Source of the DNA: a bacterium
Lineage (GTDB): Bacteria; Bacillota; Clostridia; Christensenellales; CAG-138
Assembly (NCBI GenBank): GCA_022778545.1
Contig: JALFDW010000033.1
Location: 1 to 64,000, forward strand
Direction of reading: 5' to 3'
Length of the DNA stretch: 64,000 bases
The position numbers and the translations under genes are program-made. This document shows, piece by piece, positions 1 to 64,000 of the stretch (positions are counted from its first letter, which is position 1; the number at the start of each line of letters is the position of its first letter). Under the pieces are notes generated by a model, which was not told the origin of the DNA, searched no databases, and saw only the letters and a list, made by a program, of their open reading frames with translations.

Positions 1-125
1 GGGAGAGGTGGCAGCGCGCAGCGCTGACGGAGAGGGGGGTAGGGGGCGATGCCCTTCATCGCCCCGCCTTATACTATGGCATTTTCTTTAATTCGCGGGA
101 CGTCCGGAGGCCGTCCCCTACATTC
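1..125. repeat. Mosaic intergenic repeat block (modules C-B-A)
   Basis: GGGAGAGGTGGCAGCGCGCAGCGCTGACGGAGAGGGG; GTAGGGGGCGATGCC..ATCGCCCCGCC; GGGACGTCCGGAGGCCGTCCCCTACAT. Confidence 0.85.
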
Positions 126-135
126 CTCCCCACGC

Positions 136-168
136 AAAAGAGCCGCCCCATTGCGGGGCGGCTCTCTG
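136..168 (-). terminator. Intrinsic terminator of nifJ
   Basis: Hairpin AGAGCCGCCCC-ATT-GCGGGGCGGCTCT, U-rich tail on minus strand. Confidence 0.75.
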
Positions 169-184
169 TTTGTGATGATACGGC

Positions 185-3766
<3,582 letters not shown>

Positions 3767-3897
3767 TCAAAACCGCAGCATATTAAAGGAAACAGAAGGC
3801 CATAATCCGTGTAACATTATAGTATTTCTGCCTTGTGAAGTCAACCGCGCGCGCGCATTAATGCGGGGTTTTTGTCTCCAATCTTAACAATATTAAC

Positions 3898-4277
3898 ATG
3901 GAGCGGGGGAGTGCGCCCCATCCCCCTTGCCCCTTCCCCGGGGAAGAGGGACATGATGCTGAAGGCGCGGCGCACCTTCACGGCGTGGTTGAATCATGGT
4001 GCCGTTGTTTGGGTTCGCGGGACGTCCAGAGGCCGTCCCCTACATCCGTCCTCTTGGATGGAATGTGCATGTAGGGGGCGGCGTCCCCGACGCCCCGCCT
4101 TGTACAGACGGCATTTCGGTTATGCCGCGGGACGTCCGGAGGACTTCCCCTGCATTCGTCCTCTTGGATGGAATGTGCATGTAGGGGGCGGCGTCCCCGA
4201 CGCCCCGCCTTGTACAGACGGCATTTCGGTTATGCCGCGGGACGTCCGGAGGCCGTCCCCTACATCCGTCCTCTCGG
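3898..4277. repeat. Mosaic repeat block with 110-bp tandem duplication of modules A+B
   Basis: Unit starting CGGGACGTCC at 4018 recurs at 4128 and, partially, at 4238. Confidence 0.85.
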
Positions 4278-4567
4278 AAGTTATACACACCGGAGAATAT
4301 GCACAAAAGGGCTTTATGTCTTATGCATGAGACACTTTCCCATTTTTCACCAGTGAAAAAGACGATCCTCCGCGCAAAGTATGTACAAATTGAAAAATTT
4401 TTCATGGAAAGAGCATTTTGCGATTGCATTTTCGTGTTAAGTTGTTGTATATTAGTCTTAATAAAAAACGATTGTCTTCCTGCATTGCAATATGATTCAT
4501 TTTTCTCATCTCGAATGGCTTATTGTCGTGCAGGCAATGATAAAATAAATCTAAAGGAGCAACGAAC

Positions 4568-5377
4568 ATGCCTGCTAAAATGAAAATCCGCTCCGCGTAT
4601 GCAACACTCCCAAGCGCGGAAAAGAAAGTCGCTGACTTTATCCTTGAAAACTCAGACCGCGCCACGCGTATGGTGATCAACGAGATCGCAGAGGCCGCCG
4701 GCGTGAGCGTTCCTTCCGTAACCCGCCTTGCGCGCAAGCTCGGTTACAGCGGCTTCCTGGACTTCCGCGTTGCCCTCGCCTCCGGCACGGCCACGATGGA
4801 AACGAAGAAGGACACCGCCATCCTCCCGGAGGACAGCGACGAGACCGTCATCGAAAAGACTTACAGCGCCACCATCAACGCGCTGGAGGATACCTATAAG
4901 GCGCTCGACAAGGAAGCGATGATCGCCCTGGCCCACGCCATCGAAACCGCGGACCGCGTATTCCTCTGCGGCAACGCAAGCTCCGCCCTGCTCGCGGAGG
5001 ACGTTATGAGCCAGCTCCACACGCTCGGCATCGAAGCCTACGTCATCACCGACCCCACGGCCATGAGCGTTTACAAGCGCCGCTTCAAGCGGGGCGATGT
5101 TTTCATCGGCATCTCCCGCACGGGCCGCAACAAGGTGCTCAACGAGGCGCTCCGGGCCGCGAAGATGGGCTGCGCGACCTGCGCATTCTTCTGCAACTAC
5201 ATCAACGCACCCGCCGCCCAGATCGCAGACTTCTTCTTCTGCACCTCCCGGCTTGATGATTTCAAGACCATCATGGGCCGCGAAACAAACAGCACGATGA
5301 TCTCCCTGCTGAACCTGCTCGTGATCCTCGTTGCCCGTTACATCAAGCAGAAGAAAGTGCCGGACAGCATCAAATAA
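4568..5377 (+). CDS. MurR/RpiR family transcriptional regulator (HTH + SIS domain)
   Basis: N-terminal RpiR HTH (SAEKKVADFILEN..INEIAEAAGVSVPSVTRLARKLGYSGFLDFR) and SIS domain. Confidence 0.93.
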   Translation: MPAKMKIRSAYATLPSAEKKVADFILENSDRATRMVINEIAEAAGVSVPSVTRLARKLGYSGFLDFRVALASGTATMETKKDTAILPEDSDETVIEKTYSATINALEDTYKALDKEAMIALAHAIETADRVFLCGNASSALLAEDVMSQLHTLGIEAYVITDPTAMSVYKRRFKRGDVFIGISRTGRNKVLNEALRAAKMGCATCAFFCNYINAPAAQIADFFFCTSRLDDFKTIMGRETNSTMISLLNLLVILVARYIKQKKVPDSIK

Positions 5378-5380
5378 AGC

Positions 5381-6118
5381 ATGATCATCACCGCGGATTA
5401 CCATACCCACACGAATTACAGTCACGGCAAGGGCACACCGGAAGAGAATGTCCTTGCCGCGATCGAAAAGGGCCTCCGCCGCATCGCCATCAGCGAGCAT
5501 GCGGGGGCTCATCTTTTTTATGGCGTGCGCGGAAACCATCTTCTGCGCCTGCGCCGCGAGGTGGACGCGCTTGCCCGGCGCTATGCAAACGAGATCGAAG
5601 TGCTGATGGGCCTTGAATGCAACCTCATCGCCGCCGGAAAATGCGACGCGCCGCTGCCGGGCACAGGTATCCCGGAAGGCGCGGATCTTGCCCCGTTTGA
5701 CGTGCTGCTGCTGGGCTACCACAAGGGCGTCTGGCCGGAAGATGCCGCAGCGCGGGGCGCATTCCGTGAATCCTTCGGCCTCGGCCATGCCGACCCTGTG
5801 AAGGTGGCCGAAGCGCTGCTTCAAACAGCGGAGCGTTACAAAATCGGGATGCTTTCCCACCCCTGCGAATATGTGCAGGCGGACATCCCGACACTTGCGC
5901 GCGGCGCAAAGGAGCTTGGCATCCTGCTCGAGATCAACGCGAGCCATGTGAGCATGACGCCCGCGCAGATCCGCGAGGCCGCATCCTATGGCGCAAAGTT
6001 CGTCATCGGGAGCGACGCGCACACCCCTGCGCGCGTGGGAGATTTTGAAAAAGCCATCCGGGCGGCGGAAGAAGCGCAGGTGGAAACGCGCATTGTCAAC
6101 GCGGAAAATGCGGATTGA
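5381..6118 (+). CDS. PHP domain phosphoesterase (histidinol-phosphatase-like)
   Basis: DYHTHTNYSHGKGTPEENV..ISEHAG metal-binding motifs, C-terminal GSDAHTPARVG. Confidence 0.88.
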   Translation: MIITADYHTHTNYSHGKGTPEENVLAAIEKGLRRIAISEHAGAHLFYGVRGNHLLRLRREVDALARRYANEIEVLMGLECNLIAAGKCDAPLPGTGIPEGADLAPFDVLLLGYHKGVWPEDAAARGAFRESFGLGHADPVKVAEALLQTAERYKIGMLSHPCEYVQADIPTLARGAKELGILLEINASHVSMTPAQIREAASYGAKFVIGSDAHTPARVGDFEKAIRAAEEAQVETRIVNAENAD

Positions 6119-6160
6119 TTCCGCACAATTTTTTTCAGTTTAACACAATTTCTTTCAGAA

Positions 6161-6195
6161 AAAAGCCGGGCAGCATCCGCAACCCGGCTTTTGTT
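6161..6195 (+). terminator. Intrinsic terminator after PHP gene
   Basis: AAAAGCCGGG...CCCGGCTTTTGTTT. Confidence 0.65.
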
Positions 6196-6324
6196 TATTT
6201 ACGAAGATTAAAACAGTGTTTTGTATAGCATGTCTATAATAAAAATAAATAATTACTATAATTGATTTATTATATCATGGTTTATACAGTGCTTTACTGC
6301 ATAGAAACGACATTTTCTGTTATA

Positions 6325-6912
6325 CCGCGGGATGTCTATCCCTCTACTCCGCGCCCAGACTTGCCTTCGGCAAGGGGCGCTATGCACGCCCGCCTGCGGG
6401 CGGGTGTCAGTCACCTGCGGTGCCAGCTCCCCCAAAGGGGGAGCCAAGGCATAACATACCCCAACACCCACATCGAAGCGTTTTTGCCTCTCCCCTCGGG
6501 AGAGGTGGCAGCGGCGTGAGCCGCTGACGGAAAGGGAGCAGAAAAGGCATTGCCTCATCGCAGCACCCCATCCCCCTAACCCCCTTCCCCAGGGAAGGGG
6601 GACATGGAACTGAAGGTGCGGCGCACCTTCGGGGCATATTGGAAATGATGCCGTTGTTATAATCCGCGGGACGTCCGGAGGCCGTCCCCTACATTGTCCT
6701 CTCGGAGGTTATGTTATATACAAGAATGTTGCCCTTGCTATGCCCTCTCAATCACCTGCGGTGACAGCTCCCCCAAAGGGGAGCCAAGGCATATCCTAAC
6801 ACCCGCATTGGAGCGTTCTTGCCTCTCCCCTCGGGAGAAGTGGCAATGCCCACATCGCCCCGCATTATTTAAACCAACGTTATTTTTCCTGCGTCAATTG
6901 TCAATTGTCAAT
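6325..6912. repeat. Mosaic repeat block (E-C-D-A-E-C-F)
   Basis: Contains GAAGGTGCGGCGCACCTTC, GGGACGTCCGGAGGCCGTCCCCTACAT, two TCACCTGCGGTG(A/C)CAGCTCCCCC copies, ATTGTCAATTGTCAATT. Confidence 0.85.
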
Positions 6913-7349
6913 TCTTCCGCCTGTTCCGCAAACGCGCGAAGCAACGCTCCGTTGCGTTCATCCTGCGGGGCAGCCGCACGGGCGCGCAGGGAAGCGAGGT
7001 TTTCTTCCATCTGCTCCGCAGCGCCATCGATGCCAAGCTGCGCGGCACGCACCCACTGTTCCACAGCACAGGCCTCCCTGTAAGCGTTCACCGCTTCCCA
7101 ATAGCCGGCATAGCGCTCTTCATAAAGGTCATAGAGCGTCAGCGTCTCATAGAGCCTCGCATAATCCCGGGCGTAATAATCCCTTTCGCACCAGCCGATC
7201 AGCTCCGCCTCGCCGGGCTCATCTCCTTCCGCGATGAGCTGCACGGCGGATATGACCGTGATGAGCAGGATCAGGAGCAGCAGCGCCGCACCGGCCGCCT
7301 TGAGCCCGATGCGCAGGGCAAGCGCATGTTTTTCTTTGTTCATTCCCAC
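6894..7349 (-). CDS. Hypothetical single-pass membrane protein
   Basis: N-terminal TM segment (AAGAALLLLILLITVISAVQLI); overlaps upstream gene; C-terminal ELTIDN-stop lies in an ATTGTCAATT repeat. Confidence 0.7.
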   Translation of the reverse strand: MGMNKEKHALALRIGLKAAGAALLLLILLITVISAVQLIAEGDEPGEAELIGWCERDYYARDYARLYETLTLYDLYEERYAGYWEAVNAYREACAVEQWVRAAQLGIDGAAEQMEENLASLRARAAAPQDERNGALLRAFAEQAEELTIDN

Positions 7350-8080
7350 GCCCTCCTCTCAAGCACCGCGGCAGCAAGTGTATTCTCTTCATCCATGGGG
7401 ATATAATCCTGCTGCAGCACGGCGCGCTCTTCCTGCGTCATGCCGAGCATCGCTTCGGCGAAAGCCAGCACATCCGCGCAGTACGCTTCCACATGGGCAC
7501 GGTTTCGCTCCGTCAGCTCCGGATAGGCGGGGATGTCCGCGTTCAGCACATCGTTCATGCGCCCGATCAACCATGTGATGTCATCTTCATCCACGTCGTC
7601 CTCTTCCGCTGCGCGGAACAGGTTGAGCCGCGCTTCCTCAAAGCGTTCATACTGGCTGTAAAGCAGCACCATCTGGGAAGCTTCGTAATGCTCCTGCCCG
7701 AAAAGATCCTTTTTGTCCATCATTTCATACAGGGCGCCGAACTGCTCCGACGCATACAGCGTTTCGATCTCCGCTTCAATCTTCGTTTCGTTCAGGCGAT
7801 TGCCCGCCTTGTGTGCCGCATCCGTTAGGAAAAATGCAGCGGTTACGCCAAGGAACGCCAGCGCAAACAGCGCCGCTTCCGCAATCAAAACACGGTTGAG
7901 CACCCGGTTTGCCGCCCGGAGGCGCAAAAGGGGCGCTTCCTCGCTGCTGACGCGGGCATATTCCGCCTCAGCCGTCTGTTTTTCCTGCTTCCAGCGCAGC
8001 CCGCGGGGGTTTGCCGTGCCGCAATACGGGCATTTTTCTTCCTTTGCGCGGTAATTCGCGCCGCAGTTTTTGCACTTCAT
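7340..8080 (-). CDS. Zinc-ribbon domain membrane protein
   Basis: CKNCGANYRAKEEKCPYCG zinc ribbon, one TM segment, overlapping neighbours. Confidence 0.8.
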   Translation of the reverse strand: MKCKNCGANYRAKEEKCPYCGTANPRGLRWKQEKQTAEAEYARVSSEEAPLLRLRAANRVLNRVLIAEAALFALAFLGVTAAFFLTDAAHKAGNRLNETKIEAEIETLYASEQFGALYEMMDKKDLFGQEHYEASQMVLLYSQYERFEEARLNLFRAAEEDDVDEDDITWLIGRMNDVLNADIPAYPELTERNRAHVEAYCADVLAFAEAMLGMTQEERAVLQQDYIPMDEENTLAAAVLERRAWE

Positions 8081-8820
8081 TGTTTTCCCTCTGCAAGGCG
8101 CGCGGCTGCACGTTCCGCGAGCGCCTGATAGTCCGTTTCTTTCTCCGCGTCAAGGGCGATGCCCTCCGCAATTTCATCCTCCGTCAAAAGGAGCGTTTCC
8201 GTCAAAAGCGCACGCGCCCGGCGCTCCAGCTCTGCGACGGCATCCTGCTCCCCATAAACGAAACCGGCTTCCGAAAGCGCGCTGCATTCCCGCAGCAGGG
8301 AGAACAGGTGTTTGAGATCATAATTGAGGAGATCCGCCCCTTCCGGGAAGCCTGCCACGAATTCCGCGGTTTCCGCGCAGCTCTCTTCCTCGTTTCCGAG
8401 CGTCTCAAACAGCGCGCCGACCGTCCTGTATTTCTCATATGCGCCGCTGTAAACGCGTTCCGTTTGTTCAAGCGCGGCAGGGAGGGCATCATATTCGCCG
8501 TTTTGCCAAAGCTGCTCGAGCTTTTCGAGCGCGGCATCCTGCCTGCGCAGCGCAGCCTCCGGCGCCAGTTTTGAATAAAGGAACGCCGCAAGAAAGGCTA
8601 CAGCCGCCACAACCACGATGACCAGCATGGCACAAAGAAGAATGCGCTTTGCCCGTGCCGCCACACGCTCCGGAACATGCAGCAGCGCGGCGATCTTCGC
8701 ATAGATGCCGCTGATCTCCTGCCGGTGTTTTTCCTCTGCGATCGCTTCGTTTTCATAGCCGCAGTAAGGGCAAAGCAGCGCGTTTTCCGGAAGCTCCGCG
8801 CCGCAGTTTGAACAGGTCAT
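8077..8820 (-). CDS. Zinc-ribbon domain membrane protein
   Basis: CSNCGAELPENALLCPYCGYEN zinc ribbon, one TM segment; 4-bp overlap with next gene. Confidence 0.8.
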   Translation of the reverse strand: MTCSNCGAELPENALLCPYCGYENEAIAEEKHRQEISGIYAKIAALLHVPERVAARAKRILLCAMLVIVVVAAVAFLAAFLYSKLAPEAALRRQDAALEKLEQLWQNGEYDALPAALEQTERVYSGAYEKYRTVGALFETLGNEEESCAETAEFVAGFPEGADLLNYDLKHLFSLLRECSALSEAGFVYGEQDAVAELERRARALLTETLLLTEDEIAEGIALDAEKETDYQALAERAAARLAEGKQ

Positions 8821-8904
8821 GTTTTTCTCCTTCGCCTTTGTGATTTCTATTGATTATATCAGATTATACCGCAAAAAAAAGCGTGAAATGGCCTTTCTCC
8901 TCCG

Positions 8905-8929
8905 TACCATATCGCGGTGGGATATGGTA
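8905..8929. promoter_or_regulatory. Operator-like perfect inverted repeat
   Basis: TACCATATC-gcggtgg-GATATGGTA, overlapping TATAAT at 8928-8933. Confidence 0.45.
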
Positions 8930-8967
8930 TAATTAAGAATCAGGCGCCCGCTTCGTTCGCCGGTAAG

Positions 8968-9170
8968 CCATCCACACCCGCCTGTGGAATCCACAGGGAC
9001 AATTTGTGGAAACTGTTGGCAGTGGGGAGACTGTGGAAAACAGGCGTGTTTTTCCCGGGGATATCCACACCGTTCCCAACAGCCAAAACCGTTTCCGTTT
9101 CTCGGAAAAAGCGGGTTTTCCACAGCCCCAACACCCCCTACTGCTACTACGACAAAGTATTATAATAAAA
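8968..9170. other. oriC: Probable chromosomal replication origin (oriC) with DnaA-box cluster and unwinding element
   Basis: TTTTCCACA on minus (9032-9040) and plus (9116-9124); near-boxes at 8968, 8983, 8987, 9005, 9061; GC-rich GCCCCAACACCCC then CTA-CTG-CTA-CTA trio-like repeat (9138-9149) and AT-rich TATTATAATAAAA; directly upstream of dnaN. Confidence 0.82.
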
Positions 9171-9197
9171 CATGCATGAGAAACACGGAGGTTCACG

Positions 9198-10307
9198 ATG
9201 CGCATCCATATCAACACCCAGGAACTTAACGCCGGCATATCGACCGTAATCAAGGCGCTTTCCACCCGCACCACGGTCAGCATCCTCGAAGGCATCTATC
9301 TCGAAGCCGCAAACGGGTGGCTGCTCCTGCGCTGCACGGACCTTTCCCTTCAGATCGAGACCAACGTTGCCGCGACCGTGCAGGAGGAAGGCGCGATCGT
9401 CCTTCCCGGCAGGCTCTTTTCCGAGATGGTACGCCGCCTGCCCGGCGAAACCACGTTCATTGACGTGAAGAAGGGCACCGCCACCATCGAAAGCGGCAGT
9501 TTCAAGACCACCCTGCAGGGCGAGGATGCGGATGGTTTCCATACGATGTCCACCGTTACGCGGGAGCACATCATCAAAATGAAATGCGACGCGCTCAAGA
9601 ACATGATCCGCCAGTGCATCTTTGCCGCGGCGCAGGATGACACGAAGCCGATCCTCGCAGGCGCGCTGCTCGAGCAGCAGGAGGGCGACCTTTCGCTCGT
9701 GGCGCTCGATGGATACCGCCTTGCCATGCGCCGCGAACGGGTGCCCGGCGGCATGCTCGCGGACAGGAGCGCCGTCATCCCCGCGCGCTCGCTGCTTGAG
9801 ATCAGCAAGATCCTGCCGGACACGGACGAAACGTTCGACATGATCTTCTCTAAAACCCATGTGATGATTGACCTTTCCCACACGAATATCACCGCGCGGC
9901 TGATGGATGGCGAATTCATCAAATACAAGCAGATCTTGCCGGATGGGCACAAGACGCGCGTGCGTGTGAACCGGCATGAGCTGATGGGCGGCATCGACCG
10001 CGTTGCGCTGATGGCGCGGGAGGGGAAGAGCAACCTCATCAAATTCACCTTTACGGCGGACAAACTGACCATTGCCGCCAACAGCGAGCTGGGCCGCAGC
10101 CATGAGGAGATCCCCGTGGATGTGATGGGGGAGGACATCGAGATCGCCTTCAATGCGAAATACTTCACGGATGTGCTGCGCGTGCTGGACGATGACGAGA
10201 TCTACCTTGACATGAACAACAACATCAGCCCCTGCGTCGTGCGCCCCATTCAGGGCAACGCGTATTATTACCTGATCCTGCCGGTGCGCCTGTTCTCCGG
10301 CATGTGA
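9198..10307 (+). CDS. dnaN: DNA polymerase III subunit beta (sliding clamp)
   Basis: 369 aa; MRIHINTQELNAGISTVIKALSTRTTVSILEGI... and C-terminal YYYLILPVRL. Confidence 0.96.
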   Translation: MRIHINTQELNAGISTVIKALSTRTTVSILEGIYLEAANGWLLLRCTDLSLQIETNVAATVQEEGAIVLPGRLFSEMVRRLPGETTFIDVKKGTATIESGSFKTTLQGEDADGFHTMSTVTREHIIKMKCDALKNMIRQCIFAAAQDDTKPILAGALLEQQEGDLSLVALDGYRLAMRRERVPGGMLADRSAVIPARSLLEISKILPDTDETFDMIFSKTHVMIDLSHTNITARLMDGEFIKYKQILPDGHKTRVRVNRHELMGGIDRVALMAREGKSNLIKFTFTADKLTIAANSELGRSHEEIPVDVMGEDIEIAFNAKYFTDVLRVLDDDEIYLDMNNNISPCVVRPIQGNAYYYLILPVRLFSGM

Positions 10308-10862
10308 TGGAAATTGACAATGGACAATTGATGTATTGAAGAGGGCGTGCCGGTTGGCGCGTTCTTTTTTGATCCCCTCTGCGGCCCCTACACGTACAAC
10401 CTCACCGAGAGGACGGATGTAGGGGACGGCCTCCGGACGTCCCGCGGATTAAAACACCGGTTGCATTTTCCACCATGCCGTGAAGGTGCGCTGTACCTTC
10501 AACATCATGTCCCCCTTCCCCGGGGAAGGGGGTAAGGGGGATAGGGTGTTCGGATGCGGGTGCACCCCCTCTCCGTCAATGCCTGACGGCATTGCCCCCT
10601 CTCCCGAAGGGAGAGGCAAGAACGCTCCGATGAGGGTGCAGATAAAATAAGGCGGGGCGATGTCCGACTCGCCGGGAGACGGCTCACTGGATCAGCCTGC
10701 GGGCTAGCAGGGCATCGCCCCCTACATGCACAAACCACCGAGAGGACAGATGTAGGGGACGGCCTCCGGCCTTCCCGCAGGGTATAATAAAGGTGTCGTT
10801 ATGCTACTTGGCTCCCCCTTTGGGCGAGCTGTCACCGCAGGTGGCTGAGAGGGCTATGCAAG
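10308..10862. repeat. Mosaic repeat block downstream of dnaN (F-A-D-C-B-A-E)
   Basis: AATTGACAATGGACAATTGATG, GATGTAGGGGACGGCCTCCGGACGTCCCGCGG, GAAGGTGCGCTGTACCTTC, inverted copies of C and E. Confidence 0.85.
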
Positions 10863-11015
10863 GTAGGAATCTGTCTGTGAATTATTGTAGAGGAATTGAT
10901 TGCCTGTGTAAAGAATTGCCCAAACCAAAATGGTTTGGGCAACTCTCGGTAAATCATGTCTTATGGCTGCCTCCCGGTCAGGAAGGCTTATTTTGTGCGA
11001 TCGCTATTGCCGCGT

Positions 11016-12377
11016 TTAGCCGACGGCCTTGAGCACCATGTACAGGCGCTGATAATCATCGCCGGAGGAATCCGCGCAGGTCATGAGGAGCATCAGCTTG
11101 TCGCTGCTGCTGGCGTTCGAGACCTTCATGCCGCGGTATGCGCTCGTGGCATAGCTGAACTGGCTGTTGAGCCACTGCTGCTTCATCTCGCCGGTGACGG
11201 TGGAATTGAAGCAGTTGAGATACAGGATCTTCTTGCGCGCAGAGGCGGAGGAGACGGTGCTCTTGTCGATCTCATAGAAGCAGACGAGCTGCCACTGGGA
11301 GGAGCCGTTGTAGCGGATGTTGAAGATGGAGGTCTTGCAATCCGTGCAGGTGGCGCTGCAGCGCTTGGTATAGTCGCACTTGGTCTTGCCGAGCCATGCG
11401 TTCTGCACATGATGCAGCGCATGCAGGCCGGTCTGGCTCACGCGCATGTTGTGGCCGGTGATGACGGCGATGGGGTCGTCATAATAGCTCATGGCGTAAA
11501 CATAGTTGACGGAGGAGCTGTACGCGTTGTAGCGGAAGTTGCCCTTGCTGTCCAGCGCGTTGCAGTAGATGTAGGTGTTGATGTTCGTGCCGGGAACCTG
11601 GATGGTACCCCAACGGTCGGCGCTCGTGCCGGTATACTTGGCGTAGCGGTTCTTGCCCACGCTCTGTGAGCCTGTGTTGATTGGATTCACGGATTCAAGG
11701 GAGCTGGTGCTGCCATTGCCGCCGCTGATGCCGTTGCTGCTGCTACTGCTGCTGTTAGAGCTGCCGAGCTGCACATATTTCGAGGAAACGTAGCCCTCCT
11801 TGCCATCGAAGGAGACTTTATAATAGCTGCCGCTGGTGCTAAGCACGGTGACGGTGACGCCCTTGTTCAGCTTTGCCACGCGGGAGGAATCGGAAGAGGC
11901 TTTCTTGCGCAGGCTGACCCAGGATTCGCAGTTGACGATCGTGCCCAACTGGGCAGAGCTGGTGCTGCCGTTACCGCCGCTGATGCCGTTGCTGCTGTTG
12001 CTGCTGTTGCTGCCGGAGTTGAGCTGTACGTACTTGGAGGAGACATAGCCTTCCTTGCCGTTATAAGAAACTTTATAATAGCTGCCGCTGGTGCCGAGCA
12101 CGGTCACGGTGGCGTCCTTTTTCAGCTTCGCGATGCGGGAGGAAGAGGAGGACGCGCTCTTGCGCAGGCTGACCCAGGAGCTGCAGTTGACGATCGTGCC
12201 GGTCTGGCCGCTCGCCTGGCTGCTGCTCTCCGAGGAGGAGCCGCCGGTGACCGTTACGCCGCCGGCGCTGATGCCGCTGCCGACGATAATTTCCTTCGGG
12301 GCGGCGAACGCAGCGCCCGCCACACTAAGGAGCGTGAGTGCCACCAGCAGGAGAGAAAGTGCTTTCTTAGTTCTCAT
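11016..12377 (-). CDS. Secreted class B-like sortase with two N-terminal SH3 domains
   Basis: Signal peptide, two near-identical SH3b repeats (VSLRKSASSSSSRIAKLKKDATVTVLGTSGSYYKVSYNGKEGYVSSKYVQL), sortase signatures ITGHNM and LLMTCADSSGDDYQRLYMV. Confidence 0.85.
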   Translation of the reverse strand: MRTKKALSLLLVALTLLSVAGAAFAAPKEIIVGSGISAGGVTVTGGSSSESSSQASGQTGTIVNCSSWVSLRKSASSSSSRIAKLKKDATVTVLGTSGSYYKVSYNGKEGYVSSKYVQLNSGSNSSNSSNGISGGNGSTSSAQLGTIVNCESWVSLRKKASSDSSRVAKLNKGVTVTVLSTSGSYYKVSFDGKEGYVSSKYVQLGSSNSSSSSSNGISGGNGSTSSLESVNPINTGSQSVGKNRYAKYTGTSADRWGTIQVPGTNINTYIYCNALDSKGNFRYNAYSSSVNYVYAMSYYDDPIAVITGHNMRVSQTGLHALHHVQNAWLGKTKCDYTKRCSATCTDCKTSIFNIRYNGSSQWQLVCFYEIDKSTVSSASARKKILYLNCFNSTVTGEMKQQWLNSQFSYATSAYRGMKVSNASSSDKLMLLMTCADSSGDDYQRLYMVLKAVG

Positions 12378-12422
12378 GGTGTGATTTGACCTTCCTTTCT
12401 TTGCGTTCCGCCGGCAGACGGA

Positions 12423-12890
12423 TCATTCGTCGCTGCCGGACTGTTCTTCCGTTTCGGGTTCCGCAGGCGTTTCTTCCTGCTCAAATGAGAATGCGCTTTC
12501 CGGCATCCGGGTGCCGGAAGCCGTTGTGCCGCCCCGTTTCCTGGCTTCCTCTTCCGCTGCAGCGCGCGCCTTTTCGCGGTCTGTCATCACGGCGCTGAAC
12601 ACCATGAGCCCGATGAGGGAGATGAGACCCAGCACCCAGAGAACGGTGTTGAGGACCGAGCCGGTCGGCGCAATGTTGAAGATCTCCAGCACGCCCTTTA
12701 CGATGAGCAGCACGCCGGAAACGGCCGAGAGAATGCGCATCCAGAAACGATATTTTTCCGGTGAGCATTTCGGGTATTCGTTCCGCAGCAACTTCGCTTT
12801 GCCGAAGATGGCGATCCACAGCAGATACACGCCTGCCGCAGGCATAACGAGGGAAAACAGATCAATTTGGGGCAATTCCATTTGGGGCAT
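12423..12890 (-). CDS. Hypothetical membrane protein
   Basis: MPQMELPQIDLFSLVMPAAGVYLLW... two or three TM segments, charged C-terminus; start chosen at MPQMEL. Confidence 0.65.
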   Translation of the reverse strand: MPQMELPQIDLFSLVMPAAGVYLLWIAIFGKAKLLRNEYPKCSPEKYRFWMRILSAVSGVLLIVKGVLEIFNIAPTGSVLNTVLWVLGLISLIGLMVFSAVMTDREKARAAAEEEARKRGGTTASGTRMPESAFSFEQEETPAEPETEEQSGSDE

Positions 12891-12981
12891 TGATTCGGTT
12901 CCTGCCTTTCTAAAATATACCAATCCGGTTCGGATTATACAAGCGTCCGCCCGGCTTGTTAACCCAATGTTTACAGACGGT

Positions 12982-14433
12982 TCAGATCCGCTTGAGCTTT
13001 GCGCCCTCGCGGGTATCCTCCACGGCAAAGCCCAGCGCCTTGAGCGCTTCGCGCAGCTCATCCGCACGGGCCCAGTTCTTCGCCTTGCGCGCTTCGATGC
13101 GCTCGAGCGCAAGCGCTTCGGCCTCCGGGTTCGCCTCGCCTTCCGTCACGACGGTGGCCTGCGTTTCCGCCTTTGCAAGCCGCTCCGCTTCCGCGCGTGC
13201 CCGTTCTGCGGCGGGGAGCAGGGAGAGGCCGAGCACCGTATCGAATTCGCCGAGGAGTGCGAGCTTCGTCGTGGCGTTCGTTTCGGATTTCAGCACGTCA
13301 TACAGCACGGTCACGCCGAGGGACGTGTTGAGGTCGTTGCCGAGCGCGGCGTGGAACTTTTCGCGCAGCGGCTGTGCCGCCGCTTCATCAAAGGCTTCAC
13401 CCGCTTCCGGCCGGAGGGCTGCGATGCGGCTGATAAGCTTGTTGTAGGTCGTTGCCGCATTGTCAAGATTCTCAAAGCTGAACACGAGCGATTTCCGGTA
13501 GTGCGACTGCAGGCAGAACAGCCGGTACACGAGCGGGTCATACCCTTTTTCCTCGAGCAGGGAGACCGTAAGGAACTCGCCCTTGGATTTGCTCATCTTG
13601 CCGCTGTTCGTGTTCAGGTGCAGCACATGGAACCAGTATTTGCACCAGGGGTGCCCGAGATACGCTTCGCTCTGCGCGATCTCGTTGGTGTGGTGCGGGA
13701 AGGCGTTGTCGATGCCGCCGCAGTGGATGTCAAGATCCTCGCCGAGGTGCTTCATGCTGATGCCGGAGCATTCGATGTGCCAGCCCGGATAGCCCGTGCC
13801 CCAGGGGGAATCCCATTTAAGCTCCTGATCTTCGAATTTGGACTTGGTGAACCAGAGCACGAAGTCCGCCTTGTTGCGCTTGTTTTCGTCCGCCTCTACG
13901 CCCTCGCGCACGCCGACGGCGAGATCCTCTTCTTTATGATCGTTGAAGATATAGTACTTGTCGAGCTTTGCGGTGTCGAAATAGATGTTGCCGCCCGCTT
14001 CGTAGGCGTAGCCCTTTTCGATCAGCCTCTCGATGAGGTGGATGTACTCCGCGATGCAGTTCGTCGCGGGTTCGACCACATCCGGCCGCTTGATGTTGAG
14101 CTTGCGGCAGTCCTCAAAGAACGCGTCCGTATAGAACTTCGCGATCTCCATGACCGTCTTGTGTTCGCGCTTTGCGCCCTTGAGCATCTTATCCTCGCCG
14201 GTATCCGCATCCGAGGAGAGATGGCCGACGTCCGTGATGTTCATGACGCGCTTGACGTTATAGCCGGAGTAGCGCAGGTATTTTTCCAGCACGTCCTCCA
14301 TGATGTAGGAGCGCAGGTTGCCGATATGGGCAAAGTGATAGACCGTCGGGCCGCAGGTGTACATCTTGACGATGTCCGGGTGGTTGGGTATAAACTCCTC
14401 TTTTCTGCGGGTCGCGGAGTTGTAAAGCTGCAT
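12982..14433 (-). CDS. cysS: Cysteinyl-tRNA synthetase
   Basis: 483 aa; MYTCGPTVYHFAHIGNLRSYI, GWHIECSGIS, KMSKSKGEF. Confidence 0.97.
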   Translation of the reverse strand: MQLYNSATRRKEEFIPNHPDIVKMYTCGPTVYHFAHIGNLRSYIMEDVLEKYLRYSGYNVKRVMNITDVGHLSSDADTGEDKMLKGAKREHKTVMEIAKFYTDAFFEDCRKLNIKRPDVVEPATNCIAEYIHLIERLIEKGYAYEAGGNIYFDTAKLDKYYIFNDHKEEDLAVGVREGVEADENKRNKADFVLWFTKSKFEDQELKWDSPWGTGYPGWHIECSGISMKHLGEDLDIHCGGIDNAFPHHTNEIAQSEAYLGHPWCKYWFHVLHLNTNSGKMSKSKGEFLTVSLLEEKGYDPLVYRLFCLQSHYRKSLVFSFENLDNAATTYNKLISRIAALRPEAGEAFDEAAAQPLREKFHAALGNDLNTSLGVTVLYDVLKSETNATTKLALLGEFDTVLGLSLLPAAERARAEAERLAKAETQATVVTEGEANPEAEALALERIEARKAKNWARADELREALKALGFAVEDTREGAKLKRI

Positions 14434-14481
14434 GATCTTCCTCCTTCGGGAAAGCGTTGCCGCCGGATTTTCAATTTATTA

Positions 14482-15855
14482 TTATACCACGCCGGAGAGC
14501 TCTTCCGCAAGGCGAACGGCAGCCGCGACGGAAAGCTGATCCCTTGCATCCACCTGATAATCCACGCAGGCGTTGCGCACGGCGGCGGGGTTTGCGGCGG
14601 CGCCGCGCTGGGCGAGGAGCGCCTCCACCATTCCGGCAAATTCAGCAATCTTCGGATAAGGGAAGCGGAGCGTTTTCATGCTCCCGCACTCCGGTTCCGC
14701 CGTGCGCGCCGTGATGACGGGCAGCACGTTTGCGGGGGAAGCAAAGGCCGCGCGCCGTGCGAAGAAAGCGCGCATCTCCGGCGCGGAACAGTCTGCGTCG
14801 TCAAAAAGGAGCAGAAAGCGCAGCGGTTGTGCGCCGAGGGAGGAGAGCAGCGCGTCCCCGTCAAAGGCGGCGCCGCGGGGAAGCAGCACGAGCCGAAGCT
14901 CCGGCAGCTCCTCGGCGAGGTTGAGCGCAAGTGCGGTCTTTCCCGTGCCGGCGGGCCCTGTGAGCAGCACGGGCTCCGCCGTTTCGCCGCGCATGAAGCG
15001 GATGGAATGGTCAAGGAGCGCGGTGCGCTGCGGCTCATAGAAGGGGAGGGGGCAATACTGCCCGGCGGGCCGGGAGAAGGGAAGAAACTCGTTTTGTTTC
15101 ACGTGAAACAGCTTATCCCGCAGGAACGGCGCGGAGCCGTATGCGGCGAAGAAATTCCAGAGATCATCACAGAGGGCGCGCCAATCTTCCGACTCGAGCA
15201 GGCGGATGATGACCTCCTCGAGCGCCTCATCCGAAACGTAGGAGTCCCGAAGGCCCATTTCCCCGTAGTGCCAGGAGAGCCATTCGGCTTCGGGCGGCAT
15301 GGAGGCAAGGAGCGGGGCGGGCATTTCCGGTTCCGGCGCTGGTTTTGCGTTTGCGGCGGGTGCGGGGCGGACGCTGCCGCCGGCCCACACGGCGGAGGAC
15401 ATCAGGGAGATATTGTCCCGAGCGTGGCGCGGCTTGAGCTGAAGCGCGCGATGGCGTTCGGCCGCCATGCGGTAAAGATGCGCGCCGGAGAGTGTTGCCA
15501 GCTCCCCGAGGATGGCAAGGTCCGCGCGCATGGCGCTGCGCTCGGCTTCCTCCATGCGGCCGTCCGCCGCCATGACGGCAAAGGCGTGGGGGCGCAGGAG
15601 CACGAGTGAGATGAGATAATCGAGCCAGAGATCCCCGCTGACACGGCGCGCGCCGCAGGAAAGGAGCGCGGCGGTAAGTGCATGATAGCAGGAGAGGGCG
15701 CCAAGCGTATCCCCCGCATGGATGGCTGCCGCCGTGGCGAACAGGTGCGCGAGCGGAGAATCCTCCTGCCCGTCCCGCAGGATCGTAAGCCGCGGGAGAA
15801 GGGAGGCGATGCGTTCCGCGCCCTCAGCGGGCGCGCATTCGCGGAAGCTGAACAT
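14482..15855 (-). CDS. AAA+ ATPase, DUF815-like
   Basis: Walker A LTGPAGTGKTALALNLAEELP, Walker B-like RFLLLFDDAD, ...FPYPKIAEFAGMVEAL. Confidence 0.75.
   Translation of the reverse strand: MFSFRECAPAEGAERIASLLPRLTILRDGQEDSPLAHLFATAAAIHAGDTLGALSCYHALTAALLSCGARRVSGDLWLDYLISLVLLRPHAFAVMAADGRMEEAERSAMRADLAILGELATLSGAHLYRMAAERHRALQLKPRHARDNISLMSSAVWAGGSVRPAPAANAKPAPEPEMPAPLLASMPPEAEWLSWHYGEMGLRDSYVSDEALEEVIIRLLESEDWRALCDDLWNFFAAYGSAPFLRDKLFHVKQNEFLPFSRPAGQYCPLPFYEPQRTALLDHSIRFMRGETAEPVLLTGPAGTGKTALALNLAEELPELRLVLLPRGAAFDGDALLSSLGAQPLRFLLLFDDADCSAPEMRAFFARRAAFASPANVLPVITARTAEPECGSMKTLRFPYPKIAEFAGMVEALLAQRGAAANPAAVRNACVDYQVDARDQLSVAAAVRLAEELSGVV
15095..15110. promoter_or_regulatory. parS: parS centromere site (perfect 16-mer)
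   Basis: TGTTTCACGTGAAACA, identical to the Bacillus-type parS consensus. Confidence 0.93.
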
Positions 15856-16033
15856 AAGACCCCCTTAAAAAGCAAAGAACTGGAGGCCGGGCATCCGGCC
15901 TAACCTTATTGTCCGTTGCGGGGCAGGAATTGTCAATTGTTATTTGCTTCGCCGGGCGGCGAATGATATACTTATTTTGCTTTTGCGCATAGTATGAAAG
16001 CGGAGAGCATAGTTTATTGGAAGGGCTTAAGCG

Positions 16034-17104
16034 ATGGAGAAAAAGATCATCCTGACGGGCGGCGGTTCCGCCGGCCATGTTACGCCGAACCTGGCGCTTT
16101 TGCCGCAGCTTCAGGCCGAGGGCATCGAGGTGCATTACATCGGCACGGCGGACGGCATCGAGCGCACGATCGTTTCGGAACGCAGCGACATCACATATCA
16201 CGTCATATCCTCCGGCAAGCTGCGCCGGTATTTTTCCTGGAAGAACTTCACAGACCCGTTCCGCGTGCTGCGCGGCATGTTCCAGGCGCGCCGCATCATG
16301 CGCGAGGTGAAGCCGGCGGCGGTGTTTTCCAAGGGCGGTTTCGTTTCCGTGCCGGTTGTGATCGCCGCGCACGGGAAGCATATCCCGGTGGTGACCCATG
16401 AATCGGACTATACGCCCGGGCTTGCGAACAAGATCAACGCAAAATTTGCGGATAAGATCTGCGTCACCTTTGAGGATACGCTTTCGCATGTGGGCGCGAA
16501 GGGCGTGCATACGGGGACGCCGATCCGCCCGGAGCTTTACGAGGGCGACAAGGCGCGCGGCCTTTCCTTCCTCGGGTTTGACGACAAAAAGCCCATCCTG
16601 CTCGTGATGGGCGGGAGCCTTGGCGCGGCGGCGGTGAACGACGCGGTGCGCGCGGCGCTGCCGAAGCTGCTCGCAAGCTACGACATCGTGCATCTCTGCG
16701 GGAAGGGCAAGGTGGAGGAAAGCCTTGCGCAGCCGGGCTACCGCCAGTTTGAATATGTGAACGAAGAATTGCCCGACGTGCTTGCTGCGACGGACATTGT
16801 CGTCTCCCGCGCGGGAGCGAACGCGGTGTTTGAGTTTCTGGCGCTCTCCAAGCCGGCGCTGCTCATCCCGCTGCCGCGCTCCGCGAGCCGGGGGGATCAG
16901 ATCCTCAACGCGGGCTACTTTGCGCGCAAGGGCTTTGCGATGGTGCTTGAGCAGGAATCGCTCACGCCGGAGACGCTGCTTGACGCGGTGAACGACCTTT
17001 ACGACAGGCGGCTTTCCTTCATCGCCACGATGAGCGCCGAGCCTCTTGCGGACGGCACGGACGAAGTGCTTGCGGTGATCCGCAGCGCCATGGAGAAAAA
17101 GTGA
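16034..17104 (+). CDS. murG: UDP-N-acetylglucosamine--N-acetylmuramyl-(pentapeptide) pyrophosphoryl-undecaprenol N-acetylglucosamine transferase
   Basis: GGGSAGHVTPNLAL, SKGGFVSVPVVIAA, SRAGANAVFEFLALSKPALLIPLP. Confidence 0.95.
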   Translation: MEKKIILTGGGSAGHVTPNLALLPQLQAEGIEVHYIGTADGIERTIVSERSDITYHVISSGKLRRYFSWKNFTDPFRVLRGMFQARRIMREVKPAAVFSKGGFVSVPVVIAAHGKHIPVVTHESDYTPGLANKINAKFADKICVTFEDTLSHVGAKGVHTGTPIRPELYEGDKARGLSFLGFDDKKPILLVMGGSLGAAAVNDAVRAALPKLLASYDIVHLCGKGKVEESLAQPGYRQFEYVNEELPDVLAATDIVVSRAGANAVFEFLALSKPALLIPLPRSASRGDQILNAGYFARKGFAMVLEQESLTPETLLDAVNDLYDRRLSFIATMSAEPLADGTDEVLAVIRSAMEKK

Positions 17105-17320
17105 AAGGCGAAGGGTGAAAAGTGAAGGGCTGCGGGAAATTGACAATTGATAATTGACAATGCAGCCGAGAGGACGAATGTAGGGGATGGCCTCCGGACG
17201 TCCCGCGAAATAAAACAATGGCACCGTTTTCACCCGCGCCGTGAAGGTGCGCCGCACCTTCAAATCCATTTCCCTCTTCCCCGGGGAAGGGTGAGGGGGA
17301 TGGGATGCTGCATCCCAACA
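17105..17320. repeat. Mosaic repeat block downstream of murG (G-F-A-D)
   Basis: GTGAAAAGTGAAGGGCTG, AATTGACAATTGATAATTGACAATGCAG, GGGGATGGCCTCCGGACGTCCCGC, GAAGGTGCGCCGCACCTTC. Confidence 0.88.
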
Positions 17321-17347
17321 TATTTTATAACACGAAAGGAGAAACCC

Positions 17348-18901
17348 ATGCGGGAGCTTACGAAAGAGCAGGTTGAAAAGCGGCTTGCCGCGCCCAACGG
17401 GTCGGAGACGCTGTTCGCGGAGGCGGAAGCCGCCTTTGATGCGGCGTGGGCGCTGTTTGCGGAGGATGGGAATGCCGCGGCATGCGCGTTCCTTTGCCGC
17501 TGCGCAAAGCGGCAGGCCTATGCGGCGCGCATCGACGCGCTGCTCGGGGAGGCGCGTGCGCCCCTGTATGCGGCGCTCCGTTCGGACGCGCCGAAGCTGC
17601 GCAAGAATGCAGCCCGCCTTGCGGGCGCGCTTGCGGATGAGCGGGATGTGCCTGCCCTTGTGGCGGCGCTTGCGGCGGAAGAACAGCGATTTGTGCGCCC
17701 GTCGCTTCTGCTTGCGCTCGGCGCCTGCGGTGGGGAACAGGCGGAAGCTGTGCTTTCGGCCTATTCCGTGGCGCCTGCGGCGGACGTGGGAGAGGAACGC
17801 CATGTGCGGGAAGAGACGGACGCGCTTGCCGCCGCAAAAAAGCGGTTCCTGCATTTTGAAAAGCATGGGTTCACAGGGCTCCCGAAGGCTTACCCCATCG
17901 AGCTCCGCACGCCGGACAAGCTGGAAGGCTCGCTGCGCTTTGAGCTGGAAGCCCAGGGCATCACGCCGGTCTCCACCGAGCCCGGCGCCGTTTACGTCAA
18001 CACAAAGGAGCTTGCGCCGCTGTTCGCGTGCCGCAGTTTCTTTGAGCTGCTGTTCCCGATCGCCCGGAAAGCATCCGCTGCGCCGGAACTGATCGCCCGG
18101 CATGCGGGCGCGTTTCTCCGGGAACTTTTGCCTGCTGCGCATACGGGAAAGCCGCCTTTCGGCTACCGCATCGAGGTGCGGGGTGAAAACGCGGAACGGG
18201 CTGCGCTTGCGAAGGCGGTCGCCGCGAAGCTCGACGGCAGCATGCTCGTCAACGCGCCCGGGGATTATGAGGCGGAGCTTCGCATCGAACTTCGCCCGAA
18301 TGGCAGTGCGGATGTGTTCCTGAAGCTGTATACCATACCGGACAGCCGCTTCGCGTACCGCGTGGGTGCGCTCCCTGCTTCCATTCATCCGGCGACGGCG
18401 GCGGCTGTGCTCCGCTATGCGCGGGCATATTTAAAGGAAGGCGCGCGCGTGCTTGATCCCTGCTGCGGCAGCGGGACACTGCTGATCGAGCGGGGAAAGC
18501 TGACGGAAACGGCTGCGCTCACGGGCGTGGACATCGCGCACAAGGCCATCGGCATCGCGCGGGAAAACGCCGCGGCGGCAGGCTCGCAGGCGAAATTCAT
18601 CTGCAACGACTGCCTGCGCTTTGAGGCGAAGCGCAAATATGATGAGGTGATCGCTAACCTGCCCTTCGGCAACCGGGTAGGCACGCATAAGAATAACGAG
18701 CGCCTGTATGCCGCCATGCTGGATAAGCTGCCGGAATGGCTCGTGCCGGGGGGCGTTGCGCTCCTTTACACCATGGAGTTCACGCTCCTTAAAAAGCTTG
18801 TGCGCGAGCGGCCGCAGCTTACGCTCATCACCGAAACACGCACGGAGGCGGACGGCCTTTTGCCGGGCGTTTTCCTGCTCAGGATGGCGCAGAAGCCGTA
18901 A
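17348..18901 (+). CDS. RNA methyltransferase, THUMP/RlmL-TRM14-like
   Basis: C-terminal SAM-MTase with DPCCGSGTLLIE and NLPFG motifs; start MRELTKEQ behind GAAAGGAG. Confidence 0.75.
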   Translation: MRELTKEQVEKRLAAPNGSETLFAEAEAAFDAAWALFAEDGNAAACAFLCRCAKRQAYAARIDALLGEARAPLYAALRSDAPKLRKNAARLAGALADERDVPALVAALAAEEQRFVRPSLLLALGACGGEQAEAVLSAYSVAPAADVGEERHVREETDALAAAKKRFLHFEKHGFTGLPKAYPIELRTPDKLEGSLRFELEAQGITPVSTEPGAVYVNTKELAPLFACRSFFELLFPIARKASAAPELIARHAGAFLRELLPAAHTGKPPFGYRIEVRGENAERAALAKAVAAKLDGSMLVNAPGDYEAELRIELRPNGSADVFLKLYTIPDSRFAYRVGALPASIHPATAAAVLRYARAYLKEGARVLDPCCGSGTLLIERGKLTETAALTGVDIAHKAIGIARENAAAAGSQAKFICNDCLRFEAKRKYDEVIANLPFGNRVGTHKNNERLYAAMLDKLPEWLVPGGVALLYTMEFTLLKKLVRERPQLTLITETRTEADGLLPGVFLLRMAQKP

Positions 18902-18934
18902 AAGCCGAAATAATATGAAATTGTGAAAAATATG

Positions 18935-18964
18935 TTGAAGTATGCTGGAGAGGGATGCTATAAT
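18935..18964 (+). promoter_or_regulatory. sigma-A-type promoter upstream of CoA-transferase operon
   Basis: TTGAAG - 18 bp - TATAAT. Confidence 0.5.
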
Positions 18965-19026
18965 AATCCGGTATGCGCGGCCGGTGCTTTGAACCGGCGG
19001 CGACGACAGGAAGGGTTATAAAAAAC

Positions 19027-19716
19027 ATGCCAAAGTTTATTTCGCCGAAGGAAGCGGCTGCCTGCATCCCGCACGGCGCAACGCTCATGATCGGCGGTTT
19101 CATGGGGTGCGGCAATCCGCACAGGATCGTATCGGAGCTTGCAAAAAGCGGCAAGGGCGATTTTACATTGATCTGCAACGATGGCGCGATTCTGAACGGG
19201 CCGGATGGCAGCGAGTGCTACGGCGTTGCAAAGCTGATCCGCAACCATCAGGTGAAGCGCCTCATTGCGAGCCATGTCGGGCTCAACCCGGAGGTTGGCC
19301 AGCAGATGAACGCGGGCGAGCTTCAGGTGGATCTTCTGCCGCAGGGCTCCTTTGTGGAAATGATCCGCGCCGGCGGCTCCGGCCTCGGCGCCGTCGTAAC
19401 GCCCACCGGCGTTGATACCACTGTGGAGAATTCCCCGTTCGTTTACTCCAAGGTGGAGCTTGCGGGCAAAAAATACCTGATGATGCAGCCGCTGCATGCG
19501 GACTTTGCGCTCGTTTCCGGATATTATATCGACCGCAAGGGGAACATCTGGTACCGCGGCACCACGCGCAATTTCAACCATGTCATGGCGCTTGCGGCGA
19601 ACACCGTCATTGCCGAGGCGGATTATGTGGTCGACTGCGGGCAGATCGCGCCGGAAAACGTCGTTACGCCCGGCATCTTTGTGGATTACGTTGTGGATGG
19701 GGGAAGGGCGAAATGA
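19027..19716 (+). CDS. atoD: CoA transferase subunit A (acetate/acetoacetate type)
   Basis: MPKFISPKEAAACIPHGATLMIGGFMGCGNPHRIV...; adjacent B subunit. Confidence 0.88.
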   Translation: MPKFISPKEAAACIPHGATLMIGGFMGCGNPHRIVSELAKSGKGDFTLICNDGAILNGPDGSECYGVAKLIRNHQVKRLIASHVGLNPEVGQQMNAGELQVDLLPQGSFVEMIRAGGSGLGAVVTPTGVDTTVENSPFVYSKVELAGKKYLMMQPLHADFALVSGYYIDRKGNIWYRGTTRNFNHVMALAANTVIAEADYVVDCGQIAPENVVTPGIFVDYVVDGGRAK

Positions 19717-20372
19717 ATCATGAGGAAACGAGGGCGTATATCGCAAAGCGCGCGGCGCTCGAACTGCATGACGGCGATGTGGTGAACCTCGGCATCGGCG
19801 TTCCTTCGCTGGTCTCCGCCTATCTGCCGGACGATATCCGCGTTGTGTTCCACACGGAGAACGGCATTGTGGATGAAGGCCCCTGGCCCGATCCTTCCAA
19901 TACCGAGCCGAGCTACATCATCAACGCCAGCGGGAACCCCACGAGCGCGCTCCCGGGCGGCGCATATGTGGATTCCTCGCTGTCCTTTGCGATCATGCGC
20001 GGCGGCCATCTGGACTGCACCATCCTCGGCGCGCTGCAGGTGGATGCTGAGGGCAACATCGCCAACTGGATCATCCCCGGCAAGCTCCTTCCGGGCATGG
20101 GCGGGGCAATGGACCTTGTCGTCGGCGCAAAGCGCGTGATCGTCGCCATGGAGCATACCGTCAAGGGCGCGCCGAAGATCATGAAGCGCTGCACGCTGCC
20201 GCTTACTGCCTCGGGCTGCGTGAACATGATCATCACGGAGATGTGCGTGCTGAAGGTCACGCCGGAGGGCCTCCTGATGACGGAGATCAATCCGGAATAC
20301 ACCGTGGCCGAGGTGCAGGCGGCGACGGAGGCGGAGCTGATCATCTCGCCGGATCTCAAGCCAATGGCGTGA
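19713..20372 (+). CDS. atoA: CoA transferase subunit B (acetate/acetoacetate type)
   Basis: LGIGVPSLVSAYLPDDIRVVFHTENGIV; 4-bp overlap with subunit A. Confidence 0.9.
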   Translation: MNHEETRAYIAKRAALELHDGDVVNLGIGVPSLVSAYLPDDIRVVFHTENGIVDEGPWPDPSNTEPSYIINASGNPTSALPGGAYVDSSLSFAIMRGGHLDCTILGALQVDAEGNIANWIIPGKLLPGMGGAMDLVVGAKRVIVAMEHTVKGAPKIMKRCTLPLTASGCVNMIITEMCVLKVTPEGLLMTEINPEYTVAEVQAATEAELIISPDLKPMA

Positions 20373-20394
20373 GGAAATAAATTGTCGAAGAATG

Positions 20395-20811
20395 GCGTGC
20401 CGAGAGGCACGCCTTTTGCGTCTGGGGGTGTCCTTGTTCAGCCCTCTCAGTCATCTTCGATGACAGCTCCCCCGAAGGGGGAGCCAAGACATGTTCCCGC
20501 CTGCACCCACATTGGAGCGACCTTGCCTCTCCCTCCGGGAGAGGTGGCAGCGCGCAGCGCCGACGGAGAGGGGGTGTAGGGGGCGATGCCCACATCGCCC
20601 CGCCTTATACAATTCAATACCTGCATTGGAGCGTTCCTGCCTCTCGCCACGGGAGAGGTGGCAGAGGCGTAAGCCGCTGATGGGAGGGGATGCGGGACGT
20701 CCAGAGGCCGTCCCCTACATTTTCGCTCTCGACTGCATTGTCAATTGTCAATTATCAATTGTCAATTTTCCCCAGCTCTTCACCTTTCACTTTTAGCTTT
20801 TACCTTTTTTC
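20395..20811. repeat. Mosaic repeat block (E-C-B-C-A-F-G), abutting parS
   Basis: Same modules; ends 1 bp before TGTTTCACGTGAAACA. Confidence 0.85.
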
Positions 20812-20827
20812 TGTTTCACGTGAAACA
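20812..20827. promoter_or_regulatory. parS: parS centromere site (perfect 16-mer)
   Basis: TGTTTCACGTGAAACA, about 140 bp upstream of parA. Confidence 0.95.
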
Positions 20828-20963
20828 CACCTCTTTTTGTTGTGTTCGGGGCACGCTTATATTATAATGGAAACCGAAAACGATTTGTGCGCCGCGCGAA
20901 TTTGCGCGAACCGTTGAGGCAGGGCGCGATTTTTGAGATTTGGAACGGATAAAGGAGCGGACA

Positions 20964-21743
20964 ATGGGCAAGATCATCGCGATCGCAAACCAGAAGGGCG
21001 GCGTCGGTAAGACGACGACGACCGTAAACCTTTCCGCCTGTGTGGCGGAGCGGGGAAAGCGCGTTTTGTGCATCGACATCGACCCGCAGGGCAACTGCAC
21101 GAGTGGCGTAGGTGTGGATAAGGAAGCGCCGGAATACAGCATTTACGATGTGCTGATCAATGGCGTATCCGCGCGCGAGGCGGCCGTAGCCACCGTGCAG
21201 AAGAATCTGTTTGTGATCCCGGCACGCAAGGAGCTTTCCGGCGCGGAGGTGGAGCTTGTGAGCACCATGGCGCGCGAGACGGTGCTCAAGCGCGCGCTTG
21301 CCGGTGTGCGGGAGGAATACGATTATGTGTTCATCGACTGCCCGCCATCGCTCGGACTCCTGACGATCAACGCGCTTACGGCGGCGGACACGCTGCTTGC
21401 GCCCATCCAGTGCGAATACTATGCGCTCGAGGGGCTTTCCGACCTCATGAACACCGTGAAGCTGGTGCGCGCGCACCTGAACCCGCAGCTCGATGTGGAG
21501 GGCGTGGTGCTCACGATGTTCGATGCGCGCACGAACCTCTCCGAGCAGGTGGTGCACGAGGTCAAGAAATTCTTTAAAAATAAAGTATATAATACCATCA
21601 TCCCGCGTTCGGTGCGCCTGGGCGAGGCGCCGAGCTTCGGCCTGCCCATCAACCAGTATGACCCGAAGAGCGTGGGCGCGAAGGCTTATGCCGCGCTCGC
21701 CAATGAGCTGATCGCAAAGGATGAAGGGAAGGGGAAAAACTGA
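20964..21743 (+). CDS. parA: Chromosome partitioning ATPase ParA/Soj
   Basis: MGKIIAIANQKGGVGKTTTTVNLSACVAERGKRVLCIDIDPQGN. Confidence 0.96.
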   Translation: MGKIIAIANQKGGVGKTTTTVNLSACVAERGKRVLCIDIDPQGNCTSGVGVDKEAPEYSIYDVLINGVSAREAAVATVQKNLFVIPARKELSGAEVELVSTMARETVLKRALAGVREEYDYVFIDCPPSLGLLTINALTAADTLLAPIQCEYYALEGLSDLMNTVKLVRAHLNPQLDVEGVVLTMFDARTNLSEQVVHEVKKFFKNKVYNTIIPRSVRLGEAPSFGLPINQYDPKSVGAKAYAALANELIAKDEGKGKN

Positions 21744-21744
21744 T

Positions 21745-22620
21745 ATGGCGATGAAAAAAGGCCTTGGGCGCGGGCTGGATGCGCTCCTTGGGGATTACAC
21801 GGCGGCGCCGCCGGAGGGCGTGCGGCAGACGGATGTTTATCTGATCGACACCAACGCGGATCAGCCGCGCAAAACCTTTGACGAGGAGAAGCTCCGGGAG
21901 CTTGCGGACAGCATCGCGCGGCACGGCATGGTGCAGCCGATCATCGTGCGGCAGAACGGCGAACGGTTCGTGATCGTTGCGGGCGAACGCCGTTTCCGCG
22001 CTGCGCGCATGGCGGGGCTTACGCAGGTGCCAGTGATCGTCAAGGCACTTGACGATGCGGAGGTGATGGAGGTTGCGCTCATCGAGAACCTCCAGCGCGA
22101 AAACCTGAACCCCATCGAAGAGGCTGCGGCCATCCGCTTCCTGATGGAACAGCATGACCTTACCCAGGAGGAAGTTGCAAAGCGGCTGGCGAAGAGCCGG
22201 CCGGCCATCGCCAATTCGCTGCGCCTTTTGAACCTGGATGACGGCGTACAGGATTATGTGCGCGAGGGTAAGCTTTCCGCTGGTGCGGCGCGTGCGCTCG
22301 TTGCCGTGAAGGATGTGCGCAAACAGCGCACGCTTGCGCAGGAAGCCGCGCTGCGCGGCCTTTCGGTGCGCGAAGTGGAACGCCGCGCGCATGCCGCCAA
22401 CAACGAGGAAGAGATCAAGCGGATGAAAGCCGAGCAGAAAGCGGAGATCGCGCGGGGGCGCATCTCGAACGATCTTTATGCCGCGCAGGAGCAGCTGCGC
22501 GAGCGCCTCGGCACGCGCGTCACCATCAGCGGCACGGAAGAACAAGGTAAGCTTGTGTTGGAGTATTATTCCAGGGACATGCTCGAAGGGCTGTATGAGC
22601 TTTTGATGCGCCAGAACTGA
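21745..22620 (+). CDS. parB: Chromosome partitioning protein ParB/Spo0J
   Basis: KKGLGRGLDALLGDY, GERRFRAARMAGLTQVPVIV, ALIENLQRENLNPIEEA. Confidence 0.96.
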   Translation: MAMKKGLGRGLDALLGDYTAAPPEGVRQTDVYLIDTNADQPRKTFDEEKLRELADSIARHGMVQPIIVRQNGERFVIVAGERRFRAARMAGLTQVPVIVKALDDAEVMEVALIENLQRENLNPIEEAAAIRFLMEQHDLTQEEVAKRLAKSRPAIANSLRLLNLDDGVQDYVREGKLSAGAARALVAVKDVRKQRTLAQEAALRGLSVREVERRAHAANNEEEIKRMKAEQKAEIARGRISNDLYAAQEQLRERLGTRVTISGTEEQGKLVLEYYSRDMLEGLYELLMRQN

Positions 22621-22745
22621 ACTTTCGTAAAAAATAAGGAATTTTGCTGGAAAAATTTACAAATCGGCAACCAATCGGCCTCCGGCATCGTCTATACTGA
22701 AGATGGGACACGCACATCACAGAGACGGACGGAGGTATTCCTTTT

Positions 22746-23039
22746 ATGAAAAAACTGGGGATCTTTTTCATAGCGGCGTTTCTGCTCATGGGCCTGGCAG
22801 CCGGTTGCCGGGAGCGTGCGGAGCGGCTTTCCTGCACGGTCACAGAGGTGTACGAAAACGCGGTTATGGCAATTTGCGCGGAAGAAGGCGGCGGCCTTGC
22901 GGAAGGGCAGAAGGTGTATGTTTCATGTGAAACGATGCCGCAGCTTGCGCCGGGGGACGTGATCCGCGTTACGTTCCGCGGGCAGGCCATGCATTCCGAA
23001 CCGATGCAGGTCGTTGCGGAAAAGGTCGAAAAAGAGTGA
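22746..23039 (+). CDS. Small putative lipoprotein
   Basis: Signal peptide with lipobox LMGLAAGC; 97 aa. Confidence 0.65.
   Translation: MKKLGIFFIAAFLLMGLAAGCRERAERLSCTVTEVYENAVMAICAEEGGGLAEGQKVYVSCETMPQLAPGDVIRVTFRGQAMHSEPMQVVAEKVEKE
22919..22934. promoter_or_regulatory. Near-match parS site
   Basis: TGTTTCATGTGAAACG, 2 mismatches to TGTTTCACGTGAAACA. Confidence 0.45.
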
Positions 23040-23050
23040 ATGCAGTCTCG

Positions 23051-23434
23051 TTATGCGGACGGAGTGCTTTCTTCCGAATGATGCTCTTCCTGCAGGAAAT
23101 GCTCCCGAAACAGCACATCGCTTGCGGCGCGCAGCGCGTTCGTATACGCATCGTAGCGGGCGAGCAGAGACTGTGCTTCCGGGGTAAGGTGCGCACCGCC
23201 GCCGTTTTTTCCGCCGGCGTTGGAAACGAGCAGAGCGAAGCCGAGAAAGGCTTCGCTTTCTTTTGTAATGCGCCAGGCTTTGGAATAGGCCATGCCCATT
23301 TCGGCTGCGGCTGCGCGCAGGGAGTGCAGCCGATCCACGTTGCGCAGCAGCGTGGCAATGCCGGGGCCAAAGGCTTTTCCGTCCTCCGTAAAAATACGGA
23401 TGCCGAGGACAGGGCGGAACTTTCGGTTTTCCAT
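23051..23434 (-). CDS. ModE-like winged-helix DNA-binding protein
   Basis: LLRNVDRLHSLRAAAAEMGMAYSKAWRITKESEAFLGFALLVSNAGGKNGGGAHLTPEA. Confidence 0.82.
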   Translation of the reverse strand: MENRKFRPVLGIRIFTEDGKAFGPGIATLLRNVDRLHSLRAAAAEMGMAYSKAWRITKESEAFLGFALLVSNAGGKNGGGAHLTPEAQSLLARYDAYTNALRAASDVLFREHFLQEEHHSEESTPSA

Positions 23435-23524
23435 AAAAGCGAGTCCTTTCCGATTTTGATTTGTATTATAACACAATTTGCGTGCAACCGCGGTATTTCC
23501 CGGGCAATAATCGGCGATTATGTG

Positions 23525-24160
23525 CGTGTGGGGGGGGCAGCGTCCCGCTAGCCCGCAGGCTAAAAACAGGGTCGTATAATTTGCGGGATGTCCGGAGGCC
23601 GTCCCCTACATTGTCCTCTCGACTGCATTGTCAATTATCAATTGTCAATTTCCCCAGCTCTTCACCTTTCACTTTTTCTTTTTGCCGCCTCGCCCCGGCG
23701 GGGGGCTTCTTTTTTAGAAAAAGAAGCAAAAATCGCGCGCAGATGCTCGGGCTTGTTGGGGCGATCTCATCCAACTCGTTCGCCCTTGCCGCGCCAACGC
23801 CGCTTGCGGCCTCTCTGAAATCACGCGGCCGCTTCTGCGGCAAACGCGGCATGCGCTTCGCGCACCGGGCGAACCCTTTGGATATTGCCCCTTACCCTGC
23901 GCAGGCGCGCATTTTCGATATTCCTGGCTACCCGCACTGGAGCGCTTGCCTCTCCCTTCGGGAGAGATGGCAGCGGCATAAGCCGCTGACGGAGAGGGGA
24001 TTCGGGACGTCCTGCCTTATACACACGCCAGTTTCTTTTATGCTGCGGGACGTCCGGGAGGCCGTCCCATACATTTGCCCTCTCAACTGCATTGTCAATT
24101 GTCAATTATCAATTGTCAATTTCCCCCAGCCCTTCACTTTTCACCTTTAGCTTTTAGCCT
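23525..24160. repeat. Mosaic repeat blocks (A-F-G, then C-A-F-G) around a unique-looking 250-bp spacer
   Basis: Two ACTGCATTGTCAATT... arrays and two A modules. Confidence 0.8.
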
Positions 24161-24161
24161 T

Positions 24162-24806
24162 TTACCGCCTCTGCGCGAGCATCCAGCGGATGAGGCCGAA
24201 TTCGGGCGCGGCGTAGACCCAGCGGATCTCGTGCCCTTCACCGGACAGAAAGTGCAGCTGGCTGTTGCCGCCCGCCGCGTTGATGACGCGGTCCGCCTCC
24301 ACTACGCTGAACCCCATGCCGGTGTCGTTTTCGCCGTGGAAGATGCGCACCGGCTGCCGGGTGAGCACGGCGCACTGCTCCGCCTTCACTGAGCCGCAAA
24401 CCGGCACGAGGCAGGAGAAGAATTCCGGGTATTTTATGCCGAGCGAGAAGGTGCCCATGCCGCCGAGGCTCGCGCCAGTCAGGGCGATGCGCCGGGGGTC
24501 GATGCCCTCAGCGGCGGCCGTCCGCTCGATGAGCGCAATCACCGCGTCCGCCTGCTCGGCCCAGTTGCTCCCCACCGGGCATTGCGGCGCGAGCAGAGCC
24601 GCGTTCTCCGGCAGCGTGATGCGCCCGGTTTCCAGATATTGCGGCAGGGATTCGATTTCAAGCAGATGCATGGGGTCGCTTCCGCAGCCATCCGTCCCGT
24701 GCAGATACACGATCATGGGCGCAGCCGCGTCCGCGTCCGCATGCGTTTTGTAAAACAGGTAACCTGCGGTACTTCCATCCGCAGCGGTGAATGTTCCTTT
24801 TTTCAT
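24162..24806 (-). CDS. Alpha/beta hydrolase, esterase/PHB depolymerase-like
   Basis: PMIVYLHGTDGCGSD, nucleophile elbow LTGASLGGMGTFSL, ..FHGENDTGM, GEGHEI. Confidence 0.85.
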   Translation of the reverse strand: MKKGTFTAADGSTAGYLFYKTHADADAAAPMIVYLHGTDGCGSDPMHLLEIESLPQYLETGRITLPENAALLAPQCPVGSNWAEQADAVIALIERTAAAEGIDPRRIALTGASLGGMGTFSLGIKYPEFFSCLVPVCGSVKAEQCAVLTRQPVRIFHGENDTGMGFSVVEADRVINAAGGNSQLHFLSGEGHEIRWVYAAPEFGLIRWMLAQRR

Positions 24807-24921
24807 ACCATACCTCCACACTGTTTTCCTTCATGATACCGCATACGCCGCAATTTTCCAAGAACAGTTGACATTTTCGTCTGCCATGCCCACAATGAAC
24901 GTATATCCTTATCAGGGAGGG

Positions 24922-26532
24922 ATGTTTATGCAAGCTCCGTCGCTGCGCCATATGATCGGCCAGATGCTCCTTGCGGGCTTCCCCGGCACGGAAATGCCGG
25001 ACGCGCAGGCTGTGCGCCTGCTGGAAGAATATCTCGTGGGCAATTTCATCCTGTTTGCGCGGAACATCGGCCCTGCCGGTGAAACGGCGCGCCTTTGCGG
25101 CACGCTGTCCGAAACGGTTTATAAAAAGACCGGCCTCGCGCCGTTCCTCGCTGTGGATCAGGAGGGCGGCACGGTGCTGCGCGCGCATGAAGGCTCGTTT
25201 GCGTTCCCCGGCGCGATGGCGCTTTCCGCCGCTGTCCATGCCGCCGTGGGCGGAGAAACCGCAGCCATCCGCACGGTCGGGAGGCACGCAGGCGTTGCGC
25301 TGTGCGCGCTTGGTATGAACGTGGATTTCGCGCCGGTGCTCGATGTAAACAGCGAACCGAAAAATCCGGTCATCGGTGTGCGCGCCTATGGCGATACGCC
25401 GGAGACCGTGGCCGCCTGCGGCCTTGCGATGGCATCCGGCCTCCGGGAAGGCGGGGTGCTCCCCGTGTTCAAGCATTTCCCCGGGCATGGCAACGTTTCC
25501 GTGGATTCCCACATCGGCTTGCCCGTCAACGATGCGCCGCGCGCCGCGCTGGAGCAAACGGAGTGGCCGCCGTTCCGTGACTGCGTTGCGCGTCTCGGCA
25601 TGGATGCGGGTATCATGACGGCGCACCTTGTCTGCCGTGCGCTCGAAGGGGAAGAGCATGTGCCCGGCACGCTTTCGCCCCGCGTGGTCGGCGGGCTTTT
25701 GCGGCAGGACTTCGGCTTTGCCGGCCTTGTGTTCACGGATTGCATGGAGATGGGCGCGCTTGCGTCGCTCTGCCCGCCGGGAGAAGCTGCCATTCGGGCC
25801 GTTGAAGCCGGGTGCGACATCCTCACCATCTCGCACACTTTTTCCGCTGCTGCGGAAGCCGCGGAAGCGATCCTTGCCGCCGTGGAAAGCGGTCGCCTGC
25901 CCCGCGCACGCATTGAGGAATCGTACCGGCGCATCCTTGCCGTAAAAAAACGGCTCGGTTTGCTCGTTCCGCAGCGCCCTGATCCGGAAGCGGCGCGCGC
26001 GCTTGCGGCCGATGCGGAGACCGCAATGTTTCACATGAAACTGTCCGAGGAGAGCATCACCCTGCTTTCCGGCACATTCGATCCTGCGCTGACCCGGCAG
26101 GGGGCGGCGGTGCGCATCCTCGCGCCGGAAGCGTATGCCCGCACAGGTGTGGAGCTGGACGCGCCGCGCGTGAACCTTGCCGCGATGGCGGCGGAGCGGT
26201 TCAAATGGCATGCCGAAACCGTTTCGGATGCGGCACATGATGTCACCCCGGGCGGTTTTGCCGCAAACATCCTTTGTCTGCGGGATGCGCGCTTTTTCCC
26301 TTGGCAGCAGGAACTGCTCGCGCGCCTCGCCGCAGCGCCCGCGCCGCTTACGGTGATCCTGCTTGGCGCACCCTACGATGCAGAGCTTATCCACCATGCG
26401 GACGCCGTGATCGCCGCATATGAATACACCCGCCTTTCCGCGGAAGCGCTGCTGAACGCGCTCGAAAGCGGGCGCTTTCCTGGGCACTGCCCGATGAAGG
26501 GTGAAAAGGGAAAAGCTAAAGGTGAAAAGTGA
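24922..26532 (+). CDS. nagZ: Glycoside hydrolase family 3, beta-N-acetylhexosaminidase-like
   Basis: AVDQEGGTVLRAHE, PVFKHFPGHGNVSVDSHIGLP, VFTDCMEMGAL. Confidence 0.88.
   Translation: MFMQAPSLRHMIGQMLLAGFPGTEMPDAQAVRLLEEYLVGNFILFARNIGPAGETARLCGTLSETVYKKTGLAPFLAVDQEGGTVLRAHEGSFAFPGAMALSAAVHAAVGGETAAIRTVGRHAGVALCALGMNVDFAPVLDVNSEPKNPVIGVRAYGDTPETVAACGLAMASGLREGGVLPVFKHFPGHGNVSVDSHIGLPVNDAPRAALEQTEWPPFRDCVARLGMDAGIMTAHLVCRALEGEEHVPGTLSPRVVGGLLRQDFGFAGLVFTDCMEMGALASLCPPGEAAIRAVEAGCDILTISHTFSAAAEAAEAILAAVESGRLPRARIEESYRRILAVKKRLGLLVPQRPDPEAARALAADAETAMFHMKLSEESITLLSGTFDPALTRQGAAVRILAPEAYARTGVELDAPRVNLAAMAAERFKWHAETVSDAAHDVTPGGFAANILCLRDARFFPWQQELLARLAAAPAPLTVILLGAPYDAELIHHADAVIAAYEYTRLSAEALLNALESGRFPGHCPMKGEKGKAKGEK
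26027..26042. promoter_or_regulatory. Near-match parS site inside the GH3 gene
   Basis: TGTTTCACATGAAACT, 2 mismatches to parS consensus. Confidence 0.4.
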
Positions 26533-26740
26533 GGGGCTGGGGGAAATTGACAATTGATAATTGACAATTGACAATGCAGTTGAGAGGAGAGCACACATGT
26601 AAGGGACGGCCTCCGGACGTCCCGCGGAATAAAACAACGGCATCATGATTCATCCGCGCCCAAAGGTGCGGCGCATCTTCAATACTATGACCTCCTTCCC
26701 TGGGGAAGGGGTAGGGGATGGGGTGCTGCAATGAGATGCC
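26497..26740. repeat. Mosaic repeat block at the 3' end of GH3 gene (G-F-A-D)
   Basis: Begins within the coding end (..GEKGKAKGEK-stop). Confidence 0.85.
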
Positions 26741-26755
26741 CAGCCCAAACAACAT

Positions 26756-26783
26756 AAAAACGGGGGACTGTACCCCCGTTTTT
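26756..26783 (-). terminator. Intrinsic terminator of typA
   Basis: AAAAACGGGGG-ACTGTA-CCCCCGTTTTT. Confidence 0.75.
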
Positions 26784-26801
26784 CTATGTGCATCAATTAA
26801 A

Positions 26802-28631
26802 TTATTTTTCCGCTTCCCGCGCGGCCTTCTTCATGCGCTGCTCCTTGGAAAGGATCTTCTTGCGCATGCGGATGCTCTTGGGCGTGACCTCCACGAGCTC
26901 ATCATCGGCGATGAACTCAAGGCACTGCTCCAGGGAGAGGAGCGTCGGCGGAGTCAGGCGGAGTGCCTCGTCTGAACCGGCTGCACGCATGTTGGTGACG
27001 TGCTTCTTCTTTGTGGCGGCGACAACGAGATCCTCGTTGCGCGCGCATTCGCCGATGATCTCGCCTTCATAGACGGGTACGCCGGGGCCGATGAAGAGGC
27101 GGCCGCGCTCCTGCGCATTGAACAGGCCATAGCTTGTGGATTCGCCCGTTTCGTGGTTGATGATCGAGCCGTGCTCGCGCTCGCCGATGTCGCCCTTGTA
27201 AGGCTCATAGCCGTGGAAGATGTGGCTCATTACGCCGTTTCCGCGGGTATCGGTCAAAAGTTCGCTGCGGTATCCCATGAGGCCGCGCGCGGGGATGAGG
27301 AAGAGGAGCCGGACGCTGCCTTCGGTTTCGGTGATCATGTCCTGCAATTCCGCCTTGCGCGCGCCGAGCTTTTCCATTACGGAGCCGACGTATTCCTGCG
27401 GCACGTCGATGGTCAGCTCCTCGATCGGCTCAAGGAGCTTTTCATTTTCATCCCGCTTGAAGATGACCTTCGGGCGGGAAACGGCGAATTCGTACTCCTG
27501 GCGGCGCATGGTTTCGATGAGGATGGAAAGGTGCAGCTCGCCGCGGCCGCTCACCTTGAACATGTCGGTGGATTCCGTTTCCTCCACGCGCATGGAAACG
27601 TTGGTCTCGACTTCTTTGAACAGGCGGTCGCGCAGGTTGCGGGAGGTGACGTATTTGCCTTCCTTGCCGGCGAACGGGCTGTCGTTGACGAGAAACATCA
27701 TGGAGATCGTGGGCTCGTCAATGTGCACGAAGGGCAGCGGCTCGATGCAGGCGGGGTCGCAGGCCGTCTCGCCGATGGAAAGGCCGGTCACGCCCGCGAC
27801 GGCGACGATCTCGCCCGCGGAGGCCTCCTCGATCTCAACGCGCTTCAAACCCTCGAAGCGGTAAAGGCGGGAGAGCTTCACTTCGCGCGCCCGGTTGTCC
27901 TGCCCGCCGCAGAGCGTCACGATCTGGTTGCGCCGCGCCGTGCCGCGCTCGATGCGCCCAACGCCGATGCGGCCCACGTAATCGTCATAGTCGATGGTGG
28001 AAAAGAGGATCTGCAACGGCGCGTCCGCGTCGCAGTCCGGCGCGGGGATGGTGGATACGATGGTGTCAAACAGCGGCTGCATGTCCGTGCCGAGGGCGTC
28101 CGGCTCGAGGCCGGCGTAACCGTCCCGGGCGGAGGCGTAGACGACGGGGAAGTCCAGCTGTTCTGCGGTGGCGCCGAGCTCGATGAAAAGCTCCAGCGTT
28201 TCGTCCACCACTTCAAGCGGGCGCGCGCCGGGCCGGTCCACCTTGTTGACGACCACGATCGGCGTCTTGCCGAGCGCGAGCGCCTTGCGGAGCACGAAGC
28301 GCGTCTGCGGCATGCAGCCCTCGAATGCGTCGACGAGCAGGAGCACGCCGTCCACCATTTGCAGGATGCGCTCCACTTCGCCGCCGAAATCCGCGTGACC
28401 GGGCGTGTCCACAATGTTGATGCGGCAGCCCTTGTAGTTGACGGCCGTGTTCTTGGAAAGGATGGTGATGCCGCGCTCTCGCTCCAGGTCGTTGGAGTCC
28501 ATCACGCGCTCCTGCACCTGCTCGTTTGCGCGGAACACGCCGCTCTGGCGGAGCAGGCAGTCCACGAGGGTGGTCTTGCCGTGGTCAACGTGCGCGATGA
28601 TCGCGATGTTGCGGATGTTTTCGTTAGGCAT
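26802..28631 (-). CDS. typA: Translational GTPase TypA/BipA
   Basis: [52 protein letters not shown]. Confidence 0.97.
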
Positions 28632-28752
28632 AATCAAGTCTCCGTATCGTAAAAATATTATCTAACCATTAACCGAATTATTATACTCCCATCCCATGGA
28701 GCTTGGCAATAAAAAGATATGGAAAAAGGGCGAAAACAATGGGGAAAAGGGG

Positions 28753-28781
28753 TTGACACAAGCCCTTTGCGGTGATACAAT
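28753..28781 (+). promoter_or_regulatory. sigma-A-type promoter upstream of TPP riboswitch
   Basis: TTGACA - 17 bp - TACAAT. Confidence 0.75.
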
Positions 28782-28803
28782 GCATGCCGAACCAAATAAG
28801 GAA

Positions 28804-28888
28804 TACCCGCTGGGGGTGCTGGCGCAGCTGCGCCGGCTGAGAGAGGCCCTTGGAACCTGATCGGATAATACCGGCGTAGGGAAGCGGA
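28804..28888 (+). ncRNA. TPP (THI-box) riboswitch
   Basis: GGGGGTGCT...GGCTGAGAGAGGCCCTTGGAACCTGATCGGATAATACCGGCGTAGGGAAG. Confidence 0.96.
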
Positions 28889-28922
28889 TGATATAATGGA
28901 TGGGAGTTTATCCCGCCTGTCT

Positions 28923-28949
28923 CCGCAAAGTATTTTGCGGGGATTTTTT
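28923..28949 (+). terminator. Riboswitch expression-platform terminator
   Basis: CCGCAAAGTATTTTGCGGGGATTTTTT between riboswitch and thiT start. Confidence 0.75.
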
Positions 28950-28985
28950 GTTTCGGTATCATTTGTCACAAAGGAGCGTCAAAAA

Positions 28986-29654
28986 ATGAAATTCGTTCTG
29001 TTGGAAAAGCTTGCCAAGCTCGAAGGCAAGGAACTCGTGATGCTCATCGCGGCAGTCGTTGCGGCGGTGGCGCTCGTTGTGCTGCTCGTATGCCTGCGCA
29101 AGCGCACTGCGGAAGAAAAGCCCGGCAAGCGCATGGATGTGCGCGCGCTCGTCTATGGAGCGCTCTGCGTGAGCCTTTCGTTCGTGCTCAGCTACATGAA
29201 GCTGTTCTCCATGCCCATGGGTGGTTCGCTGACCCTCTGCTCCATGCTGCCCATCGCCATGTATGCCTGGGCGTTCGGCCCGGCCTATGGCTTCACGGCC
29301 GCTTTCGCATACAGCCTTCTGCAGGTCATCCAGGGCGCCTGGATCGTGCACCCCGTGCAGTTCATCCTTGACTACTTCGTCGCCTTCACCTGCTATGGCC
29401 TTTCTTCCCTGTTCCCGAAGTGCCTGCCGCTCGGCGTGGGCGTAGCGGGCCTTGCGCGTTATGCCTGCTCCGTACTCTCCGGCGTGGTGTTCTTTGCGGA
29501 TTCCGCTGCCGAGGCGGGGTATGAGAGCGCGCTGCTCTATTCCCTCGCTTACAACGGCGGCACGATCGGCCTTGAGACCGTGCTCTGCGTGATCGTTGCC
29601 TGCGTGCCCGGCGTGGTGCGCATTGCGAAAGCCATGAACAAGAAGCGCGCTTAA
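28986..29654 (+). CDS. thiT: Energy-coupled thiamine transporter ThiT
   Basis: RALVYGALCVSLSFVLSYMKLFSMPMGGSLTLCSMLPI; downstream of TPP riboswitch. Confidence 0.93.
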   Translation: MKFVLLEKLAKLEGKELVMLIAAVVAAVALVVLLVCLRKRTAEEKPGKRMDVRALVYGALCVSLSFVLSYMKLFSMPMGGSLTLCSMLPIAMYAWAFGPAYGFTAAFAYSLLQVIQGAWIVHPVQFILDYFVAFTCYGLSSLFPKCLPLGVGVAGLARYACSVLSGVVFFADSAAEAGYESALLYSLAYNGGTIGLETVLCVIVACVPGVVRIAKAMNKKRA

Positions 29655-29739
29655 TCCCCGCGCGCGGAAATTTGGAATATCCCCCCTTCGGTCGGGCCGC
29701 TTCAAAAACTGAGGCGGCCCGGCTGCCGTTTTGGCGCGG

Positions 29740-29962
29740 TGTTGCCCCATCCCCCTGGCCCCCCTCCCGGGGGAAGGGGGACGAATTTTTGAAGGTGCGG
29801 CGCACCTTCGGGGCGTGAATGAAAATGAAACTGTTGTTATGTTTCGCGGGACGTCTGGAGGCCGTCCCCTACATCCGTTCTCTCGGCGGGGTTGCGCGTG
29901 TAGGGAGCGGCTTGCCTCTCCCCGCGGGAGAGGTGGCAGCGACGCGGAGTAGAGGGGGGAAT
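29740..29962. repeat. Mosaic repeat block (D-A-C)
   Basis: GAAGGTGCGGCGCACCTTC at 29791-29809; A module at about 29848. Confidence 0.85.
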
Positions 29963-30021
29963 TCACCACATTCTCCATTCTCAATTGCAGCCGCAGCCCA
30001 TGTTCTGATATAATAAAATGT

Positions 30022-31227
30022 ATGAAAGAGAATGGACCCGAACGGGATGAATTTGAATACGAAACGCAGGAGGAGCCGAAACCCGGGCGGCGCATGAGCG
30101 CGCAGGGCGTCGCCGTGCTTGCGCTCGCGCTGCTGCTCATCGGGCTGGGTGCCGCCGCGTTTTCCGCGCGCGGCCTACCCATATGGCCTCCGCGGATGGT
30201 CGAGGCCATGGCGGAGCCGGAGGAAACGCCAGAGGAAACGCCCGCGCCGGACCCCACGCCGACACCTGCGGAAGAAACGGTAGCGCCTCCGGATGCAACG
30301 CCGGATGCCGCGGAATTTGAGCGCACGGCGTTTGTAGTGGATGGCGTGCCCCTCGGCGTGCTCGCAAGCCGGGAGGCTGCGGAATCGGCGGAGCGTGAGG
30401 CGGTCGCCTGGTTCGAGCTGCAGATCCTGGGCGGCGGAACGCTGGAGACTACGGTGGAAAACGAGATCGTTCTTGCGCCTGCTGCCGATTATCCGGAAGC
30501 GCAGGACACGACGCTCGATGCGCTCCTTGCGCTGTTGACGGGGCCGGATACGCCGCTCACCGTGCGTTCCACGCTCACGGAGGAGCTCGTCTCCCACACG
30601 GAATATGAAAGCGTAACGGAAGAGGAAAAGACGCTGCTTGCCGGCACGCGTATCATCGTGCGCTATGGCGTGGATGGCGAAACGCACACCATTACGACGC
30701 GCACGTTCGTGAACGGTGCGGAGCAGGGAAAGCCGGAGACGGTGACGGTCACCGCCCGGGAGGCCGTGAACGCGCTTGTGCGCGAAGGCGTAGAGAAAGT
30801 CGACATGGAAGCGGAGCCGGGCAAGCGGGAAGGGGAGCGCGGCAGGGATGCGGGTGCGCTTGAATTTATCCACCCTACGGAGCGTGGCCGCATCATCTCC
30901 AACTACGGGCAGCGGGAAGGCGTTCTTCACCTGGGCCTTGATTACGAAGGCGAAACAGGGGAGGATGTGCTTGCTTCCGCCGCGGGCACGGTCGTAAGCG
31001 CCATCGAGCGCGGCGGCTACGGCCTTATGGTGGAGGTCGATCATGGGGACGGCTTTGTGACGCGCTATGCGCACCTCGGTTCGATCGCCGTTTCGATCGG
31101 CGACACCGTTGCGGCGGGGGATAAGCTCGGCACGCTCGGCGCGAGCGGAAACTGCCGGGAGCCGCACCTGCATTTCGAGCTGCGGATCGACGGGATCGCA
31201 TACAATCCCCGCTATTATCTCGGCTGA
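30022..31227 (+). CDS. M23 family peptidase with G5-like domain
   Basis: N-terminal TM, proline/threonine linker, G5-like region, LHLGLDYEGETGEDVLASAAGTVV...RYAHLGS...EPHLHFELRIDG. Confidence 0.88.
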   Translation: MKENGPERDEFEYETQEEPKPGRRMSAQGVAVLALALLLIGLGAAAFSARGLPIWPPRMVEAMAEPEETPEETPAPDPTPTPAEETVAPPDATPDAAEFERTAFVVDGVPLGVLASREAAESAEREAVAWFELQILGGGTLETTVENEIVLAPAADYPEAQDTTLDALLALLTGPDTPLTVRSTLTEELVSHTEYESVTEEEKTLLAGTRIIVRYGVDGETHTITTRTFVNGAEQGKPETVTVTAREAVNALVREGVEKVDMEAEPGKREGERGRDAGALEFIHPTERGRIISNYGQREGVLHLGLDYEGETGEDVLASAAGTVVSAIERGGYGLMVEVDHGDGFVTRYAHLGSIAVSIGDTVAAGDKLGTLGASGNCREPHLHFELRIDGIAYNPRYYLG

Positions 31228-31318
31228 CGGCCGGCGCGCCTGCGTGACGCTTGCCGGATCGGGCGCGGAATGGTACAATAAAGTTTGGTATATATGTAAT
31301 TGGAAAGAGGATGATGTT

Positions 31319-31513
31319 ATGGCGCTTTTGAAGTTCCGCTGCAAGGAATGCGGCAAGGTGTTTGACGAGCTTGTTTCCCCCGCTCTGATGGAGCAGGTGA
31401 AATGCCCGGATTGCGGCGGTAAAACGGAACGCGCATACGAAGGCAAGTGCATACGCGCGGGGCAGGGCGGCTGCAGCGGAAGCTGCGCGAGCTGCGCAGG
31501 CTGCAAGCACTGA
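31319..31513 (+). CDS. FmdB-like zinc ribbon protein
   Basis: MALLKFRCKECGKVFDELVSPALMEQVKCPDCGGKTERAYEGKC; Cys-rich tail. Confidence 0.75.
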   Translation: MALLKFRCKECGKVFDELVSPALMEQVKCPDCGGKTERAYEGKCIRAGQGGCSGSCASCAGCKH

Positions 31514-31543
31514 GCTTCGGAAAACAACGTTGAAGGAGAACCT

Positions 31544-32809
31544 ATGGCGCATTATGTGATAAACGGTGGGCACCGGCTGGAGGGCAGCGTGACCATCAGC
31601 GGCGCGAAAAACGCCGCCGTGGCGATCATTCCCGCCGTCATTCTGGCGGGGGAGAGCTGTGTGGTGGAAAACCTGCCGCAGATCGAGGATGTGCGCATTC
31701 TCGAACAGATCCTCCAGCACATGGGTGCGAACGTGGAGTTTACCGCGGATGGCGCAATGCGTGTCGATCCCCGGCGGATTAACACGCACACCGTCACGTT
31801 CGACATGGTGAGCCGCCTGCGCGCTTCGTATTATCTTCTCGGCGCGATGCTCGGCCGCTATGGCCATGCGGAGATCGCGCTGCCGGGCGGCTGCTCCATC
31901 GGCCAGCGGCCCATTGACCAGCACATCAAGGGCATGCGCGCGCTCGGCGCGAATGTCGTTATCGAGCGTGGCATCGTGAAGGCCCATGCGGAAAAGCTCA
32001 CCGGCGCGGAGATCTACCTCGACGTCGTCAGCGTGGGCGCAACGATCAACATCATGCTTGCTGCGGTCGGCGCGTCGGGGCAGACGATCATCTCCAACGC
32101 GGCAAAGGAGCCGCATGTGGTGGATGTGGCGAACTTCCTCAACATGATGGGCGCCTCCGTGAAGGGCGCGGGTACGGACGTGATCCGCATCCAGGGCGGA
32201 AGAAAGCTGCACGGCTGCACCTATGCCATCATTCCGGATCAGATCGAAGCGGGAACGTTCATGATCGCCGCTGCGGCCACCCGCGGGGACGTGGTCATCA
32301 ACAACGTGATCCCCACGCACCTTGAGGCCATTTCCGCGAAGCTGATGGAGAGCGGCGCGCAGGTAATCGAGGGGGATGACGGGCGTGAGTTCTTCATCCG
32401 CGTCAGCAGCACCGGGCGGCCCCGCGCCGTCAACATCAAGACGCTGCCGTACCCCGGCTTCCCGACGGATCTGCAGCAGCCCATGATGGCGTATCTTTCC
32501 ATGGCGGCGGGGAACAGCTTCATCGTGGAAAACATCTTTGAGGATCGCTTCAACCACGTGGCGGAGTTGCAGCGTATGGGCGCGAACATCACGCTCAACG
32601 CGCGCACGGCCATGATCGAGGGCGTGGAGCAGCTTTCCGGCGCGCCGCTGTTTGCGACCGACCTGCGCGCGGGCGCGGCGCTCATCGTGGCGGCGCTTGC
32701 GGCGGAAGGCATGAGCAGCGTGCATAACATCGAATATGTTGACCGGGGTTATGAATATTTCGAGCAGAAGCTGCGCGCGCTCGGCGCGGACATCCGGCGC
32801 GTGGAATAA
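31544..32809 (+). CDS. murA: UDP-N-acetylglucosamine 1-carboxyvinyltransferase
   Basis: MAHYVINGGHRLEGSVTISGAKNAAVAIIPAVIL; LPGGCSIGQRPIDQHIKG. Confidence 0.95.
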   Translation: MAHYVINGGHRLEGSVTISGAKNAAVAIIPAVILAGESCVVENLPQIEDVRILEQILQHMGANVEFTADGAMRVDPRRINTHTVTFDMVSRLRASYYLLGAMLGRYGHAEIALPGGCSIGQRPIDQHIKGMRALGANVVIERGIVKAHAEKLTGAEIYLDVVSVGATINIMLAAVGASGQTIISNAAKEPHVVDVANFLNMMGASVKGAGTDVIRIQGGRKLHGCTYAIIPDQIEAGTFMIAAAATRGDVVINNVIPTHLEAISAKLMESGAQVIEGDDGREFFIRVSSTGRPRAVNIKTLPYPGFPTDLQQPMMAYLSMAAGNSFIVENIFEDRFNHVAELQRMGANITLNARTAMIEGVEQLSGAPLFATDLRAGAALIVAALAAEGMSSVHNIEYVDRGYEYFEQKLRALGADIRRVE

Positions 32810-32964
32810 ATAAAATGGGAATTGGAAATGCCCTCTGCACTTAGCAAAAGAGAGATGAACTGGAATTATCTATCAGGTAATCTGCCGTAAGGCTTGATTA
32901 TAAAATACATTTTAGGAGATTGCTGTTTGAGGAAAAACAACACTTTGGAGATTGTAGGCTGACC

Positions 32965-33002
32965 GGGAGGTTTGCGTAAATACAGTCTCGCACAAACCTC
33001 CC
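32965..33002 (+). promoter_or_regulatory. Leader hairpin upstream of GNAT gene
   Basis: GGGAGGTTTG-(18 nt)-CAAACCTCCC, 10-bp perfect stem, 36 bp before ATG. Confidence 0.45.
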
Positions 33003-33038
33003 AGTATTGCAGTCAACAATCATCAGGAGGAAAAAATA

Positions 33039-33665
33039 ATGAATAAAAATGACTATATCATTCGTTTGGAAAGAAAAGAAGAATACCGTGAGACAGAAAG
33101 CCTTGTAAGAGAATCGTTCTGGAATGTGTATCGTCCAGGGTGTTTGGAGCATTATGTTTTGAATCAACTGCGAAACGACCCCGCATTTGTACCGGAACTG
33201 GATTTTGTTATGGAGAAGGACGGTCAACTGATCGGTCAGAACATATTTGTAAGAGCGAATATCAAAGCGGACAGCGGCAGAGATATTCCAATTTTGACAA
33301 TGGGACCGATCTGTATTGCGCCCGAGTTTAAAAGACAAGGATATGGTAAAATCCTTCTGGACTACTCTTTGGGGAAAGCGGCAGAACTTGGATTCGATGC
33401 AGTATGTTTTGAAGGGAATATCAATTTCTATGGAAAAAGCGGGTTCACATTTGCAAGAGAATTTGGCATCCGCTATCATGGATTACCGGAGGATGCGGAC
33501 TCATCATTCTTCCTGTGCAAGGAATTGACTCCGAAATACCTGAATGGGATCACAGGAGAATACGCAACACCCCAAGGCTATTTTGTGAATGAAAGCGAAG
33601 CCGAAGAATTTGATAAGTCCTTCCCACACAAAGAAAAACTGAAACTTCCGGGACAACTTTTCTAA
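33039..33665 (+). CDS. GNAT family N-acetyltransferase
   Basis: GPICIAPEFKRQGYGKILLDYSLGKAAELGFDAVCFEGNINFYGKSGF. Confidence 0.88.
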   Translation: MNKNDYIIRLERKEEYRETESLVRESFWNVYRPGCLEHYVLNQLRNDPAFVPELDFVMEKDGQLIGQNIFVRANIKADSGRDIPILTMGPICIAPEFKRQGYGKILLDYSLGKAAELGFDAVCFEGNINFYGKSGFTFAREFGIRYHGLPEDADSSFFLCKELTPKYLNGITGEYATPQGYFVNESEAEEFDKSFPHKEKLKLPGQLF

Positions 33666-33779
33666 AAAGCGAATCCTTGCAGTGGCAATGCGTCCTTATG
33701 GCGCATTGCCCTCTGTTTTAACCATCATGATCTAAACCATACGGAGGATTCACTGTTTTATGGACACCGCCCGTAAGGC

Positions 33780-33990
33780 AGGGGGCGTGAATGAAAATGA
33801 AACCGTTGTTATGTTTCACGGGACGTCCAGAGGCCGTCCCCTACATTTGCCCTCTTGGGGGTTATGTGCGTGTAGGGGGCGATGCCCACATCGCCCCGCC
33901 GTATCCCACCTGCACCCGCATCATAGCGCCCTTGCCTCTCCCTTCGGGAGAGGTGGCAGCGCGCAGCGCTGACGGAGAGGGGGGACGGAT
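33780..33990. repeat. Mosaic repeat block (A-B-C)
   Basis: GGGACGTCCAGAGGCCGTCCCCTACAT, GTAGGGGGCGATGCCCACATCGCCCCGCC, GAGAGGTGGCAGCGCGCAGCGCTGACGGAGAGGGG. Confidence 0.85.
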
Positions 33991-34035
33991 GGGCAATATC
34001 CGCCATTGTGTTTGTTCGCTTAGATAAAATCTGCT

Positions 34036-34434
34036 CTATTCGGAGAACAGAATGATGTGAACGGGAACGTTCTGCTCTGCCCATGCACGCTGCATATCCG
34101 AAAGATAGCGTTCCAGATAGCAGCGCTCCTGTTCAGCGTTTGGTTCATTGGAAAAAACAGATGCGTAATCATCAATGATAAGCGCAAGGGAAGAAAACTG
34201 CAGCCAATCCAGGTCGCAAATGCACTCATCCCAGGCGTTCCAATTTTCGCCAAAATAGGCGGGAAATTGAAATGCGGCGGAGGATTCCCGAAGGAAGTCG
34301 GCATTCGTTTTGCAGCGCTTTCCACGGATATACGCTGCATAACAGCCCTCTGTATGGCTATGCCGGTAAAACTCGGCGTATATGTCGTCTTTTGATCCCG
34401 TCTTTTTTTCTATAACGGCGTTATGGCAAAGCAT
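34036..34434 (-). CDS. Barstar-family RNase inhibitor
   Basis: CKTNADFLRESSAAFQFPAYFGENWNAWDECICDLDWL motif; start ATG 34434 or GTG 34443. Confidence 0.88.
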   Translation of the reverse strand: MLCHNAVIEKKTGSKDDIYAEFYRHSHTEGCYAAYIRGKRCKTNADFLRESSAAFQFPAYFGENWNAWDECICDLDWLQFSSLALIIDDYASVFSNEPNAEQERCYLERYLSDMQRAWAEQNVPVHIILFSE

Positions 34435-34439
34435 CCCCC

Positions 34440-35336
34440 TCACTCCTCCCGCCCAAACAGCGTTTTCTGCAGCGCTTTTGCCGTGGGGGAGGCAGCGACG
34501 CCGCCGCGCGCGGTCTCGCGCAGGTCGGGGCTCATCGCGCGGCCGACGTTCTTTATGGCGGCAACCACCTCGTCAAAAGGAATGAGGCTTTCCACGCCGG
34601 AAAGGGCGAGGTCCGCCGAGAGCACGGCGTTTGCCGCGCCGATCGCGTTGCGCTTGATGCAGGGGCATTCCACGAGCCCGGCCACCGGGTCGCACACAAG
34701 GCCCATCACGTTTTTTAGCGCGATGGCAGCTCCGTGCAGCGCCTGCGCGGGTGTCCCGCCGGAAAGCTCCACAAGCGCTGCAGCCGCCATGGCCGCGCCT
34801 GTGCCGGTCTCCGCCTGGCAGCCGCCTTCCGCGCCGCTGATGCTTGCGCCGCAGGCAATGAGCATGCCGATGGCCCCCGCCGTGAGCAGGCCGGAGCAAA
34901 GCGCTTCATCGTTCCAGCCACGTGCTTCGGCATAGGTCAGGAGCACGCCGGGCAGGATGCCGCTCGCGCCTGCGGTGGGCGCTGCGACGATGCGCCCCAT
35001 GGAGGCGTTCACCTCCACGACGGCCATGCTTGCCGCAACGGCGTGGGCGAGGGCTTCGCCCATCAGCGCGCGCCCGGCATAGCCTGAGAACCGCTCCGCG
35101 TCGCCGCCGGTGAGGCCGCTCACGGAGCTCAGCTCCTCCGTAAGCCCGCGCTGCACGGAAGTGCGCATGGTGGCAAGCGTTTCCATGAGCTCGGCATGCA
35201 CCGCTTCCCGGGAAACATCGGAGAGCAGCAGCTCCCGGCGCAGCATGACCTCGCTGATCGGCAGCGATTCCGCGCGGCAAAGGGCGAGCAGCTCTTCGCC
35301 TTTATAGAATGTGTAGGTTTTCTCAGCGGGTTTCAT
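34440..35336 (-). CDS. sdaAA: L-serine dehydratase, iron-sulfur-dependent, alpha subunit
   Basis: AAPTAGASGILPGVLL, CDPVAGLVECPCIKRNAIGAANA. Confidence 0.95.
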   Translation of the reverse strand: MKPAEKTYTFYKGEELLALCRAESLPISEVMLRRELLLSDVSREAVHAELMETLATMRTSVQRGLTEELSSVSGLTGGDAERFSGYAGRALMGEALAHAVAASMAVVEVNASMGRIVAAPTAGASGILPGVLLTYAEARGWNDEALCSGLLTAGAIGMLIACGASISGAEGGCQAETGTGAAMAAAALVELSGGTPAQALHGAAIALKNVMGLVCDPVAGLVECPCIKRNAIGAANAVLSADLALSGVESLIPFDEVVAAIKNVGRAMSPDLRETARGGVAASPTAKALQKTLFGREE

Positions 35337-35995
35337 ATCGTAAACACCTCCGTGGTCTGCGGACACCAATCGAGGATCAGCTGGCGGGTGCGCTCCGGCA
35401 CGGGCGTGTCGGTCTCGATCACCATGCAGGCGTCTGCCCGGCGCGCCTGGCGGAATACGCGCATGAACGCCACGTTGATCCGCTCCCGCGCGAGGATGCT
35501 CGTCACGTCGTTGATGACGCCCGGCATATCCGTGTGGCGGACGATCAGCGTCGGGTATTCGCCGGAGAATTCGACCGCCATGCCGTTGATCTCCGTGATG
35601 CGGATGTTGCCGCCGCCGATAGACGCGCCGACGACCTCCGTCACTTTGCCGTCCGTACCCGTCAGGCGGATGCGCGCGGTGTTCGGGTGGTCGGGTTCTT
35701 CTTCACTGAAATTGACGGTCACGGCGACGCCCGCCTCCTGCGCGAGGAGAAGGGAAAAGCGCAGGCGCGCGTCATCCGGCGCAAGGCCGAGGACGCCGGC
35801 AACGAGGGCTTTGTCCGTGCCGTGGCCGCGCCCGGTCGTGGCGAAGGAGCCATAGAGCGTGAGTTCCGCTTCCTTCACATCGCCGCGGGCGATCTTCCGG
35901 GCCATGTGGCCGAGCTTTGCCGCGCCCGCCGTGTGCGAGCTGGAGGGGCCCACCATACGCGGGCCGATGATGTCAAACAGGCTGTAGTTCTGCAT
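35333..35995 (-). CDS. sdaAB: L-serine dehydratase, iron-sulfur-dependent, beta subunit
   Basis: FDIIGPRMVGPSSSHTAGAAKLG; C-terminal ACT domain. Confidence 0.95.
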   Translation of the reverse strand: MQNYSLFDIIGPRMVGPSSSHTAGAAKLGHMARKIARGDVKEAELTLYGSFATTGRGHGTDKALVAGVLGLAPDDARLRFSLLLAQEAGVAVTVNFSEEEPDHPNTARIRLTGTDGKVTEVVGASIGGGNIRITEINGMAVEFSGEYPTLIVRHTDMPGVINDVTSILARERINVAFMRVFRQARRADACMVIETDTPVPERTRQLILDWCPQTTEVFTI

Positions 35996-36054
35996 CGTTC
36001 ACCTCGAATCCGGGCCGGCGGCAGGTGCCGCAGACGCCAATACATTTCATCGCA

Positions 36055-36115
36055 AATTATCAATTGTCAACTGTCAATTGTCAATTATCAATTATCAACT
36101 GTTCATTGTCAATTC
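36055..36115. repeat. ATTGACAATT array (module F)
   Basis: ATTATCAATTGTCAACTGTCAATTGTCAATTATCAATTATCAACTGTTCATTGTCAATT. Confidence 0.85.
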
Positions 36116-37422
36116 AGACAGATGGTTTTTCCGTCGAGCCGTGCGAGGTAGCTACCCTGTGGGAAGCGCAGTGTGAGCCGCGCCGCCGTGAGCGAAAGGG
36201 AAGAAGCGCGCATCGCCCGGTTCCATGCGCGGTCGCCGTAATGGTCATCCCCAAGGAGCGGGTGGCCAAGGTGCGCCATGTGCGCGCGGATCTGGTGCGT
36301 GCGGCCGGTGAGCAGTTCGACCTCACATTCGGAGGAAGCGCCGTCCTCGCTGAGCACACGGTAATGGGTCAGGATCTCCTTTGCGCCGGGGCGCGGCGCG
36401 TCGAACACTTCCACATGCGCCCGGGCTGCGTCCTTCACGAGCCAGGCTTGTGCCGTGGCTTCCCGGGGCGCAGGCACGCCCCGCACGGTGCAGCGGTAAA
36501 ATTTCCCGATGGTGCGGCTGCGGATCGCGTCGAGCAGCGCGGCTTCCGCCGCAGCGTTGCGCGCGAAGAGCACAAGCCCCGCCGTGGCCACATCCAGCCG
36601 GTGCACGGGGCGCACATCGCCGTAAAGTGCGGCGAGCCGCTCTTCCAGGGTGTCCGTGCCGCCGTCCGCCCGGGCGACGGCCATGCCGCGCGGCTTGTCG
36701 GCAACGAGGATGTCCGCATCCTCATACACCACGCGCACGCCGCCCGAAAGCCGGGAAAGCGTATCCGCAAACGGCGCCCATGCGCCGCCCTGCGGCAGGC
36801 TTGTGAAGGTCATCTTCTCCTTGCGGGTGGGGTGCTCCAGCGTGAGCGAATAGGCCCAGAGCGCAATCTGTTGGCCGGGCTTTGCCGCGGGGTTATAGCG
36901 CTGATCGCCCCAGATGGGCGTATTGTTTCCGGCGAGCTGCACGCGGATCTGGTGATGCCGGCCGGTGAAAAGGTCAATATCGAGCAGGGAGAGCCCATCC
37001 TTCTGCCCGGCAAGCCGGTAGGAAAGGGCAGCGGGCTTTGCGCCGGGCGTGCCGGAGGGGACGAGGCGCGCGTCGCCGGTGCGCTCGTCCCGCAGGATGC
37101 AGCCTTCGAGCTTTTCTTCCGCGCGGGGTGTGCCGGAAACGAGCGCACAGTAGCGCTTCGTCACGCCCCGGTGGCCGGAAAACGCGGCAGAAAGGCGCGC
37201 GGCGGCCTTCGATGTGCGGGCGAACACCAACACGCCGCCGACGGGGCGGTCGAGCCGGTGCACCAGGCCGAGGTAAACCTCGCCGGGCTTCGCGTATTTC
37301 TCTTTAATATATGCCTTTGCAAGGGTGAGCAGGTCAACGTCCCCGGAGGCGTCCGCCTGCACGGGGATGTTCACGGGCTTTTCCACCACAAGGAGGTGAT
37401 TGTCTTCATACAAAACGTTCAT
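36109..37422 (-). CDS. RluA-family pseudouridine synthase with two tandem catalytic domains
   Basis: Two copies of the RluA core: GLVHRLDRPVGGVLVFART and RPVHRLDVATAGLVLFARN, each followed by a GRxHQIR motif. Confidence 0.88.
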   Translation of the reverse strand: MNVLYEDNHLLVVEKPVNIPVQADASGDVDLLTLAKAYIKEKYAKPGEVYLGLVHRLDRPVGGVLVFARTSKAAARLSAAFSGHRGVTKRYCALVSGTPRAEEKLEGCILRDERTGDARLVPSGTPGAKPAALSYRLAGQKDGLSLLDIDLFTGRHHQIRVQLAGNNTPIWGDQRYNPAAKPGQQIALWAYSLTLEHPTRKEKMTFTSLPQGGAWAPFADTLSRLSGGVRVVYEDADILVADKPRGMAVARADGGTDTLEERLAALYGDVRPVHRLDVATAGLVLFARNAAAEAALLDAIRSRTIGKFYRCTVRGVPAPREATAQAWLVKDAARAHVEVFDAPRPGAKEILTHYRVLSEDGASSECEVELLTGRTHQIRAHMAHLGHPLLGDDHYGDRAWNRAMRASSLSLTAARLTLRFPQGSYLARLDGKTICLN

Positions 37423-37454
37423 GGCCGGTTGTGCTTGTAATTGCAATTCGGTTC

Positions 37455-37785
37455 GTTGTGTGCAGGGGGCAGCACCTTCTCAGTCACCTTCTGTGACAAC
37501 TCACCAAAAAGGGGAGCTAAGGCTTATTCCCGCCTAAACCCGCAATAGAGCGTTCTTGCCTCTCCCATCGGGAGAGGTGGCAATGTCGTCAGGCATTGAC
37601 GGACACCCGCCCGCAGGCGGGCGTGCATAGCGCCCCTTGCCGAAGGCAAGGCCAGGCGCGGAGTAGAGGGGGGCGATGCGGGACGTCCGGGAGGCCGTCC
37701 CCTACATGCATCCTCTCGACTGCATTGTCAATTATCAATTATCAATTGTCAATTTTCCCACAGCCCTTCACTTCTCGCCTTTTGC
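37455..37785. repeat. Mosaic repeat block (E-C-A-F-G)
   Basis: Same modules; abuts the stop codon of the SAM methyltransferase. Confidence 0.85.
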
Positions 37786-37786
37786 C

Positions 37787-38653
37787 TTATTCCGCTTCCC
37801 ATCTGCCGCTTGCGCCGCAGGGCAGCACGAGCCCGCCGCGCGCGATGGGCAGGCCGACTTCATCCGCTTCGATGCGCCCGCCGCGCCCGCGGAGCGCGAC
37901 CTTGAGCACGCTTGTGAGCACGCTCGGCGCAAGGCCGGTGGTGTAGGAATTGATGAGGAAGAAGCGCGCCTCCGGGGAGAGCAGTTTCACGCATTCCGCA
38001 ACGAGCGGGTAAAGGTCGTTCTCGATCTTCCACATTTCGCCGGAAGGGCCGCGCCCGTAGCTGGGCGGGTCCATCAGGATGCCGTCATAAAACCGGCCGC
38101 GCCGCTGTTCCCGCAGCACAAACTTCATCGCATCGTCCACGATGAAGCGCACCGGCGCGTCCGCAAGGCCGGAGGCGGCAAGGTTGTCCTTCGCCCAGGC
38201 GACCATGCCCTTCGCCGCGTCCACATGCACAGCTTCCGCGCCTGCCGCAGCAAGCGCACACGTTGCGCCGCCGGTGTAGGCGAAGAGATTCAGCGCGCGG
38301 AAGGGGCGATCCTTTGGGAAGCCTGCGCGGCGCACGACGCTCTGCATCCAATCCCAGTTCACGGCCTGCTCCGGGAAGAGGCCGGTGTGCTTGAAGCCCG
38401 TGGGGCGCACGATGAAGGAGAGCGTACCGTAGCGGATCGTCCAGCTTTCCGGGAGCTTGCGCGCATATTCCCAGTGTCCGCCGCCGGAGGAGGAGCGCAG
38501 GTAATGCGCGTCCACGCCGCGGCCATCCTGCTCCATGGGCCAGACGGCCTGTGGATCGGGCCGGAGGAGCGTCACGTCGCCCCAGCGTTCCAGCTTATTG
38601 CCGCCGCCTGCGTCCAGCACGGCGAAATCCTTCCATTGGTCTGCGAGATACAT
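37787..38653 (-). CDS. Class I SAM-dependent (RlmI/RlmK-like) methyltransferase
   Basis: RALNLFAYTGGATCALAAAGAEAVHVDAAKGMVAWAKDN, ILMDPPSYGRGP. Confidence 0.88.
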   Translation of the reverse strand: MYLADQWKDFAVLDAGGGNKLERWGDVTLLRPDPQAVWPMEQDGRGVDAHYLRSSSGGGHWEYARKLPESWTIRYGTLSFIVRPTGFKHTGLFPEQAVNWDWMQSVVRRAGFPKDRPFRALNLFAYTGGATCALAAAGAEAVHVDAAKGMVAWAKDNLAASGLADAPVRFIVDDAMKFVLREQRRGRFYDGILMDPPSYGRGPSGEMWKIENDLYPLVAECVKLLSPEARFFLINSYTTGLAPSVLTSVLKVALRGRGGRIEADEVGLPIARGGLVLPCGASGRWEAE

Positions 38654-38689
38654 AAAAGCAATGGTCTCCTCTCGGTGTTTGTGGGGGTG

Positions 38690-39030
38690 GAGCATCCCAT
38701 CCCCCTAACCCCCATCCCCGGGGAAGGGGGGACATGGGTGTGAAGGTGCGGCGCACCTTCGGGGCGCGGGCGAAAATGGAACCGGTGTTTTATTTCGCGG
38801 GACGTCCGGAGGCCGTCCCCTGCATTTATCCTCTTGATGGTTATGTGCGTGTAGGGGGCGATGCCCACATCGCCCCGCTTTATATAACCTCGACCCGCAT
38901 TGCAACGCTCTTGCCTCTGCCCGCGGGAGAGGTGGCAATGCCGCAGGGCATTGACGGACACCCGCCCGCAGGCGGACGTGCATAGCACCCCTTGCCGAAG
39001 GCAAGTCCAGGCGCGGAGTAGAGGGGAACC
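38690..39030. repeat. Mosaic repeat block (D-A-B-C)
   Basis: GAAGGTGCGGCGCACCTTC at 38742-38760 and other modules. Confidence 0.85.
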
Positions 39031-39036
39031 CCTTCC

Positions 39037-39747
39037 TTACACGCCCGGCATCATGCTGAGCAGGAAATTGGAGCGGTAGAAAAAGTGGGCGAAGAAGGAG
39101 TCGTTTATGAGATCCGTCACAAACTCCAGCTTCCCCGCAAGAAACACGAGGCCAATGGGCAGCAGCATGAACAGCAGAAACAGCGCGAGAATGCCGCGCA
39201 CAAGGCCGAGCCCGCCGCCGAGCAGGCCGTCCCCCGCGCGGAGCTGCGGCAGCTTCCAGGCGTAATCGATGCCGCCCACGATGAACGCAAGCGCGATGCG
39301 CACGAGGAAAAACACCAGCAGGAACACGAGGATGTTGATGAACACGCAGACGATGGTCTGGTTGAAATAATCGCCGAGCGTGGTCACGCCCTCGCTTGCG
39401 AACGCCTCTTTTGCGACGTTCTCGAGGATCCGCTTGCCCATGGGGTACGGCACGTCCGCGCCGGATACGATGGCGTTGATGTCCGCCGTGGAAAGCGAAG
39501 CGATGGGCGTGCGCGCAAGCTCCGTGTCGCGGATATACTCGCTGCCCTCGGTGTAATAGAGCATCATGTTAAAGAGCGTTTCGCTGTTTTTTACGGCGGA
39601 TGCCGCAAACGGGATGCAGATGATCCCGACAAGCCAGGAAACGATATAAGAGCCGATGGAAAGCAGCGTGGAAAGAAAGCCCTTATACACGCCGCTGAGC
39701 AGGAACACGGCGAATACGGCCAGTATGGCATAATCCAGCAGGTTCAA
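39037..39747 (-). CDS. CvpA family membrane protein
   Basis: MNLLDYAILAVFAVFLLSGVYKGFLSTLLSIGSYIVSWLVGI. Confidence 0.85.
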   Translation of the reverse strand: MNLLDYAILAVFAVFLLSGVYKGFLSTLLSIGSYIVSWLVGIICIPFAASAVKNSETLFNMMLYYTEGSEYIRDTELARTPIASLSTADINAIVSGADVPYPMGKRILENVAKEAFASEGVTTLGDYFNQTIVCVFINILVFLLVFFLVRIALAFIVGGIDYAWKLPQLRAGDGLLGGGLGLVRGILALFLLFMLLPIGLVFLAGKLEFVTDLINDSFFAHFFYRSNFLLSMMPGV

Positions 39748-39801
39748 AGATGGTCCTCCTTTCTTTGGGCCGGGATGGCCTGTGTGCTGCGGCTTTCTGC
39801 G

Positions 39802-40926
39802 TCAGCGGAGCGTCATCACGCGCATTTCGGGGCCCCTGCGGAGCAGGATGCGCGTGTCGGAAAGCCGGATCGCCTCGTCGCACGGGACTTCAAGCTCCGT
39901 TGTGCTTTGCAGCACGCCGCTTGCGTTGTAGGTGTAGACCGCCCTGTTTGTGACGGCCATAAAGCGTCCGCCGATGACGAAATAGGAATGTGTCCCTTCC
40001 GGCAGGGCAACGCTGCGTGTGACAGCGTCCGCAAGCTCCGCGTCCGCGCAGCTTATGAGCCGCACGGCGGAAGGCGATTCCGTGTTGCGGGGCACAAAGA
40101 GGAACAGGGGCTTTGCGCCGCCTGCGGTGAAGCCGAGCGGGCGGTAACCGTAAACGAGCACGCGGTAGGCCTCGGAGGTGATCTCCGTGTCATAGCGCAG
40201 CAGGTGGTTCGTGCCGGCAACGAAGATGCTGTTTTCCGTGAAACAGACCTGCTCCACGAGCTGGGATTGCAGCGTGATCACGCCGGACATCGCCGCGCCC
40301 GCATCGGAGTAGGTATAGGTCGTAATGGTGGAGACCGGCGTTGAGCCGGATGTGGCGAGCGAGAGCGTCCAGAGCACATCCTGCCCTCCCGTGGTGCCGA
40401 ACCCGCAGTCCACGAGCAGCGCCGCGCCGGAACCGATGGAATCCACGAGCCTGCCCGCGGTGTCGTATACGAGCACGGTCGTGGCATCGCCCGTATCCTG
40501 CCGCATCACGGCAATGTGCTTGGAGCCGCATGCCACGGAGAGCACCTGGCCGCCTGCGTCGATCATTTCCTCCGCGCCTACGATGTGCACCGCCGCGCCG
40601 CTGTAAATGGCTGCAACAGAGCCGGAGGAAACCAGGGAGACGTCCGTCGTGCTCAGGTCCAGAGAGGGAGCGTTTTCCGGGTCGCTGAAATCGTAAAAGC
40701 AGAGCTTCCCGCCGGAAATGTAATAGAATCCGCTGTCGGTATAGGCCCACGGGTCATCCGCCGTGAAGGGGAGCGCCGTGAGCGTACCGAAGGAGTTCCG
40801 CCCCCGCAGAAGCAGGTAAATGCCTGTTCCTGCCGCCGCGAGAAGCACAAGCGCGAGCACGAGCACAAGGAGCCGCTTTATGGTGTAGCTTTTGTTTTTC
40901 GCAACGAGCTTCCGTCTTTTGCGCAT
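39802..40926 (-). CDS. Membrane-anchored beta-propeller-like protein (DUF5711-like)
   Basis: MRKRRKLVAKNKSYTIKRLLVLVLALVLL TM anchor followed by repeated WxYTDSGFYYISGGKLCFYDF-type repeats. Confidence 0.65.
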   Translation of the reverse strand: MRKRRKLVAKNKSYTIKRLLVLVLALVLLAAAGTGIYLLLRGRNSFGTLTALPFTADDPWAYTDSGFYYISGGKLCFYDFSDPENAPSLDLSTTDVSLVSSGSVAAIYSGAAVHIVGAEEMIDAGGQVLSVACGSKHIAVMRQDTGDATTVLVYDTAGRLVDSIGSGAALLVDCGFGTTGGQDVLWTLSLATSGSTPVSTITTYTYSDAGAAMSGVITLQSQLVEQVCFTENSIFVAGTNHLLRYDTEITSEAYRVLVYGYRPLGFTAGGAKPLFLFVPRNTESPSAVRLISCADAELADAVTRSVALPEGTHSYFVIGGRFMAVTNRAVYTYNASGVLQSTTELEVPCDEAIRLSDTRILLRRGPEMRVMTLR

Positions 40927-40939
40927 GGGGCCGCCTTTC

Positions 40940-41833
40940 TTATTCCGCGGGGGTGGGAGCGAGCACGGAGAGCGCGCCGGGCATCGCCTCAAAGGTAACG
41001 GGCGTTTGTGAGCCGAGCTCGCCGTCCAGGTTGAGCGTAAGGCCGGCGTTCGTCGTTGCCGTTACACGGCGCGCCTTGAAGTACACGATGTGCTTCGAGC
41101 TGAGGTGTTCGCCCTTGATGTAGCGGGGCAGGAGCCGCAGAAACGCGATGCGGCCGATTCCCTTCAGGATACAGATGTCGAGCAGCCCGTCCGCCGGGTC
41201 GGAGAGCGGCGCGAGGTGCATGCCGCCCGCGAACTGGGTTCCGTTGCAGGCGGAGAACAGCAGGGCCGTCGTGTCGAAGGCTTCGCCCTGCTCCGGTTCG
41301 ACGCGCACCGGCACGGGGTGAAGGCGCAGCAGGGACTGCATCACGCCGAGCATGTAGGGGAGCATGCCGTTGAAGCGCTTTTTGTATTTTTCCGTGTAAT
41401 GCACAACGTCCACGTCAAAGCCGAAGCCGGAAACGTTCACGAAGAAGGCGTCGTTTGCCCGGGCAGCGTCCACGCGCCGGGGCGATGCGGTGAGCAGGAC
41501 GTCGACCGCGCCGGCGGTGTCCTGCGGGATGCGGAGCGCCTGGGAAAAATCGTTTCCGGTGCCAAAGGGTAACAGGCCAAGCGTCACGCCCGTGTCTGCC
41601 AGTACGGAGGCTACCTCGTTCAGCGTGCCGTCGCCGCCGACGGCCACGATGCAGCGTTCGCCCGCGTCAAGCGCCGCGCGGGCAAGCTCCTTTGCGTGGG
41701 CGTGGTATTCGGTGTAGGCAAAGCTGTATTCCGCGCCCGCGGCGTCAAGCAGCGCGCAGGCCCGCAAAAATTCCTGTTTGCCGCGGCCGGAGCCGGAGAC
41801 GGGGTTTACGATAAGATAATAGCGTTCCTGCAT
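40940..41833 (-). CDS. Diacylglycerol kinase family lipid kinase (YegS-like)
   Basis: YYLIVNPVSGSGRGKQEF, VAVGGDGTLNEVASVL, LGLLPFGTGNDFSQAL. Confidence 0.93.
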   Translation of the reverse strand: MQERYYLIVNPVSGSGRGKQEFLRACALLDAAGAEYSFAYTEYHAHAKELARAALDAGERCIVAVGGDGTLNEVASVLADTGVTLGLLPFGTGNDFSQALRIPQDTAGAVDVLLTASPRRVDAARANDAFFVNVSGFGFDVDVVHYTEKYKKRFNGMLPYMLGVMQSLLRLHPVPVRVEPEQGEAFDTTALLFSACNGTQFAGGMHLAPLSDPADGLLDICILKGIGRIAFLRLLPRYIKGEHLSSKHIVYFKARRVTATTNAGLTLNLDGELGSQTPVTFEAMPGALSVLAPTPAE

Positions 41834-41836
41834 GGC

Positions 41837-42721
41837 TTATTCTCCATCCGGCACGAGCATGGGGAGCGCGCCCGGAAGCAGGCGGAAGGTGACGGGTGTA
41901 CCGGAGCCGAGCTCGCCGTCCATGTTCAAAACACAGGGTTCCTCCGAAGTAATGGTGAGTTCCGCCGTGCGGAAATGGTGCACGACGGGTTTCTCCATGT
42001 GCCGGCCCTTGATGAAGCAGGGCAACAGGGAGATAAAGCGGAGGAGGCTCAGGTTCTTGATGATGATCACGTCGAACAGGCCGTCGTAAAGGTCCGCCGT
42101 CGGCATGGCGCGCATGCCGCCGCCGAAGTACTGGCCGTTGCCGACCGAAACGAGCACGCTTGTGAAGGATTCTGTGATGCCGTCATGCTCCACGGTGATG
42201 TGCAGCCTGCGGAGGTGCGAAAGCGTGCGCACGATGCCGAGCAGATAAGGGAGCATGCCGTTGTATTTTTCCTTGTACTGATCCGTGTTCACAAGAACAT
42301 CCACATCGAAGCCGAAGCCGGAGACGTTCAGGAAGAAACGGTCGTTCGCCATGCCCGCGTCCATACGCCGTGTGCGCCCGGAAAGGAGCGCGTCCACGGC
42401 CGCCTCCGGGTCGTTGGGGAAGCCGGCCACGCGCGCAAGGTCGTTGCCTGTGCCGAAGGGCAGCACGCCCATCACGACACCGCGGTTCACGAGCACGGAG
42501 GCGACTTCGTTGACGGTGCCATCGCCGCCGACGGCCACGATGCAGCGTTCGCCCGCGTCCACCGCCGCTTTTGCAAGAGCCACGGCATGGCCGGGGCGTT
42601 CGGTGTAAACGGCTTCGTAGGCCGCGCCGCGTTCGCGCAGCAGCGCTTCCACGCGCGCAAAATCGCGCCGGCCGCGTCCGGAGCCTGAAATGGGGTTTAC
42701 GATGAAGTAAAGCTTATCCAT
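41837..42721 (-). CDS. Diacylglycerol kinase family lipid kinase (YegS-like), paralog
   Basis: YFIVNPISGSGRGRRDF, VAVGGDGTVNEVASVL, MGVLPFGTGNDLARV. Confidence 0.93.
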   Translation of the reverse strand: MDKLYFIVNPISGSGRGRRDFARVEALLRERGAAYEAVYTERPGHAVALAKAAVDAGERCIVAVGGDGTVNEVASVLVNRGVVMGVLPFGTGNDLARVAGFPNDPEAAVDALLSGRTRRMDAGMANDRFFLNVSGFGFDVDVLVNTDQYKEKYNGMLPYLLGIVRTLSHLRRLHITVEHDGITESFTSVLVSVGNGQYFGGGMRAMPTADLYDGLFDVIIIKNLSLLRFISLLPCFIKGRHMEKPVVHHFRTAELTITSEEPCVLNMDGELGSGTPVTFRLLPGALPMLVPDGE

Positions 42722-42936
42722 AATCCTCCGCGCCCCCATGCGGGAGCAAACAAAATCATCCACTCTCAATAATAATCCAAATGGCGGAAAAAGTACAGAC
42801 ACGGCTTGTAAATTTCCTGTGACCGGGCGGTGGACAGGGCTGCGGGCCGGGTTGCTTCATGGCGAAAAAAAAGGTATAATCAAACTGCCCGCACCGGCGG
42901 GAATCTGCTGCGGCAAGGATAAGGAGAAACCAATTT

Positions 42937-43782
42937 ATGCATTTCACGAAGCTTCATGGCCTTGGGAACGATTTCGTCGTCATCGACAACCGCAATGGCG
43001 CGATTGCGGAGGAAAAAAAGAACGCGCTTGCTGCGCGGCTCTGCCACCGGCGCACGGGCATCGGCGGGGACGGGCTCATCCTTGTGGAAAACTCGGAACG
43101 CTGCGATACCCGCATGCGCATCTTCAACAGCGACGGCAGCGAAGCTGAAATGTGCGGCAACGGCGTGCGCTGCTTTGCAAAATATGTGTACGACAATAAC
43201 ATCGTGCGGAAGGAAACCTTCAGCGTCGAGACGCTCGCAGGCCCGATGATCGCGGAGCTTACGATCGAAAACGGCGTGGCCACGCATGTGCGCGTGAACA
43301 TGGGCAAGCCCTTCTTCAATCGGGCGGACATCCCCGTTGTGGGTGAGGGCGAATGCCAGCTGCAGACGCTTACCGCGCTCGACCGCACGTTCACCTTCTC
43401 CACGATCCTGCTCGGCGTGCCGCACACGGTCGTGTTTGTGGACGATGTGCTGGGGTTCGACTGGCAGAAGTACGGCGCGGAGATCGAGCGCATGACGGAC
43501 CTCTTCCCGCGCAAAACGAACGTCAACTTCGCGCAGGTGCTCGACGATGGCAACGTGCTTGTGCGCACCTTTGAGCGCGGCTGCGGGCCGACGCTTGCCT
43601 GCGGCACGGGCTCTTCCTCCGTGGCGGTGTGCTGCGCCCGCGCCGGGAAGACCGGCCGCCGCGTGACGATCCACCTGGAGCTCGGCACGCTCGATATCGA
43701 CTGGACGGAATCCGGCGACGTGTTCATGACAGGCCCTGCCGCGCTTGCCTTTGAGGGCGAAGTGGAAATCGAGAGAAATTAA
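42937..43782 (+). CDS. dapF: Diaminopimelate epimerase
   Basis: FTKLHGLGNDFVVID, NSDGSEAEMCGNGVRCFAKY, GPTLACGTGSSSVAV. Confidence 0.96.
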   Translation: MHFTKLHGLGNDFVVIDNRNGAIAEEKKNALAARLCHRRTGIGGDGLILVENSERCDTRMRIFNSDGSEAEMCGNGVRCFAKYVYDNNIVRKETFSVETLAGPMIAELTIENGVATHVRVNMGKPFFNRADIPVVGEGECQLQTLTALDRTFTFSTILLGVPHTVVFVDDVLGFDWQKYGAEIERMTDLFPRKTNVNFAQVLDDGNVLVRTFERGCGPTLACGTGSSSVAVCCARAGKTGRRVTIHLELGTLDIDWTESGDVFMTGPAALAFEGEVEIERN

Positions 43783-43860
43783 CAATTGACAATGGACAAT
43801 TGACAATGCAGCCGGGAGGACGAATGTAGGGGACGGCCTCCGGACGTCCCGCAAATTAAA
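43783..43860. repeat. Mosaic repeat block after dapF (F-A)
   Basis: CAATTGACAATGGACAATTGACAATGCAG then GGGGACGGCCTCCGGACGTCCCGC. Confidence 0.85.
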
Positions 43861-43925
43861 ACACCGGCTGCATCCCGCATACCCATGGATATCATCATTT
43901 TTATATGTGAAAGAAGGAGTTTGTC

Positions 43926-44180
43926 ATGCATTACACGTTTTATCCCAAGGGCGTATGCTCTTCCCAGATTGACCTTGATGTGGACGAGGCGGGCCGCGTC
44001 CATAACATCGCCTATATCGGCGGCTGCAACGGGAACCTGAAGGCGCTTTCGGCGCTTGCCGAAGGGCTCACGGTGGATGAGGTCGTGCAGCGGCTCGACG
44101 GCATCACCTGCGGCTACAAGGGCACTTCCTGCAGCGACCAGCTTGCCCGCAACCTGAAAGCATTAAACCAGAAGGCCTGA
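43926..44180 (+). CDS. TSCPD domain protein (TIGR03905-like)
   Basis: 84 aa; YIGGCNGNLKALSALAEGLTVDEVVQRLDGITCGYKGTSCSDQLA. Confidence 0.85.
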   Translation: MHYTFYPKGVCSSQIDLDVDEAGRVHNIAYIGGCNGNLKALSALAEGLTVDEVVQRLDGITCGYKGTSCSDQLARNLKALNQKA

Positions 44181-44183
44181 GCC

Positions 44184-45125
44184 ATGCAGAGCGTTTCGGA
44201 GGAACTGCTCGCGCGCTGGCAGGTGCGCAAAACGAAGCAGCAGAAGCGCGCGTTTGAGGCGTTCCTGCTGGATGCGCTGAAAACAGCAGGCTATGCGGAT
44301 GCCCGCGCTGAGAAAAGCAGCGACGTTATCACAAGCCGCAACCTGATCGCAGGCGACCCGGACACGGCGAAGGTGATCTTCACCGCGCACTATGACACCT
44401 GTGCCGAGCTGCCCGTGCCGAATTACATCACGCCGATGAACATCCCGGTGTGGATCTTCTATCAGCTGCTGCTCGTGCTCGGCATGTTCCTTGTGGCGAC
44501 AGCGTTTGCCGCGCTCGTCTGGCTGCTGCCGCTCCCGGAGGACGTGCTCTTCGGTGTATCCTCGCTTGCGTTCAGCGGCGCGCTGATCTTCATGTGCGTC
44601 TGGATGATCGCAGGGAAAGCGAACCCGCACACGGCAAACGACAACACCTCCGGCGTGATCGCCCTGCTCGAGGCCGCGCTTGCGCTGCCGGAGGAGCGGC
44701 GCGGGGAAGTGGCGTTTGTCTGGTTCGACAACGAGGAGAGCGGGCTTTTCGGCTCCTCTGCTTTTGCGAAGAAGCATAAAGATGTGGCGAAGAATACGCT
44801 CCTTGTGAATTTCGACTGTGTTTCGGATGGGGACACCTTCCTCGTGGTGCTGCCGCACCGCATGAAGGATGAACCGCTCGCGGATGTGCTGCGCGCGAGC
44901 TTTATGCCGCACGGCGGCAAGGAGGCCGTGTTCCCCACGACGAAGCGGGCGGTCTATCCGTCCGATCAGGTGCGCTTCCGGCGCGGCGTGGGCGTGGCGG
45001 CGCTCAAGCGCGGCAAGCTCGGCCTGTATCTTGACCGCATCCACACGAAGGAGGACACGGCGTTCGACGAAACCAACATCGCCTGCTGCGTGGACGGCAT
45101 GCTGCGCCTTGCGGAGCGGGTATAG
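44184..45125 (+). CDS. M28 family metallopeptidase with TM segments
   Basis: VIFTAHYDTCAE, TANDNTSGVIALLEAAL, VAFVWFDNEESGLFGSSAF. Confidence 0.85.
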   Translation: MQSVSEELLARWQVRKTKQQKRAFEAFLLDALKTAGYADARAEKSSDVITSRNLIAGDPDTAKVIFTAHYDTCAELPVPNYITPMNIPVWIFYQLLLVLGMFLVATAFAALVWLLPLPEDVLFGVSSLAFSGALIFMCVWMIAGKANPHTANDNTSGVIALLEAALALPEERRGEVAFVWFDNEESGLFGSSAFAKKHKDVAKNTLLVNFDCVSDGDTFLVVLPHRMKDEPLADVLRASFMPHGGKEAVFPTTKRAVYPSDQVRFRRGVGVAALKRGKLGLYLDRIHTKEDTAFDETNIACCVDGMLRLAERV

Positions 45126-45370
45126 GGCGAATTGACAATTGAAAATTGACAATTGACAATGGATAATTGAAAATTGAGAATTGGGCGCGCCGCAGGCGCG
45201 CCTTTGCTGTGATGCCCCCTACACGCATAACCCTACCGAGAGGACACATGCAGGGGACGGCCTCCGGACGTCCCGCGAAATGAAACAAAGGCATCGTTTT
45301 CACCCATGCCCCGAAGGTGCGCCGCACCTTCAACAACATGTCCCCCATTCCCCGGAAAGGGGACAAACGA
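45126..45370. repeat. Mosaic repeat block (F-A-D) invading the 3' end of the DUF6179-like gene
   Basis: AATTGACAATTGAAAATTGACAATTGACAATGG...; GAAGGTGCGCCGCACCTTC at 45313-45331. Confidence 0.85.
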
Positions 45371-46222
45371 AGGAAACACCTCCGCGAGGCTGCCGCCCGC
45401 AAGCGCGGCGCGGATGCGCGGGACGAGCGCGTCCGCCGCGGCAAGCAGGTAGTTCTGCGCCGCAGGGCTCTTTATGGCAAGCGCATCGGAAACGGCATCA
45501 GCCGCTTCACGGAGCGCCGCATGGCATTGCTGAACGGAACAGGGCTGAAGCCGCGCCGCGATGCGTCTTTCTATTGCTTCCGGCACGGAGAGGCCGCGCA
45601 CATCTTCCCCCGCGAGCGCAAGGCCGAGCGCGTTTGCGGCGGCGGGGGCGTACAGATTGTTGATGCGGAACCGGTAATCCGGGCAGGCGCGGGTAAGCAG
45701 CGCGTCGAGGCGCTCCGGCGCGAACAGGCGCAGGAAATCGTTCTCGATGCAGAGCCGCGAAAGATATTCCGCCACATAATCCACGCCGAGGAGCGTTTCC
45801 GGCACGGGTTGGCAAAGCTGATAATCGATGTCGCAGGGGATCGCGTGGGCAAAAAAGCGCGCGTCATACCGCCCGAAAAACGTGCCGATGGAGGAGAGCG
45901 TCTCCCGGCAGGAAAGGCTTGCGACTTTCGGCAGGGAGAGCCGCGCGATCTGCCAGCGCCGCCTGCACGTGCGCACCGCTTCCTCCGTGCGCGCAACACC
46001 CGCTTCATAAAGCGGGAGGAGCGAGCCGTCCGGCAGCGCGGAAAGCGCCGGGCCAAGCGTATAGCACAGGGAACGCAGCAGCTCTTCCGCAAGCTCCTTC
46101 GGCAGGGAACTGCTTTCCTCTTTCGTGTAGCGCAGGGCGACGGTCTGCAGCAGCAGGAACAGGGCTTCCCATGGTGCTTCATGCTGCGCCGCGGGGGTGG
46201 TCAGGTCGGAATATGCGTTCAA
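45233..46222 (-). CDS. DUF6179-like protein with repeat-derived C-terminus
   Basis: TTG start behind AAAGGAG; conserved-looking N-terminal ~280 aa, then VEGAAHLRGMGENDAFVSFRGTSGGRPLHVSSR encoded by the intergenic repeat. Confidence 0.6.
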   Translation of the reverse strand: MNAYSDLTTPAAQHEAPWEALFLLLQTVALRYTKEESSSLPKELAEELLRSLCYTLGPALSALPDGSLLPLYEAGVARTEEAVRTCRRRWQIARLSLPKVASLSCRETLSSIGTFFGRYDARFFAHAIPCDIDYQLCQPVPETLLGVDYVAEYLSRLCIENDFLRLFAPERLDALLTRACPDYRFRINNLYAPAAANALGLALAGEDVRGLSVPEAIERRIAARLQPCSVQQCHAALREAADAVSDALAIKSPAAQNYLLAAADALVPRIRAALAGGSLAEVFPSFVPFPGNGGHVVEGAAHLRGMGENDAFVSFRGTSGGRPLHVSSR

Positions 46223-46240
46223 GGCCGTGTTTCTCCTTTC

Positions 46241-46291
46241 TTAATCGTTTGCGTACTTATCATTGGCGTAAGGTTCGCGCGGGCGGCTCAT
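46241..46291 (-). CDS. 16-aa ATGA-coupled micro-ORF (MSRPREPYANDKYAND)
   Basis: ATG overlaps the TGA of the upstream DUF6323-like gene (ATGA). Confidence 0.35.
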   Translation of the reverse strand: MSRPREPYANDKYAND

Positions 46292-46767
46292 GCGTCCTCC
46301 TGCGGCAGGTCGAGCGTATCCGCTTCCGGTGCGGCATCACAGCCGCGCGCAACGCGCGCAAGCTCGGTGAGCACGGTCTCCTCCAGATATTCGAGTGAGC
46401 CGCCGGCGATCCCGTCGAACGCTTCGCGCATGGCAAGCAGGAGCGCGTCGTCCGAAATGCGCTCATGGGTCTCGCTTTTGCAGCGGTAAAACATCTCCTG
46501 CAAACGCGCGAGCGACTCCGCGTATTCCTCCTGAAAAAGGTAGGGCGAGTCCGCAAAGGCGGCGACGAGCTTCGGCAGGACGCCTTCTCCGAATTCCACG
46601 CGCCCCGTGTTTTGCAGCGCTTCGGTGCGGCTTTCCGCGAGCGCGTGCAGGTCGTTCATTGAGAGCGAAAGGCCATGGGGCGCGCTCTGTTCGTTCAGCC
46701 GCGCGAGCAGGGCAGGGGATGGGGAAAGTCCCTGCGCTGCTGCGATGTGCATCAGGTCAAACTGCAT
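46288..46767 (-). CDS. DUF6323-like protein
   Basis: 159 aa; DSPYLFQEEYAESLARLQEMFYRCKSETHERISDDALLLAMREAFD. Confidence 0.6.
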   Translation of the reverse strand: MQFDLMHIAAAQGLSPSPALLARLNEQSAPHGLSLSMNDLHALAESRTEALQNTGRVEFGEGVLPKLVAAFADSPYLFQEEYAESLARLQEMFYRCKSETHERISDDALLLAMREAFDGIAGGSLEYLEETVLTELARVARGCDAAPEADTLDLPQEDA

Positions 46768-46887
46768 TAAAAATCACCTCACCATATTCTTTACACCATC
46801 CCGCCGGAGAGGACAAGCCTTGAATTTTGGCCTGTTTTGTGGTAATATAATCATGCAAAATGATGCGAAAAACGTGAGGAAAGAACG

Positions 46888-47250
46888 ATGGCAAAGAGAA
46901 CTCTGATCTGTGACGATGCCGCTTTCATGCGGATGATGCTCAAGGACATCCTTTCAAAGGGCGGTTATGAAGTCGTGGGCGAGGCGCAAAACGGGCAGAG
47001 GGCCGTGGAACAGTATGCCGCGCTGAAGCCGGATTTTGTGATGATGGATACCGTGATGCCGGAGATGGATGGCGTTGCGGCGCTGCGCGAGATCCGCAAG
47101 CAGGATCCTGCCGCCTGCGTGATCCTATGCGCTGCCGACGGGGAAAAGAAAATGCTCATTGAAGCGGTTAAGCTTGGGGCGAAGGGCTACATTATGAAGC
47201 CGTACCGGGCGGCCACCGTGCTCGAGGAGCTCAAAAAAACGATCGGCTGA
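46888..47250 (+). CDS. CheY-like single-domain response regulator
   Basis: TLICDDAAFMRMMLKDIL...PDFVMMDTVMPEMDGVAAL...LGAKGYIMKPY. Confidence 0.93.
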   Translation: MAKRTLICDDAAFMRMMLKDILSKGGYEVVGEAQNGQRAVEQYAALKPDFVMMDTVMPEMDGVAALREIRKQDPAACVILCAADGEKKMLIEAVKLGAKGYIMKPYRAATVLEELKKTIG

Positions 47251-47289
47251 CGGCGGGCGGCATCAGAACGACACCATATATCATTTAGA

Positions 47290-47332
47290 AAAGGGAAAAA
47301 CCCGTGCGGACACAGGCTTTTCCCTTTTGTGT
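47290..47332. terminator. Bidirectional-looking terminator
   Basis: AAAAGGGAAAAACCC...GGCTTTTCCCTTTT. Confidence 0.5.
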
Positions 47333-47358
47333 TCCCTTGCTGCTGTGCTATAATGAAC

Positions 47359-48099
47359 TCAGCGGTAAAGGGCGGCAAACGCTTCAAGCGCCACGCGGAT
47401 CTCGTTTTCTTCGCCGCGCATGGCGAGCGTCGCGCCGTCCACATAATCCCCGATGGCGGAGGCCGTGTTCTCCTTTTCTTCAAAGGCGACCACGTTGTTG
47501 AGGATGGAGGCTGTTTTTACCCCGCGCAGCGCGCCGATGGTGAAGAGCGCGGCGGTCTCCATGTCGCTGCCGAGCACGCCTGCATGGTGCCAGTAAGCGT
47601 CCCGCTCGGCCTCATGGTCGGTATAAAAGCTGTCATGGCTGCGGGCGATGCCCGTGTGGTACGGCGCACCGAGCGATTTCGCCGCTTCGACGCAGGCGAA
47701 CAGCAGCTCCGTGTCCGGTACGGCGGGGAAGATCTGGTCCACATATGTCTTTGAGGCGCCGTCATCGCGCACCGCGCCGGAAACGAGGATGAGATCCCCG
47801 AGCCGCACCTTCGGCTGCAAAGCGCCGCAGCTGCCGATGCGGATCATGGCGGTGACGCCGATGTTGCGGAGCTCCTCCACGGCGATGCCCGCGCTCGCGC
47901 CGCCGATGCCTGTGGAGACGGCGAGCACGGGAACTCCGCGGTATTCGCCCACAAGGCTCCGGTATTCCCGGTTGTAGGCCAGCTCGCGCACGTTCTCAAG
48001 GAACGGGGCGATGCGGTCGAGCCGTGCCGGGTCGCCCGGGAGAAGGGCGCAGCGCGCGCCCGCGGTTTCATCCAAACGGATATGCGGTTGCAGACTCAT
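47359..48099 (-). CDS. Nucleoside phosphorylase (uridine phosphorylase-like)
   Basis: ALLPGDPARLDRIAPFL, STGIGGASAGIAVEEL, RIGSCGALQ, GSDMETAALFTIG. Confidence 0.88.
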   Translation of the reverse strand: MSLQPHIRLDETAGARCALLPGDPARLDRIAPFLENVRELAYNREYRSLVGEYRGVPVLAVSTGIGGASAGIAVEELRNIGVTAMIRIGSCGALQPKVRLGDLILVSGAVRDDGASKTYVDQIFPAVPDTELLFACVEAAKSLGAPYHTGIARSHDSFYTDHEAERDAYWHHAGVLGSDMETAALFTIGALRGVKTASILNNVVAFEEKENTASAIGDYVDGATLAMRGEENEIRVALEAFAALYR

Positions 48100-48188
48100 A
48101 ACAAAATACCTGCCCTTTCACTTGTTTTTCTGCTGATTACAGCATACAGGAAAAAGCGGCTTGAATCAATCATGCAAAGGAGTTTCTT

Positions 48189-49127
48189 ATGCGCATTTTG
48201 AACTTTGGCTCGCTCAATATCGACTATGTGTATGCCGTGGACGCGTTCCTGCGCCCCGGCGAAACGAAGGCCGCCGCAAACCTGATGATCAACTGCGGCG
48301 GCAAGGGGCTGAACCAGTCCATCGCGGCGGCAAAGGCGGGCAATTCCGTCTGGCATGCGGGGCTTCTTGGCGATGCGGCCGGCATGCTGCGCGACAAGCT
48401 TGTGGAAAACGGCGTGGATGTGGGCCTGCTCATGCCCACGGCACAGCCGGCGGGCCATGCGATCATCCAGGTGGATGAAAGCGGGCAGAACTGCATCCTG
48501 CTTTACGGCGGCACGAACCGCATGCTCACAAAGGAGCTTGTGGACAATGCGTTCGACGTGTTTACGGCGGAGGAAAAGAGCGGCCTTGTGCTTCTGCAGA
48601 ACGAGACGAACCTCGTGCCCTATATCATCGAGCAGGCGGCGGCCCGCGGGCTTTCCGTGGCGCTCAATGCCGCGCCGATGGATGCTTCCGTGAAGGATTA
48701 CCCGCTCGATAAGCTCACCTGGCTCATCGTGAACGAGGTGGAGGGCGGCGCGCTTGCGGGCACAGAGGATGAGGACGCCATCCTGCCGGCGCTGCATGAA
48801 AAATATCCCCATTGCGGCGTGTTGCTGACGCTCGGCGCACACGGCGCGCGCTGCATGGAGGCGAACGGCCGCGTGACGCGCTGCGGGAGCTACCGTGTCC
48901 GCGCCGTGGATACCACCGCCGCGGGCGATACGTTCACGGGCTATTTCCTGTATGGCATGCTGCACGGGCTTTCCGTGCCGGAGACGCTCCGCCTCGCGAC
49001 AACGGCTTCCGCACTTTGCGTGGGCAGGCCGGGCGCCGCGGATTCCGTGCCGGAAAAGGCGGAGGTGGACGCGGTGCGCAGGGAGGAGCGGTTCGGCGCG
49101 CTCCTTGTGAGCACGGAGGAGGCGTGA
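48189..49127 (+). CDS. PfkB-family carbohydrate kinase (ribokinase-like)
   Basis: NFGSLNIDYVYAVD, NCGGKGLNQSIAAAKAG, VDTTAAGDTFTGYF. Confidence 0.92.
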   Translation: MRILNFGSLNIDYVYAVDAFLRPGETKAAANLMINCGGKGLNQSIAAAKAGNSVWHAGLLGDAAGMLRDKLVENGVDVGLLMPTAQPAGHAIIQVDESGQNCILLYGGTNRMLTKELVDNAFDVFTAEEKSGLVLLQNETNLVPYIIEQAAARGLSVALNAAPMDASVKDYPLDKLTWLIVNEVEGGALAGTEDEDAILPALHEKYPHCGVLLTLGAHGARCMEANGRVTRCGSYRVRAVDTTAAGDTFTGYFLYGMLHGLSVPETLRLATTASALCVGRPGAADSVPEKAEVDAVRREERFGALLVSTEEA

Positions 49128-49133
49128 CGCATC

Positions 49134-49724
49134 ATGAAGAACGTTCTTTTTGTGGATTGCTGCATCCGGCGGGAGCTTTCCCGCACGAAGGCGCTTGCGG
49201 AAGCTGCGCTCGCCGTGCTCGAAGCGCGGGAGGATGTTTCCGTCACAAGGCTCTGCCTGATGGACGAGCCGCTTCAGTATTTTTCGGAGGGCTTCTTCGC
49301 CCAGCGGGAGCGCCTGCTTGCCGCCGGGGAGCGGGAACACCCCCGTTTCCGCTATGCGCACCAGTTCGCGGCGGCGGATGCGATCGTGATCGCGGCGCCG
49401 TTCTGGGATCTTGCGTTCCCGGCGCTGCTGAAGGTCTACATTGAAAACGTGAGCGTGGAGGGCATCACCTTCGGCTGCAACGAGAGCGGGTGCTTCGGCA
49501 CCTGCCGGGCGGAGCGGATGCTGTTTCTGACCACGCGGGGCGGCAGCTACGACGGCGCGCCGGACGAGATGGGGGCGCGCTACCTTGCGGCGCTTTGCGG
49601 CTTCTTCGGCATCCCGCAGTTCGACTGTGTGGCGGCGGACGGGCTTGACCTCGGCACACGCCTGCCGGAGGAGATCCTCGCGGAGGCGAAGGCGAAGGCG
49701 GCTGCGCTGGCCGAGACGCTGTGA
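49134..49724 (+). CDS. NAD(P)H-dependent FMN oxidoreductase (flavodoxin-like fold)
   Basis: VLFVDCCIRRELSRTKALAEA, AAPFWDLAFPALLKVYIENVSVEG. Confidence 0.85.
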   Translation: MKNVLFVDCCIRRELSRTKALAEAALAVLEAREDVSVTRLCLMDEPLQYFSEGFFAQRERLLAAGEREHPRFRYAHQFAAADAIVIAAPFWDLAFPALLKVYIENVSVEGITFGCNESGCFGTCRAERMLFLTTRGGSYDGAPDEMGARYLAALCGFFGIPQFDCVAADGLDLGTRLPEEILAEAKAKAAALAETL

Positions 49725-49734
49725 GCGGGGAAAG

Positions 49735-49985
49735 GGGAATGGCGAAGCCCTCTCCGTCAGCGCTGCGCGCTGCCACCTCTCCCGAGGGGAGAGGCAAGAG
49801 CGCTCCAATGTGGGTGCGGGTGGGAACGAGGCTTGGCTCCCCCTTCGGGGGAGCTGTCACCGCAGGTGACTGAGAGGGCATAGCAACGGCATCATGATTT
49901 ACCTGCGCCGTGAAGGTGCGCCGCACCTTCAACAGCGTGCCCCCTTCCCCGGGGAAGGGGGTAAGGGGGATGGGGTGCTCCCCCA
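49735..49985. repeat. Mosaic repeat block (C-E-D)
   Basis: CCCTCTCCGTCAGCGCTGCGCGCTGCCACCTCTCCC, GGCTCCCCCTTCGGGGGAGCTGTCACCGCAGGTGACTGAGAGGG, GAAGGTGCGCCGCACCTTC. Confidence 0.85.
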
Positions 49986-50023
49986 ACACAAATAAAATCC
50001 TACCGAAAGGAAGCGAAGCATAA

Positions 50024-51079
50024 ATGGAAACCATGAAAGCACTTGTGTGGAAAGAAAAAGGAAAAGTCGAGCTGTGTGACCGCCCCATGCCGAAGATTCA
50101 GGACCCGCGGGACGCGATCGTGCGCGTGACGCGGGCGAGCATCTGCTCGAGCGATCTGCATATCATTCACGGCACGGTGCCGCGCGCGAAGGAAGGCGTG
50201 GTGCTCGGGCACGAGTTCGTGGGTGAGGTTGTGGAAACGGGCAGCGCGGTGCGGCATTTCAAGGCCGGCGACCGGGTGGCCGTGAACGTGGAGAGCTTCT
50301 GCGGCGAATGCTTCTTCTGCCGCCGGGGCTTTGTGAACAACTGCGTGGAGGGCGGCTGGGAGCTTGGCTGCCGGATCGATGGCGGGCAGGCGGAATATGT
50401 GCGCGTGCCGACGGCGGATCAGAGCTTTACGCGCATCCCGGAAGGCGTTTCGGATGAGGACGCGCTCTTTGTGGGCGATGTGCTTGCGACGGGGTACTGG
50501 GCGGCGCAGATCGGCGAGATTGCGCCCGCATCCACCCTGCTCGTGCTCGGTGCGGGGCCGACGGGCCTCTGCACGATGATGAGCGCGCGGCTGTATAGCC
50601 CGGCGACGATCATCGCCGTGGATGTGAACGATGAGCGCCTTGCCCTTGCGAAAGCGAAGGGGCTTTGCGACGTGACACTTGACCCGAGGAAGGATGATGT
50701 GCTTGCCGCCGTGCGGGAGCTGACCGATGGCCGCGGTGCGGACCGGGTGTTCGAGGTTGCCGGCGCGAAGAACACGTTCGAGCTTGCCTGGCAGGCCGCG
50801 CGGCCGAACGCGATCGTCGTGGTCGTGGCGCTGTACGCGGAGGCGCAGTCCATCCCGCTGCACCTGATGTACGGCAAAAACCTCACCTTCAAGACCGGCG
50901 GCGTGGATGCGAACGCCTGCGGCGACATCATGAAGCTCATCGAGACGAAGCGGCTTGACACGAGCCTCATGATCACCCACCGCGCGCCGCTCAACGACAT
51001 CCTCAAGGGCTACGACATCTTCGGCAACCAGAAGGACGGCTGCATCAAGTGGGTCGTCACGCCCTACGAAAGGAACTGA
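50024..51079 (+). CDS. Zinc-binding alcohol dehydrogenase family protein
   Basis: VLGHEFVGEVVETGSAVRHFKAGDRV, CGECFFCRRGFVNNC, GAGPTGLCTMMSA. Confidence 0.92.
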   Translation: METMKALVWKEKGKVELCDRPMPKIQDPRDAIVRVTRASICSSDLHIIHGTVPRAKEGVVLGHEFVGEVVETGSAVRHFKAGDRVAVNVESFCGECFFCRRGFVNNCVEGGWELGCRIDGGQAEYVRVPTADQSFTRIPEGVSDEDALFVGDVLATGYWAAQIGEIAPASTLLVLGAGPTGLCTMMSARLYSPATIIAVDVNDERLALAKAKGLCDVTLDPRKDDVLAAVRELTDGRGADRVFEVAGAKNTFELAWQAARPNAIVVVVALYAEAQSIPLHLMYGKNLTFKTGGVDANACGDIMKLIETKRLDTSLMITHRAPLNDILKGYDIFGNQKDGCIKWVVTPYERN

Positions 51080-51100
51080 CGGACGAAACAGGCAGAAAAT

Positions 51101-51128
51101 AAAGGGCGCGCCAACGGCGCGTCCTTCA
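51101..51128 (+). terminator. Intrinsic terminator after alcohol dehydrogenase
   Basis: AAAGGGCGCGCC-AACG-GCGCGTCCTTCATTCT. Confidence 0.5.
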
Positions 51129-51180
51129 TTCTGTCGAAAAATATTCTGCCGAAAAGTGAAGAATCCACTTTTTCGACCGT

Positions 51181-52497
51181 TTATTCACTTTCCTCTTCCG
51201 CCTTTGGCGCGAGCGGCCGCACGATGATCTCCCGCACGCGCTTGCTGTCCGCCTTTGTGACCTCCACGGAGAAACTGTCGTCATAGAGCAGTGTGTCGCC
51301 CGCGTTCGGGATGTCCCCGAACTGCTCCACGACCCAGCCGCCCACCGTGGCGGATTCCGTCTCGATGTCCGTATCAAACAGCCGCTCCAGCTTTTCGATC
51401 TCGGCACGGCAGTTGACGCGCCAGGCGTTTTCGCCCGCGGGGAGGATCTCCTCCTCTACATCCTCATCGTCGAACTCGCCGACGATCTGCACAAGCAGGT
51501 CGCTCATCGTCACGATGCCGTGGGTTCCGCCGTATTCATCCAGCACCACGGCGAAGTTGTTGCGGTTCTTCTTCATGTTGCGGAAGAGAATGTCCGCCTT
51601 CATGCTCTCCGGCACGAAAACGGCTGCGCGCACGGCTTCCTTCATCACGTTCTCCCGGGAAAGGTCGGTAAGGCGCAGGTAGATCTTCGCGTTGAGCACG
51701 CCGGTGATGTTGTCGATGCTGTCCTCGCAGATGGGGTAGAAGGAATAGGATGTGTTCTTGATGGTCCTGTCCCATTCCTCCATGGATTCGTCGCTCCAGA
51801 GGAAGGCGATCTCCGTGCGGTGCGTCACGATCTCGCCGACGGTCAGGTCGTCGAACTCGAACACGTTCTGGATCATCTCGCTCTCCTCGGAATCGATCAC
51901 GCCTTTTTCGCTGCCGCTGTCCACAAGCATGCGGATCTCCTCCTCGGAGACCTCGTTGTCCTCCGCGTTGGGGTCGATGCCAAGGAGGCGCAGAAGCCCG
52001 TTGGTGGAGACGGTAAGGAGCCACACGATGGGCGCAAACAGCTTCGAGATGAACGTGATGAGCCCGGAGAGCGCAAGGCTCAGGGACTCCGCCTTTTTCA
52101 TCGCAAGGCGTTTGGGCACAAGCTCGCCGAACACCAGCGTGAAATAGGAGAGGATCAGCGTGATGAGCACCACGGAAACTGAATTGAGCGTTTTTGCGGG
52201 GATGCTCACGCCGAGGCCCACGAGCCATTCCGTGAGCAGGGAGGCAAAATTGTCCGCCGCGAACGCGCTGCCGAGGAAGCCCGAAAGCGTGATGGCGACC
52301 TGGATCGTCGCAAGGAAGCGGGCGGGCTGGCAGGTGAGCCGCAGCAGGCGGAGCGCGCGCTTGTTGCCCTCCGCCGAGAGCTTTTCAAGCTTTGCGCCGT
52401 TGAAAGAGAGCACGGCGATCTCCGCGCAGGCGAACACCGCGTTGAGCATGATGAGCGCGACCTGCAAAAGAAGTTGGCCAACTATGTTTTCATCCAT
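51181..52497 (-). CDS. Hemolysin-family CNNM/CBS/CorC-domain membrane protein
   Basis: N-terminal CNNM TM domain, LVFGELVPKRLAMKKAE, CBS pair, C-terminal CorC_HlyC domain. Confidence 0.92.
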   Translation of the reverse strand: MDENIVGQLLLQVALIMLNAVFACAEIAVLSFNGAKLEKLSAEGNKRALRLLRLTCQPARFLATIQVAITLSGFLGSAFAADNFASLLTEWLVGLGVSIPAKTLNSVSVVLITLILSYFTLVFGELVPKRLAMKKAESLSLALSGLITFISKLFAPIVWLLTVSTNGLLRLLGIDPNAEDNEVSEEEIRMLVDSGSEKGVIDSEESEMIQNVFEFDDLTVGEIVTHRTEIAFLWSDESMEEWDRTIKNTSYSFYPICEDSIDNITGVLNAKIYLRLTDLSRENVMKEAVRAAVFVPESMKADILFRNMKKNRNNFAVVLDEYGGTHGIVTMSDLLVQIVGEFDDEDVEEEILPAGENAWRVNCRAEIEKLERLFDTDIETESATVGGWVVEQFGDIPNAGDTLLYDDSFSVEVTKADSKRVREIIVRPLAPKAEEESE

Positions 52498-52941
52498 GTT
52501 ATATACAATACTCCTGTTTCAAATAAAATATCAAAAGCAAAATCTAAAGGAAAAGCGCCGGGGAAGCACGCGCTCAGCAGCGGAGCGGGTGAGGAAACCG
52601 GTGCCAAAACAGCACAAAAAAAGCACAACCTGCCGCTTCCGGAAAAGCGCAAGTCATACCCCCGTTCTGCATATGTGGCGCAATCCTGCCGGGATTGTCG
52701 CTACTGTCGCCGTCGTCCATGAGAAAGCATACACCTCTTTGTTACAGTCAGTATTGCAATAATATAATAAAGTCACGGCTGCTGTCAAGCGGCGCATTTT
52801 ATCGAAGAAACACGCCGGTGCGAGGACACATGAAGCAGCGCTGCATTTTCTGCCGGATTTTATAAGTTTTTGCACTTTGGAGCAAAAAGTTGAATTTTTG
52901 AAAAGTTTATGCTGCGCTATTGGCGTAAGGAGGTGCGGAAC

Positions 52942-53934
52942 ATGATCGGAACGCACGCGCTGAAACAGCGGGATCAGTACTTAAACAAGCTGATCGCATT
53001 TCAGGATACGGAACCAGTCAAGATCGTGACAGGCATTCGCCGCTGCGGGAAATCCAGCCTGCTCAAGCTGATGGCAGCCCACCTGCGGGATAGCGGCGTC
53101 GAAGCCGGGCAGATCATTGAGATGAACTTTGAATCCTATGAGTTCAAGAGCATGAACGCGGATGCGTTTTACCACTATGTAAAAGAGCGGATCATTCCCG
53201 GGAAACGGGTATACCTGTTCTTTGATGAGCTGCAGCGGATCAGCGGGTGGAAAGATGCGGTCAATTCCTTCCGTGTGGATTTCGACTGCGACATTTACAT
53301 CACCGGCTCCAATGCCTGTCTGCAGCAGATCACAGACCCGGCGCTGCTGCGCAGGATCATCCTGTTTCTTGCGGATAACATCGGGAGCAATGTTTCCGCC
53401 GCCTCCATCGGCAATACGCTTGTAAACGAAGGGCTTCTTGAGGATGGGAAGCGCAGGGGCGCACCGAGCACGCATACCGTGCAGGCCTATGTAAACGCGC
53501 TTCTGGAATCCTGTTTCTTCTATGATGTAAAACGGTTTGACATAAAAGGGAAAGAGTTTCTGCGCACGCTTGGCAAGTATTACATTGTGGATATCGGGCT
53601 TCGCAATTATCTGCTCGGGTTTCGCGACCGGGACAGCGGCCATGTGCTTGAAAACGTTGTGTACTTTGAACTTCTGCGCAGAGGCTGTGATGTTGCGATC
53701 GGAAAGGTCGATAACAGCGAGGTGGATTTCATTGCGGCAAATGCAGGCGACAAGCTTTATGTGCAGGTGACGGAATCCATGCGAAGCGAGGACGCCCGCA
53801 GAAAGGAACTGGCGCCGCTGCAAAAGATCAGGGACAATTATGAGAAGATCGTTCTCTCGCTTGACCCGGGATTTGACTCTTCCTACGAGGGAATCAAATC
53901 ACAGAACCTGATAGAGTGGCTGATCGCGGAATGA
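52942..53934 (+). CDS. AAA_14/DUF4143-type ATPase with internal in-frame deletion
   Basis: VTGIRRCGKSSLLKLM Walker A, VYLFFDELQRI Walker B, DUF4143 C-terminus; segment following ITGSNA is missing relative to family. Confidence 0.8.
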   Translation: MIGTHALKQRDQYLNKLIAFQDTEPVKIVTGIRRCGKSSLLKLMAAHLRDSGVEAGQIIEMNFESYEFKSMNADAFYHYVKERIIPGKRVYLFFDELQRISGWKDAVNSFRVDFDCDIYITGSNACLQQITDPALLRRIILFLADNIGSNVSAASIGNTLVNEGLLEDGKRRGAPSTHTVQAYVNALLESCFFYDVKRFDIKGKEFLRTLGKYYIVDIGLRNYLLGFRDRDSGHVLENVVYFELLRRGCDVAIGKVDNSEVDFIAANAGDKLYVQVTESMRSEDARRKELAPLQKIRDNYEKIVLSLDPGFDSSYEGIKSQNLIEWLIAE

Positions 53935-54058
53935 CAGAAACGGAGCAAAGCAGAAGCGTTTTTTCCCTTCCGGCGGCCGCGGCGGGGCTTGCAGTCCGGG
54001 CGCAGAAGCGAGTATAATAAACTCGGAATATCATATCATACGCAATGCGGAGGCACAC

Positions 54059-54727
54059 ATGATCATCGTTGGCATTTGCGGCGCGAGCGGAAGCGGAAAG
54101 AGCACGCTCGCAAGAGAGATCCGGGGCTCGCTGACCTGCAACGCGGTCATCATCGGGCAGGATTGCTACTATAAAAACCATGCCCACCTGCCCTTTGAGG
54201 AGCGGGCGCGCATCAACTATGACGAGCCGGCAGTTTTCGATTACGATGAGATGCTTCGGGATGTGGAGGCGCTCGCGGCGGGCTGGCCCATCACGCGCAA
54301 GGGCTACGATTATGCCAACCACATGCGTGCGGACACGGACGAGCGGATCGACCCGCCGGACGTGCTGATCCTCGAGGGCATCCACATGTTCCACGACCCG
54401 CGCATGACGCGGCTGATGAGCCTCAAGGTCTACATGCATGTGGATAAGGACATCTGCCTGCTCCGGCGCATCAAGCGGGACATCCGGGCGCGCGGGCGCT
54501 CCATCGAGAACATTTCCGAGCAGTATCTTGCGACGGTCAAGCCGATGTACGAGCAATACATCAGCAAATATATCGACGATGCGGATTTCGCCGTGATGCG
54601 CGGCGGGAAGAACCGCATGGCGATCGATGCCATCAGCGCGTATATTTCCGCAAAGCTTCTGGCTGAAAAGTTTGAGCGCGATGCGGAGGAGACGGCATTG
54701 GAGGAGGAAACCATTGATCAGCGATAA
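54059..54727 (+). CDS. udk: Uridine kinase-family P-loop kinase
   Basis: GICGASGSGKSTLAREI, DYDEMLRDVEAL, LILEGIHMFHD, RRIKRDIRARGRSIE. Confidence 0.88.
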   Translation: MIIVGICGASGSGKSTLAREIRGSLTCNAVIIGQDCYYKNHAHLPFEERARINYDEPAVFDYDEMLRDVEALAAGWPITRKGYDYANHMRADTDERIDPPDVLILEGIHMFHDPRMTRLMSLKVYMHVDKDICLLRRIKRDIRARGRSIENISEQYLATVKPMYEQYISKYIDDADFAVMRGGKNRMAIDAISAYISAKLLAEKFERDAEETALEEETIDQR

Positions 54728-56048
54728 AGAGGGCAAGGCCGGCGCAAATGGCGTAAACGAGGAAGGCGCGCCGGAAAGCAGCGCAGAGAGCGCGGCCCGG
54801 GAAGCGGCGGAAGCGGAAGCGAAGGCGCAGCGGGAACAGGCCAGGAAAGAAAAGGAAGCGTTCGAGAAGCTGGAAAAGCAGCGCGTGTGGCGCAGCGCGC
54901 GGGTGCCGCTCGTTGTGGCGCTCGTGACGGTGCTCGTTTATGAGACCTTTGAGAACATGCACGATGTTTCGGCCGTGGTGGGGATGTTCTTCTCCGTGCT
55001 CAAGCCGGTGTTCATCGGCATCGCGTTCGCCTTTATCGCCAACATGCCCATGCGTTTCCTCGAAACGCGGGTCTTTAAGCGCTGGAAGATCTGCTCGCTG
55101 AAGCGGGCGGTGTGCCAGCTGCTTGCGATGCTGTTCATCCTGCTCATCGTGGCGGCGATGCTCTTTTTGATCATCCCGCGCATCGCGGGGAGCGTGGTCG
55201 CGCTGGCCAACGGCATGGACGGCTACATCGAATCGCTCACGGCCTGGGGCAGCGGCCTTTGGGACAGGCTGAACCTGAACCCCGGGGTGGAGGAGCGCAT
55301 CCAGAGCGTGGTGCAGACGATCCTTGCGCAGCTGGATGAGCTGCTCAGCGCGCTCGTTGCGGGCGCGGCGAAGTTCACAGTCAGCATCGCTTCCACGCTT
55401 GTGGATGTGTTCTTTGCGGCGATCATCAGCATTTATGCGCTGTTCAATAAAGAGAAGCTCATCTTCCAGGCGAAGAAGGTGGTCGTGGCTATCTTCAGCG
55501 AACGCCGGGCGGAGCGGATCCTTGACGTCAGCACGCGGACGAACCAGGCGCTGAACCACTATTTCTACGGCATGATCATCGAATGCACGATCCTTGGCAC
55601 GCTGTGCTTCATCGCCATGACGATCTTCGGCTTCCCATATGCGCTGCTCATCAGCGTTGTGGTGGGCGTAACGCAGATCGTGCCGATCATCGGCCCATGG
55701 GTATCCGCGCTGTTCGGCGCGCTCATCATCCTGGTGAGCGATCCTTCCCGCGTGATCTGGTTCATCGTGCTGGTGCTCGTGGTGCAGCAAATCGAAGCGA
55801 ACGTGTTCTATCCGCGCGTGGTGGGCAGTGCCGTGGGTCTTTCGGGTATCTGGGTGATGATCGCGGTGCTGTTGGGCAGCGGTCTGTTCGGCATCGTGGG
55901 CATCGTGCTGTGCGTGCCGGTGATGGCGGTGCTCTACACGCTTGTGAGCGAGTGGGTGAACCGCCGGGTGGAGGAGAAGCGCTTTGCGGCAGGCATGCGC
56001 AAAACGCCGCCCACGGAAGAGGAAATAGAGGGCATGACGGAAAAATAA
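54714..56048 (+). CDS. AI-2E family transporter
   Basis: TTG start at 54714 behind GGAGGAGG, overlapping previous gene; GVTQIVPIIGPWVSALFGALIIL and multiple TM segments. Confidence 0.9.
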   Translation: MISDKEGKAGANGVNEEGAPESSAESAAREAAEAEAKAQREQARKEKEAFEKLEKQRVWRSARVPLVVALVTVLVYETFENMHDVSAVVGMFFSVLKPVFIGIAFAFIANMPMRFLETRVFKRWKICSLKRAVCQLLAMLFILLIVAAMLFLIIPRIAGSVVALANGMDGYIESLTAWGSGLWDRLNLNPGVEERIQSVVQTILAQLDELLSALVAGAAKFTVSIASTLVDVFFAAIISIYALFNKEKLIFQAKKVVVAIFSERRAERILDVSTRTNQALNHYFYGMIIECTILGTLCFIAMTIFGFPYALLISVVVGVTQIVPIIGPWVSALFGALIILVSDPSRVIWFIVLVLVVQQIEANVFYPRVVGSAVGLSGIWVMIAVLLGSGLFGIVGIVLCVPVMAVLYTLVSEWVNRRVEEKRFAAGMRKTPPTEEEIEGMTEK

Positions 56049-56188
56049 TGCCCGGCGCGGCGCAAAAAGTGGCCGCTGCGCAGGCTTGCGGAAGCAAAAC
56101 GGAAATAAATCAAAAAACAGCGAAAAAACACCTTGCATTCGGCGTGTGGATTGGGTATAATACTATACGTTCCGCGTCTGCGGAGTTT

Positions 56189-56265
56189 GCTGGTGTAGCT
56201 CAGTTGGTAGAGCGCGTCATTGGTAATGACGAGGTTCATGGGTCCGACTCCCATCACCAGCTCCA
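56189..56265 (+). tRNA. tRNA-Thr(GGT)
   Basis: Cloverleaf: acceptor GCTGGTG/CACCAGC, anticodon stem-loop CGTCA-TTGGTAA-TGACG with GGT anticodon, encoded CCA. Confidence 0.93.
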
Positions 56266-56270
56266 AATAG

Positions 56271-56297
56271 AAAACCACCCGAATGGGTGGTTTTTTG
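56271..56297 (+). terminator. Terminator of tRNA-Thr
   Basis: AAAACCACCC-GAAT-GGGTGGTTTTTT. Confidence 0.8.
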
Positions 56298-56448
56298 TTT
56301 GGAAATTGCAGAGGAAGGGAGTCGGAGCCGCGGCCCGGCGATGCCGGGAAAAATCGCAGCGGTGCTGCGATTTAAGCGGCCGGCTTTGGGGAGCAGGCGA
56401 ATTGCGCAGCGCGGAGCGCAAGCAAGCATGCCGAAGCGAGCCAAAGGG

Positions 56449-56466
56449 CTCCCATCACCAGCTCCA
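56449..56466 (+). repeat. Duplicate of tRNA-Thr 3' end (att-like)
   Basis: CTCCCATCACCAGCTCCA, exact 18-bp copy of 56248-56265. Confidence 0.7.
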
Positions 56467-56470
56467 TCAA

Positions 56471-56503
56471 AAAGCGGCTAAATCTCTAAGGTTTAGCCGC
56501 TTT
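56471..56503. terminator. Intrinsic terminator after duplicated tRNA end
   Basis: AAAGCGGCTAAA-TCTCTAAGG-TTTAGCCGCTTT. Confidence 0.7.
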
Positions 56504-57116
56504 GCATATCCAAAAGTACACGCAAAAGTACGCGTTGACCGGCAGGGGGCGGAAAATTTCCGTATGCCGGGTTGATATTTGCGAATAAATCGCGTAAACT
56601 GATATCAAAGTTGGGAACAGCCTTTACGGGCGCATTTATTTATGCGTTTTCAGAGGTAAAGACCTCGGCTTTTTTTGTTCAGCGAAATTGCCACATCAGA
56701 AACAGCTGCGATGCTCTCAGCCAGACCATTCCCGCTTTGCATATGGTTCCCTTTGTATCGATCAGAAGCATAAGTCAGGTGCAGCTTTGCCGTGGTGCAG
56801 CCAGAAGCTTTCATGGAGAAGTTGATTTTGTCGTTGGAGCTACATATGCTATTACTATGAATCCGATACTATGAATCCGAACTTTGTTCCGTCTAACGGC
56901 ACAGGGATGCCGCAGACCTGGAACCAACTTCGGATTCTTTTTTGTTCTCGTCGAGATACTGCGCGTCATTGCCGGCACTTTGAAAAGCAAACACGGCCGC
57001 CTCAACCCCGCCCCTTTTGCCGCCTATGCGTTTTTCGCTTTCTGTGGTAAACTGAACGAAACGACTGGTTTCGGGCAGGCGCGGAAGCTGTGCGCCGCGC
57101 CCGGAAAGGAGCTTGT

Positions 57117-57806
57117 ATGGAGCAGCCCGCTGCGCTCCGCGTGATCGCGCGCATCCGGAGCGATTTTACAACCAAGTTCGGCATCCCGCGGCAGAGCGGC
57201 CTCGTGCCGGAACAGAAGGCCGTGATCGTGTTCGAGCCGGAATACCGGGACGCGAACGCGCTGCGCGGGCTTGCGGGATTTTCGCATATCTGGCTGATCT
57301 GGGGCTTTTCCGAAGTGCATCAGGAGGGCTGGTCGCCCATGGTGAAGCCGCCGCGCCTTGGCGGCAACAAGCGCATGGGCGTGTTCGCCACGCGCTCGCC
57401 GTTCCGCCCGAACCCCATCGGCCTTTCCTCCGTGCGGCTGCTGGGCATAGAGGCGCGCCCCGGCCTTGGCACGGTGCTTTGCGTCGCCGGTGCGGACCTG
57501 ATGGACGGGACGCCCATTTACGATATCAAGCCTTATCTCTCCTTCACGGACAGCCATCCGGACGCTGTGGACGGCTTCGCGGGGGAGCGGTACGCCTATG
57601 CGCTCACGGTGGAATTCCCGGAGGAGTGGCTTTTGATGATCCCGGAGGAAAAGCGCGCGGCGCTTACGGCATCGCTTGCGCAGGACCCGCGCCCGGCGTA
57701 TCAGAACAACCCAGAGGCACGGTACGGCTTTGAATATGCGGGCTTTGACGTACGCTTCCGCGTGCGGGACGGCGTGCTGACGGTGTGTGAGGTCGTGCGG
57801 CTCTAG
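57117..57806 (+). CDS. trmO: tRNA (t6A37) N6-methyltransferase TrmO / TsaA family
   Basis: GFSHIWLIWGFSEVHQ, GVFATRSPFRPNPIGLSSVRLL. Confidence 0.93.
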   Translation: MEQPAALRVIARIRSDFTTKFGIPRQSGLVPEQKAVIVFEPEYRDANALRGLAGFSHIWLIWGFSEVHQEGWSPMVKPPRLGGNKRMGVFATRSPFRPNPIGLSSVRLLGIEARPGLGTVLCVAGADLMDGTPIYDIKPYLSFTDSHPDAVDGFAGERYAYALTVEFPEEWLLMIPEEKRAALTASLAQDPRPAYQNNPEARYGFEYAGFDVRFRVRDGVLTVCEVVRL

Positions 57807-58282
57807 GGATTTAAAAGCCATACGGCAAGGTTGAGATACCCCGCAAACGTGAGCCACAGCAGATAGGGAACCTGCAGCCACGCGGCGGTGCGGCTTACTT
57901 TGCGGAAGGCAAGGATCATCCACAGCACAAGCGCCCAAAGCGCCGCAAGCCAGAAGAAGGCAAGGAGAAAGGCCTGCTGCCGGAAGAACAGCAGCGGCCA
58001 GACAAAGTTGAAAAAGAGCTGGAGCGCATATGGCAGGATCGCTTGCCTGCGGGCAGGCTGCGGCACGGGCGCGCTGCAAACGAGATAGGAGGATACGCCC
58101 ATCAGAAGGTACAGTACCGTCCAGACGATTGGAAACAGCGCAGGCGGCGGGGAAAGCTTTGGCTGCCGGACGGCCTCCATGTAAGCATCCATACTGCCCA
58201 AGGTAATCAGGGCCGCGAGCCCACCTGTTACAAGCGGAACAGCGAGGCAGAGGAGCAATCGCTTCCAATTGATATGTTTCAT
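57803..58282 (-). CDS. tspO: TspO/MBR family protein
   Basis: KLSPPPALFPIVWTVLYLLMGVSSYLV, LQLFFNFVWPLLFF, LWLTFAGYLNLAVWLLN. Confidence 0.93.
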   Translation of the reverse strand: MKHINWKRLLLCLAVPLVTGGLAALITLGSMDAYMEAVRQPKLSPPPALFPIVWTVLYLLMGVSSYLVCSAPVPQPARRQAILPYALQLFFNFVWPLLFFRQQAFLLAFFWLAALWALVLWMILAFRKVSRTAAWLQVPYLLWLTFAGYLNLAVWLLNP

Positions 58283-58489
58283 TGGGGAAGTAGCCTTTCG
58301 TGTTTGTTTTTACCTTATTTTATGTGGTGGGACGGAGGTTCATACGGCCGTCATTTCTTTTATTCTTTTTCAAAACGAGGGCGAAAAGGGAAATATGGTG
58401 TTGGACGGAAAGGGAAATGCGTTGCGCGGCACAAGGTGCGGTGATATAATAAAACAAAAGCAGAAGAAGGAGTTTTCAAACACGCTCTT

Positions 58490-59020
58490 ATGAACATTTG
58501 GCACGATATTTCCCCGAAGCGCATCAAACCGGAAGATTTTTTCGCCGTTGTTGAGATCAGCAAGGGCAGCAAGACCAAATATGAGCTCGATAAGGAAACG
58601 GGTATCCTCAGGCTCGACCGCGTGCTGTACACCTCCACGCATTATCCGGCAAACTACGGTTTCATCCCGCGCACCTATGCCGCGGACAAGGACCCGCTCG
58701 ACGTGCTCGTGCTCTGCTCCGAGCCGATCCAGCCGATGGCACTCATCCAGTGCTACCCCATCGGCATGATCACGATGATGGACAACGGCTACGCGGACGA
58801 TAAGATCATCGCCATCCCCTTTGAGGATCCGACGTACAACAGCTATCACGACATCTCCGAGATCCCGCGCCATGTGTTCGAGGAAATGTCCCACTTCTTC
58901 TCGGTGTACAAGTCCCTCGAGCGCAAGGAAACTGCGATCGATGAGATCCAGGACCGCGCCGCCGCGGTGAAGGTCATCGAGGAGGCCATCGAAACCTACA
59001 TTGAGCTTTACTGCCGTTAA
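58490..59020 (+). CDS. ppa: Inorganic pyrophosphatase
   Basis: EISKGSKTKYELDKETGILRLDRVLYTSTHYPANYGFIPRTYAADKDPLDVLVL. Confidence 0.95.
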   Translation: MNIWHDISPKRIKPEDFFAVVEISKGSKTKYELDKETGILRLDRVLYTSTHYPANYGFIPRTYAADKDPLDVLVLCSEPIQPMALIQCYPIGMITMMDNGYADDKIIAIPFEDPTYNSYHDISEIPRHVFEEMSHFFSVYKSLERKETAIDEIQDRAAAVKVIEEAIETYIELYCR

Positions 59021-59036
59021 ACGTTGAACAATGAAT

Positions 59037-59066
59037 AAAGCGGGCCGATCTGTTCGGCCCGCTTTG
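59037..59066 (+). terminator. Intrinsic terminator of ppa
   Basis: AAAGCGGGCCGA-TCTGT-TCGGCCCGCTTTG. Confidence 0.8.
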
Positions 59067-59278
59067 TATTTCTGCTTCGAACAGATATTAACAAAAAATA
59101 ATAATAACATATGATGTTGACAATCGGATAATAATATGCTATCATTCAAATACAAAATATAAATAAGAATTGACTGCCTCTAAATTGCCTTTTCTAAAAA
59201 TGTTCTGATGAAGTTGAGTTGGATTTCCCGCATAGGGGTTAACATAAACTGAATTAAAAGGTGAAAGGAGACAAGAAA

Positions 59279-59962
59279 ATGAAACAGACAGGTTTAAGGT
59301 TTTTATCGTGGCTTTTAGTTGTGATGATTCTTTTTTCAGGTGCTGCCATTTCCCTGGCCGAAACACCTCCTGACGTGAGAAACATTACATCTGAAGAAGT
59401 TCAGGCGTATGCGCAGGCTTATACGGATGCGCTTTATGGGGATGCGTATGGAAAGAGTGGAAACGAAGGAGCTCTTCCAAAGGGTAGCTTCCATAGCATG
59501 GCGGTGCATCACTATGATCCGAATTATTCTGTGGTGAAATATAATGCTTTCCCCATACAACATTTTACATTCGACAGGACTGGACAACCAACAGGTCAGG
59601 TGACGGTTACTTATTCTAACAATGTTACCGTTGTATGGTCGATTAGCGGTACAGCTTCTGCGGACGCAGAGTTTCAGGCGATAGCAGCAAAAATAGGAGG
59701 AGAACTTGGCATTGCTGTTGGGAAAAGCAGCACGATTGGGTCGAATGGCGCGGCAAGTGCCAATTACACGCTTCAAGGTGACAGAACGTACTCCATCACA
59801 ATTTATGCGCATGGCGCAGCAACATCAGGTGGGATGGTCTACTACTACACGACCATAGATGGCCAAAGCGGCTACACCACGATTCCCGTTACAGCGTCAT
59901 TACCACTTGCATCCTATTCACCTGCGAACGGAATTCATTTCGGGCCGGCGGTCGTTGTTTAG
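59279..59962 (+). CDS. Secreted hypothetical protein
   Basis: Signal peptide (LSWLLVVMILFSGAAISLA); Ser/Thr/Gly-rich beta-type C-terminal half; RBS AAAGGAG. Confidence 0.7.
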   Translation: MKQTGLRFLSWLLVVMILFSGAAISLAETPPDVRNITSEEVQAYAQAYTDALYGDAYGKSGNEGALPKGSFHSMAVHHYDPNYSVVKYNAFPIQHFTFDRTGQPTGQVTVTYSNNVTVVWSISGTASADAEFQAIAAKIGGELGIAVGKSSTIGSNGAASANYTLQGDRTYSITIYAHGAATSGGMVYYYTTIDGQSGYTTIPVTASLPLASYSPANGIHFGPAVVV

Positions 59963-59977
59963 CAGGAGGTAAACGGC

Positions 59978-60523
59978 ATGAAAAGGCTAAAGACAGTGAC
60001 CATTGTGCTCGCAGTGGCGACGCTTCTGCTCGCGGGAGGATTGGCTTTTGTTCTCTTTTCCCACATGCAGGAGTACAAATGGGAATACTATGACACTACA
60101 ACGAGCCGCCTGTTTGAAGAGCTGGGGAAAACGAACAGAGTCAAATCGCAGGATAGCATTTTGATAACCGGTATTGCCGGTATTCCATGGGCTGAAGGAA
60201 CGGATGATATTGTTGAAGGCGACGTTTGGAAGCCTGCAAAACGGTATCTTCAGGTTTTCCCTGATGATGTGGAGGCTGAAGTGTATGTGGTCACATTCTT
60301 TGCGCCAAGTATCAGGGAAAAAGGCTTTGCAGGTGTATTCAGGCAGATTGCTGATGATGCGGAGACACGTATGTTTTCATGCAGCATATGCTATGCGCCG
60401 GGAATGGTAATTGCAACCTGTGCTTTTCCAAAGAGTGAAGCAGAGCTTGATAAGAATGCTTTCGTAAGCGCTGAAATGGGAGTAATGGCACAGGTGCAGG
60501 AGATCGTTGATGCAATGGAATAG
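59978..60523 (+). CDS. Hypothetical membrane-anchored protein
   Basis: N-terminal TM anchor; 15 bp downstream of previous gene. Confidence 0.7.
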   Translation: MKRLKTVTIVLAVATLLLAGGLAFVLFSHMQEYKWEYYDTTTSRLFEELGKTNRVKSQDSILITGIAGIPWAEGTDDIVEGDVWKPAKRYLQVFPDDVEAEVYVVTFFAPSIREKGFAGVFRQIADDAETRMFSCSICYAPGMVIATCAFPKSEAELDKNAFVSAEMGVMAQVQEIVDAME

Positions 60524-60541
60524 GCGCTCATGGATAAGAGC

Positions 60542-60571
60542 AAAAAAAGAAGGGCATCGCCCTTCTTTTTT
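60542..60571. terminator. Bidirectional terminator
   Basis: AAAAAAAGAAGGGC-ATC-GCCCTTCTTTTTT. Confidence 0.8.
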
Positions 60572-60577
60572 GCCGCG

Positions 60578-60751
60578 TTACTTCGCCTTGTAGCTTCCGC
60601 AGAGGCTCTCGTCGCACGGTTCGCCGGTGTGGCAGCCGCACTGCGGTTCGACCTCGATCCGAGAAAGCTCACAGTCCGTGCCGCGCATGTTGTAGCGGCA
60701 GCTTGTTACACGGCAGCCAATGGTCTGGCTTCCAGCCTTCATTTCGGCCAT
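60578..60751 (-). CDS. DUF1540-type small Cys-rich protein
   Basis: CRVTSCRYNMRGTDCELSRIEVEPQCGCHTGEPCDESLCGSY. Confidence 0.82.
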   Translation of the reverse strand: MAEMKAGSQTIGCRVTSCRYNMRGTDCELSRIEVEPQCGCHTGEPCDESLCGSYKAK

Positions 60752-60833
60752 CTTCTTAATCCTCCCCTTCATTGGTTGGCCTTAGTATGTGCAGCCGAGC
60801 GCAGGCCATGCAGGAAGATTTTTCAAATTAATA

Positions 60834-60860
60834 AAAGGCGGCAGAAGCCGCCTTTCTTTT
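60834..60860 (-). terminator. Terminator of NlpC/P60 gene
   Basis: AAAAGGCGGCAGAAGCCGCCTTTCTTTT. Confidence 0.65.
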
Positions 60861-60874
60861 AATTGTAATTGAAG

Positions 60875-62596
60875 TTAGAAGATCCTGTACGCGCAGTAGA
60901 AATACTTGCGCCAGTAGTCCGTCTTGAAGGAGCGGCGTACGACCTCGCCCTGGCCGGAGGAAGCGTCCACCATGGTGCTGTCGCTGATGGCGATGCCCAC
61001 ATGGCCCTTGGAGGAGGACATGCGGAAGACGATCACATCGCCCTTGCGGATGTCGCTCATGGAGGAGATCTTCTTGTACTTCGTGACGCTGCGCCAGGCC
61101 TTGCTCGTCATGTAGCTCTGCTTCACGCCGGCCTGGTTCAGGCACCAGTACACAAAGCCGGAGCAATCGAACTTGCTTGGGCCCTTCGCACCCGTGCGGT
61201 ACGGGCAGCCGAGCTTGCTGAGCGCGATCTCCACGAACTTGTCCGCGGAAGCGCCGCTTGATACGCTGCCCGAAGGGTTCGAGGTGGAGGAGGGCTTCGG
61301 CGTGGAGGCGGGGCCGGCTGTTGCGGCGGGCGTGTCCGAAGCCGCGGCTTTTGCGCTGCCGGAACGCAGCACGGAGAGCGTCTGCCGGCCGACCTTGCCA
61401 TCCACGGTGAGGCCGTTGCGCTTCTGGAAGGCGCGCACGGCGGCTTCCGTGCCGGAACCGAAATAGCCATCCGCGGAATCGAGGTAGTTGAGGCTCTTGA
61501 GCAGCTTCTGCACGCTCTTGACCGTCTCGCCGCTCATGCCGATCATGAGCGCGTTGGCCTGCGCGTCGGAGGACATGAGCGCTTCCTTCGTTTGCGGGCC
61601 GATATGCCCGTCCGGAATGAGGCCGTTGAGCTCCTGGAACAGCTTCACAGCCGCAAGGGTATCGCGGCCGAACGTGCCGTCCGGCTCCGTGGTGAGGTAG
61701 GCGAGATTGTAGAGCCGCTTCTGATATTTAAGCACATCGTCGCTCTTTTCGCCGTAGGCGAGGGATTTTGCGATGGCCTCCTCGCTGTAGAGCATTTCGC
61801 GCGTCTGCACGCCGATCATGCCGTCCACGTCAAGGTGGTTGCGATCCTGGAATTCCTTTACGGCCGCGGCGGTTTCATCCCCGAAATAGCCGGTGGCTTT
61901 TTTCATGTAATCAAGCTCGACGAGGCGCTTCTGCAATTCCTTGACGTCCGTGCCCTCGTCGCCGACCGTGACCATATAGGGCAGCGCGTCCGCCCGCATC
62001 AGGCAGTCATAGGTTTCCTCGCCGATGTAGCCGTCCACCGTGAGCCCGTGGCGGCGCTGGAAGATCTCCACGGCTTCCTTGGTGATGCTGCCGTAATATT
62101 CCGTGGGTTCATCGTAATCCATGTAGCCGAGCTCCATCAGGCGCTCCTGCACGGCCATGACCTGCGCGCCGGTTGCCCCTTTGCCAAGCATCACGGGCGT
62201 GGGCGTGGGGACGGGCGTTGCGGAAGGATGCGGCGTGGGTGTGGGCGCAGGGGTGCTGAACGTGCCCGCAAGGTCGATATAATCCGCAGAGGGTGCGCTG
62301 TTCCCGATCTCTGCGGGCTCCGCTGCGGCGAGCCCGCCCTCCGTGGCGGACGCCTTCGGGTGCTTGCCTGCCGTTGCGAGGCAGAGCACCGGAACGGTGA
62401 TGATGACAAGCGCAAGTACGGCGCATGCCGCAAGCGTGCGCGGCTCGCGCCGCTTGAGGTTCTGCCCCGTGCGCCGGAGCAGGCCGGAAATGCCGCCCGC
62501 GCGCCGGAAGCGGCGCAGGGAAGCCCGCATACGCATGGCGGCGCGGCCAAAGCCCCGAAGGACGGAGGCTTTTATTTTTTTCCAATCGAATTTCAT
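60875..62596 (-). CDS. Peptidoglycan-binding repeat protein with C-terminal NlpC/P60 endopeptidase
   Basis: Four PG_binding_1 repeats (V..LQ..L..L.Y......GYFG..T..AV..FQ..N.L..DG..G..T) then KFDCSGFVYWCLNQAG...GHVGIAI. Confidence 0.92.
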   Translation of the reverse strand: MKFDWKKIKASVLRGFGRAAMRMRASLRRFRRAGGISGLLRRTGQNLKRREPRTLAACAVLALVIITVPVLCLATAGKHPKASATEGGLAAAEPAEIGNSAPSADYIDLAGTFSTPAPTPTPHPSATPVPTPTPVMLGKGATGAQVMAVQERLMELGYMDYDEPTEYYGSITKEAVEIFQRRHGLTVDGYIGEETYDCLMRADALPYMVTVGDEGTDVKELQKRLVELDYMKKATGYFGDETAAAVKEFQDRNHLDVDGMIGVQTREMLYSEEAIAKSLAYGEKSDDVLKYQKRLYNLAYLTTEPDGTFGRDTLAAVKLFQELNGLIPDGHIGPQTKEALMSSDAQANALMIGMSGETVKSVQKLLKSLNYLDSADGYFGSGTEAAVRAFQKRNGLTVDGKVGRQTLSVLRSGSAKAAASDTPAATAGPASTPKPSSTSNPSGSVSSGASADKFVEIALSKLGCPYRTGAKGPSKFDCSGFVYWCLNQAGVKQSYMTSKAWRSVTKYKKISSMSDIRKGDVIVFRMSSSKGHVGIAISDSTMVDASSGQGEVVRRSFKTDYWRKYFYCAYRIF

Positions 62597-62892
62597 AGGC
62601 AAAATCATCCTGTCGTCCGCACGGCGGCACAGCCGCGCTGCGGTTGATCGTATTGCCATTATACCATAACCCGCGCCGGATTTGGTTTGAATATTCGGTA
62701 AACAAGCAGGAGAGTGGGCACCGGGTTTGCCATTTTGTTGCGTTTTTTGCAGGATTTTCACAAGCGTGTCCTTCCAGAGGGAGCGAAGAATGGTATAATG
62801 ATGCGTAACGGGGCGGTAATTTTCAAAAGAAAGCGCCGGGAGAGCGCCCCCGGAACGTGGCAGGCGCGCCGCAAACTGGAAGGAGTTCAAAC

Positions 62893-63786
62893 ATGTTTCG
62901 CAACAAACAGGGCAATATTTCCGTCGGCAAGATCATTTTAACGGCCGTGGTGGCCATCCTTGTGCTTTCCGTCGTGTTCGGGAGCTTCGTGGTGATCCCC
63001 GCGGGCCACACGGGCGTGGTGGTGACGCTCGGCAAGGTGAGCGACCAGGTGCTGCAGGAGGGCATCCACTTCAAGTTCCCCTTCGCGCAGGAGATCGTGC
63101 AGATCGACAACCGCATCGTGAAGCTTGAGGTCAGCACGGAAGCGTTCAGCAAGGATTTGCAGACTGTGACCACGGTGCTTGCGGTGAACTATCGTATCTC
63201 AAAAAACATGAGCTACTCGATTTACAAGGAAGTGGGCGCGGCGTTTGAGGAGGTGCTCGTTTCCCCGGCGGTGAACGAGGCGCTCAAGGCCGTCGTCGCG
63301 AAGTATACGGCAAGCGACCTTGTGGCGAGCCGCAACGAGGTGAGCATGGAGCTCGACAGCGAGCTGAACGGCAAGCTGAACGCGCGCGGCATCTTCATTG
63401 AGGATCTCAACATCATCGACTGGGACTTCTCGCCGGAATACATCGCGGCGGTGGAGGCCAAGCAGGTGGCGGAGCAGACGCTCATCAAGACCAGGACCGA
63501 GCAGGAGCAGCAGATCGTGATCGCGGAGGCGGAAGCGCAGAAGAAGGTCATCGCTGCCAATGCGGAAGCGGAAAGCGCGCTCATCGCCGCGGAGGCGGAG
63601 GCTAAGCGCATCAAGCTTGAGGCGGAGGCCCAGGCCGAGGCGAACCGTATCCTTGCCGAATCCGTGACGGATGCGCTCATCCGCTATCAGACCATCGACA
63701 AATGGAACGGCCAGCTGCCGCAGGTCTCCCTCAGCGGGAACGACGCAACGCCCGTCATCGGTGTGACGCTGCCGGAACAGGAATAA
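62893..63786 (+). CDS. SPFH/prohibitin-family membrane protein (HflC-like)
   Basis: GFVVIPAGHTGVVVTLGKV-type SPFH domain, long EAEAQKKVIAANAEAESALIAAEAEAKRI coiled coil. Confidence 0.9.
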   Translation: MFRNKQGNISVGKIILTAVVAILVLSVVFGSFVVIPAGHTGVVVTLGKVSDQVLQEGIHFKFPFAQEIVQIDNRIVKLEVSTEAFSKDLQTVTTVLAVNYRISKNMSYSIYKEVGAAFEEVLVSPAVNEALKAVVAKYTASDLVASRNEVSMELDSELNGKLNARGIFIEDLNIIDWDFSPEYIAAVEAKQVAEQTLIKTRTEQEQQIVIAEAEAQKKVIAANAEAESALIAAEAEAKRIKLEAEAQAEANRILAESVTDALIRYQTIDKWNGQLPQVSLSGNDATPVIGVTLPEQE

Positions 63787-63859
63787 CAAAGGGAATGAAT
63801 GGAAGGGGGCGGATGAGAGCATCCGCCCCTTGGCTATACAGACGGCATTTTCTTTTATG

Positions 63860-64000
63860 CTGCTGGATGTCCTCTCGGAGGGAATGTGTGTAGGGGCGAT
63901 GCCCCGCCTTATATAACCAACGCCTGCATTGGGGCGTTCTTGCCTCTCCCCTCGGGAGAGGTGGCAATGCCGTTAGGCATTGACGGAGAGGGGGTATCGC
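63860..64000. repeat. Mosaic repeat block (B-C) at window end
   Basis: GTAGGGGCGATGCCCCGCC and CTTGCCTCTCCCCTCGGGAGAGGTGGCAATGCCGTTAGGCATTGACGGAGAGGGG. Confidence 0.8.

What the first reader, a model, noticed from the sequence alone, without database searches (positions are those of the whole stretch)
8968..9170. Probable oriC with DnaA-box / GC-cluster / DnaA-trio unwinding element directly upstream of dnaN
Seen: two perfect TTTTCCACA boxes (9032-9040 minus strand; 9116-9124 plus strand) and at least five near-boxes in 160 bp. The last box is followed by a GC-rich spacer (GCCCCAACACCCC), then CTA-CTG-CTA-CTA (complement 3'-GAT repeats) and AT-rich TATTATAATAAAA. Known: this order matches the basal unwinding system (DnaA-box, GC cluster, DnaA-trios) described at Bacillus-type origins. 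Inference: this is the initiation site.
Basis: partly seen in the sequence, partly recalled or inferred. Interest (0 to 1): 0.7.

Follow-up and report, generated by a model that had tools for sequence, protein, structure and literature searches.

The report
Replication origin beside dnaN, without dnaA
This is almost certainly the place where this gut bacterium starts copying its chromosome; it is built like the Bacillus and Clostridioides origin, but the initiator gene dnaA, normally next door, has moved away while the origin stayed with dnaN.

Summary
Seven DnaA-box-like sites lie in 157 bp (8968-9124). The last box (9116) is followed 13 bp later by four DnaA-trios and an AT-rich stretch, 82 bp before the dnaN start codon. 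It is by far the best such module in the 64 kb, and a loose version of the pattern has only one other match in the 2.1-Mb draft. GC skew changes sign at it, and it is conserved in all five genomes of the genus.

It lies on another contig with rpmH and a small box cluster, but no unwinding module and no skew switch. In 56 family genomes dnaA and dnaN are separated in 17, by at least six changes on a DnaN tree. A module scoring above every shuffle remains at dnaN in 14 of the 17 and was never found beside dnaA. In seven separated genomes checked, skew turns minus to plus at dnaN every time, at dnaA never. The origin tracks dnaN; dnaA came loose. The parts are known; the arrangement is known in cyanobacteria, and I found no report of it for Firmicutes.

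The parts
8968..9069 (.). Upstream DnaA-box cluster: 8968-8976 + CCATCCACA, 8983-8991 - GATTCCACA, 8987-8995 + GAATCCACA, 9005-9013 - GTTTCCACA, 9032-9040 - TTTTCCACA, 9061-9069 + ATATCCACA
   Evidence: box cores conserved in five genus genomes
9116..9124 (+). DnaA box TTTTCCACA that anchors the unwinding module
   Evidence: invariant in the genus
9125..9133 (+). GCCCCAACA, place of a second tandem box, decayed here (5 mismatches)
   Evidence: relatives carry TTATCCGCA (G023) or GTTTCCACA (G044) here; inference
9134..9137 (+). CCCC, the GC cluster proper
9138..9149 (-). Four DnaA-trios on the - strand (3'-GAT GAC GAT GAT-5'; + strand CTACTGCTACTA); the + strand carries three TnnT motifs (candidate DnaD element)
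   Evidence: rule of PMC8287927; TnnT rule of PMC10201434
9158..9169 (.). AT-rich run TATTATAATAAA, candidate DNA unwinding element
   Evidence: sequence; inference
9198..10307 (+). dnaN, DNA polymerase III beta clamp, 369 aa
7340..8820 (-). Two genes directly upstream of the origin where dnaA would be expected; the nearer one (8077-8820) has a zinc ribbon
185..6118 (.). Block of pyruvate:ferredoxin oxidoreductase, RpiR-type regulator and PHP-type phosphatase (names from the translations, not profile-tested); downstream of dnaN in relatives, upstream and inverted here

Best explanation
This is the chromosomal origin, of the basal-unwinding-system (BUS) kind, equivalent to the dnaA-dnaN intergenic half (oriC2/incC) of the Bacillus and Clostridioides bipartite origin. 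Proposed working, inferred from those models: DnaA fills the upstream boxes and the box at 9116, is guided across the CCCC cluster onto the - strand trios, and its filament stretches and opens the AT-rich run before dnaN. A DnaD-like protein could then bind the exposed TnnT strand and bring in helicase. Shown here: the motifs, their conservation, the skew switch, and the fact that dnaA with rpmH and its own box cluster lies elsewhere. Inferred: unwinding activity, and that rearrangement detached dnaA (with the oriC1-like cluster) from the unwinding module, which stayed with dnaN.
For: Ordered box, spacer and trios scoring above all 560 shuffles and nearly unique in the draft genome. Conserved in five genus genomes, in four of which the strict pattern matches exactly once each, at dnaN. 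49 of 56 family dnaN upstream regions score above all shuffles. Skew optimum at 10.0 kb of this contig. In seven genomes with separated dnaA the skew turns minus to plus at dnaN in 7 of 7 and at dnaA in 0 of 7, background 11% of positions. dnaA on C23 has no box-trio module in its flanks. In G057 dnaN and dnaA share a contig 133 kb apart and the skew V is next to dnaN. A DnaD-type protein is present.
Against: No closed genome and no marker-frequency or binding data. Only 9 kb lies left of the site, and skew there is mixed. The G057 skew V alone is not significant in a permutation test (p 0.28). G008 shows the skew switch at dnaN without any module there. All genomes are drafts, so some separations could be assembly errors.
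Confidence: 0.93

Rival explanations
1. The cluster is a relic of an old origin, or a DnaA-titration or dnaN-regulating site, and the active origin now lies at dnaA in the rpmH-dnaA region of contig C23.
For: C23 has five box-like sites between rpmH and dnaA. In most Firmicutes the origin flanks dnaA (PMC7561715).
Against: No box-trio module there (best score 5.2 against 9.3) and skew is negative on both sides of dnaA. The dnaN-side module is still conserved in related genomes.
Confidence: 0.04
2. dnaA and dnaN are really neighbours here too, and the separation is an artefact of a chimeric metagenome assembly; the origin itself is real and of the ordinary bipartite kind.
For: Draft assembly of 45 contigs; dnaA and dnaN are adjacent in G039 and G054 of the same genus.
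Against: dnaA is followed by 5 kb of other genes and dnaN preceded by 9 kb of others, so two independent misjoins would be needed. G021 also lacks dnaA in the 2.7 kb before dnaN. G057 has both genes on one contig 133 kb apart.
Confidence: 0.08
3. The trio-like CTA repeats are chance or promoter sequence of dnaN (TATAAT at 9161-9166), and only the boxes matter.
For: TATAAT occurs at 9161-9166 in the AT-rich stretch, so the element may double as a -10 box (sequence). In G039 only two consecutive trios fit the rule.
Against: No sigma-70 promoter pair was found. The ordered score exceeds 560 of 560 shuffles, and 49 of 56 family members exceed them too.
Confidence: 0.03

Closest known systems
Bacillus subtilis incC basal unwinding system (PMC6669920; PMC8287927)
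   Same: Box, GC-rich spacer, 3'-GAT-5' type trios and AT-rich run in the same order before dnaN; spacer of 13 bp, the commonest length
   Different: Here the second tandem box is decayed, fewer trios fit the rule, and dnaA is not adjacent
[quoted passage not shown]
   Same: This site matches oriC2: box cluster, CTACTA-type trios, then AT-rich DNA before dnaN; a separate rpmH-dnaA box cluster exists
   Different: The two halves are not joined by dnaA; they lie on different contigs, with at least 14 kb of other genes between dnaA and dnaN if they lie on one arm
Synechococcus oriC next to dnaN with TTTTCCACA boxes (PMC2275245)
   Same: Origin next to dnaN rather than dnaA; TTTTCCACA box variant
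   Different: Different phylum; here the split is recent within the genus and recurrent within the family, with dnaA-adjacent sister species available

Membership tests
BUS-type oriC (rule of PMC8287927) | DnaA box with at most 2 mismatches | tested here: met
   TTTTCCACA at 9116; one difference from TTATCCACA
BUS-type oriC (rule of PMC8287927) | Spacer of 16 bp or less between box and first trio | tested here: met
   13 bp, the commonest length
BUS-type oriC (rule of PMC8287927) | At least three consecutive NAN trios | tested here: met
   Four: GAT GAC GAT GAT. In G039 only two in a row
BUS-type oriC (rule of PMC8287927) | DnaA-dependent strand opening that needs boxes and trios | not testable with these tools
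   Needs purified DnaA and strand-separation assay
Chromosomal oriC | GC-skew switch from minus to plus at the site | tested here: met
   Optimum at 10.0 kb, p 0.008 by block permutation; only 9 kb on the left
Chromosomal oriC | Cluster of DnaA boxes beyond chance | tested here: met
   Densest cluster of the window, above all 12 shuffles
Chromosomal oriC | Replication starts there (marker frequency, footprint) | not testable with these tools
   No reads or cultures available
Firmicutes bipartite origin (oriC1-dnaA-oriC2) | rpmH-dnaA-dnaN gene order with box clusters on both sides of dnaA | tested here: not met
   rpmH-dnaA on C23, dnaN on C11; no boxes in the 520 bp after dnaA. dnaA and dnaN are adjacent in G039 of the same genus
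Firmicutes bipartite origin (oriC1-dnaA-oriC2) | Both box clusters needed for opening | not testable with these tools
   Shown in vitro for C. difficile (PMC7561715); needs an assay here

The most novel reading that the evidence does not exclude
The oriC1-like cluster left with dnaA still helps the dnaN-side origin from a distance, by looping or as a DnaA-recharging or titration site, so that a bipartite origin has been stretched over many kilobases instead of reduced to one part.
Probability: 0.12. Interest if true: 0.6.

Novelty: new variant of a known kind. Interest (0 to 1): 0.4.

Why it matters
It gives a natural experiment on what an origin needs. In one bacterial family dnaA has come away from the origin about six times or more, mostly with the box-trio module staying beside dnaN, and close relatives in one genus show both states. 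This makes two questions testable: whether the dnaA-side half of a bipartite origin is dispensable, and whether dnaA must be close to its origin. It also warns that placing the origin at dnaA would probably be wrong for about a third of the genomes analysed in this family.

Tried and rejected
The genome-contig scan with DnaN gave only two loci, too few; the family search replaced it. A strict consecutive-trio scan missed several relatives with CGA interruptions and was replaced by a 12-base weighted score with shuffles; the weights are my own and were set by hand after seeing the first scan. The permutation test of the skew V in G057 alone was not significant, so that claim rests on the set of seven genomes. 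No origin module could be found for G008 near dnaN, in the first 80 kb of its dnaA contig, or by the strict genome pattern. The idea that C23 at dnaA is a second origin was rejected because skew is negative on both sides and there is no module. Literature searches for dnaN-side origins in Firmicutes and for Christensenellales origins returned nothing relevant.

Full report
Observation. The two exact TTTTCCACA boxes, five near-boxes, the 13-bp spacer, the CTA-type repeats and the AT-rich run are all present at the stated places. The gene that follows is dnaN. Single boxes are common in this genome (62 exact TTTTCCACA), so an individual box is no evidence; the cluster and the ordered module are. 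Four sites within one mismatch in 200 bp is the densest cluster in the window and exceeds all 12 shuffles. The box-plus-trio score of 9.3 exceeds all 560 shuffled upstream regions (max 6.3), and the next unrelated place in the window scores 5.6. A loose genome-wide pattern matches here and at one other place.

Refined anatomy. The box at 9116 is followed by GCCCCAACA and CCCC. Relatives have a box-like 9-mer at the first of these (G023 TTATCCGCA, G044 GTTTCCACA), so the spacer is best read as a worn second tandem box plus a 4-base GC cluster. That fits the layout described for the basal unwinding system, where 13 bp is the commonest spacer (PMC8287927). The + strand of the trios has three TnnT motifs, two of which suffice for DnaD binding in B. 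subtilis (PMC10201434), and the genome has a DnaD-type protein with three DnaB_2 domains.

Conservation. In the alignment of all five genus genomes the invariant islands include the box cores, TTTTCCACAG, parts of the spacer and the start of the trios. In the other four genus genomes the pattern TTWTCCACA-N8-18-CTAYTRC matches exactly once each, always at dnaN. In the family 49 of 56 dnaN upstream regions score above every shuffle.

Skew. On this contig the best two-slope split is at 10.0 kb (left -0.015, right +0.036; block-permutation p 0.008). The opposite skew at 1-3.5 kb belongs to the POR gene, whose coding strand is also C-rich in G048, where the gene sits on the other side of dnaN.

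dnaA is elsewhere. The only DnaA C-terminal domain found in the genome is on contig C23, preceded by rpmH (read from the sequence) and five box-like sites, and followed by an MmgE/PrpD gene and others, with no boxes in the 520 bp after the domain. Skew is negative on both sides of dnaA, which fits a place in the left arm with the origin further right. In G039 and G054 of the same genus dnaA and dnaN are neighbours. The block POR-RpiR-PHP lies downstream of dnaN in the four relatives but upstream and inverted in the window, so inversions around the origin probably separated dnaA from it (inference).

Recurrence. Combining the positions of dnaN and dnaA, in 17 of 56 family genomes dnaN has about 2.7 kb or more of upstream contig and no dnaA there; 35 are adjacent and 4 undecided. 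On a DnaN tree the separated label needs 7 changes, at least 6 forced by well-supported branches. A single-gene tree and draft assemblies make the exact number soft. Among the 17, the module at dnaN scores above every shuffle in 14, is weaker in G055 and G016, and is absent in G008; the dnaA flanks in the same genomes never score above 5.8. With flanks of up to 20 kb, skew turns minus to plus at dnaN in all 7 separated genomes tested and at dnaA in none of the 7; about 11% of positions on these contigs do so. G057 carries both genes on one contig 133 kb apart, with the V next to dnaN.

Mechanism. By analogy with B. subtilis and C. difficile: DnaA on the boxes is passed across the GC cluster to the trios on the - strand and opens the AT-rich run; helicase loading follows. 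Only the sequence layout is shown here. In C. difficile the rpmH-dnaA half was needed for opening in vitro (PMC7561715). In this genome that half has come away, and in most other separated genomes the region before dnaA is down to 0-2 boxes, so I think the dnaN half is sufficient here (about 80%), with residual action at a distance as the less likely option.

Taxonomy.

Novelty. All the parts are known, and origins beside dnaN rather than dnaA are known in Synechococcus (PMC2275245). The literature describes rnpA-rpmH-dnaA-dnaN as the conserved origin context of Firmicutes (PMC7561715). Repeated loss of that linkage with the unwinding module mostly staying at dnaN was not found in the papers searched, a limited open-access set.

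Noticed in passing
L042:9450-9554 (own genome, C23): Four same-strand DnaA boxes (ATATCCACA, TTATCCACA, TTGTCCACA, TTTTCCACA) in an intergenic stretch 9.3 kb left of dnaA, beside an N-acetylmuramoyl-L-alanine amidase gene; could be a DnaA-titration or regulatory cluster.
   Followed up: partly
L093:3927 (G057:C30:83927): Six-box DnaA-box cluster about 41 kb to the right of the dnaN-side origin of a relative.
   Followed up: no
L021 / L101 (G008:C47, about 76.6 kb): Relative with separated dnaA in which skew switches at dnaN but no boxes or trios are found there; its origin module may have moved recently or diverged.
   Followed up: partly
window 185-6118: POR / RpiR / PHP block lies upstream of dnaN and inverted, while the four genus relatives have it downstream: sign of inversion across the origin.
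   Followed up: partly
whole genome G000: TTTTCCACA occurs 62 times against 9 for the reversed pattern, so this 9-mer is over-represented far from the origin; cause (codon usage or real boxes) not tested.
   Followed up: no
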